This document shows positions 1 to 64,000 of a stretch of 64,000 nucleotides of DNA, piece after piece. Origin of the DNA: Bacteroidales bacterium (GTDB lineage: Bacteria; Bacteroidota; Bacteroidia; Bacteroidales; JAADGE01); assembly GCA_021648725.1 (NCBI GenBank), contig JAKISF010000010.1, positions 1-64,000 of the forward strand. Reading direction: 5' to 3'. How positions within the stretch are numbered: the stretch's first letter is position 1; each line of letters begins with the position of its first letter. The notes beneath the pieces were generated by a model that saw nothing but the letters and a program-made list of their open reading frames with translations, searched no databases and was not told where the DNA came from. The position numbers and the translations under genes were made by a program.

Positions 1-201
1 GAATGGATTGAAAATATCCTACATGGTGTTGCAACAAAATATTTACAAAACTATTTAAACTGGTTTAGGTTTAAGGAAATATATAAGGGAGTTGATATTA
101 TCAAGGAAATGATTAATAGTGCTCTTGACCCGACAGGCTATCTGAAATATCAAAATATTGAAGTTAATTATGCAATGTTTATTAAATCACAGAATATTTA
201 A
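1..201 (+). CDS. C-terminal end of a transposase-like protein (cut by window edge)
   Basis: The frame is open from base 1 and ends at TAA 199-201, giving 66 residues. It starts EWIENILHGVATKYLQNYLN and continues with an aromatic, basic helix. The HGVATKYLQNYLNWF pattern resembles the last helix of DDE transposases as I remember them, possibly the IS1595 group, but the catalytic domain lies outside the window and I cannot fix the family. A short palindrome 60 bases downstream (262-276) would fit an element end. The next gene runs towards it on the other strand. Confidence 0.5.
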   Translation, partial: EWIENILHGVATKYLQNYLNWFRFKEIYKGVDIIKEMINSALDPTGYLKYQNIEVNYAMFIKSQNI

Positions 202-400
202 ACCATAGCCTTGCTTTTTCATATGATATTATCTCGTTTTAAACTAAAAGCATCTTATTTTGGGGTAATTTACCCTGAAAAATTGTTTTATTTTGACTTT
301 GTAAAAAATATTGAAATTTTAACAAATATATATTGGGCTGACAATCAATAAAATATAAAAAATTCACATAAGGGATAAAGTATTATAATATTTTTTAATT
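202..400. other. Intergenic stretch with a GGGGTAA/TTACCC palindrome
   Basis: No convincing gene is visible. The only structure is the near-palindrome at 262-276 (GGGGTAATTTACCCT). It could be the terminal inverted repeat of the element whose transposase ends at 201, or a weak hairpin between two convergent genes. The matching left end is outside the window. Confidence 0.3.
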
Positions 401-1615
401 TTAATATAAAAAACCGAATAACCATAAAGGAATCTTATTTGCAAATCCTGTTTCAATATTATCAATTGAAAGAAACGAATTTTCAATATTCTTAATTTGT
501 TTATTATCCTTATTTTTTCCGCCAATTTCAAACGTATATTTATTATCTATCAAGAAATCACTGCTTTTAGTATAATTAACAACATGTTTATATCGTAATT
601 GATTCATAAAAAAAGTTTCTCTTTGAGTTCCTCTATTTATATTGTTTTTATCAATTGCAAAGGCTAAATTTGTATTATTTAAAAATATTTTTTGCGGCTT
701 ACTAAAAATTCTATTACCGATTACTTTTGCTCCGAGCGTATTAATAAGTTCTGCTTTTTCCAGCAAATTAAAATATTTAATTAATGTTCTTTGATCTGTA
801 ATATACAGTTTATTTGAAATATCACTTAAATTTACCGAATACGGAACAGTAGTTGCAACTGAAAATAATAATTGTTTTAATTTGGACAATGTTTCATATG
901 AAATATCCGAAACATAAGGAATGTCAGTTTCTATAACAACATTAATAATATCTGCTAATCTGTCATTATATTTTTCGGAACTTTCAATAAAAAAAGGATA
1001 ATAACCGGTTTGTAAATATTGTTTAAATTCCGGTAATATTTTTATTTTATTTATAATTTCATTACTGATATCTTGATGATTACTTATAAGTTCACTTAAA
1101 GAAAAAGATTTAAAATCTATTTCTCGATAAAATTGTAAATATTCTCTAAAAGACAATCCATTAAGAGAGTAAGAAGATTTTCTGCGACTTAAATCACCTT
1201 TACTTTGATATAATTGCAAAATCGAAGAACCTGAATATACTACAAATAAATCCGGTATAGTATCATATATATTTTTTAACTCTTGTGCCCAGTCAAGTTC
1301 TTTTTGCTTCTGAGGATATTTATGAACCTCATCAATAAATAAATATTGTCCGCCGTATTTAAAATACTCTTCGGCAGTTTCAAATAATTGGTTTTTATAA
1401 AAATAAGGAATATCTAATGAAATATACAAAACATTGTTACCCGTATCACTTAATTCTTTCGCCTTTTGAAGCATTAATGTTGTCTTACCCACACCTCTTG
1501 CCCCTTTAATTTCAATTAACTTTTCATTCCAATTAATTTGAGTAAATAAACTTCTTTTAAAATTTAATTTAACAGATTTTAATAACCTGTTGCTTATTTC
1601 GTGTAATTGTTCCAT
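401..1615 (-). CDS. AAA-family ATPase with DUF4143 domain
   Basis: A 404-residue cytosolic protein. The Walker A loop GARGVGKT is at residues 38-45 and the Walker B YLFIDEVHKY near residue 95; a sensor-like YSGSS follows. The C-terminal half matches the DUF4143 arrangement: a winged-helix region, then a degenerate nuclease-like fold around FLIDNKYTFEIGGKNK. Such proteins are common, spread horizontally in Bacteroidota, and have no settled function. The gene stands alone, next to a transposase tail, and has its own strong promoter with two palindromic sites upstream. The ATPase class is secure; its cellular role is not known. Confidence 0.85.
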   Translation of the reverse strand: MEQLHEISNRLLKSVKLNFKRSLFTQINWNEKLIEIKGARGVGKTTLMLQKAKELSDTGNNVLYISLDIPYFYKNQLFETAEEYFKYGGQYLFIDEVHKYPQKQKELDWAQELKNIYDTIPDLFVVYSGSSILQLYQSKGDLSRRKSSYSLNGLSFREYLQFYREIDFKSFSLSELISNHQDISNEIINKIKILPEFKQYLQTGYYPFFIESSEKYNDRLADIINVVIETDIPYVSDISYETLSKLKQLLFSVATTVPYSVNLSDISNKLYITDQRTLIKYFNLLEKAELINTLGAKVIGNRIFSKPQKIFLNNTNLAFAIDKNNINRGTQRETFFMNQLRYKHVVNYTKSSDFLIDNKYTFEIGGKNKDNKQIKNIENSFLSIDNIETGFANKIPLWLFGFLY

Positions 1616-1627
1616 TTATCTTTTTTA

Positions 1628-1659
1628 CAAAGATAAACAATTTTGTAATTAATTACAAA
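1628..1659 (-). promoter_or_regulatory. Promoter of the AAA/DUF4143 gene
   Basis: Read on the minus strand, TTTG (complement of 1656-1659) is followed by 20 bases and then TATCTTTG (complement of 1628-1635). This matches the Bacteroidota primary-sigma consensus TTTG / TAnnTTTG. The start codon at 1615 lies about 12 bases downstream, so the leader is very short. Confidence 0.7.
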
Positions 1660-1690
1660 CTAATTTAGCAGAAACATGTAATGTATTACA
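1642..1690. promoter_or_regulatory. Two tandem palindromic operator-like sites, TGTAAT-NN-ATTACA
   Basis: Site 1 (1642-1659) is a perfect 18-base palindrome, TTTGTAATTAATTACAAA, and overlaps the -33 element of the promoter. Site 2 (1677-1690) is TGTAATGTATTACA. Both share TGTAAT-NN-ATTACA and their centres are 33 bases apart, about three helical turns. This is what a dimeric repressor binding the same face of the DNA would use. The regulator is not identifiable here. Confidence 0.6.
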
Positions 1691-1845
1691 ATTTATTTGC
1701 AATTCTTTTCTGCGTTATGTACAGCTTTTCAACACCATATATTTTAACATTTGAATCTATATTTTAAAACCATATTAAGTAAAAACTTGTTAATTAGAAA
1801 TATAAGCGATAAAAAAATACGATTATAAAATATTTAATATTCATT

Positions 1846-2202
1846 TCATTTTTTTACTTTACTAAACTTAAAACCTTTTGGTGCTTTTTGAGAAATCTTT
1901 TTATGGTATGGGCTAATATAAATTGTTGCAATTTTTTCTTTAGCTACTGAAATAATATAAGCATCAATCGGATTCTCAATATTATTAACACTCATAGAAC
2001 CTCTCCTTTTAAATTCAATTTTATTTCCATCATTTGTTATCAGTCTTTTTAGGTAAACCGTGCTTCCAAAAACACTATTAACCGGTACCGGATTTGTAAT
2101 TTCAATTCCAAATTCTCCGAATCCTTCGGGTATAATATCTAAATCCGTCCCTTGTGGATTTTCATCTGACATTAGTTTCATTAGTTCCATTAATTCTTTC
2201 AT
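1846..2202 (-). CDS. Small conserved protein, last gene of the TerB-like/VWA operon
   Basis: 118 residues, no signal peptide or membrane segment. After a methionine-rich amphipathic start (an internal Met at 5, 8 or 11 could also be used), it has a compact, probably beta-rich domain with IPEGFGEFGIEITNPVPV and, near the end, ATIYISPYHKKISQKAPKGF. I recall similar small proteins in other bacteria without an assigned function. It lies 14 bases downstream of the lipoprotein gene and is presumably cotranscribed with it. No function is proposed. Confidence 0.7.
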   Translation of the reverse strand: MKELMELMKLMSDENPQGTDLDIIPEGFGEFGIEITNPVPVNSVFGSTVYLKRLITNDGNKIEFKRRGSMSVNNIENPIDAYIISVAKEKIATIYISPYHKKISQKAPKGFKFSKVKK

Positions 2203-2216
2203 TTTATAATTTTTTG

Positions 2217-3131
2217 TTATTTTATAATAAATTTTTCAATTCTTGTTTTTGTATATTCCGGCAAATCGGAATTGTAAAGCTTAAATGAGTTAACATTCAT
2301 TTCTGTAAACCATTTTGTCAAATATGCTTTTATTACATCTTCATCATTTTTATGTTGAGGTGAAGGATTAATTTCTAAAACCAAAATGTCAAGATTGTTC
2401 AAATCGTTACGTGTTGTAATATAGCCATAATCATCTTTTGTAATTTTTTCTTCCCAATTTGAATTTCGTAAATTATTTGATTTTATCAATTTTGGGAGTA
2501 AATACGAAGTCCTATTTTTTTGTTTATCTCTTGTATCAAAATGATATAAATAACCATCAGTTATAAGAACTAATATATTTCTGTAATTCTCATCTTGCTC
2601 TATACAATAATCTACAACATCATTCTTAAAAAAGCGCCAAGTGTCAGAACCGAGATATTTCTTTGTTTCAAGTGTTTTCGTATATATTTTTGATAAATTA
2701 CCTTTAAAACTTGATGAAATATTATTAAATATTTGTTTTTTTTCTTTTGGGCTTCTAATTTTTGACAAATCAATACTCAATTTTGAAGCAACGGTATTTA
2801 CCTCGCTATCTTGAGGACGTGGGCTAAATATAACTTTTAATTTCCCTTTTGTATTAAAAGCACCCTTACTTTCCATATCTTGCTTAAATAATTCAGTAAA
2901 ATAATTAACAATTTCAATATCTCTTTCAAAATGTTCCGGGCTTGCGGGATATTTTGTAGGTTCTATCCTATCTGATAGATCTAACAAAATTGTAATATTT
3001 AATTGCTTCTCTTTTTTAGTATCTACAATGTTAGTATCACTTGTGGTTTCTTCGCCTGAACTGTTGCCGTTCCCGCAACTATACAAACTTAACAAAATAA
3101 TTGGTATTATATAAAACTGTATCTTTCTCAT
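2217..3131 (-). CDS. Lipoprotein with a von Willebrand A-like fold
   Basis: 304 residues. The N-terminus is a lipoprotein signal: hydrophobic segment, then SLYSCG, making Cys19 the likely lipidated residue. After a Ser/Thr/Asn-rich linker, LNITILLDLSDRI resembles the first strand and metal-site loop of a VWA domain, but with DLSDR instead of the usual DxSxS. A later strand, RNILVLITDGYLYHF, supplies the typical TDG. This suggests a periplasmic or surface VWA-like domain with an altered MIDAS site. The gene sits 5 bases after the membrane-protein gene and 14 before the small gene. The fold is inferred from strands and motif spacing only. Confidence 0.7.
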   Translation of the reverse strand: MRKIQFYIIPIILLSLYSCGNGNSSGEETTSDTNIVDTKKEKQLNITILLDLSDRIEPTKYPASPEHFERDIEIVNYFTELFKQDMESKGAFNTKGKLKVIFSPRPQDSEVNTVASKLSIDLSKIRSPKEKKQIFNNISSSFKGNLSKIYTKTLETKKYLGSDTWRFFKNDVVDYCIEQDENYRNILVLITDGYLYHFDTRDKQKNRTSYLLPKLIKSNNLRNSNWEEKITKDDYGYITTRNDLNNLDILVLEINPSPQHKNDEDVIKAYLTKWFTEMNVNSFKLYNSDLPEYTKTRIEKFIIK

Positions 3132-3136
3132 AATAA

Positions 3137-4411
3137 TTAATTTACGTTATGTATTTTAAATTCTCTAATATTTATTTTAATAAATTCATCTGCTTTAAAT
3201 GTTGCTTCATCAATTCTTATTTGGTCTAATTTATTCGCATTCATCCATTCTAACCAACCTCCTAAGAATTCATGTAATATTTTGTCAAACTCTGTTGTAT
3301 CTATTATTACTCCATTAATTTTACCTTGCAGATTCTTTATAATTTTTTTAATCTCTGAAATATCATCAAATAATTTTCCAACTTTTAATCTTTTTGTATT
3401 TAAATCATCTTTTATATATGATATTTCCCTTTCTCTTGCTTTAATTTCTTGTTTTATTACATCAAGTTTGTCATATGCTGCTATAGTAAAATCGAAAACA
3501 AATCCCCAAATAATATAAACTACAAAACCTGCAAAAATAATTAACCAAAAATTTACAGATTTAAAAGCAAGATCAAAATTATATTCAGGCAAGTCTTGAA
3601 AACTATTACCAACCTTTATATTATATATCTTTTCTGTTATTTCATAAGCTAAAATTGCATCAAATACAAAAGTCACTAGAATTAAAGCTATAATCTGAAA
3701 ATACTTTTTTAATCCTTTACCTTTTTGAAATTGGTGTATCAAAAATCCCATACCAATAAAAACAAAAGGCATAGAAATAATAAGTATTAACTCTGTAACC
3801 CCATCTTTATATGCTTCTGAAATTGCATTTGGGTCAAATATTGAACTTGCAACACCTAAATCACTTAAAGAAAATGATTTAAAGAAGGCTGAAAAAGATG
3901 CTGAACTATAAAAAATAAATAGGTAAATTGTTAAAACAAGTAAAATTAACAAGCCAATAACAAATCCAACTTTACTCAATTTATCTGGCATCACTAAAAT
4001 AGAGTTCTTTCTAATTTCGTTTATTTCTCTTTTTAATTCCTCAATTTTATTTTCTTTTTCGGGTATGATTCTTTTTTCAATATGTCCAATTTTATCCTCT
4101 TTATCCTCTTTTTGCTCTTTATTAGAATTAAGTTCTGCAATTAATGGTTCTTTTAATCTATTTTGTGTATTCTCATCTCGTTGAACCATTTGTTTATGGT
4201 CTTCTCTTATTAATGCTAAACAAGCAAGTAAACCGGTATTTGCACCGTTTAATTTTTTTGCTTTATCAAAACCCCAGTTTTCATAGGATATTTTTTTTGG
4301 TTTATTTGTTTTATTATCAAACTTTTTTTCTTCAATATTCCTTGTATTTGTCAAATTGTTATTGTTAATTTTTGTCTTTAAACTTTCTTTTAATTTACTA
4401 AATTTCGTCAT
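3137..4411 (-). CDS. Four-helix membrane protein with flanking coiled coils
   Basis: 424 residues. A Lys/Asn-rich start is followed by a charged coiled coil (about residues 75-140), a transmembrane segment near 148-170, a loop, three more membrane segments (about 207-225, 238-257 and 285-310), and a second long coiled coil (about 315-370). The C-terminal 50 residues contain several Trp. I do not recognise a family. The architecture suggests a membrane anchor presenting two cytosolic coiled coils. It lies 4 bases after the TerB-like gene and 5 before the VWA lipoprotein, so the three are almost certainly made together and may form an envelope-spanning complex. Confidence 0.7.
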   Translation of the reverse strand: MTKFSKLKESLKTKINNNNLTNTRNIEEKKFDNKTNKPKKISYENWGFDKAKKLNGANTGLLACLALIREDHKQMVQRDENTQNRLKEPLIAELNSNKEQKEDKEDKIGHIEKRIIPEKENKIEELKREINEIRKNSILVMPDKLSKVGFVIGLLILLVLTIYLFIFYSSASFSAFFKSFSLSDLGVASSIFDPNAISEAYKDGVTELILIISMPFVFIGMGFLIHQFQKGKGLKKYFQIIALILVTFVFDAILAYEITEKIYNIKVGNSFQDLPEYNFDLAFKSVNFWLIIFAGFVVYIIWGFVFDFTIAAYDKLDVIKQEIKAREREISYIKDDLNTKRLKVGKLFDDISEIKKIIKNLQGKINGVIIDTTEFDKILHEFLGGWLEWMNANKLDQIRIDEATFKADEFIKINIREFKIHNVN

Positions 4412-4415
4412 AATC

Positions 4416-4823
4416 TTAGCTATTTAATAGTTTGTCAATTTCTTTATGTAATTGATCGTTCGTTAAGTCATTTTTTGCAATATCCAATAACCATTCTGTT
4501 AATTCGTTTGCTGTTTCACCTATAAACCCAAATTTATTACAAAAATCTAATAATGAAATGCGTTCTCTATCATCTACTTTACCGTCTGCCCAAATAATTC
4601 TTGCAAAATCAAACAAATATTCAATTTTTATAATAATATCATCCGGGATTGTAAATGGAACATTAGTTGGTTTAATGATAATTTGTTCAAATTCATTTTT
4701 ACTAATACCTTTACTTTCTGCTATTGAGATAATTGTTTCCATTTCTTTTTCATCAAATTCTGCATCACTCATAGCAATTAGATACATATTTAATAAATGG
4801 CTCTTCAACTCTTTTGTAAGCAT
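4416..4823 (-). CDS. TerB-like protein, first gene of an uncharacterised operon
   Basis: About 135 residues from ATG at 4823. The frame is open further upstream (to 4970), but those codons run through a hairpin element and look unlike protein, so the inner start MLTKELKSH is preferred. The sequence is all-helical with two acidic repeats, MSDAEFDEKEMETI and WADGKVDDRERISL. These are the paired metal-binding-like signatures of TerB/DjlA-N domains. TerB proteins are linked to tellurite resistance and membrane-associated stress complexes. Here it heads a tight operon with a membrane protein, a VWA-like lipoprotein and a small protein. Other ter genes are absent. Confidence 0.7.
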   Translation of the reverse strand: MLTKELKSHLLNMYLIAMSDAEFDEKEMETIISIAESKGISKNEFEQIIIKPTNVPFTIPDDIIIKIEYLFDFARIIWADGKVDDRERISLLDFCNKFGFIGETANELTEWLLDIAKNDLTNDQLHKEIDKLLNS

Positions 4824-4882
4824 ATCTTTTATTAAGTTTAAGTTCACTTCCAATTCCCAAAAAGCAAATTCATAAAAAAAGA

Positions 4883-4968
4883 GGCGTGGGAACTGTAACA
4901 AATCTGAAATCGAGGTATCCCCATACCCACATTGACAAATAAGAACAGCCCACGCCATAGGCGTGAGC
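4883..4968. repeat. Nested hairpin (REP-like) element upstream of the TerB-like operon
   Basis: Three inverted repeats are stacked here. The sequence 4948-4968 folds as GCCCACGCC-ATA-GGCGTGAGC. An 8-base arm GGCGTGGG at 4883-4890 can pair alternatively with CCCACGCC at 4949-4956. Between them GGTAT-CCCC-ATACC forms a third small hairpin. The GC-rich stems stand out in AT-rich surroundings. This looks like a REP-type or IS200-related palindromic element, or a structured leader of the operon; the sequence alone cannot choose. Confidence 0.5.
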
Positions 4969-5164
4969 ATTAATCTTATTTCTTGTCAATGATAAAAAAA
5001 TAGGGATTTTCGATTTCAAGAAAATAAGCTAACGCTTTTATCTTTAATTATTTTTATTTATGTCATAATATTTGTTTTTTTGTTGTTTCTGTAAAAGTAT
5101 ATTTTTTGTTCTTTAAAACCTAATAATTATTGTTTTTACTAATTGAATTTACAAAATTTAATTT

Positions 5165-6133
5165 ATGAACACATTCGGACAAATTTTCAAAATACAAATC
5201 TTCGGAGAATCGCACGGTGATTCTGTCGGTGTGGTAATTGACGGTTGCCCTGCCGGAATTTCAATAAAAGAAGAAGACTTTAAACATGATTTATTAAGAC
5301 GTAAAAGCGGTGCAAAAGGAACAACTTCTCGAAAAGAAGAGGATAAACCTCAAATTATCAGTGGGATATACAATAACTTTTCAACCGGTGCTCCGATAAC
5401 GGTTCTTTTTAAAAATACAAATACCCGTTCTTCCGATTATAATTTCAGAAATCATCCCAGACCGGGACATGCCGATTTTACAGCCGATAAAAAATACAAT
5501 TCATATAATGACGACAGGGGAGGTGGTCATTTTTCGGGAAGATTAACTGTAGCACTTGTTGCTGCCGGTGTAATTGCAAAAAAGATTATTTCAAAAATTA
5601 CAATAAAAGCAAAACTGACGGAAGCAGGAGGAAGTACAAATATTAATGAAGCCGTTGACGAAGCAATACAATCAAAAAACTCAATCGGCGGTATTATCGA
5701 ATGCAGAGCAAGCAATATTCCTGTCGGTTTAGGCGAACCGTTTTTTAATTCAGTTGAATCTTTAATAAGTCATGCAATTTTTTCAATCCCGGGTATAAAA
5801 GGCATTGAATTCGGCAGCGGTTTTGAAGCCGCAAGAATGAAAGGTTCCGACCATAATGATTTGATTATTAACAAATCAGGCGAAACAAAAACCAATCATG
5901 CAGGGGGCATAAACGGAGGCATTACAAACGGAAATGACTTATTTTTTAAAGTTGCGGTAAAACCGACTTCAAGCATTTCTATTCCGCAAGAAACCTATAA
6001 TTTTGAATCAAATAAAATTGAAACATTAGAAATTAAAGGCAGGCATGATGCCTGTTTCGCACTCAGAGTTCCCGTAATTGTTGAAGCAGTTACGGCTTGT
6101 GTTTTGGCAGATTTGTTTTTAATTTCGAATTAA
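5165..6133 (+). CDS. aroC: Chorismate synthase
   Basis: Converts 5-enolpyruvylshikimate-3-phosphate to chorismate, the last shared step of aromatic amino-acid synthesis, using reduced FMN. 322 residues begin NTFGQIFKIQIFGESHGDSV, the family's first signature; HPRPGHADFT and DRGGGHFSGR follow, then HAGGINGGITNG and, near the end, GRHDACFALRVPVIVEA. All main signature blocks are present although the protein is shorter than the usual 350-360. The FMN-site RHD is intact. It is followed after 6 bases by the manganese exporter gene, so the two may share a transcript. Confidence 0.95.
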   Translation: MNTFGQIFKIQIFGESHGDSVGVVIDGCPAGISIKEEDFKHDLLRRKSGAKGTTSRKEEDKPQIISGIYNNFSTGAPITVLFKNTNTRSSDYNFRNHPRPGHADFTADKKYNSYNDDRGGGHFSGRLTVALVAAGVIAKKIISKITIKAKLTEAGGSTNINEAVDEAIQSKNSIGGIIECRASNIPVGLGEPFFNSVESLISHAIFSIPGIKGIEFGSGFEAARMKGSDHNDLIINKSGETKTNHAGGINGGITNGNDLFFKVAVKPTSSISIPQETYNFESNKIETLEIKGRHDACFALRVPVIVEAVTACVLADLFLISN

Positions 6134-6139
6134 TAAAAA

Positions 6140-6700
6140 GTGGATTTTATTTCAATCATAATCATAGCAATCGGATTGTCTGCCGACAGCTTTGCAGTTT
6201 CGGTTTCAAACGGAATAAGCAAAAATATGCTTAAATTTAAACATATTTTTTTGATTGCTGTTTTGTTTGCTTTTTTTCAGGCAGGAATGCCTTTAATAGG
6301 TTGGTTTGCCGGAAACGGTTTTTCTGAATACATTAAAACAACCGATCATTGGATTGCTTTTGTTTTATTAAGTTTTATCGGAATAAAAATGATTTACGAA
6401 AGTTATAAATCAAAAGAAAATCAAGAAAAATCAGGATTTAATTTTTTAACAATTACGGCACAAGCAATTGCTACAAGCATTGATGCTTTGATTATAGGAA
6501 TAAGCTTTGCATTTATTGATGTTTCAATTTATTCGGCAATATTAATTATAGGAATTTCCACTTTCATATTTTCACTCGTAGGTTTTGGCTTCGGAAAAAA
6601 ATACGGAAAAAAAGTTTCAAAACATGCCGAACTTATCGGCGGAATTATATTAATTTTACTCGGGATTAAAATATTGATTGAGCATCTATTTTTTCATTAA
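6140..6700 (+). CDS. mntP: Manganese efflux pump MntP
   Basis: An inner-membrane exporter of Mn2+, 186 residues with six predicted membrane helices in two repeats of three. The conserved acidic residues in the paired helices are visible in GLSADSFAVSVSNG and ATSIDALIIGISFAF. The start is GTG at 6140, 6 bases after the aroC stop; no ATG occurs early enough to include the first helix. Family length is normal (about 185-190). No manganese riboswitch (yybP-ykoY) was recognised upstream; the gene appears to be read through from aroC. Confidence 0.9.
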   Translation: MDFISIIIIAIGLSADSFAVSVSNGISKNMLKFKHIFLIAVLFAFFQAGMPLIGWFAGNGFSEYIKTTDHWIAFVLLSFIGIKMIYESYKSKENQEKSGFNFLTITAQAIATSIDALIIGISFAFIDVSIYSAILIIGISTFIFSLVGFGFGKKYGKKVSKHAELIGGIILILLGIKILIEHLFFH

Positions 6701-6734
6701 ATTCATTTTCACATAATATATATAATAAATTACA

Positions 6735-7181
6735 ATGATTTTCAGACAAGCAAAAGAACAAGAACGAAACGTAATCGCCGGTTTTCAGCAAAAAATGGCA
6801 TTAGAAACGGAAAACTATCATTTAAATATTGAAACTGTTTTAGAAGGAGTTCAGGCTGTTTTTGATGACTCGAAAAAAGGAAAATATTATATTGTTGAAG
6901 AAGACGAAAAAGTTATTGCATCATTGCTCACAACTTTTGAATGGAGCGATTGGCGAAACAGTTTTGTAATTTGGATTCAATCGGTTTATGTGTTGCCGCA
7001 ATACAGAGCAAAAGGCGTTTTTAAATTAATGTATAACGAGATTAAAAAGATTGTTTCTGAAAATCCTAACTATTCCGGAATTCGCCTTTATGTTGATAAA
7101 ACAAATACAAATGCCCAAAAAGTTTACACAAAAATAGGAATGCAAGGCGAACATTACAGTTTGTTTGAAGATATGGAATAA
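6735..7181 (+). CDS. GNAT-family N-acetyltransferase
   Basis: 148 residues with the GNAT fold. Strand beta-4, NSFVIWIQSVYVLPQYR, leads into the acetyl-CoA loop QYRAKGVFKLMYNEI, and the C-terminal part has the motif-B pattern GIRLYVDKTNTNAQKVYTKIGM. The protein acetylates an unknown amine substrate; the family is too broad to say more. It lies 34 bases after mntP on the same strand and converges with the superoxide reductase gene. Confidence 0.85.
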   Translation: MIFRQAKEQERNVIAGFQQKMALETENYHLNIETVLEGVQAVFDDSKKGKYYIVEEDEKVIASLLTTFEWSDWRNSFVIWIQSVYVLPQYRAKGVFKLMYNEIKKIVSENPNYSGIRLYVDKTNTNAQKVYTKIGMQGEHYSLFEDME

Positions 7182-7208
7182 AAAACCCGATTCATAAAAT
7201 GAACCGGG
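7181..7208 (-). terminator. Terminator of the superoxide reductase gene
   Basis: On the minus strand CCCGGTTCAT-TTT-ATGAATCGGG is followed by six T residues. The stem has one mismatch. The T-run lies only on the minus side, so it ends transcription arriving from the gene at 7241-7624. Confidence 0.75.
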
Positions 7209-7240
7209 CATCCTAATTACTAATTCTACTATTATGAAAA

Positions 7241-7624
7241 CTACTCAGCTGCTACTTCTTTCACTTCACTTTGCCACAAACCGTGTTTAGTGCAGTAAGC
7301 CATTGCAGTTAATTTTAAATTACTTTTCGTAGGAACAATATAGAAGTCAACTTCTGCATGTCCTGAAACGTTACCGAATGTTCCCGGAGGAAAGCTTGTT
7401 TGAGCTAACATTGTTTCTCCGCTCCATAATTGAATATATTTAATGAAGTGGTCAAAATCATCCGGATGCGAATATTCATTTCCCATTTGTACTTTTACTT
7501 TAAATTTTTCACCTTTTTTTGCTTTATCATCACAATGAATAAAAGGTGAATGTCTGTCAATATAGTCTTTTTTTGCTTCTCTTTCTACTTGACTTATATC
7601 TTGATATTGATTAATTTTTGCCAT
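7241..7624 (-). CDS. Superoxide reductase, neelaredoxin type
   Basis: Reduces superoxide to hydrogen peroxide at a His4Cys iron centre, a strategy of anaerobes. 127 residues, without the N-terminal desulforedoxin domain. Iron ligands are visible in DRHSPFI (His), the GNEYSHPDDFDHFI block (two His) and YCTKHGLW (Cys and His). The loop that normally reads EKHxP, where Glu is the sixth ligand and Lys assists catalysis, reads DRHSP here, so both residues are conservatively replaced. The gene is monocistronic with its own promoter and terminator. The class is secure; activity is inferred. Confidence 0.9.
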   Translation of the reverse strand: MAKINQYQDISQVEREAKKDYIDRHSPFIHCDDKAKKGEKFKVKVQMGNEYSHPDDFDHFIKYIQLWSGETMLAQTSFPPGTFGNVSGHAEVDFYIVPTKSNLKLTAMAYCTKHGLWQSEVKEVAAE

Positions 7625-7676
7625 TTTACTTTCTTATTAAGATTAAAAGATACTTTTATGTTTATTTATACATTTG

Positions 7677-7707
7677 CAAATATAAAACAAAAAATATTAA
7701 TATGCAA
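7677..7707 (-). promoter_or_regulatory. Promoter of the superoxide reductase gene
   Basis: On the minus strand TTG (complement of 7705-7707), 20 bases, then TATATTTG (complement of 7677-7684), a full match to TAnnTTTG. The leader to the ATG at 7624 would be about 45 bases. Confidence 0.6.
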
Positions 7708-7736
7708 GCTTATTTAGAATTATTTTAAATAATATT

Positions 7737-9902
7737 TTATTTATGAAAAACGGTCTTAATATTTTTTAATATTTTAAGCCTGTTTATCAAATCAATCATT
7801 TGTTTTTTATTATTTACTTTCGCAATTACATTTCCTTCAAACATACTGTTTTTTAATGATTTAAGAGATATTGCCTGCATTTTCAAATTAAATTCTTTTG
7901 TAATAATATCTGAAATAACAGATGTAATTCCCGTAAAATCTTTACCTGAAATATAAATATTTGCAGAAAAAGACGAATTAATATCAGAAATATTCCATTT
8001 TGCTTTTACTGCCCTGTAAGGATACCTTCCCAACATATCTTTTGCATTAGGGCAAGTTTTTTTATGAATTCTTGTTCCTTTATTAACTGTTACAAATCCG
8101 AAAATATCTTCACCGGGCAAAGGGTTGCAACACTTAGATAATGTATAATCTAAATCAGAAATATTTTCATCAATTAATAAAAAATCACCGTAATTAACAT
8201 CTTCCTTTTCTTGACTTCCGGTATCAGTTTTAATTTCAGTAATTATTTCGTCTTCAATTGTTTTTTTCTTTTCAAAAGCTTGTTTTATTTTTGAAATATC
8301 AACTGTACCCTCTCCTACACTATGATAAAATTCAACTGCTGTTTTAAAATTAAAATGGTCAGTAAGAAGTTCAATGTTTTTTTCGGAAAATCCGAATTTT
8401 AAACGTTCCAGTTTTTCTTTAATAATATCTTTACCGCTTTCTGCTCTGTTAAAAGTTATTGATTTTAATGCTCTTTTAATTTTATTTTTAGTCCTTGTAC
8501 CTTTTGCTATATCAAGCCATTCAGTATTAGGTTTTTTATTTTTATTTGTTAAAATTTTTACGGTATCTCCATTTTTAAGGATATAAGATAAAGGCTGAAT
8601 TTTATTATTGACAACAGCTCCCGAGCAAGTTTCGCCTACTTTTGTATGAACGGAAAAAGCAAAATCCAGAACTGTATAATCTTTTTTAAGACTTTTTAAA
8701 TCACCTTCCGGTGTAAAAACTAATATTTCTTCTGAATATAATTGACTTTTAGAACTTTCGTCCGTTTCGTTTTCATAATCTCCTGCATTTTCAAGTGTTT
8801 CTCGTATTTTTGCCAACCAATTATTGCTGCCGCCTTCTTTTCCTGTTTTATATCTCCAATGTGCAGCAGGTCCTTTTTCAGCAACTTCATCCATTCGTTC
8901 GGTTCTTATTTGAACTTCAACCCATTTATTTTCAGCACCTAAAACCGTTGTGTGCAAAGATTCATACCCGCTTAATTTCGGTGAAGAAATCCAATCTCGA
9001 AGTCGTTTTGGATTAGGTTTATACAAATCGGTAATAATTGAGTACACATTCCAACAAACAGATTTTTCATTATTAAAGTCAGATTTTAAAATAATTCTTA
9101 TCGCAAATAAATCATAAACTTCTTCAAACGGAACATTTTGCGATTTCATTTTATTCCAAATTGAGTGAATAGATTTCGGTCTGCCTTTTATGGTAAAATT
9201 ATAACCGGCTTCTTTTAATACTTTTTTTAACGGAGTAATAAAACTTTCAATATATGTGTCTCTTGTTGCCTTTGTTTCTTTAAGTTTTTTTGCTATAAAA
9301 CGATACATATCTTCCTCCGAATATTTCATCGTTTTTTCTTCAAACTCGGTTTTTATATTGTATAAACCGATTCGGTGTGCCAGCGGTGTATATATAGCTT
9401 TAGATTTATTGATAATTGAAGCTTTTTCTTCTTCATTATATTCATCAATATGTCTTATTTTATACAACTCAGCGGCAAGCATAATTAAAATTGCTCTTAC
9501 ATCGTCCGTAACCGTCAATAAAAATTTTATAAATTGTTCTGCTTGTTTATCAATTTTTTCTGTTTTAAGAATCGGGATTTTATATAAACCCGTAAGAATT
9601 TTTAATACATTAGTACCATATTCATTTTTAATATATTCAGAATCTATGTCTTCTTTTTTATAAAAACTGTAAAAAACGGCAGCAATTAAAGTGTTCACAC
9701 CACCTCCGGTATCATTTATTATAATATTGCAAATTTCGGAAGTATATTCTGAATTATTCTTAATTATATTTTTATCGCTGCCGGATAAAAGATTTAAGAC
9801 TTTATATATTTTTTCCTTGCTTTCCCTATTATCAAACTTATCGGCAAATTTGATTAATTCGGCAAATTGAAATTTAATATTCTTGTTAATTGTTTCTTGC
9901 AT
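7737..9902 (-). CDS. relA: RelA/SpoT-family (p)ppGpp synthetase with degenerate hydrolase domain
   Basis: 721 residues in the long RelA/SpoT layout. The N-terminal HD region (about 40-190) has lost the catalytic signatures: YSFYKKED stands where HDxxED is expected and AAELYKIRH replaces the later (A/S)DRLHNMRT. The synthetase domain (about 215-345) is intact, with KGRPKSIHSIWNKM, YDLFAIRI, SGYESLHTTV and EVQIRTERMDEVAEKGPAAHW. TGS (about 390-450), a Cys-containing CC domain (LSKCCNPLPGEDIFGF) and an ACT domain follow. The enzyme should make but not degrade the alarmone, like RelA of E. coli; a second, bifunctional homologue is expected elsewhere. Confidence 0.9.
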   Translation of the reverse strand: MQETINKNIKFQFAELIKFADKFDNRESKEKIYKVLNLLSGSDKNIIKNNSEYTSEICNIIINDTGGGVNTLIAAVFYSFYKKEDIDSEYIKNEYGTNVLKILTGLYKIPILKTEKIDKQAEQFIKFLLTVTDDVRAILIMLAAELYKIRHIDEYNEEEKASIINKSKAIYTPLAHRIGLYNIKTEFEEKTMKYSEEDMYRFIAKKLKETKATRDTYIESFITPLKKVLKEAGYNFTIKGRPKSIHSIWNKMKSQNVPFEEVYDLFAIRIILKSDFNNEKSVCWNVYSIITDLYKPNPKRLRDWISSPKLSGYESLHTTVLGAENKWVEVQIRTERMDEVAEKGPAAHWRYKTGKEGGSNNWLAKIRETLENAGDYENETDESSKSQLYSEEILVFTPEGDLKSLKKDYTVLDFAFSVHTKVGETCSGAVVNNKIQPLSYILKNGDTVKILTNKNKKPNTEWLDIAKGTRTKNKIKRALKSITFNRAESGKDIIKEKLERLKFGFSEKNIELLTDHFNFKTAVEFYHSVGEGTVDISKIKQAFEKKKTIEDEIITEIKTDTGSQEKEDVNYGDFLLIDENISDLDYTLSKCCNPLPGEDIFGFVTVNKGTRIHKKTCPNAKDMLGRYPYRAVKAKWNISDINSSFSANIYISGKDFTGITSVISDIITKEFNLKMQAISLKSLKNSMFEGNVIAKVNNKKQMIDLINRLKILKNIKTVFHK

Positions 9903-9952
9903 TATATTTCTCCGGTGTTATTAAGTAAGATACAGGATTTAAAATATTTTTT

Positions 9953-9960
9953 TAACTTTG
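9953..9960 (+). promoter_or_regulatory. -7 element of the 9987 gene
   Basis: TAACTTTG matches TAnnTTTG exactly and lies 27 bases before ATG 9987. No good -33 TTTG is seen. It lies in the short gap between the divergent relA-type gene and this one. Confidence 0.5.
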
Positions 9961-9986
9961 CAATTCTGTTTTATAAAACAGTATTT

Positions 9987-10409
9987 ATGAAAAACACTTT
10001 TTACATTATTTTATTATCTTCTTTTATGTTTATTTCTTTTAAAAAAGATGATAATAAAAATTTTGAAGCAAAATTAGCAGATATTCAATATTATTCGGTT
10101 AATAAATGTAATTCTGATGAGCATATATACGTAATGGTATTGTATGAAGTTAATTATAAGAACCTTGCTTCACTAAAGATGAAACATGAGTTTGACGGAA
10201 AAATAAGTACCTGTTCTCCCGTAATCGAAACTGATAAAAAAGGGAATGTTGTTTATGGTTTCTGTTGTTCAAAAAATGATAACAAAACATTTACAACAAA
10301 ATTTATTTCTCCGAAAGGAAGAGTAAGCAATAATGTTTTTGTGAAAATAGACTTTTCTGTTGCTGAAATTATCTCAGGAACACCTCCGCTTACAAAAAAA
10401 ATCGATTGA
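9987..10409 (+). CDS. Small secreted protein of unknown function
   Basis: 140 residues from ATG 9987; the frame is open to 9867 but that part overlaps the relA-type gene and precedes the promoter box. The N-terminus MKNTFYIILLSSFMFISF is a signal peptide or membrane anchor without a lipobox cysteine. The mature part has three Cys (in NKCNSDEH, STCSPV and GFCCSKN; four if both of the last pair are counted) and a beta-rich pattern. I do not recognise a family. It is probably periplasmic. Confidence 0.6.
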   Translation: MKNTFYIILLSSFMFISFKKDDNKNFEAKLADIQYYSVNKCNSDEHIYVMVLYEVNYKNLASLKMKHEFDGKISTCSPVIETDKKGNVVYGFCCSKNDNKTFTTKFISPKGRVSNNVFVKIDFSVAEIISGTPPLTKKID

Positions 10410-10412
10410 TTG

Positions 10413-10451
10413 CCTAAAAAAACTTCCCGTAAGCAGAGCTCAGGGAAGTTT
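10413..10451 (-). terminator. Terminator of the M49 peptidase gene
   Basis: AAACTTCCC (10420-10428) and GGGAAGTTT (10443-10451) form a 9-base-pair stem. On the minus strand it is followed by a run of seven T, so it terminates the gene ending at 10471. There is no T-run on the plus side. Confidence 0.75.
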
Positions 10452-10470
10452 ATGCTGTGATTTTACTTTT

Positions 10471-12126
10471 TTACAATCCCAGTTCTTTTAAACCTTGCTC
10501 AAATACAATATCTACCGGTATTCCTGCTTCGTTTACTTTTTCTAAATCTTTTTTTAATTCTTCTCCGATTTTCCCTTTTTCTTCAATCCATTTTTTTGCT
10601 TCTGCATAATTTCCGTCTCCTTGAATAACTAAAATCTTTTCTGTTAAAGAATTCATTGCTTCTTTCATCTTTTCAAAGTTTACGCTGTATTGTCCGGTTT
10701 CGGTATCCTTAGAGAAAGCACCCATTTCTTTAAAATAAAAGAAACGTAACATATTTGCTTTTCCGTGGGAACTTGAAACTCCGAATCTTACAGAGCGAAA
10801 AATTCCTGCCATAAATGTAACATAGTTATCCATTAAGTCTTTTTCGGGAAATTCTCCGTCATCAAATAATTTTGTTACAAAAAATAATCCGAGGATATCA
10901 GCCTTCCCTTCTTCTATTGTTGTTGCATATTCTTTTAAAGCATCGCCTACGGTTTTTGTTTTATCATTCAGCAAATACTTAATACCCAGCCCATGAGCTG
11001 TTTCATGAAACATTGTATTTTCAAAAAATGCATCAAAAGTTATATGTTTTTGTTGTTCTTCTGCAATTAACACTTTACTGATGGGAATTAAAATTTTATC
11101 GAATTTTGCTTGCATTGCATTTTTTAATTGTAATCTTCTGCTGCCTTTTGCAAGGTGAACTCTTTTATCATTCGGTAAGTTGATGGCAATAGTTTTGCTG
11201 CCGGCATTACAATCACCTGCATAATAAACTACGTCATAAGCTCCTAAGTCAGAATTTCTTCCGGGAACTTCTTGCTTATATTCTTCGGTAACAGGTAATG
11301 CTTTTTGCATATCAGGCAACATAGCAGCATATTTTGCTAATTTATCACTCCAAACTTTATCTTTTATTAAAATAAATGCTTCATGTGCTGCTTTATAACC
11401 ATACAGGGCATCTTCATAATTTTCAATAGGACCTACAACAAAATCTATATCATTGTTCTTCATATCCATCCAAGCCATATCGCTTTCTAAATAATCATCA
11501 GTAAGTAATGCTTCGGCTCTTAAATTTAAATAATTTTTAAAGCCTTCGTCATCAGCTAACTCGGCAGCTTGTTTTAATAAGTCGGCTAATTTTTCTGTTT
11601 GCTCTTTATATGCATCGTGGTACCAAACAGTTTTTAATTTACCGTTTTCATCTCGTTGTATTAATGTGTATAACGAAGTTTTGTTTTTATCTTCAATATT
11701 TTCAAATTCTTCTTCGGTCATATCTGCAGGATAAAAATTTGCTCCTTTCGGTTTTTCGTTTATTCCTTCAATAAATGATTTATTTCCGTTAAGTCTTTCC
11801 CACGGTCCGTAATTTATTTCAAGAAATTTCTTTGTATATTCATCAATATTTTCCGTAAACAATTCTGTTTTATCTCCATAAGCTTGTGTCCAGTAGATTT
11901 CATTACAGATATCTGCCGCTTCAAACAACAAAGGTAACATTTGCTTCTGATTGTCAGAAAGATGCTCAGTATTTGCAGTTAATTTAAAGCTTATAAATTG
12001 CTCTGTTTTTGCTTTCATGGGATTATCATTTTCATTTGTTTGAACTTCTTGTTCGGTTTCTTTACATGCACCCAAAATAAAAAGAAATAATACTGTTGAT
12101 ACTAAGAAAAAAAGTTTGTTTTTCAT
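10471..12126 (-). CDS. M49-family (dipeptidyl-peptidase III-like) zinc lipoprotein peptidase
   Basis: 551 residues. A lipoprotein signal, LFILGACKE, makes the protein periplasmic or outer-membrane attached. The zinc site is the pentapeptide HETAH (374-378) followed about 30 residues later by EEGKADILG, matching the second M49 motif (EECRAD-like) with its Glu ligand. Classical DPP III has the hexapeptide HExxGH; a pentapeptide form is known in some bacterial members of the family. It would remove dipeptides from peptide N-termini. The gene is monocistronic with its own -7 box and terminator, divergent from the Rrf2 regulator. Confidence 0.85.
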   Translation of the reverse strand: MKNKLFFLVSTVLFLFILGACKETEQEVQTNENDNPMKAKTEQFISFKLTANTEHLSDNQKQMLPLLFEAADICNEIYWTQAYGDKTELFTENIDEYTKKFLEINYGPWERLNGNKSFIEGINEKPKGANFYPADMTEEEFENIEDKNKTSLYTLIQRDENGKLKTVWYHDAYKEQTEKLADLLKQAAELADDEGFKNYLNLRAEALLTDDYLESDMAWMDMKNNDIDFVVGPIENYEDALYGYKAAHEAFILIKDKVWSDKLAKYAAMLPDMQKALPVTEEYKQEVPGRNSDLGAYDVVYYAGDCNAGSKTIAINLPNDKRVHLAKGSRRLQLKNAMQAKFDKILIPISKVLIAEEQQKHITFDAFFENTMFHETAHGLGIKYLLNDKTKTVGDALKEYATTIEEGKADILGLFFVTKLFDDGEFPEKDLMDNYVTFMAGIFRSVRFGVSSSHGKANMLRFFYFKEMGAFSKDTETGQYSVNFEKMKEAMNSLTEKILVIQGDGNYAEAKKWIEEKGKIGEELKKDLEKVNEAGIPVDIVFEQGLKELGL

Positions 12127-12157
12127 TTTTTTAACTTTATGATTTATATTTTAATTG

Positions 12158-12165
12158 CAAATATA
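12158..12165 (-). promoter_or_regulatory. -7 element of the M49 peptidase gene
   Basis: The complement reads TATATTTG, an exact TAnnTTTG, 32 bases before the ATG at 12126. No clear -33 TTTG. Confidence 0.5.
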
Positions 12166-12250
12166 TTGTTTTAATACTTAAATTTTGAAACTTTTTTAAA
12201 TATATTGCGTATTCTAATATTAAAACTGTTTATTAACTAAAAAATAATAT

Positions 12251-12652
12251 ATGAGTTCAATAGTAAAATTTTCGGAAGCAGCTTCAATAGGGCTTCACGG
12301 AACGGTATTAATTGCAAAATCAGAAAATTTCCTAAATGTTAATAAAATTGCTGAGAAAATAGGAAGCTCTCGTCATCATGTAGCCAAAGTAATGCAACGC
12401 TTAGCAAAAGACGGATATATAAGGTCAATGAGAGGGCCTACGGGCGGTTTTGTATTACTTAAGAAACCTGAAAAAATCAGTTTTTTAGATGTCTATGAAT
12501 CAGTAGAAGGAAAAGTTTCAACCAACGATGAATATTCAAATATTAAAGAAACAGAAGCAATTGATAAAAAGATATTAAAAGATATTACAAAAAAAATGAC
12601 TCAAGATTTTATTAATTATATGAAAAAGCAACATATTTCTGATTATATTTAA
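12251..12652 (+). CDS. Rrf2-family transcriptional regulator without cluster cysteines
   Basis: 133 residues with the Rrf2 winged helix: the recognition region NKIAEKIGSSRHHVAKVMQRL (about residues 31-51) followed by the wing MRGPTGGFVLLKKP. The family includes IscR and NsrR, which bind an Fe-S cluster through three Cys after the wing. This protein has no cysteine at all, so it must sense something else or use non-Cys control. It is divergent from the M49 peptidase, a possible target, and ends in a bidirectional terminator. Confidence 0.85.
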   Translation: MSSIVKFSEAASIGLHGTVLIAKSENFLNVNKIAEKIGSSRHHVAKVMQRLAKDGYIRSMRGPTGGFVLLKKPEKISFLDVYESVEGKVSTNDEYSNIKETEAIDKKILKDITKKMTQDFINYMKKQHISDYI

Positions 12653-12684
12653 AAAAAAATCCCGAATGTTTCGGGATTTTTTTT
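12651..12684. terminator. Bidirectional terminator between Rrf2 regulator and Prc protease
   Basis: AAATCCCGAA-TGT-TTCGGGATTT with A-run before and T-run after gives strong hairpins in both directions. It overlaps the stop codon of the minus-strand protease gene at 12683. Confidence 0.9.
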
Positions 12685-14776
12685 AGTTCATATCATTTAT
12701 AATCCTGTATGATTCTTCAAGATAAATATCCTTTTTCAAATTTTTAATCCATGATTTTACTCTGTCAATTTTAATTGTATCAGAATAAACTTTGAGAGAA
12801 TCTACTCTTGAAACATAAAATTTCAAACCGGAAATTCTTCTGTCTGCATTTCTAAATCGCTTATTTATTTTACTTTTATTTTCTTGTTCTTTTCTGTATT
12901 TATTTAGGTTCAACGTAAGTAATGTTTCGTCTTGCGACTTTTTTAAATAATCGGAATACTCATCAATAATAATAAATGATGTATCTGCCGAAACACGATT
13001 ATTGCTTTTTTGTTTAATTTTCTCAAAATTAATATTTGTATTAAAAACAGAATATTCAGCTTTCGGAATTTCATCCCATTCAATAGGGTTATCCATGTCT
13101 TTTTCGCCCATATCCATCTTTGAATAAGCATCGGGTAAAACTATGTCAGGTTCTACTCCTTTTAATTGAGTTGCACCTCCGTTAATTCTGTAAAATTTTT
13201 GAATAGTGATTTTCAGATGCCCGAGAGGTTTTAAATCATCATTAGAACGTGTCATTTGGTCGAAGGGAATAAATCTTTGAACCGTTCCTTTTCCGAAAGT
13301 ACTCTTACTTCCTACAATAACCCCTCTTGCGTAATCTTGAATTGCAGCAGCCATAATTTCAGAAGCCGAAGCACTGAATTCATTGACCATTACAAGCAAT
13401 TTTCCGTCATATAAAGTACCGGCTTTTTTATCTTTTAATACTTCCGGCATACCGAATCTGCTTCTTACCTGAACAACAGGACCTTTATCTATAAACAAAC
13501 CTACTATATCAATAGCATCAATTAACGAGCCGCCGCCGTTGCTTCTCAGGTCTATAATTATTCCTTCAATATCTTCTTTTTTAAGTTTCTCAACTTCTTT
13601 TTTTACGTCAACTGAGCTTCTGCGACCGTTTTTATCTTCAAAATCAGCATAAAATTGAGGTAAGTATATATATCCTATTTTTTTTCCTGAAATTGAATCT
13701 TGAATTACTATTGATTTTGCAAAAGTTTCTTCAAGAATAACAACATCCCTGATAATGGGAATGATATGGATGCTTCCGTCAGCTTTTTTTACGGTAAGCC
13801 TTACTTCTGTTCCTTTTTTTCCTCTTATCATTTTAATTGCTTCGTCAAGTCGCATATCAACAACATCAACAGGTTCATCAGCTCCTTGTGCAACTTTAAG
13901 AATTAAGTCGCCGACTTCAAGTTCCCCTTGTTTCCAACAAGCACTTCCGGCAACAATTCTTTCAACTTTAATATATGCATTAGGTTGCGAAAGTGTTGCA
14001 CCTATTCCTTCTAATTTTCCGGAAATGCGAATATCGAAATTTTCTTTGTCTTTCGGAGGAAAATAACTTGTATGAGGATCAAAAAATCCGGCAACAGAAT
14101 TAAAATACATTCTTAATAAATCTTTTTCATCTATTTTTGTCATTCTGTGATACCAATCTTCATAAGTTTTTTTAACTTCTTCCCTTGCTTTTTTTTCAAG
14201 TTCTTCAAATGTTTTTATTTCAATAGTTGTATCATTATCTTTTTTAGCTTTTTCCTGAATTTTAAGTTTTGTTGCTAACTTTGTCATTACGGAGTGCTTC
14301 AAATATTTCTCCCAATTTTGTTTTAATTCTTTTTTGCTTTCTGCAAAATTTCGTTTTTCAGAATCAATTTCAATAAATTCGTCTTCGGTAAAATCAAAAG
14401 GCTTTTTTAACGCAGCTTCAATATACTTATCAACTTCTTTAACCCTTTCAATATAAGTGTCTTTTGTTAATTTAAAAAAGGTAAAATCAGCATCTTTAAC
14501 AGCTTCGTCAATTTTATATTTATATGCAGCAAATGTATTAATGTCAGATTGTAAGAAGAAGCGTTTGTTATAATCCATTTTTTCCAGATACAAATGAAAA
14601 ACTTCTTCAGAGAACTCATTATCAAACTTATGTTCATAATAATGATATGTTCGCAAGCTTTGCTTCATTATTTCCAAAATCAATTTATTTTTTCTGTTAT
14701 CATTATTGTCAGAAGTAAATGAAACAATAAATGAAAACAGTATAATTATATATATCGGAATATGTTTTTTTCTCAT
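12683..14776 (-). CDS. prc: Tail-specific (C-terminal processing) protease Prc/Tsp
   Basis: A periplasmic S41 serine protease that trims or degrades proteins from their C-termini. 697 residues: signal peptide (1-22), a long helical N-terminal region, a PDZ domain (about 245-330, with GKLEGIGATLSQPNAYIKV and GSACWKQGELEVGDLILKV), and the S41 core (about 370-560). The core has LRSNGGGSLIDAIDIVGLF, the serine loop EFSASASEIM near residue 468, and GKGTVQRF with the catalytic Lys near 495. The C-terminal Prc-type extension is present. The full-length layout matches E. coli Prc. Confidence 0.93.
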   Translation of the reverse strand: MRKKHIPIYIIILFSFIVSFTSDNNDNRKNKLILEIMKQSLRTYHYYEHKFDNEFSEEVFHLYLEKMDYNKRFFLQSDINTFAAYKYKIDEAVKDADFTFFKLTKDTYIERVKEVDKYIEAALKKPFDFTEDEFIEIDSEKRNFAESKKELKQNWEKYLKHSVMTKLATKLKIQEKAKKDNDTTIEIKTFEELEKKAREEVKKTYEDWYHRMTKIDEKDLLRMYFNSVAGFFDPHTSYFPPKDKENFDIRISGKLEGIGATLSQPNAYIKVERIVAGSACWKQGELEVGDLILKVAQGADEPVDVVDMRLDEAIKMIRGKKGTEVRLTVKKADGSIHIIPIIRDVVILEETFAKSIVIQDSISGKKIGYIYLPQFYADFEDKNGRRSSVDVKKEVEKLKKEDIEGIIIDLRSNGGGSLIDAIDIVGLFIDKGPVVQVRSRFGMPEVLKDKKAGTLYDGKLLVMVNEFSASASEIMAAAIQDYARGVIVGSKSTFGKGTVQRFIPFDQMTRSNDDLKPLGHLKITIQKFYRINGGATQLKGVEPDIVLPDAYSKMDMGEKDMDNPIEWDEIPKAEYSVFNTNINFEKIKQKSNNRVSADTSFIIIDEYSDYLKKSQDETLLTLNLNKYRKEQENKSKINKRFRNADRRISGLKFYVSRVDSLKVYSDTIKIDRVKSWIKNLKKDIYLEESYRIINDMN

Positions 14777-14855
14777 AATTTTTTATTTAACTAACGATAA
14801 TTATTCATTTTATGTTTTGTAATATATTTTATAATTTTCGGAAATTTTATTAAAT

Positions 14856-15347
14856 ATGGAATTATTTTCATTTCCGTCGATTGTTAAACCGGATGCAAAG
14901 ATATTAATTTTAGGAACAATGCCGGGAAAAACATCTTTAGAAATTAATGAATATTACGGCTACAAACATAATGTTTTTTGGAAAATAATGTTTGAACTTT
15001 TTGAAATTGAATATTCAAATAATTACAAAATAAAGAAAAGCTTACTTAAAAATAATAATATTGCACTTTGGGATACTTTGAAATATTGTGAAAGAAAGGG
15101 AAGTTTAGACTCAAATATTAAAAATGAAGAGATTAATGATTTTAATGTTTTTTTCTCGGAAGCCCGGAATATAAAAGCTGTTTTATTTAACGGAAAGTCG
15201 GCATATAATTTTTATAAAAAACATATAGGATTTAATGATGATTTCCGTTATTATTCTTTACCCTCAACAAGCCCTGCAAATGCAAGCATGAACTTTGAAA
15301 CAAAATTGAAACATTGGTCAATAATTAAAACATTACTAAATGAGTAG
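14856..15347 (+). CDS. DNA-deoxyinosine (hypoxanthine) glycosylase, UDG family 6
   Basis: 163 residues matching family-6 uracil-DNA-glycosylase-like enzymes, which remove hypoxanthine formed by adenine deamination. Visible signatures are ILGTMPGKTSLEINEYYGYK, then HNVFWKIMFELF with the conserved Asn, and the C-terminal loop LPSTSPANASMNFETKLKHW. The gene overlaps the start of fmt by 8 bases, which suggests translational coupling. The general family is clear; substrate preference is taken from characterised members. Confidence 0.85.
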   Translation: MELFSFPSIVKPDAKILILGTMPGKTSLEINEYYGYKHNVFWKIMFELFEIEYSNNYKIKKSLLKNNNIALWDTLKYCERKGSLDSNIKNEEINDFNVFFSEARNIKAVLFNGKSAYNFYKKHIGFNDDFRYYSLPSTSPANASMNFETKLKHWSIIKTLLNE

Positions 15348-16311
15348 CATAACAAAAAAAGATTTCAGAATAATTTTTATGGGAACTCCTGATTTTGCTG
15401 TTGAAAGTTTAAAGTCATTATATAAAAACCATTTTAATATTGTTGCGGTAATAACTGCTCCCGATAAACCTGCCGGCAGAGGAAAAAAAATACAAACTTC
15501 CGCAGTTAAAAAATATGCAGAAGAAAATAATCTCTTGATTTTGCAACCCGTAAATTTAAAAAATGAACAATTTATAAAAGAACTGCAAGAACTTAAAGCA
15601 GATTTACAAATTGTAGTTGCATTCAGAATGTTGCCGGAAGTTGTTTGGGCAATGCCTGAGTTCGGAACAATAAACATACATGCCTCTCTCCTGCCCGACT
15701 ACAGAGGTGCAGCACCTATAAATCATGCAATAATAAACGGAGAAACAAAAACAGGTGTTACAAGTTTTTTTATTGAAAGGGAAATTGATACAGGAAAAAT
15801 AATTTTTCAAAAAGAAGTTAAAATTTTACCGAATGAAAATGCAGGGCAATTGCATGATAAATTAATGACAGCAGGCGGAAAACTCATAGTTAAAACTGTA
15901 AATGCAATTATTAATAAAACCGTAAATCCTGTTTCACAGAAAACAGTTAATATTTCTGAAATAAAACCTGCGAATAAGATATTTAAACAAGATTGTGAAA
16001 TTAACTTTAATCAAAACACAGTAGATGTTTATAATTTTATCAGAGGTTTAAGCCCGTATCCGGCTGCTTGGACAAAACTTACCGATAAAAACGGCAAAAA
16101 TATTACTTTAAAAATATTTGCGACTGAAATGATTATTGAAAATCATTCAAATAAAGCAGGTAAAATAATATCAGACAATAAAACTTATATTAAAATCGCA
16201 ACACCGAACGGCTACATAAACATTGCGGATTTACAGTTACAAGGAAAGAAAAGAATGCCCGTTAAAGATTTGTTAAATGGTTTTGACATTTCTGAATACA
16301 TATTAAATTAG
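15340..16311 (+). CDS. fmt: Methionyl-tRNA formyltransferase
   Basis: Formylates initiator Met-tRNA with 10-formyl-tetrahydrofolate. 323 residues, normal length. The N-terminal Rossmann domain begins IIFMGTPDFAVESLKSL; the catalytic block INIHASLLPDYRGAAPINHA contains the essential Asn and His, and FIEREIDTGKIIF contains the Asp. The C-terminal OB-like tRNA domain follows, with RGLSPYPAAWTKL. The ATG lies within the glycosylase gene end (8-base overlap). It converges with miaA after 4 bases, without a visible terminator in between. Confidence 0.95.
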   Translation: MSSITKKDFRIIFMGTPDFAVESLKSLYKNHFNIVAVITAPDKPAGRGKKIQTSAVKKYAEENNLLILQPVNLKNEQFIKELQELKADLQIVVAFRMLPEVVWAMPEFGTINIHASLLPDYRGAAPINHAIINGETKTGVTSFFIEREIDTGKIIFQKEVKILPNENAGQLHDKLMTAGGKLIVKTVNAIINKTVNPVSQKTVNISEIKPANKIFKQDCEINFNQNTVDVYNFIRGLSPYPAAWTKLTDKNGKNITLKIFATEMIIENHSNKAGKIISDNKTYIKIATPNGYINIADLQLQGKKRMPVKDLLNGFDISEYILN

Positions 16312-16315
16312 CAAA

Positions 16316-17239
16316 TTACAATAAGCTTTTTATTCTTTTTATTTTTTCCTCAAGAGGAATATAACCGTCAATTTTATAAATTTTATGTCCGTCTTTTTCC
16401 ATTTTTCTGAACCACGTCATTTGTCGTTTTGAGAACTGATGAATTGCAACTTCCAACTTATCAAACATTTCATCACGGCTTAATTCTCCGAGAATAAATT
16501 CCGTTATAAATTTATACTCCAAACCGTAATATTTTAAGGTCTCAACAGGAACATCTTTTTTAATTAATATTTCAACCTCCTCAATCATACCGTTTTGCAA
16601 ACGCTCTCTTAATCTTTGCGTTATTCTTCTTCTTCGAGAATCTCGGTCAAACACAACTTGAATACTCAAACTGTTAATTTTAGGATAACTGAAATCAATT
16701 TCTTTATTTTTTTGATAATAAAGGGCAATTTCAACCGCTCTTATCAGTCTTTTTCTGTTTGATGTATCACTTCTGTTATGTAATTCTTTGTTTGTTTTTA
16801 AAATTTCAATTAATTCTTTATCTGTTTTTTTTTCTAATTCAGCTTTTAAACTTTCGCTGTGCGAAACATTAATCAATTTGTAGCCTTTCAGAACTGCATC
16901 AATATACATTCCTGTACCGCCGCTTAAAATCGGGAATTTGTTTCTGTTCTTAATATCTTGATAAACAGACAGAAAATCTTTCTGATACTCAAATACATTA
17001 TATTTGTATCCTGCATCAACAATATCAATTAAATAATACGGAATTTGTTTTCCTTTAACGGTATAATCTTCCAAATCTTTGCCCGTAGCTATATCCATTC
17101 CTCTATATACTTGACGTGAATCAGCACTTATTATTTCTCCGTTTAATTCAGAAGCTAAATTTGCCGCTAATGAAGTTTTACCTCCGGCGGTTGCTCCGAG
17201 AATGGTAATTATATCGTATTTAGGCTCTTTATTTTTCAA
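16316..17239 (-). CDS. miaA: tRNA dimethylallyltransferase
   Basis: Transfers a dimethylallyl group to A37 of tRNAs reading UNN codons. About 308 residues: P-loop [42 protein letters not shown] and [12 protein letters not shown]. An ATG-initiated frame exists from 17299 but would run through the promoter and start of smpB and adds a non-family hydrophobic tail. The TTG at 17239 gives [15 protein letters not shown], the normal family N-terminus, and sits just after a minus-strand -7 box (17245-17252), so I chose it. Confidence 0.92.
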
Positions 17240-17244
17240 GATTA

Positions 17245-17264
17245 CAAAGATAATTATAAATTTG
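17245..17264. promoter_or_regulatory. Interleaved divergent -7 boxes of miaA and smpB
   Basis: The minus strand has TATCTTTG (complement of 17245-17252) for miaA; the plus strand has TAAATTTG (17257-17264) for smpB. Both match TAnnTTTG and are four bases apart. Start codons lie 6 bases from each box, so both mRNAs would have almost no leader and the two polymerases would compete for the same DNA. Confidence 0.6.
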
Positions 17265-17270
17265 CAAGCT

Positions 17271-17744
17271 ATGGCAAATGTACTGAACATAAAAAACAAA
17301 AAAGCAAGGCATAATTATGAGTTGCTGGATAAGTTTATTGCCGGAATTCAACTTTACGGAACAGAAATTAAATCTATAAGAGCCGGGAAAGTCAGTTTAA
17401 ATGATTCGTATTGTGTTCTTTTAGAGCAAGTAAATAAACCGGGAGTTTTTGAAGTTTGGGTTAAAATGCACATCTCGGAATATACTCACGGAACTTATTC
17501 TAACCACGAACCGAAAAGAAACAGAAAATTGCTGTTGAACCGAAAAGAAATAGATAAAATTGTTAAAAAGGTAAAGGCATCTTCACTTACAATTGTCCCT
17601 ACCCGACTGTTTATCAACGACAGAGGACTTGCAAAATTAGAGATTGCCATTGCAAGAGGAAAAAAATATCACGACAAAAGACAAAGCCTTAAACAGAATG
17701 ATGATAAAAGAGAAATGGATAAATTGAAGAAAATGAGGTTGTAG
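17271..17744 (+). CDS. smpB: SsrA-binding protein SmpB
   Basis: Binds tmRNA and guides it to stalled ribosomes for rescue. 157 residues from ATG 17271. The body has [39 protein letters not shown] and the C-terminal [20 protein letters not shown], then a short basic tail. The frame extends upstream to 17202 but that would overlap the miaA start and the smpB promoter. No ssrA gene was seen in this window. Confidence 0.95.
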
Positions 17745-17758
17745 TTACCGGTAAAAAG

Positions 17759-20137
17759 TTATTTGTTCCTTCCCGTAATTTCAAACTTCTTAATTAGTTT
17801 TTCTCCTTTTTCATCAACTAAAGTCAAAATATGCTCTCCTTCTTTCGGGCTCAGTTCAATTTGATGAATTTTAATTGTTTTTCCGACAAGTTTACTGTCA
17901 ACATACCAAAAAATCGTTGTTTTTTTATTTCTGTGTGCCGCTTCAAAAACAGTTTTTCCGAGTTTGCCGTCTAAATCAACGGGAACATAAATTTTTGAAT
18001 TATGAAAAGGGTAAATCAACTCCATATCTTTATTTGTTTGTTCAATATTATTGGAGCAATCATATCGATACGGCGGTAAATATTTATAAGATGCATTTCT
18101 TTTTTTATAATAAAATTCAACCGAAGGAGGAAGAATAAACCAAGGTTTTGAAACAATATTACTTACTGATTCACAATTTCCGTTTACACGATATTGTTCA
18201 GTTTCATCAAGGTAAATTAAAGTGTGATAAGGGCAAACATCTGTTCTGTTTCCTGTTGAAGGAATCCACATTTCTTCTGTATCATCGCAAACCAAAGAAG
18301 CTAAATGACCGCTTTTTTTACAAATTTCTGCTTTTATCATATCCTGCTCAGGCATTGTAAACCAATTTTGAGCATCAGGCAAAATATCAAATACATCAAA
18401 CAAAACCGGAGCAGCGGCTCTTACTCCTACAATTCCGGGGCGACCTTCACCGTCGGCATTTCCTGCCCAAACACCCACAACATATTCAGGAGTTACACCT
18501 ATTGCCCAAGCATCTCTGAAACCGAAACTCGTACCAGTTTTCCATGCAATGCGTTCCGAAGATTGAAACATTTCCCAATTATTATCATCATCAGGTCGTT
18601 CAACATCCAACATGGCTTGAAAAGTTAAATAAATTGCAGATGCAGAAAAATATGAACTGTTTTCAAAATGTTGCCAATCTTCGTCAATATTTCTTTGTTG
18701 TTTATCTTTCAAAATATAAACAGGCGGGTGAAAATCATTTTTATCGTATTGATAACCGTATTCTTCATAATGATTTAAAGTTCGAGCCATTGACGCATAA
18801 ATTCCGCAAATATCCCATAAAGTTCCTTCGCAACCGCCGAGTATTAACGATAAACCGTAATAATCGGCATTATTATGCAAAGTAGTCATTCCGATGTCTT
18901 CGAGTTTTTTGTATAACTTTTTGTTTCCGTATTCTCGCAACATTATTACGGCAGGAATATTAAGAGAACGAGCCAAAGCTTTATGTGCGGGAACTGCACC
19001 GTCATATCCTCTGCTGTAATTCTTCGGTGTATAACCGCCTATTCTTGTAGGAATATCATAAATTAAAGTATTAGGCAAAATCTCTCCTTCCGTAAGCATG
19101 GATGCATACAGAAAAGGTTTTAAAATACTTCCTGTGCTTCTTTCGGAAGTTATAATATCAACAGAATTTTCATTAGAATTATCCGAAAAATCATTAATAT
19201 TTCCGATATATGCCGATACATCTCCGGTTTCAACTTCGATTACCAAAACGGCTAAATTATTTATTTGATTTCCTGAAAGTCTTCTGTGATGTCTTTTAAC
19301 TATCTCATTTACTTTCTCTTGCAAATCAGATTTTAAAGTTGTTTTTACTACTTTACTTCCTTCATTTTTTACTTTCATTAAAAGATGCCTCGAAATTGAC
19401 GGGAATGACTTTGTGATTTCAGGCACTTCTTCTTCCTTTGCCAATTCATAAGTTTCTATATCAATTATATCTTTTTCGTATAAGCGTTTTAAAAGTCTGT
19501 TGCGTTTTTTAAAAAGAGCATTTCGGTTTCTGCCGGGATGAATTAATGCCGGAGCATTAGGTAAAACAGCCAAAGTTGCCGCTTGTGCCCAAGACAGTTT
19601 ATCTGAATTTACACCGAAATATCGCCAAGATGCAGCATCAATTCCTACGACATTCCCGCCAAAAGGTGCATGAGATGCATACATTGCAAGAATTTCAGTT
19701 TTGGAATAAGAAAATTCTAAACGAGTTGCCAGAATAATTTCAATAATTTTTTCCCAAACAGTTCGTTTTTTGCCTTTCCGGGAAAGCCTGATTACTTGCA
19801 TAGTTATTGTACTTCCTCCGCTTATTACTTTACCTGCCGATAAATTTTGTTTTATTGCTCTTCCGAGACTTATTATATCAACACCCCAATGATATCTAAA
19901 TCTTTTATCCTCAAAAGTAATAATTGCTTCTTTAAACTTATCGGGTACTTTTTCCGTGAGGGGAAAACGATATTGTCCGTCTTCGGCAATATGAGCACCG
20001 AGTAATTCTCCGTTGCAATCTTTAATAACGGTGCAATACGGGTCGTTAAATAACTGCGAAGGAAGTATTTGCCAATAAATTATTATCAGAAGTAATATGA
20101 CTGATAATTTTAATATTTTTTTTACTTTTTTGGGCAT
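17759..20137 (-). CDS. pbpC: Penicillin-binding protein 1C
   Basis: A bifunctional peptidoglycan synthase of the 1C type, 792 residues. One N-terminal membrane helix (about 8-25) precedes the glycosyltransferase domain with EDKRFRYHWGVD and KVISGGSTITMQVIRL. The transpeptidase domain has the nucleophile motif STGSILKP near residue 332, a SLN motif (ARSLNIPAV) and KTGTSFGFRD near 533. The C-terminal BiPBP_C beta domain ends the protein. In many bacteria the gene follows an alpha-2-macroglobulin gene; none is upstream here, only a decayed reading frame. Confidence 0.93.
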   Translation of the reverse strand: MPKKVKKILKLSVILLLIIIYWQILPSQLFNDPYCTVIKDCNGELLGAHIAEDGQYRFPLTEKVPDKFKEAIITFEDKRFRYHWGVDIISLGRAIKQNLSAGKVISGGSTITMQVIRLSRKGKKRTVWEKIIEIILATRLEFSYSKTEILAMYASHAPFGGNVVGIDAASWRYFGVNSDKLSWAQAATLAVLPNAPALIHPGRNRNALFKKRNRLLKRLYEKDIIDIETYELAKEEEVPEITKSFPSISRHLLMKVKNEGSKVVKTTLKSDLQEKVNEIVKRHHRRLSGNQINNLAVLVIEVETGDVSAYIGNINDFSDNSNENSVDIITSERSTGSILKPFLYASMLTEGEILPNTLIYDIPTRIGGYTPKNYSRGYDGAVPAHKALARSLNIPAVIMLREYGNKKLYKKLEDIGMTTLHNNADYYGLSLILGGCEGTLWDICGIYASMARTLNHYEEYGYQYDKNDFHPPVYILKDKQQRNIDEDWQHFENSSYFSASAIYLTFQAMLDVERPDDDNNWEMFQSSERIAWKTGTSFGFRDAWAIGVTPEYVVGVWAGNADGEGRPGIVGVRAAAPVLFDVFDILPDAQNWFTMPEQDMIKAEICKKSGHLASLVCDDTEEMWIPSTGNRTDVCPYHTLIYLDETEQYRVNGNCESVSNIVSKPWFILPPSVEFYYKKRNASYKYLPPYRYDCSNNIEQTNKDMELIYPFHNSKIYVPVDLDGKLGKTVFEAAHRNKKTTIFWYVDSKLVGKTIKIHQIELSPKEGEHILTLVDEKGEKLIKKFEITGRNK

Positions 20138-20351
20138 TGGTGCTTATTAAACTTAAAATTAGACATATTTCAGCTGCATATATCATATACTTTTCCAATA
20201 ATTTTTTGTATGTTTTTTTCAGAAAGTTAATTTCTTCCGACAACTTTATCATATCTTTTCTTCCGGGATTTCCTGCACCAAGAACAGCTGTTGCATGTTC
20301 GCCGCCGAAACCTTTACTTTTTAATTTATAAACAAAATAATATAAAGGGTT
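20138..20351 (-). pseudogene. Possible gene remnant upstream of pbpC
   Basis: On the minus strand a frame stays open from 20351 into the pbpC start without an early ATG. It reads YKLKSKGFGGEHATAVLGAG, then NPGRKDMIKLSEEINFLKKT and a Lys-rich helix. The composition is that of a real, conserved-looking protein rather than AT-rich noise, yet there is no start before the Met in RKDMI and no recognised family. It is best read as the remnant of a lost gene; a short real gene starting at that Met cannot be excluded. Confidence 0.3.
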
Positions 20352-20374
20352 TTATTCATAACACTACTCAATAT

Positions 20375-20407
20375 AAAAAACTGCCGATTTCAAAGAAATG
20401 ACAGTTT
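20375..20407 (-). terminator. Terminator of the ParA-MntA-HepT gene string
   Basis: On the minus strand AAACTG-tc-ATTTC-TTT-GAAAT-cgg-CAGTTT is followed by TTTTAT. The stem has an internal bulge. It lies about 20 bases past the original hepT stop. Confidence 0.55.
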
Positions 20408-20427
20408 AGCTTATTGAAATTATTTTT

Positions 20428-20757
20428 TCAGATACTTTCTAAATCATTTTTTAGTTTCGGTAAATGCTTTTTTATAATTTGCCATACTTAATATTCATCA
20501 ACTCCGAAATAATCATGTGCAACTATATTTCTGAATGATTATATTTTATACCATTCAACATAACTATTTGTATTTTTAAAACTCTCACTAAACTTTAAAG
20601 TAGTTTCTCCAAGAGCAATAAAATTCATTAAAACTGCATCAAAACTTTTTTCATCTTTTACAAACTCGTCTGCATTACTAAATTCAGATATATAATCAAA
20701 AATCTTATCGATTGTTTGTATCATCAATAAGCATAATATATCATCTTTATTAGACAT
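20428..20757 (-). pseudogene. hepT: HepT-family toxin with two in-frame stop codons
   Basis: The intact frame would be about 109 codons. From ATG 20757 it reads MSNKDDILCLLMIQTIDKIF and reaches YVEWYKI, where TAA stops it after 72 residues. In the same frame, without any shift, the sequence continues SFRNIVAHDYFGVDEY, a second TAA, then VWQIIKKHLPKLKNDLESI and TGA. The continuation carries the HepT catalytic motif Rx4HxY (RNIVAHDY). Two substitutions have therefore cut off the active site of a recognisable HepT RNase toxin. The gene overlaps mntA by 8 bases, the usual arrangement. Confidence 0.85.
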
Positions 20758-21049
20758 AGATTACTTCGTTTAAAATGAAGGTTTTAAAAATAGGTTTAAT
20801 TGAACGCTCTCTGCATAAATCAATCTCTCGGTTATACTTTTGTTTTAATATTTTTTTTATTTCTTGTTTTTTTTCAAATATTTCTTCAGTATCTAATTCC
20901 ATTTCAATCAAAATATCTATATCACTTGTTTCATTTTGTTCATCTCTTGCAAATGAACCGAAAATACCAAGTTTAATAACATTATACTTTTCTTTGAACA
21001 TTTCTTTGTTCAAAGAAAAAAAATATAATATTTCTTCTTTTGTTAACAT
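20750..21049 (-). CDS. mntA: MNT-family nucleotidyltransferase antitoxin
   Basis: 99 residues of the minimal nucleotidyltransferase fold. The active-site motif GSx10DxD is complete: GSFARDEQNETSDID, with a third acidic residue in KYNREIDLCRE. In characterised MntA/HepT systems this enzyme adds AMP to a Tyr of HepT and so silences the toxin. Here the antitoxin looks intact while the toxin gene downstream is broken. It follows the 92-residue ParA-partner gene after 15 bases. Confidence 0.85.
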   Translation of the reverse strand: MLTKEEILYFFSLNKEMFKEKYNVIKLGIFGSFARDEQNETSDIDILIEMELDTEEIFEKKQEIKKILKQKYNREIDLCRERSIKPIFKTFILNEVIYV

Positions 21050-21064
21050 TATTTTCAGGTTTAT

Positions 21065-21343
21065 CTATTTCTCAACAATTTCATTTATTCCTGAATTATA
21101 CGAAAGTCCGTGTTTTTTTAATGATTCTTGAAATTCAGATACGGTAAGTTTTCCGGTACGCCAAAGTGCAAGTTCTTTATTTAAATTTTCAATTTTAATT
21201 AACATCCAATGCTTTTCATCATCAGATAATTCCTTTTTTGAACTGATTTCAACAAGCTTATTTTCAGTCTGTTCACTTCTTTTTTTTATGCCGGCAGAGG
21301 CTAATAAATTATCAAGACCTCCTTTAAAGCTTTTCTTTGCCAT
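21065..21343 (-). CDS. Small ParA-associated protein
   Basis: 92 residues, highly charged. It starts MAKKSFKGGLDNLLASAGI, a basic N-terminus of the type that stimulates ParA ATPases, and has a central helical region (SDDEKHWMLIKIENLNKELA). It lies 11 bases after parA. I recall small genes of this shape next to orphan ParA genes in other Bacteroidota. It is not a ParB: no helix-turn-helix or CTPase domain. A role as adaptor between ParA and a cargo is an inference. Confidence 0.65.
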   Translation of the reverse strand: MAKKSFKGGLDNLLASAGIKKRSEQTENKLVEISSKKELSDDEKHWMLIKIENLNKELALWRTGKLTVSEFQESLKKHGLSYNSGINEIVEK

Positions 21344-21354
21344 TTTAGTTTTAT

Positions 21355-22116
21355 TTAGTTACCGAATTTTTCTTCCATATCAATAACTTCTTGTACAATT
21401 CTTCTGTAGTCAAATGCTCCGTTACTGTTGTTGTCGTATTCAAAAATATCTTGACCTACGGCAGGTGCTTCCGCCAAAGCAATATTTGTTCTTACTTTTG
21501 TTTTAAAAACTCTGTCGTCGAAATACATAACAATTGTGTCTAAAACATCTTTATGAAGAATTTTTCGTTTATCAAACATTGTTACGAAAACACCGCTTAT
21601 TTCAACTTTTCTGTTCACATTTGCTTTTATGTTATTTACAACTTCAATAATTTTAGCTAAACCTTTTACTGCCAGAAAATGCGGTTGTATCGGAATGATT
21701 ACTTCCGTTGAAGCTGCAAATGCATTTAATGTAAGTAAACCTAACGAAGGCGGACAATCAATAATGATGTAATCATATTTGCCTTTTAAGGGTTCAATTA
21801 ATTTTGCAATAGAATTTTCCTTATTTTCTTCAGATTTTAATTCTATTTCGGCAATAGCTAAATTGGATGATGCAGGAATCATATCAATATTTTCCCTGAC
21901 AGAAATCGGCTTTAAACCGTTTCCGTTAGTGTATGCATCATAAATATGATTTTCTGATTCTGAAAGCCCGTAACTTATTGTTAAATTTGCCTGCGGATCT
22001 AAATCAATTAACAGCACTTTTCTTCCGTGCGATGCCAATCCTGCACCAATATTAACAACACTTGTTGTTTTTCCTACACCGCCTTTATGGTTACTTACTG
22101 ATATTATTCTGTTCAT
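21355..22116 (-). CDS. parA: ParA/Soj-family ATPase without a ParB neighbour
   Basis: 253 residues. The deviant Walker A KGGVGKTTS is at residues 10-18, followed by DLDPQANLTISYG and IIIDCPPSLGLLTLNAF. ParA proteins form ATP-dependent dimers on DNA and position chromosomes, plasmids or protein complexes. No parB or parS-like repeat is nearby; instead a 92-residue charged protein follows directly, then an MNT/HepT module. This suggests either a cargo-positioning ParA or a relic of a plasmid or integrated element. Confidence 0.88.
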   Translation of the reverse strand: MNRIISVSNHKGGVGKTTSVVNIGAGLASHGRKVLLIDLDPQANLTISYGLSESENHIYDAYTNGNGLKPISVRENIDMIPASSNLAIAEIELKSEENKENSIAKLIEPLKGKYDYIIIDCPPSLGLLTLNAFAASTEVIIPIQPHFLAVKGLAKIIEVVNNIKANVNRKVEISGVFVTMFDKRKILHKDVLDTIVMYFDDRVFKTKVRTNIALAEAPAVGQDIFEYDNNSNGAFDYRRIVQEVIDMEEKFGN

Positions 22117-22269
22117 TTTTTGATAAAATCTTAATTTATATGCCTTACTAATATTGAGTTACGAAAATATTTAAATTTTGTTGCAATAATCTTGCAAAAG
22201 ACACTAAATTATAAAGTAAAATTAACTTTAACAAGAATATTTCAATATTTAGTTATACAAGTAACTTTT

Positions 22270-22300
22270 TTTGATAATCTAAAGCAATTATTTAATTTTG
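22270..22300 (+). promoter_or_regulatory. Consensus promoter of the 22322 gene
   Basis: TTTG (22270-22273), exactly 19 bases, then TAATTTTG (22293-22300). This is the best match to the Bacteroidota consensus in the window. It also overlaps an upstream in-frame ATG at 22298, which therefore cannot be the start. Confidence 0.75.
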
Positions 22301-22321
22301 TTAAATACTAACATCTCGGTT

Positions 22322-25147
22322 ATGAAAAAATATTTGAACATTATTATACTTTTATTTTTACCTGTTATTTTTTATTCGCAAGGACAAAGTCCTAACTCGG
22401 TAAAATGGGCAGAAATAAATACAGAATATGCACAATTTATTTTTCCGGAAGAAATTACAACAGAAGCACAAAGAGCTGCAAATCTCATAGACTATCTGTA
22501 TTCTTTTGAGACTAAAACGCTTAACTCGAAGCCGAAAAAAGTTCCGATAATATTATACAATCAGTCAACAACTTCAAACGGATTTGCAGCATTAAGACCC
22601 CGACGTTCTGTTTGGTTCTCAACACCATCACAATATGCAAGTGATTTAGGGACTGACGATTGGTTTTATACTTTGGGAACACATGAATTCAGGCATATTG
22701 TTCAGTACTCGAAAAATAATAAGCATTTCACAAAACTTTTAAGCATTATTTTCGGTCAAACAGGTTTGTTAATGGGTGAATATTCAATACCTTATTGGTT
22801 TTTTGAAGGAGATGCCGTTTGTATCGAAACTGCATTATCAAAAGTTGGGAGAGGCAGAATTTCTCAGTTTGATATGGGAATAAGAACAATACTTTTAAAT
22901 GATATTGATATTTCTTATGATAAAGCAAAATTTCGTTCTTATAAAACATTTTATCCCGGACATTATAATTTAGGTTACTTAATGACATCGCAAGCACGGG
23001 AAATATACGGTGCAGATGTTTGGGATAAAACTTTAAATCATACTTCAAAAATATCATTTTGGCCATATGCGTTTTCAAGAGGACTGAAAAAAACAACAGG
23101 GCTGAATGAAAAAAAATTATACAAAAAAATAATGAGTCGCTTAGATTCTGTTTGGACAAAGGAATTAAAAAATACTGAAACTTTTGAAGCAAATATTATA
23201 AATAAATCAGAAAAAAAATCTTGGACTAAGTACACAGAACCCAACTATTTAAATGATAATCAGATAATTGTAAAAAAATCAAGTTTAAGAAGTGATATTA
23301 CAACCTTTTACATAATAAATGAAGACGGCACAGAAGAAAAAGTTAAAGCAACCGATGCCGGATTAATTTCAACAGCAAAAAATAAAGTTGTTTGGTCAAG
23401 AAAATATCATGACCCCAGATGGCAAGTGAGAGATTATTCTGATATAATTATTTTTGATATTAATACAAAAAAAGAAAAAAGGCTTACAAAAAACCGAAAA
23501 TTATTTGCTCCCGCTATTTCAGAAAACGGAAAAACTATTGTTGCGGTCAGCTACGATTCAGAAATGAAAACTAAGCTTGTATTGATTGACTCCGAAACAG
23601 GCAAAGAAATAAAATACTTCACAAGCCCGAACAATGATTTTATCAGAACTCCGGCTTTAGATGAAAATGCCGAGCGAGTTGTTTTTACGCGAACAAATGC
23701 AAAAGGAACAGCACTATCATATATTGACTTAAAAACAGAAATTATTTACGACCTTACAGAATATACCGCCGAAAATATCGGCAGACCTGTATTTTATAAA
23801 GACTTTATAATATATAACTCCCCTTACAGCGGAATAGGAAATATTTACGCAATAAATATTAAAACAAAAGAAAAATATCAACTTACATCTGCAAAATACG
23901 GTGCTTATAATCCTAAAATATCGGATGGTAAAATGATATATATTAATTACGGTAAAAACGGTTATGATATTGCAGAAATTAATCTTAAAGAAATTAATTT
24001 TAAACCTATTTCAGAAGTTGAAGAATATTCTTTTAAAACCGCTGAGAATCTACAAAAACAAGAACAAGGAAAAGTTATTTTGCATCCGGATTTAATTCCG
24101 AATAAAACTTATGAAGTTAAAAAGTATAAAAAACTAAAACATGCTTTTAATATTCACAGTTGGGGATTAACAAGTAATTACCCCACTTATTATGATGCCG
24201 ATTATCTGCAAAGTTTTAAACCGGAAATAGGAGCAGAAATATATACCGCAAATATGTTAAATACTGTTTTCGGTTCTGCAGGCATAAAGTATAATACTGA
24301 TGATAAAACATTTAACACAAACATTTCATATATCCTAAAAAAATATTATCCGGTATTTGATTTTACAAGCCGCTGGTATCAAGTTTCTGATAATAATTAT
24401 ATACAAAACAGCATCGGAGTTAATCTGCCCTTAAATTTCTCGAAAGGAATATATTACAGCGGAATTAATTTAAACACAAGGCTTGCATATAATAACTTAA
24501 TAAATAATACTTCTGATTATTTTATGCCTTCTGTCGATAATTTCTCAGCTCTAAGCTATTCCGGAAGTATTTATAAATTCAGGCAACAAGCAAACCAAGA
24601 CATTAACCCGAAATTCGGTTATTTTTTCTATGCCTCCTATGCTCATACATCTTTCGAATCTGTTTTTACAGGAAATCAAACTGCACTTTTAGGTTCTGTT
24701 TATCTACCGGGCTTAATAAATCACCATTCAATTAACATTAAAGGGGGTTATGAAAGGCAAAATACAAATTTAGGAACTGATAATATTTTCAGAAATACAA
24801 TTTCTTATCCAAGAGGATATACATTTTCAGCGTTTTCAAAAATTAATAAAATAAGCTTTGATTACTCCTTTCCTGTTTGGTATCCCGATTTTAACATAGG
24901 ACCTTTTGCATACCTTAAACGAATAAGAGCAAATTTGTTTTTCGATTATGCTGAAATTGACGATTTAATTATTAACGGAACTCAAAATTTACAATCAACA
25001 GGCTTAGAATTATTATTTCAAGTATATTTTTTCAGATTAGGAGAACCGATTGAAATAGGCGGGCGTTTTTCTTATTTATTAGGAAATAACATGTTTAGCC
25101 CGGATAACATTATTCCTGAATTTTTAATTTTAAATATTCCGTTTTAG
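22322..25147 (+). CDS. Putative secreted/outer-membrane metallopeptidase with propeller and beta-barrel
   Basis: 941 residues from ATG 22322. After a signal peptide (MKKYLNIIILLFLPVIFYSQ) comes a gluzincin-like domain: HEFRH at 121-125 is an HExxH zinc motif and WFFEGDAV (Glu162) supplies a suitable third ligand. The middle, about 300-590, has repeats of the TolB type (KLVLIDSETGKEIKYF, GNIYAINIKTKEKYQLTSAK) suggesting a beta-propeller. The last third has alternating aromatic/polar strands and ends LNIPF, like an outer-membrane barrel with a C-terminal Phe. The domains are read from motifs; the combination is the interesting part. Confidence 0.75.
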   Translation: MKKYLNIIILLFLPVIFYSQGQSPNSVKWAEINTEYAQFIFPEEITTEAQRAANLIDYLYSFETKTLNSKPKKVPIILYNQSTTSNGFAALRPRRSVWFSTPSQYASDLGTDDWFYTLGTHEFRHIVQYSKNNKHFTKLLSIIFGQTGLLMGEYSIPYWFFEGDAVCIETALSKVGRGRISQFDMGIRTILLNDIDISYDKAKFRSYKTFYPGHYNLGYLMTSQAREIYGADVWDKTLNHTSKISFWPYAFSRGLKKTTGLNEKKLYKKIMSRLDSVWTKELKNTETFEANIINKSEKKSWTKYTEPNYLNDNQIIVKKSSLRSDITTFYIINEDGTEEKVKATDAGLISTAKNKVVWSRKYHDPRWQVRDYSDIIIFDINTKKEKRLTKNRKLFAPAISENGKTIVAVSYDSEMKTKLVLIDSETGKEIKYFTSPNNDFIRTPALDENAERVVFTRTNAKGTALSYIDLKTEIIYDLTEYTAENIGRPVFYKDFIIYNSPYSGIGNIYAINIKTKEKYQLTSAKYGAYNPKISDGKMIYINYGKNGYDIAEINLKEINFKPISEVEEYSFKTAENLQKQEQGKVILHPDLIPNKTYEVKKYKKLKHAFNIHSWGLTSNYPTYYDADYLQSFKPEIGAEIYTANMLNTVFGSAGIKYNTDDKTFNTNISYILKKYYPVFDFTSRWYQVSDNNYIQNSIGVNLPLNFSKGIYYSGINLNTRLAYNNLINNTSDYFMPSVDNFSALSYSGSIYKFRQQANQDINPKFGYFFYASYAHTSFESVFTGNQTALLGSVYLPGLINHHSINIKGGYERQNTNLGTDNIFRNTISYPRGYTFSAFSKINKISFDYSFPVWYPDFNIGPFAYLKRIRANLFFDYAEIDDLIINGTQNLQSTGLELLFQVYFFRLGEPIEIGGRFSYLLGNNMFSPDNIIPEFLILNIPF

Positions 25148-25200
25148 ATAAAAAACGATAACAGCCTTAAAAATTATAATTAATTACTAAGTTTGAACTT

Positions 25201-27156
25201 ATGTTTTATTCCGGATTAAAGCAAATACTTATTTTAATATCTTTATTTTGTTTGCTGATACCGGTATATTCTCAAAACAATAACATAGCTGACAGTTTAT
25301 TAAACAAACTAAACAAAACAAAAGTTGATACTGATAAAGTTAATATTCTTAACGAATTAAGCTGGTTGTATAATAAATCTGACTTTCAAAAAGCATATAC
25401 TTTTGCAGACAGTGCATTAAAACTTTCACAAAAAATATCATTTAATTCAGGGATTGCTCTTTCATATACACATAAAGCCTATGCTCAAATACGCCTCGGG
25501 AAACCTGATGATGCCCTCATAAATATAAATAAATCTTTGGCTGTTTATGAAATTCTTAAAGACAAGGTAAATATTGCAAAAAATTTAACTACAATCTCTC
25601 AAATTTATTACGGAAAACAAGATTATGATAAAGCTGTTGAATATACTGAAAAATCAATTGAAATTCGAAAACAGAACAATATTTTAAAAGACACCGAAAT
25701 AAACTATATGATACTCGGCGTAATTTATACCGAACAAGGGAAATATACCGAAGCACTGGAAATGCTGTTTATTTCTGTTGATAATTGTGAGAAAAACAGT
25801 AATAAAAACAGTTTAGCAAGTAATTATAATAATATAGCAATAGTTTACAGAAAATTAAACGACAGCGAATCTGCAATTGAATACTACAATAAAGCACTTG
25901 ATATATACAAAAACCTTAACAATATATACGGTGAGCTTAAAATATTAAATAATTTAGCTGTTATTTATGAAAAAGATAAAAATCTTGAAAAAGCAAAAGA
26001 GTATTACTCAAAAGCATTAGAATACAGCAAAAAAGTGAATTTCCCGAAAGGAATTGCAATGACACTCTCTAATTTGGCAGGAATTAATATATCAGAAAAA
26101 AAATATAACGAAGCAAATGAAAAATTGGACGAATCAATTAATATTTATTCGACAATAAATGACAATTACGGAGTAACTAATGTCAATTTGCTGAAAGGTC
26201 AAATTTATTTTGAAACAGGGAATTATGAAACTGCTTTAATTTATACCGAAAAAGCATATAATAAAGCAAAAAAAATAGGACTGCTTAAACATGAATCAGA
26301 AGCTGCTCTTCAACTTTCAAAAGTTTATGAAAAGATGTTAAATTTTAAGAAATCTCTTAAATATTATCACGAGTTTTATAAAACAAATGACAGTATCTTT
26401 AACATTGAAAACTCAAAGATTACAGAAGAAATGAAAAACAGATTTGAAGTTGAAAACAATAAAAAAGAACTAACCATTAAAAATCAAAAAATAACATTAC
26501 TGGAAAATCAGAAAAAAATAAATTCTGTCAAGAACATTGCTTATATTTCTGTAATTATACTAATCTTTATTTTTATTTTATTTACCGTCATTTTCTATAA
26601 AAACAAAATAAAACGAAAAAATGAACTGATTGAGAAAAACAAAAAGATTAATGATATTGAAAAAAAAGCACTTCAAATAGAAATTGAAGCAAAAGAATTC
26701 AAAACAAAACAACTTGAACATGAAATTGAATATAAAAATAAAGAACTCCAAACTTTTGCTCATTACATCATTGACAAAAATGACTTTATTATAAAAATTC
26801 AAAAAAATATAAAAGATATTCAAAAAAACCTTTCGGTAAATTCACATAAACATTTGCAATCAATTCTGATAGACATTAATAATAAAATTCAAGCAGTAAA
26901 AGAAAACGAAGAATTTTTAGCCCATGTTGACCATATTAACAGTAACTTTTATTACAAACTAAAAAATACATATCCCGACATTTCTGAAAACGAACAACGT
27001 TTGGCATCACTTCTTAAAATTGGCTTATCTTCAAAAGAAATCGCTTCAATTCTTCATATTACATCAAAAAGTGTAGATACAAATAGGTATCGTTTAAGAA
27101 AAAAGCTTAATTTACATCAAGATGTTAATCTGAATATATTCTTCCGAAATTTGTAA
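25201..27156 (+). CDS. TPR sensor-like membrane protein with LuxR-type DNA-binding domain
   Basis: 651 residues. Signal peptide (to about 27), then about eight TPR repeats in the periplasm (for example ALDIYKNLNNIYGELKILNN), one membrane helix near 447-468 (IAYISVIILIFIFILFTVIF), a cytosolic coiled coil (about 470-520) and a C-terminal LuxR/GerE helix-turn-helix (LSSKEIASILHITSKSVDTN, RYRLRKKL). This one-component architecture is common in Bacteroidota and would carry an envelope signal directly to DNA. A TAAGTTTG -7 box (25188-25195) lies 5 bases before the ATG, so the mRNA may be leaderless. Confidence 0.85.
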   Translation: MFYSGLKQILILISLFCLLIPVYSQNNNIADSLLNKLNKTKVDTDKVNILNELSWLYNKSDFQKAYTFADSALKLSQKISFNSGIALSYTHKAYAQIRLGKPDDALININKSLAVYEILKDKVNIAKNLTTISQIYYGKQDYDKAVEYTEKSIEIRKQNNILKDTEINYMILGVIYTEQGKYTEALEMLFISVDNCEKNSNKNSLASNYNNIAIVYRKLNDSESAIEYYNKALDIYKNLNNIYGELKILNNLAVIYEKDKNLEKAKEYYSKALEYSKKVNFPKGIAMTLSNLAGINISEKKYNEANEKLDESINIYSTINDNYGVTNVNLLKGQIYFETGNYETALIYTEKAYNKAKKIGLLKHESEAALQLSKVYEKMLNFKKSLKYYHEFYKTNDSIFNIENSKITEEMKNRFEVENNKKELTIKNQKITLLENQKKINSVKNIAYISVIILIFIFILFTVIFYKNKIKRKNELIEKNKKINDIEKKALQIEIEAKEFKTKQLEHEIEYKNKELQTFAHYIIDKNDFIIKIQKNIKDIQKNLSVNSHKHLQSILIDINNKIQAVKENEEFLAHVDHINSNFYYKLKNTYPDISENEQRLASLLKIGLSSKEIASILHITSKSVDTNRYRLRKKLNLHQDVNLNIFFRNL

Positions 27157-27332
27157 AAGTTGAGATTTTAAAACACATTAGCTCCACATTATCAGCAATA
27201 TAATAAATATGTTGTTGTGATTATAAATGCAAATAATCAAAAATTGTAGTTATTAAACCAATAGTATTTACTTGCTGCTGACATAAAACCGTTGTATAAT
27301 TGCACTAAAATAATTTATAAAAATTTATTGAT

Positions 27333-30212
27333 ATGAAAAACCTTGTGCTTATAATACTAATCTTTATCGGAATATCTGACACGGTTGCCATAAATACTCC
27401 GACACAAAGTTCGCCTGCAAGCGGAACAGTCAATTTACACACAAATACAGTTTTGTGGATTAATCAAGTAACCGGTGCAACAGAGTACGACTATTTGCTT
27501 GATACTGTACCGACTTATGATTCACCCGCATTAAGAACAAAAACTCATTCAAGTTCATTCGGCGGATGGACTACAAACGACCTTTTTTACGGAAAAACCT
27601 ACTACTGGAAAATCAGAGCAAGAAACACAACAGATACATCTGCATGGTCGTCAACTTGGACTTTTACGACACACAGCATCGGAGTATCACAAAGTTCGCC
27701 GGCAAGCAATGCCTTACAGATGGATTTAAGCTTAGTTTTGTGGATAAACAGATTAGGTTCTGAAAATTATGACTATCAGTTAGATACTGTTCCTACATTT
27801 GATTCTCCCGATTTACAGGAATACACACATACAGATGTTTACGGAGGACAAACCGTAAATGACTTAAGATACGGAAAGAAATATTATTGGCGTGTAAGAG
27901 GAAGAAATAGTTCTGATACTTCAAATTGGACAGGAACTTGGAATTTTACTACTAAAAATTACGGGGTAACACTGCAAAGCCCGTATAATAACACTACAAA
28001 TATAGATCCTCAGATATCTTTGTTCATCAATAAAGTAACAGGTTCTGAAAACTATGACTACCAATTAGATACTGTTTCAACATTTGACTCGCCGAACTTA
28101 AAGGAATTTTCACATACAAGCTCATACAGCGGTTGGGCAGTTTCCGACTTAAGATACGGACAAAAATACTATTGGCGAGCAAGGGGAAGAAATAGTTCTG
28201 ATACTTCAAATTGGACAGGAACTTGGAATTTTACTACTAAAAATTACGGAGTAACACTGCAAAGCCCGTATAATAACACTACAAATATAGATCCTCAAAT
28301 ATCTTTGTTCATTAATAAAGTTACAGGCTCTGAAAACTATGACTACCAATTAGATACTGTTTCAACATTTGACTCGCCGAATTTAAAGGAATTTTCGCAC
28401 ACAAGCTCATACAGCGGTTGGGCAGTTTCTGATTTAAGATACGGACAAAAATATTATTGGCGAGCAAGGGGAAGAAATAGTTCTGATACATCAAATTGGA
28501 CAGGAACATGGAATTTTACTACTAAAAATTACGGGGTAACACTGCAAAGCCCGTATAATAACACTACAAGCATACCGCCATTGATTGCATTATTTATAAA
28601 TAAAGTAACAGGTTCAGATAACTATGATTATCAACTGGATACCCTGTCAACTTTCGATTCTCCGGACTTACAAGAATTTTCACATACAAACTCATACAGC
28701 GGTTGGTCTGTTTCTGACTTAAGATATAACAAAAAATACTATTGGAGAGCGAGAGGAAGAAATGATACTGATACATCCGGTTGGACAGGAACATGGAACT
28801 TTACCACTAAGGTTTACGGTGCAACACCATCCTCACCTGCAAGCGGATCTATAAGCATATCAACAAATACCACATTATGGTTGAATAAAGTAACAGGAAG
28901 TGATAATTATGATTATCAAATTGATACAAGTTTAAACTTCAATTCTCCTTTACTTGCGGAATATACGCATTCAAGCACTTACAGCGGAATAGGTATCAGT
29001 TTAACACGTTACGGTCAAAAATACTACTGGCGAGTAAGGGGAAGAAATGATACTGATACTTCACGATGGTCATCTGCTTGGAACTTGACAACTTTCTTTG
29101 AACTTACAGAATCTCCGGTATTAATTGCTCCTGCAAACGGAAGTATTGGTATTACTTACAGTTCTGTTTCTTTAGATTGGAACTCAATTGCAAGTGTTAG
29201 TTCATATCAATATGAAGTAAGTACAAGCAATGATTTTTCTGCACTTATTAAAAGCGGAACAACATCTTTAACTGATCGTACAATAACCGGCTTAGACCCT
29301 AACACAGTTTACTATTGGCGTATCAGAGGTGAAAATTCTAACGGATTCTCTCCTTGGTCAGAAGTATGGAGTTTTACGACGGAAACAACCACAATGACAG
29401 CTCCTGTTTTAATAAGCCCTGCTAATTCCGCTACGAATATTTCTTCAACTTCAATTGACTTTTCATGGCAAAGCGTATTCGGTGCAAATGAATATATTTT
29501 TGAAATTTCACAAGATAATACATTTACAACAGGTGTTACGACTCAAAATATTTCAAACACATCAAATAATTTAGTCGCACTTAACGAAAACACGACTTAT
29601 TATTGGCGTGTTGCTTCAACTGACGGTTATACAACAAGTTCGTGGAGTGACGTTTGGAATTTTACGACAGAAGGAACTTTACTTGCTCCTTCATTAATCA
29701 GCCCTTCAGATAATGCAACAAATCAATTAACAGATATTACACTTAGTTGGAGTGCCGTTACAAATGCTGCAAGTTATGAATATCAATACAGTACGGACAA
29801 TAGTTTTTCAACATACATCAGCGGAACAACAAACAATACCGATTTCTTAATAAGCGGCTTAAACAATAATACAACCTACTACTGGAAAGTAAATGCAACT
29901 GACGGAACAAACTATTCTGCTTGGAGTGAAATATGGAGTTTTACAACTGAAAATAACAGTAAAGTAGGTAATATAAACAATATTAACACAGATATATATC
30001 CGAACCCTGCCGATAATGTATTTAATATAAAATCTGATATCGTTATTGATTATATAAATATTACAGATATTTCAGGAAAAGAGGTTTATTCGAGCAAAAA
30101 AGCCGATAAAGAATTTACCATTCAAACAAACAACTTTACGGAAGGAATTTATATTATTAAATTATTTTATTCGGATAAAAGAGAAGTTAAAAAGATTATT
30201 ATTACACATTAA
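27333..30212 (+). CDS. T9SS-exported repeat protein with fibronectin-III-like modules
   Basis: 959 residues. Signal peptide, then six repeats of about 95 residues (each with a NYDYQLDT, DLRYGxKYYWRxRGRN and TSxWTGTWNFTT pattern), three to four more divergent fibronectin-III-like modules (YYWRVxxxDG, SWSDVWNFTTE), and a C-terminal T9SS type-A sorting domain starting IYPNPADNVFNIKSD and ending KREVKKIIITH. It should be secreted through the outer membrane and anchored on the cell surface, where it may mediate adhesion. The third and fourth repeats are identical in protein sequence. Confidence 0.85.
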   Translation: MKNLVLIILIFIGISDTVAINTPTQSSPASGTVNLHTNTVLWINQVTGATEYDYLLDTVPTYDSPALRTKTHSSSFGGWTTNDLFYGKTYYWKIRARNTTDTSAWSSTWTFTTHSIGVSQSSPASNALQMDLSLVLWINRLGSENYDYQLDTVPTFDSPDLQEYTHTDVYGGQTVNDLRYGKKYYWRVRGRNSSDTSNWTGTWNFTTKNYGVTLQSPYNNTTNIDPQISLFINKVTGSENYDYQLDTVSTFDSPNLKEFSHTSSYSGWAVSDLRYGQKYYWRARGRNSSDTSNWTGTWNFTTKNYGVTLQSPYNNTTNIDPQISLFINKVTGSENYDYQLDTVSTFDSPNLKEFSHTSSYSGWAVSDLRYGQKYYWRARGRNSSDTSNWTGTWNFTTKNYGVTLQSPYNNTTSIPPLIALFINKVTGSDNYDYQLDTLSTFDSPDLQEFSHTNSYSGWSVSDLRYNKKYYWRARGRNDTDTSGWTGTWNFTTKVYGATPSSPASGSISISTNTTLWLNKVTGSDNYDYQIDTSLNFNSPLLAEYTHSSTYSGIGISLTRYGQKYYWRVRGRNDTDTSRWSSAWNLTTFFELTESPVLIAPANGSIGITYSSVSLDWNSIASVSSYQYEVSTSNDFSALIKSGTTSLTDRTITGLDPNTVYYWRIRGENSNGFSPWSEVWSFTTETTTMTAPVLISPANSATNISSTSIDFSWQSVFGANEYIFEISQDNTFTTGVTTQNISNTSNNLVALNENTTYYWRVASTDGYTTSSWSDVWNFTTEGTLLAPSLISPSDNATNQLTDITLSWSAVTNAASYEYQYSTDNSFSTYISGTTNNTDFLISGLNNNTTYYWKVNATDGTNYSAWSEIWSFTTENNSKVGNINNINTDIYPNPADNVFNIKSDIVIDYINITDISGKEVYSSKKADKEFTIQTNNFTEGIYIIKLFYSDKREVKKIIITH
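27961..28530 (+). repeat. 285-base tandem duplication inside the surface-protein gene
   Basis: Two adjacent 285-base units (27961-28245 and 28246-28530) differ at 13 positions by my count and every difference is synonymous, so both encode the same 95 residues. Further units before and after are clearly related but diverged. Confidence 0.85.
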
Positions 30213-30231
30213 AGCAATTTATTTTCTCAGT

Positions 30232-30264
30232 AAAAAGCAAGGCAAAAAATGGTCTTGCTTTTTT
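30232..30264. terminator. Bidirectional terminator
   Basis: AAAAAGCAAG and CTTGCTTTTT form a 10-base-pair stem around a 12-base loop with A/T runs on both sides. It ends the T9SS repeat gene and overlaps the stop codon of the convergent ankyrin gene. Confidence 0.85.
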
Positions 30265-31660
30265 ATTGCAGTTTTTCCAAATAATCAATAATCATATTGG
30301 CAGCATCAACGCTTTTGGCATATTCAGCCATATTCATTTTTTTAAACATTATTTTCGGGTTTGCACCGTTGTCAATAAGAAGTTTTATCATAGGGAAATT
30401 TGCCTCTGCAATTGCCATGCTTAAACAAGATTCGTGATATTCATTTTTAAAGTTAACATTTGCTCCGGCATCAATCAAAACTTGTGCAGAAATATATTTA
30501 TTATAATCAATTGCTTGCATTAAAGCCGTTTTATTAAAATACCCCGAATACTCCAAATTTGCTCCGGCATCAATTAATAATTTCACAATTTCATCATTAT
30601 CTGTATATACCGCAAACATTAAAGCTGATTTTTTTGTCCATTCTTTTTCGTTAGGGTTTGCACCCTGCTCTATATAAAATTTAATTAAATCAACATTTTT
30701 GCTTTTAATAACTTCTAAAAAAGGATAATCGGCTGTCGATCTGTCTTCCCTGTACATAATGTTAACTCCTGCATTTTGCAGTTTCTTTATTGTATTAACA
30801 TCTCCGTATTTTATTGCTCCGAATATTAACGGATCTCTGTCAGGAAATTTCCCTGTTGAAGTATTATTCAAGCCTGCTTCAAGAAGTATATCAAGAATTT
30901 TTTCATTTCCGAATAATATTTTGTAATCAAATTCAGAATTATTAACATTAGGCTTTAAGTTCAATACACGTTTTAATAATTGCTCATTTTCTAAGGCAAA
31001 ATTAATATCAATTGTTTCATTATCTGCACCAAGTTCAACCATCTTTTCTAACACATCAATATTTTTACAACCTGATAAATTTGCATATTCAACTTTACAT
31101 CCGGATTCTAAAAGAAGATTTATAATTTTCTTATTATCAACACTTAATGCAACATCAATCGGAAATATTTTATTCTTTGAAGGGGCATTTACATTTGCTT
31201 TCAATTCAATCATTTTTTTAACTACATTATATTTGCTTGTGTTTATTGCTTCTAAAAAAGGAGTTGAATTATCTGAATAAGTTCTGTATCTGTTTCTGTA
31301 AAAATGTTTAATAATCGGAATATAAGTTCCTGCTTTTCTTATCGAATACTGATATTCTATTACGGCATCAGGATTTGCTCCTTTATTGATAAGAATCTCA
31401 ATATTCTCAATAAACTTTGTTTCTGAATACTTTTCATATTCCGTAATCAAATTAAATAATGCTAAATCTAATGAATCTTCCGAAATTTTAATTTTGTCAA
31501 AATCAATTGTATCTTTCGGATGATAATCTGTATCTGAAATTTCGGAATTTAATATATCTGATAAATTTACAATTTTCTCATCTTTATTATTTTTAGAACT
31601 TGTTCTTATACAAGAACCTAACAATATCAAAACTATTATTGAAAAATATATTTTCTTCAT
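30263..31660 (-). CDS. Ankyrin-repeat lipoprotein
   Basis: 465 residues. Lipoprotein signal VLILLGSCIRT, so the protein is periplasmic or membrane attached. From about residue 70 there are roughly ten ankyrin repeats, most canonical towards the C-terminus (SALMFAVYTDNDEIVKLLID, then AGANLEYSGYFNKTALMQAI, and PMIKLLIDNGANPK). Ankyrins bind other proteins; the partner is unknown. It is the last gene after hydA (2-base gap) in a minus-strand string. Periplasmic ankyrin proteins in other bacteria can guard against oxidative damage, but nothing here proves that role. Confidence 0.88.
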   Translation of the reverse strand: MKKIYFSIIVLILLGSCIRTSSKNNKDEKIVNLSDILNSEISDTDYHPKDTIDFDKIKISEDSLDLALFNLITEYEKYSETKFIENIEILINKGANPDAVIEYQYSIRKAGTYIPIIKHFYRNRYRTYSDNSTPFLEAINTSKYNVVKKMIELKANVNAPSKNKIFPIDVALSVDNKKIINLLLESGCKVEYANLSGCKNIDVLEKMVELGADNETIDINFALENEQLLKRVLNLKPNVNNSEFDYKILFGNEKILDILLEAGLNNTSTGKFPDRDPLIFGAIKYGDVNTIKKLQNAGVNIMYREDRSTADYPFLEVIKSKNVDLIKFYIEQGANPNEKEWTKKSALMFAVYTDNDEIVKLLIDAGANLEYSGYFNKTALMQAIDYNKYISAQVLIDAGANVNFKNEYHESCLSMAIAEANFPMIKLLIDNGANPKIMFKKMNMAEYAKSVDAANMIIDYLEKLQ

Positions 31661-31662
31661 GG

Positions 31663-33027
31663 TTATCGTTTTAAAAAGTTTCCTTTATTTGCTTTTTGTA
31701 AAGATAATTGATTATTTTTAAAAACAATATTACCTTTTAATAAAATAAACTCGGTTTTACCCTTTATTATTGCAGATTCAAAAATATTCAAATCACAATT
31801 TTGATGATGTTTTTTTGCAGAAATAACACTTTCCGCTTCTTTATCCCAAATAATAATATCGGCATCGGAACCTATTGCAATTTCTCCTTTCTTAGGGTAT
31901 AACCCAAAGATTTTTGCGGCATTTGTTGATGTTAAAGCAACAAATTCATTCAGGTTAATTTTATTTTCAAGAACACCGTAAGTGTAAAGTAAAGACAATC
32001 TGTGCTCAACACCACCGGCTCCGTTGGGTATTTTTCTGAAATCATTTTCTCCTTGTTTTTTTTGCTCAAATGTAAAAGGGCAATGATCTGTACCTACAGT
32101 TTGAATTGTTTTATCTTTTAAAGCATTCCAAAGAGCATTATTATCTTCCTTTTTTCTTAAAGGCGGACTGAAAACAAATTTTGCAGTTTCTTCAAATTTC
32201 CCTTTTAATTTTGAATCGTCAAGCAAAAGGTATTGCGGACAAGTTTCACCATATACATTTACACCTTTTTTTTGTGCTTCTTTAATGTATTCTACTGACT
32301 CTTTGGTCGATACATGAACAATATAAACAATACAATTTGTTTGCTCGGCAAATGCAATTACTTTTTTTACCGCTTCGGATTCACTTCTGTTCGGTCTTGA
32401 CAAGGCATGATATTCCGGGCTAAGTTTATTTTGTTCGGCATAAGCATTTCTTAATTCTTCAATCTCATCACCATTTTCGGCATGAACGGTAATAATTCCG
32501 CCGGCATCTGCAACAGTTTTCATAACTTTTAATAAAACATCATCTTCCAAACCGATGCTGTTTTTATATGCCGTATAAACTTTAAAAGAAGTTATGCCTG
32601 CTTTAATTACTTCTTCAATTTCGTTTTCTATATTCTTGTGCCAATCAACAGGGGAAACATGGAAACTGTAATCAATAACAGAATTTTCGGCTTCTTTTTT
32701 TCTTTCATTTAATGCTTCAATCAGACTTTGAGCTTTTCGGGGAGTAACAAAATCAATTATTGTAGTTGTTCCGCCAAAAAGAGCGGCTTTGCTTCCTGTA
32801 TAGAAATCATCGGCTGAATATCCTGCCGGTGTAGGAAGGTGCATATGAACATGTGGGTCAATTCCGCCGGGAAAAATATATTTATCTTCGGCATTAATAA
32901 TCTCTGCGTTTTCAATATTTGAAATATTTTCAGATATTTCTGAAATAAAGCCGCCTTTAATTAAAATATCCGATTTAAAAGTTCTTTCGGAAGTTACAAT
33001 TATACCGTTTTTAATTAAAAGTCGCAT
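31663..33027 (-). CDS. hydA: Dihydropyrimidinase / hydantoinase
   Basis: A cyclic amidohydrolase of the D-hydantoinase type, 454 residues. The two-metal site is complete: DPHVHMHLP, the Lys to be carboxylated in SFKVYTAYK, ITVHAENGDEI, CIVYIVHVSTKES and TVGTDHCPF. Dihydropyrimidinases open hydantoin or dihydropyrimidine rings. Beside an SsnA-like amidohydrolase and close to a xanthine-dehydrogenase-like gene it resembles the hydA of bacterial purine-degradation clusters. It overlaps nothing but is only 2 bases from its upstream and downstream neighbours. Confidence 0.9.
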   Translation of the reverse strand: MRLLIKNGIIVTSERTFKSDILIKGGFISEISENISNIENAEIINAEDKYIFPGGIDPHVHMHLPTPAGYSADDFYTGSKAALFGGTTTIIDFVTPRKAQSLIEALNERKKEAENSVIDYSFHVSPVDWHKNIENEIEEVIKAGITSFKVYTAYKNSIGLEDDVLLKVMKTVADAGGIITVHAENGDEIEELRNAYAEQNKLSPEYHALSRPNRSESEAVKKVIAFAEQTNCIVYIVHVSTKESVEYIKEAQKKGVNVYGETCPQYLLLDDSKLKGKFEETAKFVFSPPLRKKEDNNALWNALKDKTIQTVGTDHCPFTFEQKKQGENDFRKIPNGAGGVEHRLSLLYTYGVLENKINLNEFVALTSTNAAKIFGLYPKKGEIAIGSDADIIIWDKEAESVISAKKHHQNCDLNIFESAIIKGKTEFILLKGNIVFKNNQLSLQKANKGNFLKR

Positions 33028-33029
33028 TT

Positions 33030-33656
33030 TTAATTATTTTTCTCGAGAATTTTAATGTAATTTCCGTCTTCTTGTCGAACAAAACCTATTTTTTTCAGAT
33101 ATTTTACATGATTATACGATTGAGGGAAAACAATAATTTGTTCAATTCCGTCTTCAATAAAATTATTTCTTAATCTTCCGTAAACAAATTTTGCATTTTT
33201 ATAATCTCTGTATGCAGGAACAACAAAATCAAGACCTACTTTAAGTGTCTTTTTATCAATTTTATGAGCAAGAAAGATACCTGCAACAGCCATATTTCTT
33301 AATATGAAAAAACTGATTGTATTAAGTTCCGGTTTATAAGTGAAACCGGGAAAAAATTTATCAATTTCTTTTTTATGAAACTTTAAAAACTCTAATAAAT
33401 ATTTATTTACACTGCGAATTTCAATTGTAGTAAAAAGCTCTTTTTTATTGTAAATTCTTACGAGGTAAAAAATATCAACAGAAATAATGAACGTGTTTAA
33501 AACAACAATAGGTATTGCGTTAAATAAAATACCGTATGTTAAAAAAAATGATGCTCCGGCTAAATTTATCCATCTGAACTTAACAATCGAGTTCATTGTC
33601 ATTGACACGGCAATTATTATTGATGCGATGTATCCTATTATTTGAATGTAATCCAT
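33030..33656 (-). CDS. YgjV-like membrane protein fused to an acetyltransferase-like domain
   Basis: 208 residues. The first 80 form three membrane helices like the YgjV inner-membrane family (IIGYIASIIIAVSMTMNSIV, RWINLAGASFFLTYGILFN, VVLNTFIISVDIFYLVRIY). The last 110 residues are soluble and resemble a GNAT fold: MAVAGIFLAHKI, VDFVV-like strand, DYKNAKFVYGRLRNNF and the typical C-terminal HVKYLKKIGFVRQEDGNYI. The acetyl-CoA loop is not clear, so activity is uncertain. The gene is sandwiched between ssnA-like and hydA genes, 2 bases from hydA. Confidence 0.75.
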   Translation of the reverse strand: MDYIQIIGYIASIIIAVSMTMNSIVKFRWINLAGASFFLTYGILFNAIPIVVLNTFIISVDIFYLVRIYNKKELFTTIEIRSVNKYLLEFLKFHKKEIDKFFPGFTYKPELNTISFFILRNMAVAGIFLAHKIDKKTLKVGLDFVVPAYRDYKNAKFVYGRLRNNFIEDGIEQIIVFPQSYNHVKYLKKIGFVRQEDGNYIKILEKNN

Positions 33657-33727
33657 TAAATTAGTTTAAAGTTTAAAGAAAAAAGTAAACGCAAAGCAAA
33701 GTCAAAACTTTTACTTTTCAAAATATT

Positions 33728-33762
33728 ATTTCTCATTGAACATTATTAATTTCTCATTGAAC
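33728..33762. repeat. 14-base direct repeat at the ssnA stop codon
   Basis: ATTTCTCATTGAAC occurs at 33728-33741 and 33749-33762, period 21. The second copy covers the last codons of the ssnA-like gene; the first lies just past its stop. It looks like a small slippage duplication of the gene end. Confidence 0.6.
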
Positions 33763-35008
33763 TCCAAAGACGCAAAGATTGTTCTTGTGCAAATTGCATT
33801 ATTTCGCTTTCATTCACATTTTGGATAATTCTGTTTTTAACAATTAATTTACCGTTTGAAATAACGTGCTGAACATCGTTTGAGTTAAACCCGAACACAA
33901 AATGACCGAGAAAATTATCTTTTGTAAGTGGTGTGGGCGATTGATAATCCATCACAACCAGGTTGTTTTCTCCGTCGCCTGCAAAGCTATTTTCTGCAAG
34001 ATAGTTATGTACATTACGAAAACGTTGATAAACACCGGGGTAATCAATTGTGTCGAAACCTTGACCTACAAAAAAGGCTTGTTGTGCCGAACGCAGCATA
34101 TCACTGTGCATTCCGTCAGTGCCTAATAATAAGTTGTTTCCTAAATCTTTTGCATTAAAATAGCCTACATTATTATTTAAATTACTTTCTGTGTTTTGAA
34201 CCACATAAGCTTTTGAGTTTTTAATCAGTTTTTTTTCATTATCAGAAAGGTGCAAGCAATGCCCAAGTATTGTTTTTGATGAATTTAAAACACCGTAATC
34301 ATCCAATCGTTCAATAACCCTTTTGCCGTAATTGATTAATGAATGGTCTTGGTCGTAACGGTCTTCGGCAACATGGATGTGAAAACCGGAATTATATTTT
34401 TGCATTAAATCAGCAGCTTTTTTCATGCTTTTGTTTCCTACGGTGAAAGAAGCATGCAAACCAACAAGAGCTTGGTTGTTTTTAAGATAATTTTCTGTTT
34501 CTGCAAGTCCTTGTTCTGCTTTTTCAAGTCCGTCACGATCTGTTATTTCATAACATAAAAGGTGACTCACCCCCACTCTGTCGAATGCATTTGCGATGAT
34601 ATCCAAAGAGCCTTCAATAAAATTTGGCGATGCATGATGGTCAATGGCAAATGTAGAACCTGCCTTTGCACATGCAATTGCCGTAGCCAATGCACTTGCT
34701 TCAATCATGTCCTTATCCAAGGATTTATCCAGAGTCCACCAAACATATTTTAGGATTTCATAGAAATTCTCGGGATTTTTTTTCGGAGCCCCCATGCCTC
34801 TTGCTAATGCTGAATAAACATGATGATGCCCGACTGCAAAAGATTTCGTAACAATTTTACCGGTGCAATCTATCACTTCAGCACCCTTAACATCTGCATT
34901 TCCGGAAAAGCTTATTCTTCCTTCAATTCCTTCTTCTGCAAGAATATTGGTTTGTTTAATTTCCAGGGTTTTATAATCTATAAATGTTGCGTTTTTTAAG
35001 AGTATCAT
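33746..35008 (-). CDS. ssnA: SsnA-like amidohydrolase
   Basis: 420 residues of the metal-dependent amidohydrolase superfamily, closest in layout to SsnA / guanine-deaminase-like enzymes. Metal ligands are visible in AVGHHHVYSALARGMG, GFHIHVAEDRYDQ, TILGHCLHLS and LLGTDGMHSDM. SsnA homologues occur in clusters with hydA and xanthine-dehydrogenase-like genes and are needed for purine (uric acid) breakdown in gut anaerobes. It is the first of a string ssnA-ygjV-hydA-ankyrin. The AVGHHH replaces the more usual PGHxH, with Val-Gly before the His pair. Confidence 0.85.
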   Translation of the reverse strand: MILLKNATFIDYKTLEIKQTNILAEEGIEGRISFSGNADVKGAEVIDCTGKIVTKSFAVGHHHVYSALARGMGAPKKNPENFYEILKYVWWTLDKSLDKDMIEASALATAIACAKAGSTFAIDHHASPNFIEGSLDIIANAFDRVGVSHLLCYEITDRDGLEKAEQGLAETENYLKNNQALVGLHASFTVGNKSMKKAADLMQKYNSGFHIHVAEDRYDQDHSLINYGKRVIERLDDYGVLNSSKTILGHCLHLSDNEKKLIKNSKAYVVQNTESNLNNNVGYFNAKDLGNNLLLGTDGMHSDMLRSAQQAFFVGQGFDTIDYPGVYQRFRNVHNYLAENSFAGDGENNLVVMDYQSPTPLTKDNFLGHFVFGFNSNDVQHVISNGKLIVKNRIIQNVNESEIMQFAQEQSLRLWSSMRN

Positions 35009-35124
35009 TCTTTACAATATATATATTAAACATTATTAAAGTAACACATTCCTTACATCAACCGCTAAATGTTCATATATTCAGCGATTACAATCCCCAA
35101 ACTTACATTTTTTAAACATAAATA

Positions 35125-36108
35125 TTAAAACTTCTTCGTATAAAAATGACAATAAGGCGTTGTGCCTTTATGCTCATAGTAATCTTGATGATAATTTTCT
35201 GCTTGCCAAAACTTCGGTGCTTGTGTAAGTTTGGTAACAACTTTGTAAGCTTTTTCTTTCAATTGTTTAATTAATTTCTCCGAAACTTGTTTTTGATTAT
35301 CGGTTGTATAAAAAATTTCGGAACGGTATTGATTTCCGATATCAGGTCCTTGTCCGTCAACTTGAGTTGGGTCGTGTGTTTCAAAGTAAATTTTTGCAAG
35401 TTCTTCATAAGCAACTTCTTCCGGATTAAAAATAACTTTTACGGCTTCGGCATGGCCGGTAGTTTTACTGCAAACTTGTTCATAGGTCGGGTTTCTTACG
35501 TGTCCTCCTATATAGCCGACTTCCGTAGAAATTACGCCTTTTTGTTTTTTCATCCAATACTCAGTTCCCCAAAAACAGCCGGAAGCAAATATTACTGTTT
35601 CGGTTTTCGGCAATTCAATGTCTTTAATCATTCCTTTTAACGGACTGAATGAAAGAGAGACTGAGTTTACGCAATGCCTTGTATTTTTATCAGTAAAACC
35701 TTCTCCGAGAAACACATGCCCCAAGTGTCCGCCGCAATTTGCACAAACAATTTCGGTTCGCATTCCGTCAACATCCGGAATTCGTTTTACCGCACCTTCT
35801 ATTTCTTCATCGAATGAAGGCCAACCGCAATGTCCGTTAAATTTAGCATCAGATTTGTAAAGTGCTGTTCCGCATTGCTTACAATTAAAAGTTCCTTCTT
35901 CAAAAAAGTCGTTATAAATTCCGGTATGCGGTTGTTCTGTTCCTTTATTCAGGATAACATTCTGTTCTTCTTTTGTTAATTTATTATATTTCATTGTTTT
36001 ATTATCTTGTTTATTATCAGATGTTTCCGGATTTGTATTTTTATTATTTTGACAACTGACTGTTGTTATTAAAAATAGCAAAGCTACTATGTTTATAATT
36101 TTTACCAT
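35125..36108 (-). CDS. msrBA: MsrB-MsrA methionine sulfoxide reductase fusion, lipoprotein
   Basis: Repairs oxidised methionine of both stereoisomers in the envelope. 327 residues: lipoprotein signal ITTVSCQN, MsrB domain (about 40-165) with two zinc CxxC pairs (CKQCG, CANCG) and the catalytic Cys in RHCVNSVSL, then MsrA domain (about 170-327) with FASGCFWGTEYWM and its nucleophile Cys, and GYIGGHVRNPTYEQVC. The order MsrB then MsrA is the reverse of many fusions. The gene is flanked by short gaps and probably has its own promoter. Confidence 0.95.
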   Translation of the reverse strand: MVKIINIVALLFLITTVSCQNNKNTNPETSDNKQDNKTMKYNKLTKEEQNVILNKGTEQPHTGIYNDFFEEGTFNCKQCGTALYKSDAKFNGHCGWPSFDEEIEGAVKRIPDVDGMRTEIVCANCGGHLGHVFLGEGFTDKNTRHCVNSVSLSFSPLKGMIKDIELPKTETVIFASGCFWGTEYWMKKQKGVISTEVGYIGGHVRNPTYEQVCSKTTGHAEAVKVIFNPEEVAYEELAKIYFETHDPTQVDGQGPDIGNQYRSEIFYTTDNQKQVSEKLIKQLKEKAYKVVTKLTQAPKFWQAENYHQDYYEHKGTTPYCHFYTKKF

Positions 36109-36220
36109 AATATTTTATCTTCAAAACGAAGAATAAAAGACATTGTTGTCTCCTATTAAAAAATGCCTGTATATTATTCAACTTTTCTTATTGCAACAAA
36201 CAATGAAATAAGCATACTTC

Positions 36221-36916
36221 TTAAATATACAATTGAAATTCAAACTTAACCCAAGCTAATATTACAGCAATGATTAAAGCAGGAAATAGATTAAATACTT
36301 TTATTTTTTTTATATCCAGAATATTTATTCCTAAGCCGATTAATAATATTCCTCCGACTGCTGTCAATTCATTTACAATAATGACATCAATAAATTCTCC
36401 GAAATACATGGCTAACAAAGTTAATCCGCCTTGAAATATAAGCATCGGAATAACAGAAAAAGCAACACCGATTCCGAAAGCAGATGCTAATGCTATGGAT
36501 GAAAACCCATCCATCACCGATTTTGTGATTAAAAGCGTAGAATCATTGTTCATGCCTTCTTCCAAAGCACCCAATATCGTCATTGAACCCATGCAATACA
36601 ATAAAAAAGCAGTAAGCATACCTTCCGAAAACTTATCTCCTCCGAATTTGATTTTTTTCTTAATTGCATCTGCTTGCCGTTCGGTAAACTTTTCAATATT
36701 TAAAGCTTCACCAATAATCCCGCCTATTACAAGGCTGAATACCAATATCAAATAAGAACCGGTTTTCATGGCCATTACAAAACCCAAGAATAATGTAAAT
36801 AATCCTAAGCCTTGAAAAACGGTAAGTACAATTCTTTTCGGAAGTTTGGTTTTTAAAAGCAAACCTATACCGCTTCCGATGATTACGGCAATGATATTGA
36901 TTATGGTTCCTGTCAT
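36221..36916 (-). CDS. DUF554-family membrane protein
   Basis: 231 residues with about seven membrane helices. It begins TGTIINIIAVIIGSGIGLLL and has YCMGSMTILGALEEGMNND in the middle, both typical of DUF554 (YdfK-like) proteins. They are proposed transporters with no established substrate. It follows the phosphodiesterase-like gene after 11 bases in a string that starts at the xdh gene. Confidence 0.85.
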   Translation of the reverse strand: MTGTIINIIAVIIGSGIGLLLKTKLPKRIVLTVFQGLGLFTLFLGFVMAMKTGSYLILVFSLVIGGIIGEALNIEKFTERQADAIKKKIKFGGDKFSEGMLTAFLLYCMGSMTILGALEEGMNNDSTLLITKSVMDGFSSIALASAFGIGVAFSVIPMLIFQGGLTLLAMYFGEFIDVIIVNELTAVGGILLIGLGINILDIKKIKVFNLFPALIIAVILAWVKFEFQLYI

Positions 36917-36927
36917 AAAATACTTTT

Positions 36928-38079
36928 TTATTGCAAATATACTTTTTGCGTATGATTAATCGTTTTACCTGAAAGTTGAATAAAGAAAATGCCGTGCAGA
37001 TTATTTAATTCGTAATTAATTTCATTATAGCCCGAATTAAACATTTGTGATTCAATATTTTTAATTGTTCTGCCTTGTACATCGTATATTTTAATGCTTA
37101 CAAATTGTTCTTGCGTAAGCTTAAACGAACAAAACTTATCGGTAATTCTAATCTCCGTTTCATTTACAGAATTTATATCCGTTCCCGGAAGAAATATTTC
37201 TTGTGCAACTGAACCGGTCGCATATTCCATATCTACATCAAGAAGTAAGGATGCTGTTACGGCAAAATCAGGAAGAACTCGATAAGTATCGGATATATAA
37301 TTTTGTTTAACATCAGGTCCAATAGCCAGAAACATAATATGCTTGCAACCTTCACAACCGCAACCATGCCCGGAAAAATCATCTGTATGTCTGCCGTGGT
37401 CATTTGTAACCAATAGAGTTGTATTGTCTTTATAAAAAGGATCATTTTGAATGAAATCCCATAATCTAAAAACAAGACTGTCAGCAGTTTTTATAGCTCC
37501 GGTATAGTTCTCCCAAACATCGCTGTGTCCTTCAGAGTCGACATTTGCCAAATACACCCATAATAATTGGGGTTGGTATGTAGCCATATCTGCCTTGGCT
37601 TGAATAACAACATCTTCATCAGAATAATTTTGACTGACTGTATAAGGCCAATAATCCGAACCGTATTCATTATGAAAACTTTGTAACCAAAGTGAACTGA
37701 CATACTTTAATTCATAAATACATTTTGTATCCGGTTGATTTTTTTGTTTTCTGAAATATTCAAATAATGAAGGATCAACGGTATATTGTGTATTTGAACC
37801 TTGATAATTAATACCTATTACATCCGTCCATAATCCGCACCATAAAGCCGGGACAGCTCTTGATGTATAAGTAATGCCGTCATTATAGAATTCAGAAATT
37901 ATGGTTCCTTCCTCTGCCAGTGCTGCCATTTTAGGAATATAAGTATGTGCAGGATCTCCGAATGTTTCTGTATATCTTGCTCCGTCAATAATGACAACAA
38001 CCACATTTTTTGTTTGGGAGAACAACAGTTCTAATTTGAAAAATAGTAGGATTGCTAATAGGATATGTCTTAGTTTCAT
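36928..38079 (-). CDS. Secreted alkaline-phosphatase-superfamily enzyme with T9SS sorting domain
   Basis: 383 residues. Signal peptide, then the phosphatase/sulfatase fold: metal-binding VVVVIIDGARYTETFGD with Thr as likely nucleophile, and LLVTNDHGRHTDDFSGHGC with further metal ligands. A cluster GCGCEGC is unusual and may bind metal or form a disulfide. The last 75 residues form a T9SS-type domain (SIKIYDVQGRTIKNIES ... GIFFIQL). It probably cleaves a phosphate ester or diester outside the cell; the exact substrate cannot be told. Confidence 0.82.
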   Translation of the reverse strand: MKLRHILLAILLFFKLELLFSQTKNVVVVIIDGARYTETFGDPAHTYIPKMAALAEEGTIISEFYNDGITYTSRAVPALWCGLWTDVIGINYQGSNTQYTVDPSLFEYFRKQKNQPDTKCIYELKYVSSLWLQSFHNEYGSDYWPYTVSQNYSDEDVVIQAKADMATYQPQLLWVYLANVDSEGHSDVWENYTGAIKTADSLVFRLWDFIQNDPFYKDNTTLLVTNDHGRHTDDFSGHGCGCEGCKHIMFLAIGPDVKQNYISDTYRVLPDFAVTASLLLDVDMEYATGSVAQEIFLPGTDINSVNETEIRITDKFCSFKLTQEQFVSIKIYDVQGRTIKNIESQMFNSGYNEINYELNNLHGIFFIQLSGKTINHTQKVYLQ

Positions 38080-38119
38080 TTTATTCTTATATTAATTTTA
38101 TAAAGCAATTATAGGTTTG

Positions 38120-39154
38120 TCATCCGAACAGTTTTCCGAAAAAACCTTTATTTTTTTCTTTCGGAACTTCTTTTATTTTTATCTCTGTTTGAATTTCTTC
38201 TGTTTGAACATCAATTTCCTTTATTTTATTTTTACCTATACCTATAGTTTGCATTACCGAACCGCAATACGGACAAGCAGAACTTTCTGAAAGTGAAAAA
38301 GGAGCGGCACAACCGGGACAAACCACTTGCCGGTTTTCAATATCATTTGTTGTTCCGCAAGTTTCGCAAACTTTTTGCTTGCTGCCTTCCGGAATAGTAA
38401 GTTCACTATTACAAACAAAACACTTTGTTTTAATTTGCGAAATATCTTCAATTTCAACAAATTCCGATTTAAATCCGAATTTTTCAATAAGTTTTTTAAT
38501 CGTATCTGTATCGTACATCTGTATAACCATATTCATACTTTGCTTATACATTACATCCTTCGTTCTGCTTGTAACCGGTTCGGGATATTTTTCCATACAT
38601 TCCATTTGCATATTTTCATCAATAGATGTTTTAATGTATGCATCCATTTTTTCAATATAATTATTAAAGTTTTCATCATATTCAGGAATACATTTACCGC
38701 CTTCATAACTAAATTTTAAACCGGTATTTAATTCTGAAAACATTTTTTGAGTTTCTTTATTTTCATTAAAATAACCCACGGCTATTTTTTCAGACCAATA
38801 GCTTTTATAATAGTCAAGAAGCCTTTGCCTGAAAGCGTTTTGTTTTATTTTAGGAGAAAATCGTTTCGGAAATAAATCAAATTCCAAAGTATGTATTTCA
38901 CATTGTGTTGTTACAAACCCGTCTGCATTCTCGGTTTTTATATGGCTTGCAAGTTCTTGCAGCTTTTGAGTATATATTTGTTGTTTTTTTGTATTATCAT
39001 TTTCTGCGGAAAAAACTTCGGATGACTCTTCTGTCATTTTTTCCATATCAAAATCTATTAATGAACTGCAATAATCACAATAAACATATCCGGTAGATAT
39101 TTCGTCTGTTTTATTTCCGCCGCATGACGGGCATTTGTATTTTCTTACTAACAT
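38120..39154 (-). CDS. Multi-zinc-ribbon protein
   Basis: 344 residues, cytosolic. Zinc ribbons at both ends: KYKCPSCGG with CDYCSS at the N-terminus, and CFVCN / CETCG followed by CPGCA / CPYCG at about 245-300. The middle is helical with no known motif. The tail KNKGFFGKLFG is a short amphipathic segment that might touch a membrane. Function unknown. It begins 3 bases after the xdh stop codon and so is probably cotranscribed with the molybdenum enzyme. Confidence 0.75.
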   Translation of the reverse strand: MLVRKYKCPSCGGNKTDEISTGYVYCDYCSSLIDFDMEKMTEESSEVFSAENDNTKKQQIYTQKLQELASHIKTENADGFVTTQCEIHTLEFDLFPKRFSPKIKQNAFRQRLLDYYKSYWSEKIAVGYFNENKETQKMFSELNTGLKFSYEGGKCIPEYDENFNNYIEKMDAYIKTSIDENMQMECMEKYPEPVTSRTKDVMYKQSMNMVIQMYDTDTIKKLIEKFGFKSEFVEIEDISQIKTKCFVCNSELTIPEGSKQKVCETCGTTNDIENRQVVCPGCAAPFSLSESSACPYCGSVMQTIGIGKNKIKEIDVQTEEIQTEIKIKEVPKEKNKGFFGKLFG

Positions 39155-39157
39155 AAT

Positions 39158-41710
39158 TTATTTTTTCGGAAATAAAGGCAACTTAAAACGCCTAATCTTA
39201 TCAAACTGGTACAAAGCATTTGCAACTGCTCCGGCAGTAGGAACAAGTCCGATTTCTCCGATACCTTTTGCTCCGTAGGGTCCTACGGGATCTTTTACTT
39301 CTATGCCTTTTACAATTATTTCGGGTGTTTCGTGTGCTTTTAAAATACCGAGTTTTCGGTATTTGTCATGAACTAAATAACCGTCTTTCATCGGCAAATC
39401 TTCTGTTAAAGCATATCCTAATCCCATGTGTACACCGCCTTCAATTTGTCCTTCAAACAGCATTTGATTCATAATTTTACCGGCATCGTGAGCAGCAACT
39501 ATTTTTTCGACTTTACCTTTATCATTTACTACACAAAGTTGGGCTGCATACCCATAAGAATAGTGTATAATCGGCTCTTCGACTTCATCACCGGGTTTTG
39601 TTGTCCAGTCGCAAACAAATTGCCCGAAATATGTTTTACCGCTGAGGTCTTTTAATGAATTCCTTTTCAAATCTTCGTTTAATGCTTTTGACGCATTTAT
39701 TACTGCTAAACCGACTAATGCCGTTCCCCTTGAAGATGTTGTCATGCCGGTTTTGATGTTGGCATCAGTATCTACAATTACGTCAACGATTTCAGGAGAA
39801 ATTCCGATTTCCTCGCATAAAGTTTGAATTGCCATATTATGAACACCTTGCCCCATTTCCGTCCAACCGTGTTCAATAATTATTTTATTTTCAGAGATGA
39901 TATTTATTTTAACTTTTGATTCATCAATCATACCGTTTCCTACACCTGAATTTTTAATGGCACAAGCTAATCCGGCATATTTTGCGGCATAAAAGTCACC
40001 TTTTATTGCTTCAAGGCATTTTCTTATACCTACCCCCGTTACTTTTTGTCCGGTAGATGTTTTCAGTCCGTCAATTAAAGCATTATCCCAACGGAATTGC
40101 CAACGGTCGAAACCGGCTTGTTCGCAAATATCATCAATACAACTTTCCAAAGCAAAAGCCACTTGATTTGCACCGAAACCGCGCATAGCTCCGCAAGGAA
40201 TATTATTTGTATAAACTGTCTTTGCTTCAACATCAACATTAGGCACAAAATAACCGCCGGTAGCATGCCCGGCAACTCTTTCCAATACTTTTGTTCCTAC
40301 TGATGCATAAGCTCCTGTATCTCCGACCGCTCTTAATTTTATGGCAGTTAATTTTCCGTTTTCATCCGCACCGAGTTCAATATCCATAAAAACAGGGTGC
40401 CTCTTCGGATGCAACCGTATGGATTCTTCTCGTGTTAAAGTGATTTTTACGGGCTTTTGCATCATAAAAGCGAACAATGCCGTATGTCCTTGAATACTCA
40501 AATCTTCTTTTCCGCCGAAACCGCCGCCGTTAGGAACTAATGTAACTTTAACTTTTTCAACAGGTAAATTTAATATATCGCCTACTTGTCGTTGGTCTTC
40601 ATAAACACCTTGCGATTGTGATAATACTTCAATACCTCCGCTTCCGTCAGGACGAGCAATTGCAGCTTCTTTTTCTAAAAAACCGTGTTCAATTCTTTGA
40701 GTTTCATACTTTCCTTTTGATGTATATTTTGAAACTTTAAGAGCATTAGCTGCATCTCCTATTGTAAATTGTGTTGTATTAAAGTTATTCGGTTTATCAG
40801 GATGAACACGTTCGCCGTTAATTGCTTTAAAAACATCAGTTTCAGGCTTAAGCACTTCATATTTAATTTCAATTAAATCAACTGCTTGCCGGGCAACTTC
40901 ATCAGTTTCAGCAACTACACCGGCAATAACATCTCCGATATAGTGCGTTGTTTGCCCTTCATCAATCATTACTGACCAATCTTGATAAATTAAACCTATG
41001 ATTTGTTTTCCGGGAATATCCTTAGCCGTAATAATACGATGAACACCTTCTAATTTTTCAGCTTTTGAGCTGTCGATTTTTAATACTTTTGCTTTCGGAT
41101 AATCTGAGAATTTCAATGCACCGTACAACATTCTTTCAAAAACGATATCATCGACAAATTTTCGCTCGCCTATTGCGGTTTCATAGGCTTCGTATTTAGG
41201 TTGAGATTCTCCGATTTTTCCGGATGTTTTCCGTATTTGAAGTTTTTTACCGGTTTTAATTGCATCGGCAGCCTTTAAAATTCCTTTTTCAATCTTTTTA
41301 TAACCTGTACATCGGCAAATATGTGCTTTTATAGCTTTACGAACTTCATCAATCGTAGGATTGGAATTTTCTTGCAACAGTACCTTTGTTCTGCTTATGA
41401 AACCCGGCGTACAAAAACCGCATTGCACTCCGCCTTCATTTACAAGTGCTTTTGCTATGGTATCTTTCACGTATTCGGAAAAACCTTCGGGTGTAAAAAT
41501 TTCAGTATCTTGTAACTTACTCATTTTTGTTACACAAGACAAAACGGCTTTTCCGTTTATTTCAACCGTACAAGCACCGCACGCAGCTTGTCCTGAGCAA
41601 CCGTCTTTTACGGAAGTTAAACCTTTATCATTTCGAATATAGTCAAGTAAAGTTTTGTTTTCGGTTCCTGTATATGATATTTCTTCGTTATTTAGTTTAA
41701 ATTTAATCAT
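39158..41710 (-). CDS. Xanthine-dehydrogenase-like molybdenum hydroxylase (Fe-S + Mo domains)
   Basis: 850 residues. The N-terminal part holds two [2Fe-2S] sites (GCSGQAACGACTVEINGKAV and CGFCTPGF ... HICRCTGY). From about 165 the aldehyde-oxidase/xanthine-dehydrogenase molybdopterin domains follow, with IEHGFLEKEAA, PNGGGFGGKEDLS, CGAMRGFGANQVAF and the catalytic Glu block YGAKGIGEIGLVPTAGA. There is no FAD domain, so a separate flavin subunit or other electron partner is needed and is not in the window. The layout resembles E. coli XdhD (YgfN), encoded beside ssnA. The purine substrate is an inference. Confidence 0.88.
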   Translation of the reverse strand: MIKFKLNNEEISYTGTENKTLLDYIRNDKGLTSVKDGCSGQAACGACTVEINGKAVLSCVTKMSKLQDTEIFTPEGFSEYVKDTIAKALVNEGGVQCGFCTPGFISRTKVLLQENSNPTIDEVRKAIKAHICRCTGYKKIEKGILKAADAIKTGKKLQIRKTSGKIGESQPKYEAYETAIGERKFVDDIVFERMLYGALKFSDYPKAKVLKIDSSKAEKLEGVHRIITAKDIPGKQIIGLIYQDWSVMIDEGQTTHYIGDVIAGVVAETDEVARQAVDLIEIKYEVLKPETDVFKAINGERVHPDKPNNFNTTQFTIGDAANALKVSKYTSKGKYETQRIEHGFLEKEAAIARPDGSGGIEVLSQSQGVYEDQRQVGDILNLPVEKVKVTLVPNGGGFGGKEDLSIQGHTALFAFMMQKPVKITLTREESIRLHPKRHPVFMDIELGADENGKLTAIKLRAVGDTGAYASVGTKVLERVAGHATGGYFVPNVDVEAKTVYTNNIPCGAMRGFGANQVAFALESCIDDICEQAGFDRWQFRWDNALIDGLKTSTGQKVTGVGIRKCLEAIKGDFYAAKYAGLACAIKNSGVGNGMIDESKVKINIISENKIIIEHGWTEMGQGVHNMAIQTLCEEIGISPEIVDVIVDTDANIKTGMTTSSRGTALVGLAVINASKALNEDLKRNSLKDLSGKTYFGQFVCDWTTKPGDEVEEPIIHYSYGYAAQLCVVNDKGKVEKIVAAHDAGKIMNQMLFEGQIEGGVHMGLGYALTEDLPMKDGYLVHDKYRKLGILKAHETPEIIVKGIEVKDPVGPYGAKGIGEIGLVPTAGAVANALYQFDKIRRFKLPLFPKK

Positions 41711-41767
41711 AATTCTGAAAATTTATTTAATAGCCCGTAAAAATATAAATATTTAATCAATTCTTTG

Positions 41768-41775
41768 TAGATTTG
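41768..41775 (+). promoter_or_regulatory. -7 element of the WD40-caspase gene
   Basis: TAGATTTG is an exact TAnnTTTG, 21 bases before ATG 41797. It overlaps the possible TTG start at 41773, which is therefore unlikely to be used. Confidence 0.55.
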
Positions 41776-41796
41776 TATGAACAGAAATCAATACTT

Positions 41797-44700
41797 ATGA
41801 AAAAAATAACACTCCTTTTTACAGCTACTCTATATTTTATTACGATTCAAGCATTTGCTCAACAACCTGAGGTTTCAATAACAACAGGGCATTCAGGTTT
41901 AATTATGCGAGTTGCAATTGCTCCTGCCGGGAATTTGGTTGCGAGTAACGGTGCAGACCACCTGATTAAAATATGGGATAAAAATTCCGGTAAGGAAATA
42001 ACAACACTGAGCAATAAAGTGAAAGGTGTTGATAATGAGCAAAGAATTGATGATTTAAAATTTTTTGATGACGGAAAGCATCTTTTAACTTCCGATGAAA
42101 ACGGCTCAATAAAAATATGGAATATTGAGAAAGAAAAAATTGTAAAAGATTATGAAAGTGCAGGAGGAATGCCCGGCTTAACAGAAGACATTGCCGGTAA
42201 AAGAATTGTTTTTATTGACAAAAACTATTTACTTGCAGTTACGGAAACAAATAATCCGGAGATTAAAACATATTCTGACTTTAGAATAAGAATTGTAAAA
42301 ATTAATCCGAATAATCCGAATGAAGTATTTGTTGTTGATCTTCAAAATAACTTCTTTATGTTTAATATTGAAACAGGTTTAAAAACAACAACTTTTGAAA
42401 AAACAGACAAATATGTTTTCAAGGTTGCAATAAGCAATAACGGGAAATACCTTTCAATTGTGTTTAGTGATATGACTTTAAAAATTTGGGATATTAAAAC
42501 AGGTAATTTAATAAAAGAAATTAAAGGCATTAAGCCGACAAACATTTATTTTCATCCGATTACGGGTGAATTTGTTGCATTAATTCAAGATCCGATAAAA
42601 TTTCAGAATATCATATATGTGTTTGATAATAAAAAGTTTGAACTTAAACGTAAAATTGAAAATATCGGTTATTTTGCTTCTTTTATGGATTTATCGGCAA
42701 ACGGAAAACTTATTGCATTAAATTCAATGGTAATGAAAAACAATTCTTCTTCATACACCATTAATCTGATTGATTGGAAAACAGGTAAATTAATAAAAAT
42801 TTTAAGAAGCAGAGCTCATTCTGTTTGGCAGATTGAAGCAGCAATAAATTCACCCAGAATTGCATCCTTAAACGGTGATTTGAATTTAAGAATCTGGAAT
42901 ATTTCTACTTTACAAATTGAAAAAGTATTTAAATTCATACAAAAGATTGCAATAAACACCGACGGAAATATTCTCGCCGTGCACGGTTATCATAAAGAAG
43001 GTCCGGGTTATACCTGCATTGCTCTTTGGGATTTGGATTCAATGAAAATTAAAAGCTATTTACCTGTTCCGGATATTTTAAGCGATTTAAACTTCTGTGC
43101 TGATAATGAACACATTATTACTTCTACACTATCAAGCCGAATATCGGTTTGGAATATTAAAAGCGGTAAGCAAATTTACACAATTCAAGGCGATATTTCG
43201 GGAACACAAAGTGCCGTTATTTCAAAAGACCTTAAATATATTGCATACGGTTCTTCCGGAACAGGCGGAGTTAAAATCTATGATACAAATTCCAAAAAAA
43301 CAATTAAAATTGAAGAAGCTCATAAATATCTCGGAGCAAGTGATCTTCGTTTCAGTTCAGACGGAAAATATTTGTTATCGGGAAGTTTTAACAGCGAAGT
43401 TATTGCTTGGAAAATCGGAACATGGGAAAAAGCAACAGATTATCTCGGAAATATCGGACCCGTAAGTTGCATTTCGTATAACTTTAACAATACCGAAACA
43501 GCAAGCGGAAGTATGGGCAGTGCTGTTACGGAAACTGACTATGCCGTTAATGTTTGGAATACCGAAACCGGAAAACTTAAATGTAAGTTACTGAATCACG
43601 ACCTTGCTGTTACAAGTATTGCTTTTAACGAAAAAAATCATTTGCTTTTCAGCGGAAGCAATGACGGAACAATAAAAATATGGTCGTTAGACAGTTGTAA
43701 AGAAATAATGTCGTGCATTGCCATAGATTATGACGATTATATTTTTGTTACACCCGATTATCATTATACCGGTTCAAAAGATGCATTGAAAGGCGTAGGT
43801 TTTAAAATGAACGGCGTAAAACTTTATCCTTTTGAACAATATGATTTACGCCTTAACAGACCGGATATTATTGCCGAACGATTAAATATTGCACCGCAAA
43901 AAATGATTGATGCTTTTAAAAGAGCCTATCATAAACGTCTTGAAAAAATGGGATTTAATGAAAATATACTAAACAATGATTTTAATCTGCCCCAAATAGA
44001 ACTAATAAATAAAAATGAAATTACATTTCAATCGGCAACAAACGAATTGTTACTTGAAATTTCTGCAAAAGACGAAAAATATATTTTAGACAGAATCAAT
44101 ATTTGGATAAACGATGTTCCGCTTTACGGAAGAGAAGGCATTAACTTATTAAGTGAAAAATCAAAAAAGATAAACAAAAAGGTAAAGATATTTCTTTCGG
44201 AAGGAAAAAATAAAATTCAAATTTCAGTTTTAAACAGTAAAGGTGTTGAATCTTTAAAGGAAACCATAGTTACAATAGCACCTTCTTCAAATAGAAAGCC
44301 GGATTTATACATTGTGGCAGTCGGAGTTTCGGATTATATTAATGATGAATATGATTTAAATTATGCTGCAAAAGATGCAAATGATTTAACGGATATCTTT
44401 GAAACTAAAAAAAACAAATTTGAGAACATACACATTATAAAAGTATTAGACCATGACGCAACTAAAGAAAACATATTAAAAACAAAAGAAGAACTAAAAA
44501 ACAGCAATATTAACGATTTGGTAATTATTTATACAGCCGGTCACGGATTTCTGGACGATAACTTAGATTATTTCTTTGCCACAACCGATATTGATGTTTT
44601 AAACCCTTCAAAAAACGGACTTTCTTATGACGAACTTGAAAGTTTATTGGAAGATATTCCGGCAAGAAAAAAATTATTGTTGATGGATGCTTGCCACAGC

Positions 44701-45114
44701 GGAGAAATTGATTTTGACGAATATGATTTATATGTTGAAAACATGGGCAATAATGTTGTTGCAAGAAATATCTATGTTTCAAAAACTTCGGCATCGCATA
44801 TCGGTTTAGATAATTCGTTCAGGCTGATGAAAGAATTATTTGCCGACTTACGAAGAGGCTCCGGAGCCGTTGTTATATCATCTGCCGGAGGAGTAGAATA
44901 TGCTTTTGAATCAGACGAATTAAAGAACGGCGTATTTACTTATGTTTTGATAAATGCTTTAAAATCAATGAAAGCCAATTCAAATTATGATAAAGTCATT
45001 ACCATTTCAGAACTTCAAAAATATGTGATGAAAACTGTAAGCGAATTAACCGGAGGCAAACAAAATCCGACAACACGAAGAGAAAACTTGGAATTTGATT
45101 TTGAGATTTGGTAG
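41797..45114 (+). CDS. Secreted WD40-propeller protein fused to a caspase-like peptidase
   Basis: 1105 residues from ATG 41797. Signal peptide ending QAFAQ; then WD40 repeats from 30 to about 640 in at least two propellers (HSGLIMRVAIAPAGNLVASN, GADHLIKIWDKNSGKEI, LFSGSNDGTIKIWSLDSCKE). A spacer and an Ig-like region precede the C14 caspase-type domain (about 845-1100) with the dyad His916 in YTAGHGFLDD and Cys966 in LLMDACHSGEID. Both catalytic residues are intact. Caspase-like enzymes of this type cut after basic or acidic residues; export makes a surface or periplasmic role likely. Confidence 0.88.
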   Translation: MKKITLLFTATLYFITIQAFAQQPEVSITTGHSGLIMRVAIAPAGNLVASNGADHLIKIWDKNSGKEITTLSNKVKGVDNEQRIDDLKFFDDGKHLLTSDENGSIKIWNIEKEKIVKDYESAGGMPGLTEDIAGKRIVFIDKNYLLAVTETNNPEIKTYSDFRIRIVKINPNNPNEVFVVDLQNNFFMFNIETGLKTTTFEKTDKYVFKVAISNNGKYLSIVFSDMTLKIWDIKTGNLIKEIKGIKPTNIYFHPITGEFVALIQDPIKFQNIIYVFDNKKFELKRKIENIGYFASFMDLSANGKLIALNSMVMKNNSSSYTINLIDWKTGKLIKILRSRAHSVWQIEAAINSPRIASLNGDLNLRIWNISTLQIEKVFKFIQKIAINTDGNILAVHGYHKEGPGYTCIALWDLDSMKIKSYLPVPDILSDLNFCADNEHIITSTLSSRISVWNIKSGKQIYTIQGDISGTQSAVISKDLKYIAYGSSGTGGVKIYDTNSKKTIKIEEAHKYLGASDLRFSSDGKYLLSGSFNSEVIAWKIGTWEKATDYLGNIGPVSCISYNFNNTETASGSMGSAVTETDYAVNVWNTETGKLKCKLLNHDLAVTSIAFNEKNHLLFSGSNDGTIKIWSLDSCKEIMSCIAIDYDDYIFVTPDYHYTGSKDALKGVGFKMNGVKLYPFEQYDLRLNRPDIIAERLNIAPQKMIDAFKRAYHKRLEKMGFNENILNNDFNLPQIELINKNEITFQSATNELLLEISAKDEKYILDRINIWINDVPLYGREGINLLSEKSKKINKKVKIFLSEGKNKIQISVLNSKGVESLKETIVTIAPSSNRKPDLYIVAVGVSDYINDEYDLNYAAKDANDLTDIFETKKNKFENIHIIKVLDHDATKENILKTKEELKNSNINDLVIIYTAGHGFLDDNLDYFFATTDIDVLNPSKNGLSYDELESLLEDIPARKKLLLMDACHSGEIDFDEYDLYVENMGNNVVARNIYVSKTSASHIGLDNSFRLMKELFADLRRGSGAVVISSAGGVEYAFESDELKNGVFTYVLINALKSMKANSNYDKVITISELQKYVMKTVSELTGGKQNPTTRRENLEFDFEIW

Positions 45115-45223
45115 TTTAAGTGGTTATTGTATAAAATACTCTAAAATTTGTAAATATTATTTTTATTTTTTACATTGCACTATATTTATTAGTATAAAAA
45201 ATGTCAATCTTAAAAATAAAAAT

Positions 45224-45880
45224 ATGAGAAATAAATACCTTTTTATACCAATTATTATCTTTATAGGGCTCTTTGCTTCTTCTTTCACTATTGAAAAAGA
45301 CTTATCTGTATTTGAAAAAAAGGTTGAGTTAAGAAAACTAAATGCTTCTTTAAACAAAATAAATATTGATAACAATGAATTTCAAAACAGAAGGAATCAA
45401 AAAAACTATATCGTAGATTGTGATAATATTATTTTAAAGAACGGAAAAGAAATATCAGGAAAAGTTTTAGAGGTTGGGATTACTGAAATTAAATATAAAA
45501 AATGTGATAATCTGAATGGACCTATTTTTACATTAAAAAAATCAGACATATTAATGATAAGATATTCAAACGGCACAAAAGATATATTCCCGACAGAGGA
45601 TATAGTTAAAGAAATATTTCCTGCCGAAAACTCAACCATAAACAACCGGGCTGCTTCTGTAGAAGCATTAGGCTTAGTTGGTTTTATCTTAAGTATTGTA
45701 GGGTTAATAATATTAGGAATTCCTCTCGGATTAACGGCAATAATACTGGGAGCAATAAGTCTGAAAAAAATAAGGACGAACCCTAAAAAATTTAAAGGGA
45801 GGGGGTTTGCTATTGTAAGCATAATTATTGGAATAATTGATATCGTCGGATATTTGATTTTATTAGCTTTAATTTTATAA
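45224..45880 (+). CDS. Membrane protein with C-terminal DUF4190 domain
   Basis: 218 residues from ATG 45224; the frame is open from 45095 but that part overlaps the caspase gene and is poor in protein-like sequence. An N-terminal signal or anchor (LFIPIIIFIGLFASSF), a soluble domain of about 110 residues with a single repeated IILKNGKEISGKVLEV motif typical of small beta-barrel regulators, and a C-terminal pair of membrane helices joined by SLKKIRTNPKKFKGRG, the DUF4190 signature. Function unknown. A strong terminator follows. Confidence 0.8.
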   Translation: MRNKYLFIPIIIFIGLFASSFTIEKDLSVFEKKVELRKLNASLNKINIDNNEFQNRRNQKNYIVDCDNIILKNGKEISGKVLEVGITEIKYKKCDNLNGPIFTLKKSDILMIRYSNGTKDIFPTEDIVKEIFPAENSTINNRAASVEALGLVGFILSIVGLIILGIPLGLTAIILGAISLKKIRTNPKKFKGRGFAIVSIIIGIIDIVGYLILLALIL

Positions 45881-45902
45881 TAAGGACAGCTTTTAATTTA
45901 CT

Positions 45903-45931
45903 AAAGCGAAGTTTCCGAACTTCGCTTTTTT
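45903..45931 (+). terminator. Terminator after the DUF4190 gene
   Basis: AAGCGAAGTT-TCCG-AACTTCGCTT followed by six T. A perfect 10-base-pair stem. Confidence 0.9.
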
Positions 45932-45987
45932 ATTATTGGCTTGTTTATAAACTAACAATTAATACCGGTTAAATGAAAAAATACAAA

Positions 45988-47757
45988 TCAAATAATTAAT
46001 CTCACGCCTCCTAATTCTTCAATTCTGTACGGGAATTTATCTCCGGGAGAGCCCATAAACATAAAATTAACAGGAATATTCCATTTTATTGATAATTCTT
46101 GGATTAATTTTGGTTCAAACTTACCTTTTATTATAACAAATTCAATCGTTATATCAGGATACTCTCTTCTTAAAAACTCCAAATCAGATTTTAAATCTTT
46201 TGACCTTTTTCCTGTATCATTAATATTTACAATCTTTAACTTTTTTGTATGTTCATTTTTGCAAATATATATCATTGCTTTATTCAGGTTTGCAATATTA
46301 TCTCCTTTTGTAAAAAATACAAACTCCTGAGATCTGATTTCATCAATAGTTTTTAATAAATACCTATCAATTCGAATTACAAACTTTCTGATAGGATCAA
46401 ACAGAAAATGAATAAAATTTAACAAAAATTTCATTATTAATGTTCTGTTAAGCATAAATGCAACAAAAAGAACTGTAGGAATAAAATAATCAAGAAATAC
46501 GGTAAAGTTAGAGCTTTGATTCGGGTCGTCAGGTTTAATCAATATATTTCCGACTATTGCAGTAATCACTGCCGAAAAAGCTACAAAAAGACTTAACCAG
46601 CCGGCATTTACAGGACGAGGTAATCCGGCTCTGCGTACTTTTAAAAAAACATTACCTATAACAAATAAAGCCATGACAGATAAAAACGAAATTGTATATA
46701 CACCTGCCAGTGATTTGACATTTCCTTCGGTAATTAATAATATTGAAACTGATAATAGAAAGAAAAAAATAATAATTCTGTATGAACTGCCTTTTTTATT
46801 CTTTTTCAAAAAATAATTAGGCATAATTCTGTCAAGTGTTAATCGTTCCAATAGCCCTGAAACTCCTATAAAAGAAGTTAAAACAGCACCGCTTAATACA
46901 AGAACAGCATCAATTGAAATAACATAAGAGAGCCATGATTTTGCAGAAATTTCCGCCATGTGAGATAATAAAGTATTTGCATATAATTCTTTTACTTCGT
47001 GAAGCGGAACTAATGATAATGCTAAAAATGCCATTAACGGATTTAATATACTCACAACAATCCACATATTTCTCAGCGTTTTAGGGAAAACCCCTTTTTC
47101 TTGTTCTTCCACAAAATTTGCTGAACTTTCAAAACCCGAAATACCTAACATAGATGCCGAAAAACCAAAAAAGATTGCCATTAATATACTTCCGCCTTTT
47201 AAATTTGTATGCCAATTTTCAAGAAACACAGAAAACCCGTTTTGAGACAGATAAAGAAAAACAAAAATAATTAATATAAACATAGAACTGAGATGGAACA
47301 AAAAAATTCCGACAGCAACTTTTGACGACTCGGTTATTCCTGATATTGTAAGACCTGCAAAAATTGCTAATAAAACTATAGTTGCAATAATAACATTCAG
47401 ACTTGGAATTAAGCTGTGTAAATAGTGCATACCTTCATTGGCAGAAATAACAGCCGTTGCCATATATGACAAAAGAGTTAATGTTGCGGCAAAAGATGCC
47501 ATAGATTTACTTGTGGTATTCAGTAAAGCATTGTAAGCACCTCCGTTTAACGGTAAAGCACCGACAACTTCTGTGTATATTTTTCTGAAAAGAAATAAAA
47601 CAAATGCAACAATCAAAAGTGTAATCCAGGCATATTGTCCGGCATATATTATTGATAAAGCCGATACATAAAGAACTGATGAACTTATATCGTTACCGCA
47701 AATTGCTGTTGAAGCAAGTTCTTTTAGTTTGATTTTCTTAATTTTTGTACTTCCCAT
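45988..47757 (-). CDS. APC-superfamily amino-acid permease
   Basis: 589 residues. About twelve membrane helices in the first 440 residues; the first segments read SVLYVSALSIIYAGQYAWIT and LPLNGGAYNALLNTTSKSMA, typical of the APC family, with GISGFESSANFVEEQ in helix 6. The last 140 residues are a soluble domain with HTKKLKIVNINDTGKRSKDL and a Rossmann-like pattern, reminiscent of a regulatory USP-like extension. Substrate unknown. It lies directly downstream of the threonine-synthase remnant on the same strand. Confidence 0.88.
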   Translation of the reverse strand: MGSTKIKKIKLKELASTAICGNDISSSVLYVSALSIIYAGQYAWITLLIVAFVLFLFRKIYTEVVGALPLNGGAYNALLNTTSKSMASFAATLTLLSYMATAVISANEGMHYLHSLIPSLNVIIATIVLLAIFAGLTISGITESSKVAVGIFLFHLSSMFILIIFVFLYLSQNGFSVFLENWHTNLKGGSILMAIFFGFSASMLGISGFESSANFVEEQEKGVFPKTLRNMWIVVSILNPLMAFLALSLVPLHEVKELYANTLLSHMAEISAKSWLSYVISIDAVLVLSGAVLTSFIGVSGLLERLTLDRIMPNYFLKKNKKGSSYRIIIFFFLLSVSILLITEGNVKSLAGVYTISFLSVMALFVIGNVFLKVRRAGLPRPVNAGWLSLFVAFSAVITAIVGNILIKPDDPNQSSNFTVFLDYFIPTVLFVAFMLNRTLIMKFLLNFIHFLFDPIRKFVIRIDRYLLKTIDEIRSQEFVFFTKGDNIANLNKAMIYICKNEHTKKLKIVNINDTGKRSKDLKSDLEFLRREYPDITIEFVIIKGKFEPKLIQELSIKWNIPVNFMFMGSPGDKFPYRIEELGGVRLII

Positions 47758-47795
47758 TTGAAATCTGTTGAAAAAACAAATTTATATTTCTTTTT

Positions 47796-48062
47796 TTACA
47801 ATATTTGAAAATCTCCGATTAAATTTTCAACATCCGGTTCAACAGCATCCGGTATTGAAATAACAGATTGTACTGATTTTAAATCTTTTAATCCGCTGCC
47901 GGTTAAAAGCACAACATTGTTCGAGTCAGCTTCTAATTTATTCATAATCATGTAATTAGTAATCCCTGCAAAAGCTGTTGCCGCTGCCGGTTCGGCAAAT
48001 AATCCGGTATTTTTTGATAATTCTGCCGATGCACTTATTATTTCATTGTCAGAAACAGTCAT
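47796..48062 (-). pseudogene. thrC: C-terminal remnant of threonine synthase
   Basis: About 88 codons equal to the last fifth of threonine synthase: TVSDNEIISASAELSKNTGL, FAEPAAATAFAGI and LLTGSGLKDLKSV. The pyridoxal-phosphate Lys and the whole catalytic core are missing. Immediately upstream, in the same strand, the sequence switches to a decayed IS200-type transposase, so an insertion or recombination removed the rest. The ATG at 48062 is fortuitous. A complete thrC is presumably elsewhere if the cell makes threonine. Confidence 0.8.
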
Positions 48063-48312
48063 AAGTTCACCCTTGTATTTTTGAATAAATTGCTTATGCT
48101 CAAAGACGGAGAATACTCAATATGAATGTGAACATGATTTTTACTTACTACTCCTTTAATATTTGAACATTTTCTGTATTACATGTCTGAACTATCAAAT
48201 CCCGACATCGCTTTTGAATATCTCCTTTTAAAACATTATAACGATATTTCGTTACCCAAACTATATGTGCCGTTAAACGACTTACTGTATGTGAACTCGT
48301 TCTGTAATTCAT
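48063..48312 (-). mobile_element. tnpA: Decayed IS200/IS605-type TnpA transposase
   Basis: From ATG 48312 the minus strand reads MNYRTSSHTVSRLTAHIVWV, TKYRYNVLKGDIQKRCRDLI and VQTCNTENVQILK, the canonical TnpA start. Near 48153 the frame ends at tandem TAG TAA. One frame over it resumes GVVSKNHVHIHIEYSPSLSI with the HUH motif (HVH), then a second shift gives KQFIQKYKGEL. The Tyr nucleophile region is absent. At least two frameshifts plus truncation make it a fossil. Its 3' end abuts the thrC remnant. Confidence 0.85.
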
Positions 48313-48348
48313 ACAGTAAAAGTAAAAAATTTATAGAAACTAAAGTAA

Positions 48349-48365
48349 CTGCAATGGAATTGCAG
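48349..48365. repeat. Hairpin next to the TnpA remnant
   Basis: CTGCAAT-GGA-ATTGCAG is a 7-base-pair stem with a 3-base loop, 37 bases outside the TnpA start. IS200/IS605 elements carry subterminal hairpins recognised by TnpA, so this may be the surviving left-end hairpin. Confidence 0.55.
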
Positions 48366-48458
48366 AGTTTTAACTTAAATAATAGAAAATAAATATAACA
48401 ATTTCTTTTTAGTATATTAAATTCTATCATTACAACATTTTAGAATTTAAGTATTAAT

Positions 48459-49802
48459 TTAAATTCCCGTGTAATTTTCCGGCGTAATTTGTTTTAGCTC
48501 TTGTTTAATATCATCACTTACATCAAGTCCGTCAACAAACTCAGAAATTACTTCTGCGTTAATAACTTTATTTGTTCTTGTTAAATCCTTTAATGCTTCA
48601 TAAGGGTTAGGGTAATTCTCACGCCTTAAAATTGTTTGAATAGCCTCTGCAACAACAACATAGTTATTTTGCAAATCATTTTGAATGGCTGTTTCGTTTA
48701 ATTCAAGTTTTCCTAAACCTTTCAATAAAGATTTAAATGCAATCATAGAATGTGCAATCGGCACACCTATATTTCTTAATACCGTAGAATCCGTTAAATC
48801 TCTTTGCAATCTTGAAATAGGAAGTTTAGCTGAAAAATGCTCATAAAGTGCATTTGCAATCCCTAAGTTTCCTTCTGCATTTTCAAAATCAATAGGGTTT
48901 ACTTTATGCGGCATTGCCGATGAACCGACTTCGTTTTTATTTATTTTTTGTTTAAAATAATTTTGTGAAATATATGTCCAAAAATCACGAGACATATCAA
49001 TTAAAATTGTATTAATCCGTTTTAAGTTATCAAAAAATGCAGCCAAATTATCGTAATGTTCAATTTGAGTTGTGGTTTGTGAACGGTCTAAATTTAATAC
49101 ATGGTTTACAAACGAGTTTGCAAATTGCACCCAATCAATTTCAGGATAAGCCACATAATGTGCATTAAAATTACCGGTTGCACCACCAAATTTTGCAGAA
49201 AACGGGACTAATTGCAAATGAGATATTTGCTTACGCAACCTTTCAATGAATACTTCGATTTCTTTACCGAGTTTTGTCGGAGATGCAGGCTGTCCGTGTG
49301 TTCTTGCCAACATCGGAATATCAGCCCATTGCTCTGAAAGTTCAAATAATTTTTCGATAACTTGTTTTACCGAAGGTAAAAAATCAACCTCAAAAGCATC
49401 TCGAAGCAACATCGGAGTTGCTGTATTATTTATGTCTTGTGAAGTCAGTCCGAAATGAATAAATTCTTTATGTTCGGACAAACCGAATTCATCAAACTTT
49501 TCTTTCAAAAAATACTCAACAGCTTTAACATCATGATTAGTAATCTTTTCAATATCTTTTATTTTTTGAGCATCTTGCAATGAAAAATCATCAATAACTT
49601 TCCTTAGTTTACGAAATACTTTTTTGTCAAAACATTTTAGTTGCGGCAAAGGTATTTCGCAAAGGGCAATAAAGTATTCAACCTCAGTTATTAATCTGTA
49701 TTTTATTAAACCGAATTCCGAAAAATATTTTGCAGTTTCAACAATCTTGCTTCTGTATCTTCCGTCAACCGGTGATATTGCGGTTAATTCTGCTAAATTC
49801 AT
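48459..49802 (-). CDS. purB: Adenylosuccinate lyase
   Basis: Acts twice in purine synthesis: SAICAR to AICAR and adenylosuccinate to AMP. 447 residues from ATG 49802 (MNLAELTAISPVDGRYRSK, the normal family start; six extra in-frame codons upstream cover the promoter). The active-site regions are TSQDINNTATPML, ARTHGQPASPTKLGKE and the superfamily signature GSSAMPHKVNPIDFENAEGN. Length and motifs fit the E. coli-type enzyme. Divergent from dinB. Confidence 0.95.
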   Translation of the reverse strand: MNLAELTAISPVDGRYRSKIVETAKYFSEFGLIKYRLITEVEYFIALCEIPLPQLKCFDKKVFRKLRKVIDDFSLQDAQKIKDIEKITNHDVKAVEYFLKEKFDEFGLSEHKEFIHFGLTSQDINNTATPMLLRDAFEVDFLPSVKQVIEKLFELSEQWADIPMLARTHGQPASPTKLGKEIEVFIERLRKQISHLQLVPFSAKFGGATGNFNAHYVAYPEIDWVQFANSFVNHVLNLDRSQTTTQIEHYDNLAAFFDNLKRINTILIDMSRDFWTYISQNYFKQKINKNEVGSSAMPHKVNPIDFENAEGNLGIANALYEHFSAKLPISRLQRDLTDSTVLRNIGVPIAHSMIAFKSLLKGLGKLELNETAIQNDLQNNYVVVAEAIQTILRRENYPNPYEALKDLTRTNKVINAEVISEFVDGLDVSDDIKQELKQITPENYTGI

Positions 49803-49817
49803 ATTCTTTATTTTGTA

Positions 49818-49879
49818 CAAAAATATGAAAAAACCGCATAAGATATAATGAATTATTAATTAAAATATTGCTAACTTTA
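49818..49879. promoter_or_regulatory. Divergent promoter region of purB and dinB
   Basis: Minus strand: TATTTTTG (complement of 49818-49825), 15 bases before purB ATG. Plus strand: TAACTTTA (49872-49879), one mismatch from TAnnTTTG, 7 bases before the dinB ATG. No LexA-type palindrome was recognised. Confidence 0.45.
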
Positions 49880-49886
49880 CTTTTCA

Positions 49887-50969
49887 ATGAAAAATAATTA
49901 CAGAAAAATAATACATATAGATATGGATGCCTTTTTTGCTTCAGTTGAGCAAAGAGATAAGCCCGAATTGAAAGGGAAACCTGTTGCCGTCGGCGGAAAA
50001 GGTGCAAGAGGTGTTGTTGCCGCGGCAAGTTATGAAGCTCGAAAATACGGTGTTCGTTCGGCAATGCCTTCAAAAATTGCAATCAGAAAATGCCCGCATT
50101 TAATTTTTGCAGACTCAAATTTTAAAAAATATAAAGAAGTTTCAAATCAAATACGTGAAATCTTTTTTGAATATACAGATTTGGTTGAACCTTTATCTTT
50201 GGATGAAGCTTTTCTTGACGTTACCGAGAATAAAATTAACTTGCCTTCCGCAACTTTGATTGCAAAGCAAATTAAGAAAAAAATTAAAGAACGAACTCAA
50301 TTAACGGCATCTGCCGGGGTTTCATTTAATAAATTTTTGGCAAAAATTGCTTCCGATTATTATAAACCCGATGGATTTTATGCTGTAACACCCGATATTG
50401 CTCAATATTTCATTGAGAAATTGCCAATTGAAAAATTTTTCGGAGTAGGAAAAGTAAGTGCCGAAAAAATGCACAAACTCGGCATAATAACCGGTTTTGA
50501 TTTAAAGCAAAAATCTTTGCAAGTATTAATAAATAATTTCGGAAAACAAGGGAACTACTATTATAATATTGCAAGAGGAATTGATAACAGAGAAGTAAAT
50601 CCTGACAGAATAAGAAAGTCAATAGGTGCAGAAAAAACTTTTGCTTATGATATTCAAAATATTGAAAATATTTACAACAGAACAGAGCAAATTGCGGAAA
50701 CATTAATTGAACGTTGCAAAAAAGCCGAAACATACGGCAAAACCTTAACTTTAAAGATTAAATATTCTGATTTTAAGCAAATTACAAGAAGCAAATCCGT
50801 AAGTAATAAAATAAAAAACATTAATGATATAATGCAAATAAGCGATGAGTTATTTGAACAAATTGATTTTTCATACAACTCAATACGATTAATAGGATTA
50901 TCAATTACAAATTTGGACAATCAACCGGAAAATGTTGCTTTTCAATTAAGTATTGAATTTGATATTTAG
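49887..50969 (+). CDS. dinB: DNA polymerase IV
   Basis: A Y-family translesion polymerase, 360 residues. The palm has IIHIDMDAFFASVEQRDKPE with the first catalytic Asp residues and EPLSLDEAFLDVTEN with the second acidic pair; AASYEARKYGVRSAMP is in the fingers. A helix-hairpin-helix (IEKFFGVGKVSAEKMHKLGI) and little-finger domain follow. No clear beta-clamp binding peptide (QxxLF) is visible at the C-terminus, which ends FQLSIEFDI; QLSIEF may serve. Divergent from purB. Confidence 0.95.
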   Translation: MKNNYRKIIHIDMDAFFASVEQRDKPELKGKPVAVGGKGARGVVAAASYEARKYGVRSAMPSKIAIRKCPHLIFADSNFKKYKEVSNQIREIFFEYTDLVEPLSLDEAFLDVTENKINLPSATLIAKQIKKKIKERTQLTASAGVSFNKFLAKIASDYYKPDGFYAVTPDIAQYFIEKLPIEKFFGVGKVSAEKMHKLGIITGFDLKQKSLQVLINNFGKQGNYYYNIARGIDNREVNPDRIRKSIGAEKTFAYDIQNIENIYNRTEQIAETLIERCKKAETYGKTLTLKIKYSDFKQITRSKSVSNKIKNINDIMQISDELFEQIDFSYNSIRLIGLSITNLDNQPENVAFQLSIEFDI

Positions 50970-51011
50970 TGTAAAAATTCTCAAGCAACCTTATTTTTAT
51001 TATTTTTGTCA

Positions 51012-51019
51012 TATCTTTG
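51012..51019 (+). promoter_or_regulatory. -7 element of the 16-repeat giant protein gene
   Basis: TATCTTTG, an exact TAnnTTTG, 27 bases before ATG 51046. A second candidate, TATTTTTG, lies at 51001-51008. Confidence 0.5.
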
Positions 51020-51045
51020 TTATTATACGAGTAATTCTCAAAACT

Positions 51046-54000
51046 ATGAACCTTAAACAAATCTTAATATTAAGTGTAATTTACATTATTTCTGTAAACA
51101 CTTCTTTTTCACAAGCAAATGCAGGCGTTGATCAAGAAGTTTGTACCGATGCTACAACACTGGCTGCCGACCCGCCTCTTTCGGGTTATACCGGAGAATG
51201 GACTGTAATTAGCGGTGCTTGCACTATTAATAATAAAACTTTATACAACACAACAGTAAGCAGTTTACTACAGAACTTTAATGAATTACGTTGGACAATT
51301 ACAAACGGCACAAACACTTATACAGACGAAGTAATAATTACAAACAACTACCCCACGCAAGCATTAACAGCTTCCGATGAAGAAATATGCAATAATTCAT
51401 ATACATTAAATGCAAATATATATGGTTCGGGAGAATCAGGCATTTGGACTGTTGAGAGCGGAAGCGGAACTTTATTAACACCCACAATTAATACTTCTGA
51501 TGTTACAGGGCTTGCATCCGGGAACAATACTTTCAGATGGACAATAAACAAAGGTATTTGCAGTTCTTTCGATGAAATCATTATTACAAATCATACTGTT
51601 ACGGCAAACGCAGGTACAAACGAAACAATTTGCGAAGATTATACAAGTCTTTCGGCAAATAACCCTTCACCCGGTGCAGGAACATGGTCAGTTGTTGCAT
51701 CAGACGGAAGTCCTGTTTTCGGAAATATAAATGATTTTAATACTACAATAAGCGGTTTAGGTCCGAATACAAATTCTTTACAGTGGACAGTAACATACGG
51801 CATTTGCATCGCATATGACAATGTCATTATTACAAGCAATAAACCTACTGTTGCCTTAGCCGGAACATATCAAATAATTTGTGATAACAATACATTCCTT
51901 GCCGGAAACAACCCTGTTCAAGGTACCGGAAAATGGAGCATTGTTTCGGGTACGGCAACTTTTATAGATATAAGCAATTACAACACACAAGTTACCGGAA
52001 TCAGTAATTTTTCTAATATATATAAATGGACAATCAACAAAAACGGATGTATTTCGGAGGATAATGTTGAAATATATTACGATTATTTTGTTGCAGATGC
52101 AGGAACAGATGATGTTACATGTACTGACAGTTATAACCTGAATGCAAATCCGCCGGCTCCCGGAACAGGAGAATGGAGAGTAACCGGGGGAAACGGTACT
52201 TTTGTTGACGCAACCCTTAATAATACTGTGGTAAATAACTTACTTGCAGGAGAAAATACTTTTGAATGGAAAATTACACATGGTGCATGCATACAAACTT
52301 CTTATGTTATCATTACCAGAAATACCGCATCAACAGCCGATGCAGGTTCTGATATTGAAACTTGTAACGGAACAACTACGCTGTCTGCATTAAGTCCTTC
52401 GGTCGGAACAGGTTATTGGTCTCTGATTTCAGGAACAGGAATATTTGTAAATTCTCTGCAAAATAATACCGATGTAACAAATGTAGGGTTAAATTCTAAT
52501 ACATACAGGTGGACAGTTACAAATCTCGGGTGCTCAAATTTTGATGACGTAACAGTTACAAACAATTATGTTTATTCCTATGCCGGAGTCGATCAAATTA
52601 TTTGCGGAACAAATTCTGTTTTAAGCGGAAACCAACCGCAAACCGGAGAAACCGGAGAATGGTTATTATTAGCGGGGACAAGCATAATTTCAAATCTTAC
52701 GCTTTATAACTCAGTTGTAAACAATTTAAATTCCGGCTTAAATAAATACCGTTGGACAATTACAAAAGGAACTTGCAATGCTTTTGACGAAATTGATATT
52801 ACAAATAACCAATACATCGCAAATGCCGACATAAGCGGACCTTCTGATATATGTAGTGATTCTTCCGCTATTTTAGGAAATTCTCCGCCGACAGGAGGAA
52901 CAGCTTATTGGACTGTTGAAACAGGCACAGGAATAATTGATAATTCTGTTGACCAATCTACCTTTGTAAGAAACTTATCTCTCGGTGCAAACATAATAAG
53001 GTGGACAATTGTAAAAGACGGTTGTTCTGATTTTGATGAAATTACAATAAACAGAAATACTGTTTTTGCCGATGCCGGAGTAGATCAAATAATCTGCGAT
53101 AATTTTACAAGCTTATCTGCTGTTCCTGCAGGAAGCGGACTTTCAGGAGTATGGACTGTAGGCGGAGGTTCAGGAAACTTAGCAGACCCGAGCTTAGCAA
53201 ATACACAAGTAACAGGTTTAACATCAGGTTTAAATACATTTATTTGGACAATTTCCGGAAACGGTTGCTCAGCGGATGACATAGTTGAGATAACAAACAA
53301 TATGTTTTTCACATCAACAAGTTCAAATCAAGAAATTTGTGTGTCTTACACTACAATAAGTGCAACGGACCCTTTACCGGGAACAGGATATTGGGAACTT
53401 ATTTCGGGTTCGGGAGTATTCGGTAATGTCTCAAATTATAATACAACGGTAAGTAATATTTCAAATAATTCAGTTAATATTTACAGGTGGAATGCAACTT
53501 TAAACGGATGCAATGCTTCTGACGACATTCAAGTAAAAAATAATTTTGTTCCCGCTGATGCAGGTTCAAATATAACAGTTTGTACAAATTATGCTGTTTT
53601 ATCGGCAGTAACTCCCGATGCCGGCACAGGTTTATGGAGTGTGCAATCAGGTGCAGGATTATTTGCAGATGAAAATTCGGCAAGTACATTAGTTACAAGC
53701 ATTAACTTAAATGAAAATATTTATCGTTGGACAGTTACAAATATTGTATGCTCAGATTATAGCGATGTTTCAGTAACAAATAATAATGTTGTATCATCTG
53801 CCGGAGGCGACCAAGAATTGTGTTACGACTACACACAATTATCTGCAGAACAACCGCCGGTAGGAGGAACAGGAAACTGGGAGTTAATTTCAGGATTTGC
53901 AAATATTAATAATACAACTTTATTTAATACAAATGTAACAAATCTACAAAGCGGAATTTCTGTTTTTAAATGGACAGTATTTAACAACGGATGTTCAAGT

Positions 54001-55272
54001 GGTGCAGGAGATGAAGTTTCAATAAACAATAAGAGTTTTACCGCTTATGCAGGAGAAGACCAAGCACTTGAACCCTTTGTAACATCAACAAATTTAGCAG
54101 CCGTTCTGCCTGAGAATGCTACAGGAGAATGGATGCTTGTCGGCGGAGGCGGAACTGTAAGCACAATTTCTGACCCTAGTACGGCGGTTACAAATATGCC
54201 TACGGGAATTAATACATTTATGTGGACAGTAAACAAGAATCTATGCACTTCTTATGACTATGTTGAAATTACGGTAATAAACTTTACGGTAAATGCAGGA
54301 ATTAACAGAACAATTTGTACTGATTCTGTTCAATTAAACGCAGCTGATTATACAGGAGCAACACAAAGCTGGTCTGTAGTTCAAGGAACCGGTAATTTTG
54401 ATAACCCAAATTTATATAATACTTGGGTAAGAAACTGCAGCATGGGAGCAAATATATACCGATGGACAGTTACACAAAGCGGTGCAACAACTTATAATGA
54501 TATAATTGTAACACAAATATTTGCCTATGCCGGAGAAGACCAACTTGTATGTACAAACAACATTACGCTTGAAGGAAATATCCCCGGTAACGGTTACTCC
54601 GGGTTGTGGTCTGTTGTTTCGGGAACCGGAAATATTATCTCTCCCACTTTTTATAATACCGAAGTTCAAAATATTGACTTTTTAAATAATATTTTTCAGT
54701 GGTCGGTAATTTCACCTGAATGTATTATAAGTGATTATGTTTATGTATATAATGATATGGTTACTGCTGATGCCGGAACAGATCAAGAAATAGAAACACT
54801 TGATACTTATCTTAATGCTGTAATGCCTTTCAATACAAATACAGAATTATGGTCAGTTATAAGCGGCTCAGGTACCTTTACAGACGATACCGACCCCGGC
54901 ACATATGTATCAGGCTTATCGGAAGGCGAAAATATTTTCAGATGGACTGTTTCTAATGATAATTGTTCAGATTTTGATGATGTTACCGTAAGATATATAT
55001 ATAATAACGGAGGAGGAACATATATTAATGATATTAATGATAATTTTAGAATATACCCAAACCCTAATTCCGGTAAATTTAATATAGAAAAAAATGATAA
55101 TACTGCATTTAATATCGAAATTTCAGATTTATACGGTAAATTAATTTATTTTGAAGAGAATATTTCAGAAAATAATAAAACAATAAATCTATTAAATGTT
55201 CCTGCCGGAATTTATTTCTTAAAAATTACATCCGGGAAAAGTAAAAGAACCATTAAAATAGTCAAAAGGTAA
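51046..55272 (+). CDS. T9SS surface protein with 16 PKD-like repeats
   Basis: 1408 residues from ATG 51046; the upstream extension to 50953 overlaps dinB and precedes the promoter. Signal peptide MNLKQILILSVIYIISVNTSF. Then about 16 repeats of 75-90 residues, each opening like ADAGxDQxIC, with GTGxWSVxSGxGxF and ending NxFxWTVTxGxCxxxDxVxI. Two repeats (opening YAGEDQALEP and DAGTDQEIET) lack the opening Cys. The C-terminus is a T9SS type-A domain (FRIYPNPNSGKFNIEKND ... GIYFLKI). It resembles large Bacteroidota adhesins; each Cys pair probably forms a disulfide in its repeat. Confidence 0.85.
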   Translation: MNLKQILILSVIYIISVNTSFSQANAGVDQEVCTDATTLAADPPLSGYTGEWTVISGACTINNKTLYNTTVSSLLQNFNELRWTITNGTNTYTDEVIITNNYPTQALTASDEEICNNSYTLNANIYGSGESGIWTVESGSGTLLTPTINTSDVTGLASGNNTFRWTINKGICSSFDEIIITNHTVTANAGTNETICEDYTSLSANNPSPGAGTWSVVASDGSPVFGNINDFNTTISGLGPNTNSLQWTVTYGICIAYDNVIITSNKPTVALAGTYQIICDNNTFLAGNNPVQGTGKWSIVSGTATFIDISNYNTQVTGISNFSNIYKWTINKNGCISEDNVEIYYDYFVADAGTDDVTCTDSYNLNANPPAPGTGEWRVTGGNGTFVDATLNNTVVNNLLAGENTFEWKITHGACIQTSYVIITRNTASTADAGSDIETCNGTTTLSALSPSVGTGYWSLISGTGIFVNSLQNNTDVTNVGLNSNTYRWTVTNLGCSNFDDVTVTNNYVYSYAGVDQIICGTNSVLSGNQPQTGETGEWLLLAGTSIISNLTLYNSVVNNLNSGLNKYRWTITKGTCNAFDEIDITNNQYIANADISGPSDICSDSSAILGNSPPTGGTAYWTVETGTGIIDNSVDQSTFVRNLSLGANIIRWTIVKDGCSDFDEITINRNTVFADAGVDQIICDNFTSLSAVPAGSGLSGVWTVGGGSGNLADPSLANTQVTGLTSGLNTFIWTISGNGCSADDIVEITNNMFFTSTSSNQEICVSYTTISATDPLPGTGYWELISGSGVFGNVSNYNTTVSNISNNSVNIYRWNATLNGCNASDDIQVKNNFVPADAGSNITVCTNYAVLSAVTPDAGTGLWSVQSGAGLFADENSASTLVTSINLNENIYRWTVTNIVCSDYSDVSVTNNNVVSSAGGDQELCYDYTQLSAEQPPVGGTGNWELISGFANINNTTLFNTNVTNLQSGISVFKWTVFNNGCSSGAGDEVSINNKSFTAYAGEDQALEPFVTSTNLAAVLPENATGEWMLVGGGGTVSTISDPSTAVTNMPTGINTFMWTVNKNLCTSYDYVEITVINFTVNAGINRTICTDSVQLNAADYTGATQSWSVVQGTGNFDNPNLYNTWVRNCSMGANIYRWTVTQSGATTYNDIIVTQIFAYAGEDQLVCTNNITLEGNIPGNGYSGLWSVVSGTGNIISPTFYNTEVQNIDFLNNIFQWSVISPECIISDYVYVYNDMVTADAGTDQEIETLDTYLNAVMPFNTNTELWSVISGSGTFTDDTDPGTYVSGLSEGENIFRWTVSNDNCSDFDDVTVRYIYNNGGGTYINDINDNFRIYPNPNSGKFNIEKNDNTAFNIEISDLYGKLIYFEENISENNKTINLLNVPAGIYFLKITSGKSKRTIKIVKR

Positions 55273-55375
55273 GATGAACAATACAAAAAGTATATAATAG
55301 CAAACATTTACAACTAAAAAATAAATTTTTAACTTTTATTAAGATTTATAATTAGTATTTAACAATAAAATAACA

Positions 55376-55467
55376 TAAATTTGTAGTAATTAAAATTAAG
55401 TTTTCATAGTTTTAAGGTTTAGGTTAATAAAGAAGGTTGGAAAAAGCACTCACTCGGGTGCTTTTTT
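55376..55467 (+). ncRNA. Candidate small RNA with its own promoter and terminator
   Basis: An exact -7 box TAAATTTG (55376-55383) predicts a start near 55390. About 50 bases later AAAAAGCAC-(tcactcgg)-GTGCTTTTTT (55441-55467) is a good terminator with T-run. There is no open reading frame with a plausible start inside. The result would be an RNA of about 75-80 nt, containing GGTTTAGGTTAATAAAGAAG. Alternatively it is a terminator-attenuated leader of the phosphatase gene at 55499. Confidence 0.45.
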
Positions 55468-55498
55468 CTTTATTATTCTAATTTAATTAGTTTTAATT

Positions 55499-55921
55499 AT
55501 GGTTATTGCAGTAGATTTTGACGGAACAATTGTTGAGCATAAATATCCTAAAATAGGGAAAGTAAAACTTTTTGCATTTGAAACTTTAAAACAACTTCAA
55601 AAACAAGGTCATAATTTAATTTTGTGGACATACAGAGCCGGTAAAGAATTAGAAGATGCTGTTTTATTTTGCAAAGATAACGGAATTGAATTTTATGCAG
55701 TTAATTCAAACTACCCGGAAGAACAATTTGATGAAAAAAAAATAAGCAGAAAAATTTATGCCGATATTTATATTGACGATCGAAATATAGGCGGCTTTTT
55801 AGGTTGGAGTAAAATTTGGGAATTAATATCCGATTCACAAGAAAAAATATCAACAGCAGAAAAAGAAATCAACAAAACTGATTTTTCACAAAAGTTTAAG
55901 TCTATATTCAGGAAAAAATAG
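55499..55921 (+). CDS. HAD-superfamily phosphatase, BT0820-like
   Basis: 140 residues. The nucleophile motif is VIAVDFDGTIVEH (Asp6 and Asp8), motif II is LILWTYRAG, and the motif-IV block DIYIDDRNIGG supplies the metal-binding acidic pair. Minimal HAD proteins of this shape, without a cap domain, include the structurally known BT0820 of Bacteroides. Substrate unknown. The tail after 115 is a charged helix. It follows the candidate small-RNA terminator. Confidence 0.85.
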   Translation: MVIAVDFDGTIVEHKYPKIGKVKLFAFETLKQLQKQGHNLILWTYRAGKELEDAVLFCKDNGIEFYAVNSNYPEEQFDEKKISRKIYADIYIDDRNIGGFLGWSKIWELISDSQEKISTAEKEINKTDFSQKFKSIFRKK

Positions 55922-56971
55922 TTATTTCTTAATTTTACCGGTAAATGTTTTAAGGAAATCTGCAAATTTTTGTGTTAAATATTTTTCATCTTTAATGTAA
56001 GTTAAAATAGGTTCTAATTGCGAGGCAGATAAAAATCCGTGAACTTCGTTAATTTTTTGTTTCTTACTGTTAATAAAAACAAAAGCCGGAAACTTAAAAT
56101 TTTGGTTTAATAATGAATATGTTAACTTATGAGGTTTCCCTTGTCCGTTTCCCGAAAGTTCCTGCCCGAATAAAACAACCTTTTCCTGAGAAGCGGCATC
56201 AAAATTTACAAAATAAAAATTATTATTTAATAAATCTGCAATTACGGGGTTTCTAAAAACTAAACCTGTTTCAATTTTACAAGATTGACACCAATTTGTG
56301 TACATATATATCAAAACGGGCTTATTATTCTTCAAACATAACTCTGATGCTTCTTTTAAGGAATACCGGTTTACAACTCCGCTTGTATCAAGAACTTTAT
56401 TTTTGTTCTCTTTTAATTCTTCCTCATAATTTTTCGGATAATTATGTTGATAAAGATTTTTCCATTCATCATAAACCAATGTTTTATTAATATCTTCATT
56501 AAAATAAACTAATAAAGGCTCAATCTCTCTCACTTTCATATAACCGGGTATTTGATACATTTTTCTTTGCTTATCAACATAAACTATTGTAGGAAAAGAA
56601 TAACGCCCTTTTAAAATAAAATCAGCAAAATCATGCTTCGGCTTTGCTCCTGTTCCTTTATTTGTATATACTTTGCCTTGGTATTTAATTGTGTCATAAC
56701 CTTCGGCATCAAACCTTACCGGGTAAAAATTATTGTTGATATATGCAGCTATTCCTTTATTTGCAAAAGTTGTCTTCATCATTTGTTTGCACCAACCGCA
56801 CCATTCGGTATAAACATCTATCAACATTGGTTTAGGAAAAACATCGAACAAACTGTCTGCCTGCTCAACCGTGTACCATTTTATCGGAGACGGTTCAACC
56901 GTAACCTGAGAAGATGACACCTTTAATAAAAAGAATAATAATATTGATAAGGTATAATTTCTTAATTTCAT
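55922..56971 (-). CDS. Exported protein with two thioredoxin-like domains
   Basis: 349 residues with a signal peptide (LSILLFFLLKVSSS). Two complete thioredoxin folds: the first has DVYTEWCGWCKQMM (about residues 50-63), the second YMYTNWCQSCKIETG (about 222-236). Each is followed by the typical NNxFYPVRFDAEG / NNFYFVNFDAA strand. They are related to each other, so the gene probably arose by internal duplication. A periplasmic disulfide reductase or isomerase role is likely. The gene converges with the phosphatase gene with no spacer between stop codons. Confidence 0.88.
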   Translation of the reverse strand: MKLRNYTLSILLFFLLKVSSSQVTVEPSPIKWYTVEQADSLFDVFPKPMLIDVYTEWCGWCKQMMKTTFANKGIAAYINNNFYPVRFDAEGYDTIKYQGKVYTNKGTGAKPKHDFADFILKGRYSFPTIVYVDKQRKMYQIPGYMKVREIEPLLVYFNEDINKTLVYDEWKNLYQHNYPKNYEEELKENKNKVLDTSGVVNRYSLKEASELCLKNNKPVLIYMYTNWCQSCKIETGLVFRNPVIADLLNNNFYFVNFDAASQEKVVLFGQELSGNGQGKPHKLTYSLLNQNFKFPAFVFINSKKQKINEVHGFLSASQLEPILTYIKDEKYLTQKFADFLKTFTGKIKK

Positions 56972-56980
56972 AAATTCAGA

Positions 56981-56988
56981 TAATTTTG
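56981..56988 (+). promoter_or_regulatory. -7 element of the M23 peptidase gene
   Basis: TAATTTTG, an exact TAnnTTTG, about 53 bases before ATG 57042. Confidence 0.45.
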
Positions 56989-57041
56989 TGCAACTTTTAA
57001 AGATTAACGAACAAGATTAATAAAAATTTTACAAAAAAAGA

Positions 57042-58730
57042 ATGAAATATTCATTTGTATTAATATTCTCTGTATTAACTTTTACACTACTTTCGCAAAG
57101 TTACGATAAAAATTATTTTGATTCTCCTGTTCATATTTCTATAAGATTAGTAGGAAATTTTGGAGAAATAAGACCAAATCATTTTCATTCGGGAATTGAC
57201 ATTAAAGTTCCTTATTCAGGTGTCAAACTTTATGCTCCTGCCGACGGTTATGTTTCCCGAATAAGAAAGTCTCCCGGAGGATACGGGAATGCACTTTACA
57301 TCACACATCCTAACGGTTTAATGACTGTTTACGGGCATTTACAAAAATTCAATAAAAGATTTGAGCAATATGCAGACAGTATTCAATATGCAGAAAATAA
57401 ATTTGAATTTACAAAATATCCCGACTCAACAGAATTAAAAGTAAAAAAAGGAGAAACTATAGGTTATGCCGGAAATACAGGAAGATCATACGGTCCGCAT
57501 CTGCATTTCGAAATCAGAGATGCCGAAAAAGATATACCGATAAACCCGTGTTATTTTAATTTTGACATAAAAGATAATATTAAGCCGAAAATTTTCAGCC
57601 TTGCAGCATATGCGATTGACGAAAACGGAAAAATTAATAATTCCTATAAAAAACAAAAGTTTAAAGTTTACAAAAAAGGAAATACATATTACATAAACAA
57701 AATAATTAAATACACCGGAAGAATAGGTTTTGCAATAAGAGCAAATGATTATCTGAATTCCGTAAAAAATTCTCAAGGAATTTATTCAGTAAAACTATTT
57801 TACGATAACGAATTAATATATTCTCATAAATTAGACAGAATAAGTTTTGAAGAATCAAGATACATAAACAGTTTCATTGATTTTGAAGAAAGACAAACAA
57901 CTAATTTGAAATTTCAAAAATGCTTTATAGAACCCGGAAATAAATTAAGTGTTTATAATTTTAATCTAAATTCAGGAATAATTAATGATCCTGACAAAAA
58001 GTTACACAAAGTTCGCATAGAAGCTGCTGATATTTACGGAAATACATCAATATTATATTTCAAAATATCAGGCACAAAAGCTTCAGGAACAGTTAAAAAT
58101 GATAAATTATTAAAATATAATGAAGATAATTTTATTGAAGAAAAAGATTTCAGAGCATATTTAAAAAAAGGAAGTTTATACACGAATATTGAACAAAATT
58201 ATAAAGTTATTCCAAACACAAGTCAATTTTATTCAGACATACACAAACTTAACTCATATAAAATTCCCTTGCACGAAAAGATGTATGTTGCAATAAGATC
58301 GAATAAATTACCTAAAAAATTGCTGGGAAAAGCGTTTATCGTATTAATTAATAAAAACGGAAATAAAAAATATTTGGGAGGAACATACATTAATAACTTT
58401 TTTGTAGCAGAAAGTAAAGCATTCGGTAAATTTGCAATAGCAGTTGATAATACTCCGCCCGAAATAATAGAAGAAAACTTTAATTCTGAAAAAGATTTCA
58501 GTAAAATGAAGAAAATTTCATTTAAAATCAAAGATAATATGTCAGGAATTGAAAAATATTATGCAACAATTGATAAAAAAAATATTATATTCGCTTACGA
58601 TAAAAAAAATAACAGGATAAGTTATACTTTTGATAATCATATAGATTACAAAAAAAATCATAAACTTATTATAACACTTTATGATAAAAAAAATAACAAA
58701 ACTGTTTACGAAACAATTTTTTTTAAGTAG
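57042..58730 (+). CDS. M23-family (LytM) metallopeptidase
   Basis: 562 residues. Signal peptide, then an N-terminal M23 domain (about 30-170) with the zinc motif HFHSGIDIKV (HxxxD), YGHLQKF and GPHLHFEIRD (HxH near 153). All zinc ligands and the catalytic His are present, so it should be an active peptidoglycan endopeptidase. The remaining 390 residues are beta-rich and lack a known motif except an Ig-like end (KISFKIKDNMSGIEKYYATI). The peptidase at the N-terminus rather than the C-terminus is the usual order in Bacteroidota. Confidence 0.9.
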   Translation: MKYSFVLIFSVLTFTLLSQSYDKNYFDSPVHISIRLVGNFGEIRPNHFHSGIDIKVPYSGVKLYAPADGYVSRIRKSPGGYGNALYITHPNGLMTVYGHLQKFNKRFEQYADSIQYAENKFEFTKYPDSTELKVKKGETIGYAGNTGRSYGPHLHFEIRDAEKDIPINPCYFNFDIKDNIKPKIFSLAAYAIDENGKINNSYKKQKFKVYKKGNTYYINKIIKYTGRIGFAIRANDYLNSVKNSQGIYSVKLFYDNELIYSHKLDRISFEESRYINSFIDFEERQTTNLKFQKCFIEPGNKLSVYNFNLNSGIINDPDKKLHKVRIEAADIYGNTSILYFKISGTKASGTVKNDKLLKYNEDNFIEEKDFRAYLKKGSLYTNIEQNYKVIPNTSQFYSDIHKLNSYKIPLHEKMYVAIRSNKLPKKLLGKAFIVLINKNGNKKYLGGTYINNFFVAESKAFGKFAIAVDNTPPEIIEENFNSEKDFSKMKKISFKIKDNMSGIEKYYATIDKKNIIFAYDKKNNRISYTFDNHIDYKKNHKLIITLYDKKNNKTVYETIFFK

Positions 58731-58767
58731 ATTGCAAATTATATTAAACCTAAAATAAACATTTTTT

Positions 58768-59655
58768 ATGAAAGTTCTGATTGTAGAAGATGACAGTGCA
58801 TCAAGATTTTTTTTAGAAAGCTTATTGGAAAGTAACAATTATGAATTTCGTTCGGCTGCAAACGGTATCGAAGGCTTAAATATTTTTGAAGAATACCGAC
58901 CTGATATTGTTCTGTCTGATATTCAAATGCCTATAATGGACGGCTTAGAGTTGTTAGAAGCCATAAGAGATAAAAAATCTGACACCATCGTAATAATGGT
59001 TACCGCATTCGGAACTGAAAACTACGCAATTCAAGCACTTCACCTCGGTGCAAACAATTACTTGAAAAAACCTGTATCAGGACAAGAATTACTGAGGTTA
59101 CTAAAAAAATATCAAGCAATACTTACAAGTAAATACTCGCCGGATGCATTACCGGGAAGACTTGTCAGCAGAAATTTTATTTTAGAATTTAATACTGAAT
59201 TCAATAAAATACCAAAAATTGTTGATAAAGTTATAGTTGAATCTGCAATTGATATTGATGATAATGAAAAGGTTAATATTGAACTAGGCTTAGTTGAACT
59301 AATTACAAATGCAATTGAACACGGCAATTTAAATATAGATTATTTTGAAAAACAAAAAGCTCTTGATGAAGGAACATTAGGCGAATTATATGATGAAAGA
59401 ATGACCAGCCCGGTTTATAAACACCGAATTATTACTATTAAATTTTTTGCCGATAATGAGAAATACCAATGGACTATTATTGATGAAGGAGATGGTTTTG
59501 ATTGGAAATTGCTCCCCGATCCTACTGATGAAGCACATATTCTTGAATTAAACGGAAGAGGTGTTTTTATTTCACGGTTTTTATTTGACGAAGTTGAATA
59601 TCTCGGCAAAGGAAATGCTGTTATTGCTACAAAATTTTTAAAAAGCTGTTCATAA
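58768..59655 (+). CDS. Response regulator fused to a HATPase (RsbW-like) domain
   Basis: 295 residues. The receiver domain (1-120) has the acidic pair VEDDSA, phospho-acceptor Asp51 in VLSDIQMPIMDG, Thr in VTAFG and Lys in LKKPVS. The second half (about 140-295) is a HATPase_c_2 domain with ELITNAIEHGNLN (N box) and IIDEGDGFDWKLLPD (G1 box). Such fusions act as phosphorylation-switched anti-sigma or partner-switch kinases. No cognate histidine kinase or anti-sigma antagonist gene is adjacent. Confidence 0.9.
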   Translation: MKVLIVEDDSASRFFLESLLESNNYEFRSAANGIEGLNIFEEYRPDIVLSDIQMPIMDGLELLEAIRDKKSDTIVIMVTAFGTENYAIQALHLGANNYLKKPVSGQELLRLLKKYQAILTSKYSPDALPGRLVSRNFILEFNTEFNKIPKIVDKVIVESAIDIDDNEKVNIELGLVELITNAIEHGNLNIDYFEKQKALDEGTLGELYDERMTSPVYKHRIITIKFFADNEKYQWTIIDEGDGFDWKLLPDPTDEAHILELNGRGVFISRFLFDEVEYLGKGNAVIATKFLKSCS

Positions 59656-59796
59656 TTATTTTTTACAGCAACTCTTTTTTGAATTCCCCAAATACTCTTT
59701 GTTAAAAAATGTTAAATATTTGACAATAAGAAATATTCATTATTATTCTTCGTTATAACATTGAAATCAGAATATTTACTAAATTATTAATTGCGT

Positions 59797-59985
59797 ATGA
59801 AAAAACCTTATACTTTTATTTCTTATTCTGTATTAATAATAAATAAATCAGTTGTTAAATCTGTATTTGTAAAAAACAAAAAAGTTAAAAACATATACAG
59901 AAGAATCTCACAAGCATTAAGTTCTTTTAAGCTGTGTCCGAGAGATGAAGTTGTTAACAAAATACTGAAATATGCTGATTTATAG
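59797..59985 (+). CDS. Small basic protein of unknown function
   Basis: 62 residues from ATG 59797 (two codons earlier a TTG is also possible). Lys/Arg-rich with one Cys: SVFVKNKKVKNIYRRISQAL and CPRDEVVNKILKYADL. It does not look like random AT-rich translation and is followed 22 bases later by a perfect terminator, which supports it as a gene. No family recognised. Confidence 0.6.
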   Translation: MKKPYTFISYSVLIINKSVVKSVFVKNKKVKNIYRRISQALSSFKLCPRDEVVNKILKYADL

Positions 59986-60007
59986 CACTTAATACAGTCA
60001 ATAATTT

Positions 60008-60031
60008 AACCGCCTTTCGGCGGTTTTTTTA
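60008..60031 (+). terminator. Terminator after the small basic protein gene
   Basis: AACCGCC-TTTC-GGCGGTT followed by a T-run. Perfect stem. Confidence 0.9.
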
Positions 60032-60043
60032 TATCGCAATATG

Positions 60044-60051
60044 TAACTTTG
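60044..60051 (+). promoter_or_regulatory. -7 element of the NagZ/beta-lactamase-type gene
   Basis: TAACTTTG, an exact TAnnTTTG, 33 bases before ATG 60085. Confidence 0.5.
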
Positions 60052-60084
60052 CATATTTACTTATAAATTATTTTGAAAAAACTA

Positions 60085-63078
60085 ATGAAAAAAAAATATT
60101 CCCTTTTCACTAAAATCTCTTTACTGATTACCGGCGGTATTATTATTCTGCTGTTTCAAAGCACGGCATCTTTTAAAAATTATGAAAAAAGTTCCGCCTC
60201 ACAATATAAATCAAATAATTGGATAGACTCTATTATCTCAAAAATGTCACCGGATGAACGTCTCGGACAATTATTTATGGTTGCTGCATACCCGAAACAA
60301 GGGAAAGAACATAAAAATTACCTTACTAAAATTATTAAAGATTATAAAATCGGGGGGCTGATTATGTTTCAATCAGGGCCGGTTCAACAAGCAAAACTTA
60401 CAAATTATTATCAATCAATTTCAGAAACACCTTTAATGATTGCCGGAGATTATGAATGGGGACTTTCAATGAGAATAGACAGTACCGTAAGATATCCTCG
60501 GCAAATGATGCTCGGTGCAATTCAAAACGACTTATTAGTTAACGAATTCGGTATCGAAGTTGCAAGACAATGTAAAAGGCTCGGAATACATATTAACTTT
60601 GCTCCTGTTATTGATGTTAATAATAATGCCGACAACCCCGTAATTAACAGTCGTTCTTTCGGAGAACTAAAAGAAAATGTTGCTCGAAAAGGCTTGGCAT
60701 ATATGGTTGGTTTACAAGACAATAACATACTCGCAACAGGCAAACATTTTCCCGGACACGGAGATACTGATGTTGATTCTCATAAAGATTTACCCATAAT
60801 CTTACATTCCAAAGAAAGACTTGATTCTTTAGAAATGTACCCTTTTAAAGAGCTTATTAAAACAGGCTTAGGAGGAATAATGATTGCACACTTGAACATT
60901 CCTTCGTTAGACCCTTCCGAAAATGCTGTTTCAAGTTTATCGAAGCCTATTGTAACCGATATTTTAATCAACAAATTAAAATTTAAAGGATTAATATTTA
61001 CCGATGCTCTCGGAATGAACGGTGTTACAAAACATTATGAACCCGGAGAAACAGAAGTTGCCGCCCTAATTGCAGGAATTGATGTTTTATTAATGCCGAA
61101 AGATGTTCCGCTTGCTTTTCAAAAAATAAAAGAAGCAATAAAAAAAGGCTTAATAACTCAAGAAGAAATTGATAAAAGATGCAGAAAAATTTTACTGGCA
61201 AAAAAATGGTTCGGTCTTAATAATTACAAAAAAATCAAAATTAACAACATATACAAAGACTTAAATTCTGAATATGCTAAAAATTTAAATCGAAAACTAA
61301 TAGAATCTTCTTTAACATTAGCAGTAAATAAAGATAAAATAATACCGTTTAAAAACTTAGACAAAGAAACAATTGCCTCAATATCAATAGGAAACGGACA
61401 AATAAGTAATTTTCAAAAAACTCTTAATTTATATGATAAAGTTGAAAATTATACAATCCTGAAAGATGCAAATATTGATGTATTTAATAAAAGAATAATA
61501 CAGCTTTCAAAATATGATAAAGTTATTGTAAGCGTTCATAAAATGAGCCGAAGACCCAAAACATTCGGCATCAATCAAAATACAATTAATTTTGTTAACA
61601 AACTGTCCGAAAAAACAAAAGTCGTACTCGTGCTTTTCGGAAATCCTTATGCTCTCAGTTTGTTCAAAAAACCGGAAAAGTTAAATGCAATATTAGTTTC
61701 TTACAACGATTGGAAACTGACAAGAAGTTTATCAGCACAACTTCTTTTCGGCGGAATTACTGCACAAGGGGAATTACCCGTTTCGGCAGGAGAACTTTTT
61801 AAAGCCGGAACAGGGAAACTGTCAGTTAAGCAAAGACTTAAATATTCAAATGCTTTTGAATTGGGACTAAAACAAGACACCATAAACAAAATTGATTCGG
61901 TTGTAAATGATGCAATTACAAAAGGTGCAACACCCGGAGCAACGGTTTTGGCAATAAGAAACGGCATCGTATTTTTTCAAAAATCCTACGGATATCACAC
62001 ATACTCTAAAAAAAGAAAAACAAAAAATACCGATATCTACGACTTGGCTTCTTTGACGAAAATTGCATCAACATTACCGTCTTTAATGAAATTATTTGAC
62101 GAAGGAGAAATTGATATAAATAAAAAACTGTCAGTTTATTTACCCGAACTTCGCAATACTAATAAAAAAGACATTTTAATTAAAGACATTTTAGCTCATC
62201 AAGCACGTTTAAAACCTTGGATTCCTTTTTACAGAGACACCTATGAAGATGAAAACAAAACAGTTTTAAACAGCAAAATTTACTCAACATATAAAACAGG
62301 GAAATTTACCGTGCAAGTTGCAGGTAATCTTTTTATTAATGAAAATTACAGAGATACTATTTATCAAAAAATTTATGATTCGGAGTTAAGAAGCAAAAAA
62401 AAATATAAATACAGCGACTTAGGTTTTATACTTTTCCACAAGTTAATTGAAGATATTACAAAGGAGCAACAAGAAAATTATGTTTATGAAAAATTTTATA
62501 ATTCTCTCGGAGCTAACACATTAGGTTACCTTCCGTTAAATCGTTTTAAGAAGTCTGAAATTGTTCCTACCGAACAAGACAACTTTTTCAGACATCAATT
62601 AATACAAGGATATGTTCATGATTATGCAGCAGCAATGACCGGAGGCGTTAACGGACACGCAGGACTTTTTTCTAATGCAAACGATTTAGCAAAACTTTTA
62701 CAAATGTACCTTCAAGGAGGGAAATACGGAAAAATAAGATATATTTCAAGTAAAACATTGAAGAAATTTTCATCCTGTGCTTTTTGTAAAAATCATAATC
62801 GCAGAGGCTTGGGGTTTGACAGACCGCTCAGACCAACAGGAGGACCGTCGTCGCAATACGCATCTGATTTAAGTTTCGGACATTCAGGATTTACCGGAAC
62901 TTTGGTTTGGATTGACCCGAAATATGATTTTGTTTATATTTTTCTTTCAAATAGAATTCATCCAAAAAGCGAAAATAATAAATTATTAAAAATGGATGTA
63001 AGAACAAAAGTTCAAGATTTATTTTACAAATCATTTCCTGATTTAGATACTTTAAAAACAACAGCAAGCATAAATTAA
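60085..63078 (+). CDS. GH3 beta-N-acetylglucosaminidase fused to a beta-lactamase-type domain
   Basis: 997 residues from ATG 60085 (a TTG at 60073 is also in frame). N-terminal anchor LFTKISLLITGGIIILLF. The GH3 domain (about 50-380) has the NagZ signatures KHFPGHGDTDVDSHKDLP and FTDALGMNGV (nucleophile Asp near 307). A C-terminal GH3 half follows, then a class-C beta-lactamase/PBP-like domain (about 610-990) with SLTK (Ser656), KYSDLGF and HSGFTGT. It should release GlcNAc from peptidoglycan fragments while the second domain may cut their peptides. It is followed after 10 bases by a MurU-like gene. Confidence 0.9.
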   Translation: MKKKYSLFTKISLLITGGIIILLFQSTASFKNYEKSSASQYKSNNWIDSIISKMSPDERLGQLFMVAAYPKQGKEHKNYLTKIIKDYKIGGLIMFQSGPVQQAKLTNYYQSISETPLMIAGDYEWGLSMRIDSTVRYPRQMMLGAIQNDLLVNEFGIEVARQCKRLGIHINFAPVIDVNNNADNPVINSRSFGELKENVARKGLAYMVGLQDNNILATGKHFPGHGDTDVDSHKDLPIILHSKERLDSLEMYPFKELIKTGLGGIMIAHLNIPSLDPSENAVSSLSKPIVTDILINKLKFKGLIFTDALGMNGVTKHYEPGETEVAALIAGIDVLLMPKDVPLAFQKIKEAIKKGLITQEEIDKRCRKILLAKKWFGLNNYKKIKINNIYKDLNSEYAKNLNRKLIESSLTLAVNKDKIIPFKNLDKETIASISIGNGQISNFQKTLNLYDKVENYTILKDANIDVFNKRIIQLSKYDKVIVSVHKMSRRPKTFGINQNTINFVNKLSEKTKVVLVLFGNPYALSLFKKPEKLNAILVSYNDWKLTRSLSAQLLFGGITAQGELPVSAGELFKAGTGKLSVKQRLKYSNAFELGLKQDTINKIDSVVNDAITKGATPGATVLAIRNGIVFFQKSYGYHTYSKKRKTKNTDIYDLASLTKIASTLPSLMKLFDEGEIDINKKLSVYLPELRNTNKKDILIKDILAHQARLKPWIPFYRDTYEDENKTVLNSKIYSTYKTGKFTVQVAGNLFINENYRDTIYQKIYDSELRSKKKYKYSDLGFILFHKLIEDITKEQQENYVYEKFYNSLGANTLGYLPLNRFKKSEIVPTEQDNFFRHQLIQGYVHDYAAAMTGGVNGHAGLFSNANDLAKLLQMYLQGGKYGKIRYISSKTLKKFSSCAFCKNHNRRGLGFDRPLRPTGGPSSQYASDLSFGHSGFTGTLVWIDPKYDFVYIFLSNRIHPKSENNKLLKMDVRTKVQDLFYKSFPDLDTLKTTASIN

Positions 63079-63088
63079 TACTAAAAAT

Positions 63089-63805
63089 ATGAAAGTAATG
63101 ATATTAGCTGCCGGGCTGGGAACTCGACTTAAATCATTAACCGAAAATAAACCTAAAGCTCTTGTAGAATTACACGGAAAACCGATTCTTGAACATCTTA
63201 TCCTAAACCTAAAATTGCAAGGATTTAACGATTTTGTTATTAATGTTCACCATTTTGCCGATCAAATTGAAAATTTCCTTGAAAAGAACAATAATTTTGA
63301 GTCAAATATAGAAATTTCAGACGAAAGAAAAATGCTTCTCGAAACAGGAGGAGGATTATTAAAAGCAAAAAATTATCTGTCTGATTCAAATACTTTCATT
63401 CTCCATAATGCCGATATATTTTCTGATATTAATTTAAATGATTTAGTAGCTGCTCACGAAAAAAACGATTCATTAGCAACACTTGCCGTTCAAAACAGGG
63501 ATTCATCAAGAAAATTGCTTTTTGATGAAAATAACTATCTTTGCAGTTGGCAAAATTTTAACACCGGAGAAACTAAAAAATCAAGAGAACCCGAAGGTAA
63601 ATTGACAGCCCGAGCTTTTACCGGCATTCATATTATTAACTCCGAAATATTTAAATACATAACAGAAACCGGTAAATTTTCAATTATTGATTTATATTTA
63701 AGGCTTGCAAAAAGTTATAAAATTTCAGCCTTTGAAACAAAATACAAATATTGGTTCGATTTAGGAAAACCTGAAGATATTGCTGATGCCGAATTACTTT
63801 TCTGA
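63089..63805 (+). CDS. Sugar-1-phosphate nucleotidyltransferase, MurU-like
   Basis: 238 residues. The nucleotide-binding signature AAGLGTRLKSLTENKPKALV with KPILEHLI, the metal-binding Asp in FILHNADIFSDI, and FTGIHIINSEIF are all present. Family members include MurU (UDP-MurNAc from MurNAc-1-phosphate, the salvage route) and mannose-1-phosphate guanylyltransferases. Being 10 bases from a NagZ-type gene, the peptidoglycan salvage role fits best. The partner kinase AmgK is not in the window. Confidence 0.82.
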   Translation: MKVMILAAGLGTRLKSLTENKPKALVELHGKPILEHLILNLKLQGFNDFVINVHHFADQIENFLEKNNNFESNIEISDERKMLLETGGGLLKAKNYLSDSNTFILHNADIFSDINLNDLVAAHEKNDSLATLAVQNRDSSRKLLFDENNYLCSWQNFNTGETKKSREPEGKLTARAFTGIHIINSEIFKYITETGKFSIIDLYLRLAKSYKISAFETKYKYWFDLGKPEDIADAELLF

Positions 63806-63862
63806 ATTGATGCAACTATTTTAAGATATAATTAATCTAAATAATTTAAGTTATTAGTCAAA

Positions 63863-64000
63863 ATGAACAAAATCAAACTTATTCTAATCTTTTTCTTTAT
63901 CATTTCTTTTTCTTTTGCTCAAAAACAAGAGAAGATAGCAAATACATTATTGAAAGAAATTGAAAATAAAGGTACAGATAAAAACTTTACTGTTTGGATT
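63863..64000 (+). CDS. Start of a secreted protein (cut by window edge)
   Basis: From ATG 63863 the frame is open to the window end: MNKIKLILIFFFIISFSFAQ is a clear signal peptide, followed by KQEKIANTLLKEIENKGTDK and NFTVWI. This start (LLKEI ... FTVWI) resembles that of T9SS-exported subtilisin-like peptidases of Bacteroidota, but too little is visible to decide. Confidence 0.6.
   Translation, partial: MNKIKLILIFFFIISFSFAQKQEKIANTLLKEIENKGTDKNFTVWI

What the first reader, a model, noticed from the sequence alone, without database searches (positions are those of the whole stretch)
1846..4823. Uncharacterised four-gene operon: TerB-like + coiled-coil membrane protein + VWA-like lipoprotein + small conserved protein
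Gaps of 4, 5 and 14 bases between the genes are seen directly, so they form one unit. The parts span cytosol (TerB-like), inner membrane with two coiled coils, and periplasm/outer membrane (lipoprotein with altered MIDAS, DLSDR). TerB and VWA proteins cooperate in tellurite/stress and phage-related systems, but no canonical ter gene is present. It lies in an accessory stretch beside a transposase tail and an AAA/DUF4143 gene. I infer a trans-envelope stress or defence complex. This is my best candidate for an undescribed system.
Basis: partly seen in the sequence, partly recalled or inferred. Interest (0 to 1): 0.7.

Follow-up and report, generated by a model that had tools for sequence, protein, structure and literature searches.

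The report
Conserved TerB–membrane–VWA three-gene envelope module
Three of the four genes form a widespread, undescribed module of Bacteroidota that links the space outside the inner membrane to the cytoplasm; in relatives it swaps its cytosolic part for a nuclease or sits inside CRISPR loci, so it is probably a phage-defence or stress alarm, although no function has been tested.

Summary
Three form a tightly conserved operon: TerB (135 aa), a 424-aa four-helix membrane protein with coiled coils at both ends ("CC"), and a lipoprotein with a VWA fold. The fourth gene (118 aa) is not part of it. Of 100 CC loci read, 83 are TerB-CC-VWA with median gaps of 2 and 4 bp; CC lacks its VWA only where the contig ends. 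The VWA metal site is altered but invariant (D51-x-S53-x-R55, D192 in 109/109); TerB keeps two D-x6-E pairs in 94/94. The CC-VWA pair is a core with exchangeable partners: a PLD nuclease fused to CC replaces TerB in four loci, and TerB-less pairs lie in type III CRISPR-Cas loci three times, once as a CC-VWA fusion. Chitinophaga copies carry caspase and TIR genes upstream; many others share an island with a two-component system and nucleases. I infer an envelope sensor with a cytosolic effector arm, most likely anti-phage, analogous to Zorya but not a member. No experiment supports this; envelope or metal stress remains a serious rival. I found no description of the module in the literature available to me.

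The parts
4416..4823 (-). TerB-domain protein, 135 aa, predicted cytosolic; first gene of the conserved trio
   Evidence: Pfam PF05099 E=1.3e-6 above cut-off; aligned family A5; D20/E27 and D80/E87 invariant in 94/94
3137..4411 (-). CC: 424-aa inner-membrane protein, TM helices at residues 148-166, 208-226, 240-258, 288-306; N- and C-terminal coiled-coil regions predicted cytosolic
   Evidence: hydropathy and loop charge, AF2 helices, family A3; no Pfam/NCBIfam/PADLOC family above cut-off; no fold match beyond generic coiled coil
2217..3131 (-). VWA-fold lipoprotein, 304 aa; lipobox Cys19, altered MIDAS D51-L-S53-D-R55, G161-x-D163, T191-D192-G193
   Evidence: AF2 + Foldseek; Cys19 in 103/109 homologues; D51, S53, R55, D192 in 109/109
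1846..2202 (-). S118: 118-aa protein, co-directional, 14 bp after the VWA gene; not part of the conserved trio (passenger or local addition)
   Evidence: no homologue in the other module loci; one 53% relative in the related genomes searched, in a Zorya II/BREX locus without the trio
4948..4968 (-). GC-rich hairpin upstream of the operon, within a short element that has one 76% relative elsewhere in the genome

Best explanation
The trio is a trans-envelope alarm. The VWA lipoprotein sits in the periplasm and binds a ligand or partner through its altered metal site. It signals to the four-helix CC protein in the inner membrane. CC relays the signal through its cytosolic coiled coils to a cytosolic partner: a separate TerB protein here, a fused PLD nuclease in some relatives, perhaps CRISPR type III machinery in others. 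The most likely trigger is phage attack on the envelope or DNA entry, and the most likely outcome is an anti-phage or abortive response. Shown here: gene order, conservation, folds of TerB and VWA, partner exchange, CC-VWA fusion, type III CRISPR and caspase/TIR neighbourhoods. Inferred: periplasmic location, physical complex, trigger, direction of signalling and output.
For: 83 of 100 loci are TerB-CC-VWA with median gaps 2 and 4 bp; no CC lacks VWA unless the contig ends within about 110 bp downstream; a VWA-baited search also finds CC beside it. Distances among the trio correlate at r 0.90/0.90 (CC-VWA/CC-TerB) against 0.64-0.68 of CC with the neighbouring HK/RR in the same 46 loci. CC-VWA natural fusion in Runella plasmid pSP2_2 inside a type III-B locus with a CRISPR array. 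TerB-less CC-VWA also beside type III genes in L034 (52 repeats, Cas1, CAPP-like) and L153 (RT-Cas1, Card1, NE0113). PLDc_2 fused to CC in L036, L037, L162, L164; L162 and L164 lie in the same HK-RR island where TerB-CC usually sits. Caspase (PF00656) and TIR-FGE genes directly upstream in Chitinophaga. HsdR_N, SNase and DNase-I-like genes recur nearby. Cas1 within 8 kb: 7 in 1.34 Mb, against about 0.13 per Mb in 119 class genomes. TerB is a component of the anti-phage systems Shango and Bunzi (PMC10250203, PMC10952713).
Against: No experiment. The window copy itself has no nuclease, caspase, TIR or CRISPR gene beside it, only an AAA_14 ATPase. The recurrent HK/RR and small-protein island (DUF4236, DUF1508, DUF4177, YidD, DUF6804) fits a regulated stress response as well as defence. 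TerB has no known catalytic activity. PADLOC has no model matching CC or VWA. The CRISPR and caspase/TIR contexts are a minority, and the caspase/TIR cases come mostly from one genus. I ran no enrichment control for nucleases, TIR or caspase; the PADLOC scan of 150 neighbours had no control set.
Confidence: 0.5

Rival explanations
1. An envelope- or metal-stress response module with no role in phage defence: VWA senses envelope damage or metal, TerB acts as in Ter systems, and the adjacent two-component system induces it.
For: TPR histidine kinase and response regulator in about half of the loci; TerB keeps the acidic D-x6-E pairs that could bind metal; many small envelope-type proteins in the island.
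Against: PLD-nuclease replacement of TerB, type III CRISPR loci and caspase/TIR operons are hard to explain by stress alone; no canonical ter gene among the recurrent neighbours.
Confidence: 0.3
2. CC-VWA is a general envelope scaffold or anchor with no sensing role; its partners use it only to be tethered at the membrane.
For: Partners are exchangeable; CC has no recognisable catalytic domain.
Against: The VWA site is invariant in 109 diverse homologues, which suggests ligand binding.
Confidence: 0.13
3. The four genes are an incidental cluster of unrelated genes in an accessory stretch.
For: S118 is not conserved with the rest.
Against: Trio conservation across Bacteroidota.
Confidence: 0.02

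Closest known systems
Zorya (types I and II)
   Same: Works similarly by architecture: inner-membrane protein with a long cytosolic helical part, a periplasmic partner, and a cytosolic effector module (ZorE nickase in type II; PMC11890865).
   Different: CC has no MotA/ExbB/TolQ hit and no ZorA model match; the periplasmic part is a VWA lipoprotein, not a peptidoglycan-binding MotB/OmpA domain. Not a member.
Shango and Bunzi (TerB-containing anti-phage systems)
   Same: Carry a TerB domain.
   Different: Shango is TerB + ATPase + helicase; no ATPase or helicase belongs to the trio. I could not read the Bunzi gene content here.
Ter systems / TerY-P triads
   Same: TerY-P has a VWA protein and is linked to tellurite resistance and restriction systems (citing Anantharaman 2012, which is not held).
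   Different: Here no kinase or phosphatase belongs to the module and no ter gene other than terB was recognised; VWA is a lipoprotein with DxSxR rather than DxSxS.
vWA-MoxR ternary conflict systems
   Same: A VWA component, with caspase, TIR or FGE-type genes in some loci.
   Different: No MoxR AAA+ ATPase, VMAP or iSTAND component was recognised among recurrent neighbours.
CRISPR-linked vWA systems reported in the FLSHclust survey (PMC10910872)
   Same: That paper reports vWA-related systems associated with CRISPR loci alongside transmembrane proteins; the CRISPR-linked CC-VWA pair may be among them.
   Different: Could not be checked, since supplements are not readable here; its main text does not mention TerB.

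Membership tests
TerB (PF05099) | Profile score above Pfam cut-off | tested here: met
   29.2 bits against 24.4
VWA fold | VWA three-dimensional fold | tested here: met
   Foldseek top PDB matches are mainly VWA proteins, E from 1.3e-4, though TM-scores are only about 0.3-0.4 by query length and azoreductases appear lower down
VWA fold | Canonical MIDAS DxSxS...T...D | tested here: not met
   DxSxR invariant, D192 invariant; D163 in place of the Thr is a tentative reading
Zorya | ZorA MotA/ExbB/TolQ domain | tested here: not met
   No PF01618 or ZorA model hit for CC
Zorya | ZorB MotB/OmpA peptidoglycan-binding domain | tested here: not met
   VWA lipoprotein; no such hit
Canonical tellurite-resistance operon | terC/terD/terZ-type genes beside terB | tested here: not met
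   Neighbour clusters and nearby window ORFs show none recognised; judged by eye and cluster, not by a dedicated profile
vWA-MoxR ternary system | MoxR AAA+ ATPase in the operon | tested here: inconclusive
   None recognised among recurrent neighbours, but no MoxR profile was run on all neighbours
Type III CRISPR-associated | Located in a type III locus | tested here: not met
   Not for the window copy; met for TerB-less relatives L034, L045, L153
Anti-phage system | Protects a host against phage | not testable with these tools
   needs a plaque assay

The most novel reading that the evidence does not exclude
CC-VWA is a general-purpose envelope sensor that bacteria plug into different immune outputs: TerB, PLD nuclease, caspase/TIR and type III CRISPR, giving CRISPR systems an input from the cell envelope.
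Probability: 0.25. Interest if true: 0.85.

Novelty: new variant of a known kind. Interest (0 to 1): 0.62.

Why it matters
Two of the three proteins have no family in Pfam, NCBIfam or PADLOC, yet the module occurs in roughly 5% of sampled genomes of its class and phylum. If it is an envelope alarm with exchangeable effectors, it would give TerB, a domain of unclear role, a concrete partner set, and link envelope sensing to type III CRISPR in a testable way.

Tried and rejected
Four-gene operon: rejected, S118 is not conserved with the trio. Zorya membership for CC: rejected. Phage or prophage origin: no match in 50,697 phage records and no relative among IMG/VR candidates. PDB fold match for CC: only generic coiled-coil hits, E no better than 6.6e-3. 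Structured RNA near the operon: no Rfam match in window 1-6000. PADLOC scan of 150 neighbours gave defence hits but had no control and is only a lead. L151 beside a CRISPR-like gene: kept as weak, since Pfam gave no family for that gene. One alignment call and one Pfam call failed on wrong frames; the Pfam scan was repeated.

Full report
Observation. All four ORFs are at the stated positions on the minus strand, with gaps of 4, 5 and 14 bases. The TerB start is 4823: the longer reading to 4970 has no support in the family alignment. The TerB protein passes the Pfam cut-off (E=1.3e-6). The other three proteins have no Pfam, NCBIfam or PADLOC family above cut-off.

The lipoprotein is a VWA protein by fold. 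Its AlphaFold2 model from 16 homologues (mean pLDDT 82.9) matches mainly VWA structures in the PDB: TFIIH p34, factor B, SpaC, Rpn10, VWF A1/A2 and integrin I domains, best E 1.3e-4. TM-scores are modest (about 0.3-0.4 by query length) and some azoreductases appear lower in the list. The metal-site motif is not canonical. Across 109 homologues D51, S53, R55, D71, G161, D192 and G193 are invariant, D163 is D in 103 and N in 6, and the lipobox cysteine is present in 103.

The CC protein has four predicted TM helices and long helical arms. The TM2-TM3 loop carries four positive and no negative charges while the two other loops are net negative, which puts both arms in the cytosol by the positive-inside rule. 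The AlphaFold2 model is helical throughout (pLDDT 83.0, pTM 0.53), and Foldseek returned only generic coiled-coil matches.

Distribution. CC occurs in 6 of 197 relatives and 19 of 395 class genomes, a few of them weak partial hits; VWA occurs in 25 of 393 phylum genomes, two of them weak. A scan of one genome for each of 84,980 species gave 319 relatives, of which the best 80 were read. With the other fetched loci this makes 100 CC loci: 83 have TerB directly upstream and VWA directly downstream, and in the 83 trios measured the median gaps are 2 and 4 bp. Loci without a detected VWA (L015, L065, L071) end within about 110 bp downstream. The sample was baited with CC; searching with VWA instead also found CC beside it in all 14 newly fetched loci that hold a module. 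Pairwise distances correlate at 0.90 (CC-VWA) and 0.90 (CC-TerB) but 0.64-0.68 between CC and the neighbouring HK and RR in the same 46 loci. Hits in Treponema, Acidobacteria and Solirubrobacterales MAG contigs may be binning errors.

Exchangeable partners. In L036, L037, L162 and L164 a PLDc_2 domain is fused to the N-terminus of CC and no TerB is present. In L162 and L164 this fusion occupies the place of TerB-CC within the same HK-RR-linked island. In Runella sp. SP2 plasmid pSP2_2 CC and VWA are one 704-aa protein inside a type III-B CRISPR locus with cmr genes, cas1, cas2, a primase-polymerase and a repeat array. In L034 the pair lies beside Cas1, a BT4734-like_N (CAPP-like) protein and a 52-copy repeat array. 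In L153 it lies beside Card1, NE0113 and an RT-Cas1 fusion. L151 carries only one CRISPR-like gene that Pfam does not recognise, so I count three clear type III cases, not four. On a VWA tree TerB carriers cluster (6 changes against 15.3 in shuffles), PLD carriers form one weakly supported group, and the four CRISPR-labelled rows need three changes; several of these branches are long, so their placement is unsure.

Neighbourhood. A response regulator and a TPR histidine kinase recur in 50 and 49 loci, with DUF4236, DUF1508, DUF4177, YidD and DUF6804 proteins, SNase (16 loci), DNase-I-like (15) and HsdR_N-type (12) nucleases (DUF4177 and YidD named by eye). In Chitinophaga a caspase and a TIR-FGE protein precede DUF1508 and TerB. 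An McrBC-type protein lies nearby in four loci by clustering, confirmed by Pfam for one Pontibacter. Cas1 lies within 8 kb in 7 loci, in 1.34 Mb of DNA, against 56 matches in 119 class genomes of roughly 3.6 Mb each, so about 0.13 per Mb. Several of the seven come from the same or related genera, so they are not seven independent events.

The window copy. It sits between aroC and a contig end. In the eight same-genus genomes in which aroC was found, the trio does not precede aroC, so it is accessory here. None of the nuclease, TIR, caspase or CRISPR neighbours is present beside it. The fourth gene, S118, has one 53% relative among the related genomes searched; that relative lies directly upstream of ZorA2, ZorB2 and ZorE2 in a locus with PglZ and BrxL, and no CC was found in that genome. 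Relatives also occur on plasmids of Vibrio, Hymenobacter, Rhizobium, Shewanella and Aeromonas. S118 is therefore a separate family that can neighbour defence genes, not a module component.

Interpretation. I infer an envelope sensor (VWA), a membrane relay (CC) and a cytosolic effector or adaptor (TerB or PLD). It resembles Zorya in plan but fails its defining domains. Defence is favoured by the partner exchange and the CRISPR and caspase/TIR contexts; a stress response is the main rival. No function has been tested. The literature check covers only open-licence papers and no supplements; the FLSHclust survey reports vWA systems with transmembrane proteins near CRISPR and could already include the CRISPR-linked form.

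Noticed in passing
L182:3054-6924 (G175:C6): A relative of the window's 118-aa protein lies directly upstream of ZorA2, ZorB2 and ZorE2 in a locus that also holds PglZ and BrxL.
   Followed up: partly
window 4875-4968: Short hairpin-bearing element just upstream of the operon, with one 76% relative elsewhere in the genome (C5); could be a mobile-element end.
   Followed up: partly
L045:7410-9524 (Runella sp. SP2 pSP2_2): CC and VWA fused into one 704-aa protein between type III-B effector genes and the primase-polymerase/cas2/cas1 genes.
   Followed up: yes
L052, L054, L062, L064, L066, L069 (Chitinophaga): Caspase, TIR-FGE and DUF1508 genes directly upstream of the TerB-CC-VWA module (TerB missing in L064), in the same orientation.
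   Followed up: partly
L025-L032, L156-L164: Recurrent variable island: TPR histidine kinase, response regulator, then small proteins, nucleases and the module; itself apparently undescribed.
   Followed up: partly
L185, L186 (Shewanella and Aeromonas plasmids): Shared operon of Hsp70-like, ATP-binding, peptidoglycan-binding and RDD proteins that contains a relative of the 118-aa protein.
   Followed up: no
L152, L154: TerB-less CC-VWA pairs beside unannotated multi-gene clusters.
   Followed up: no
window 401-1615; L034:2229-3476: AAA_14-type ATPase beside the module in the window, and a similar-looking ATPase in the L034 CRISPR locus (the second seen by eye only); common in Bacteroidota, may be coincidence.
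   Followed up: no
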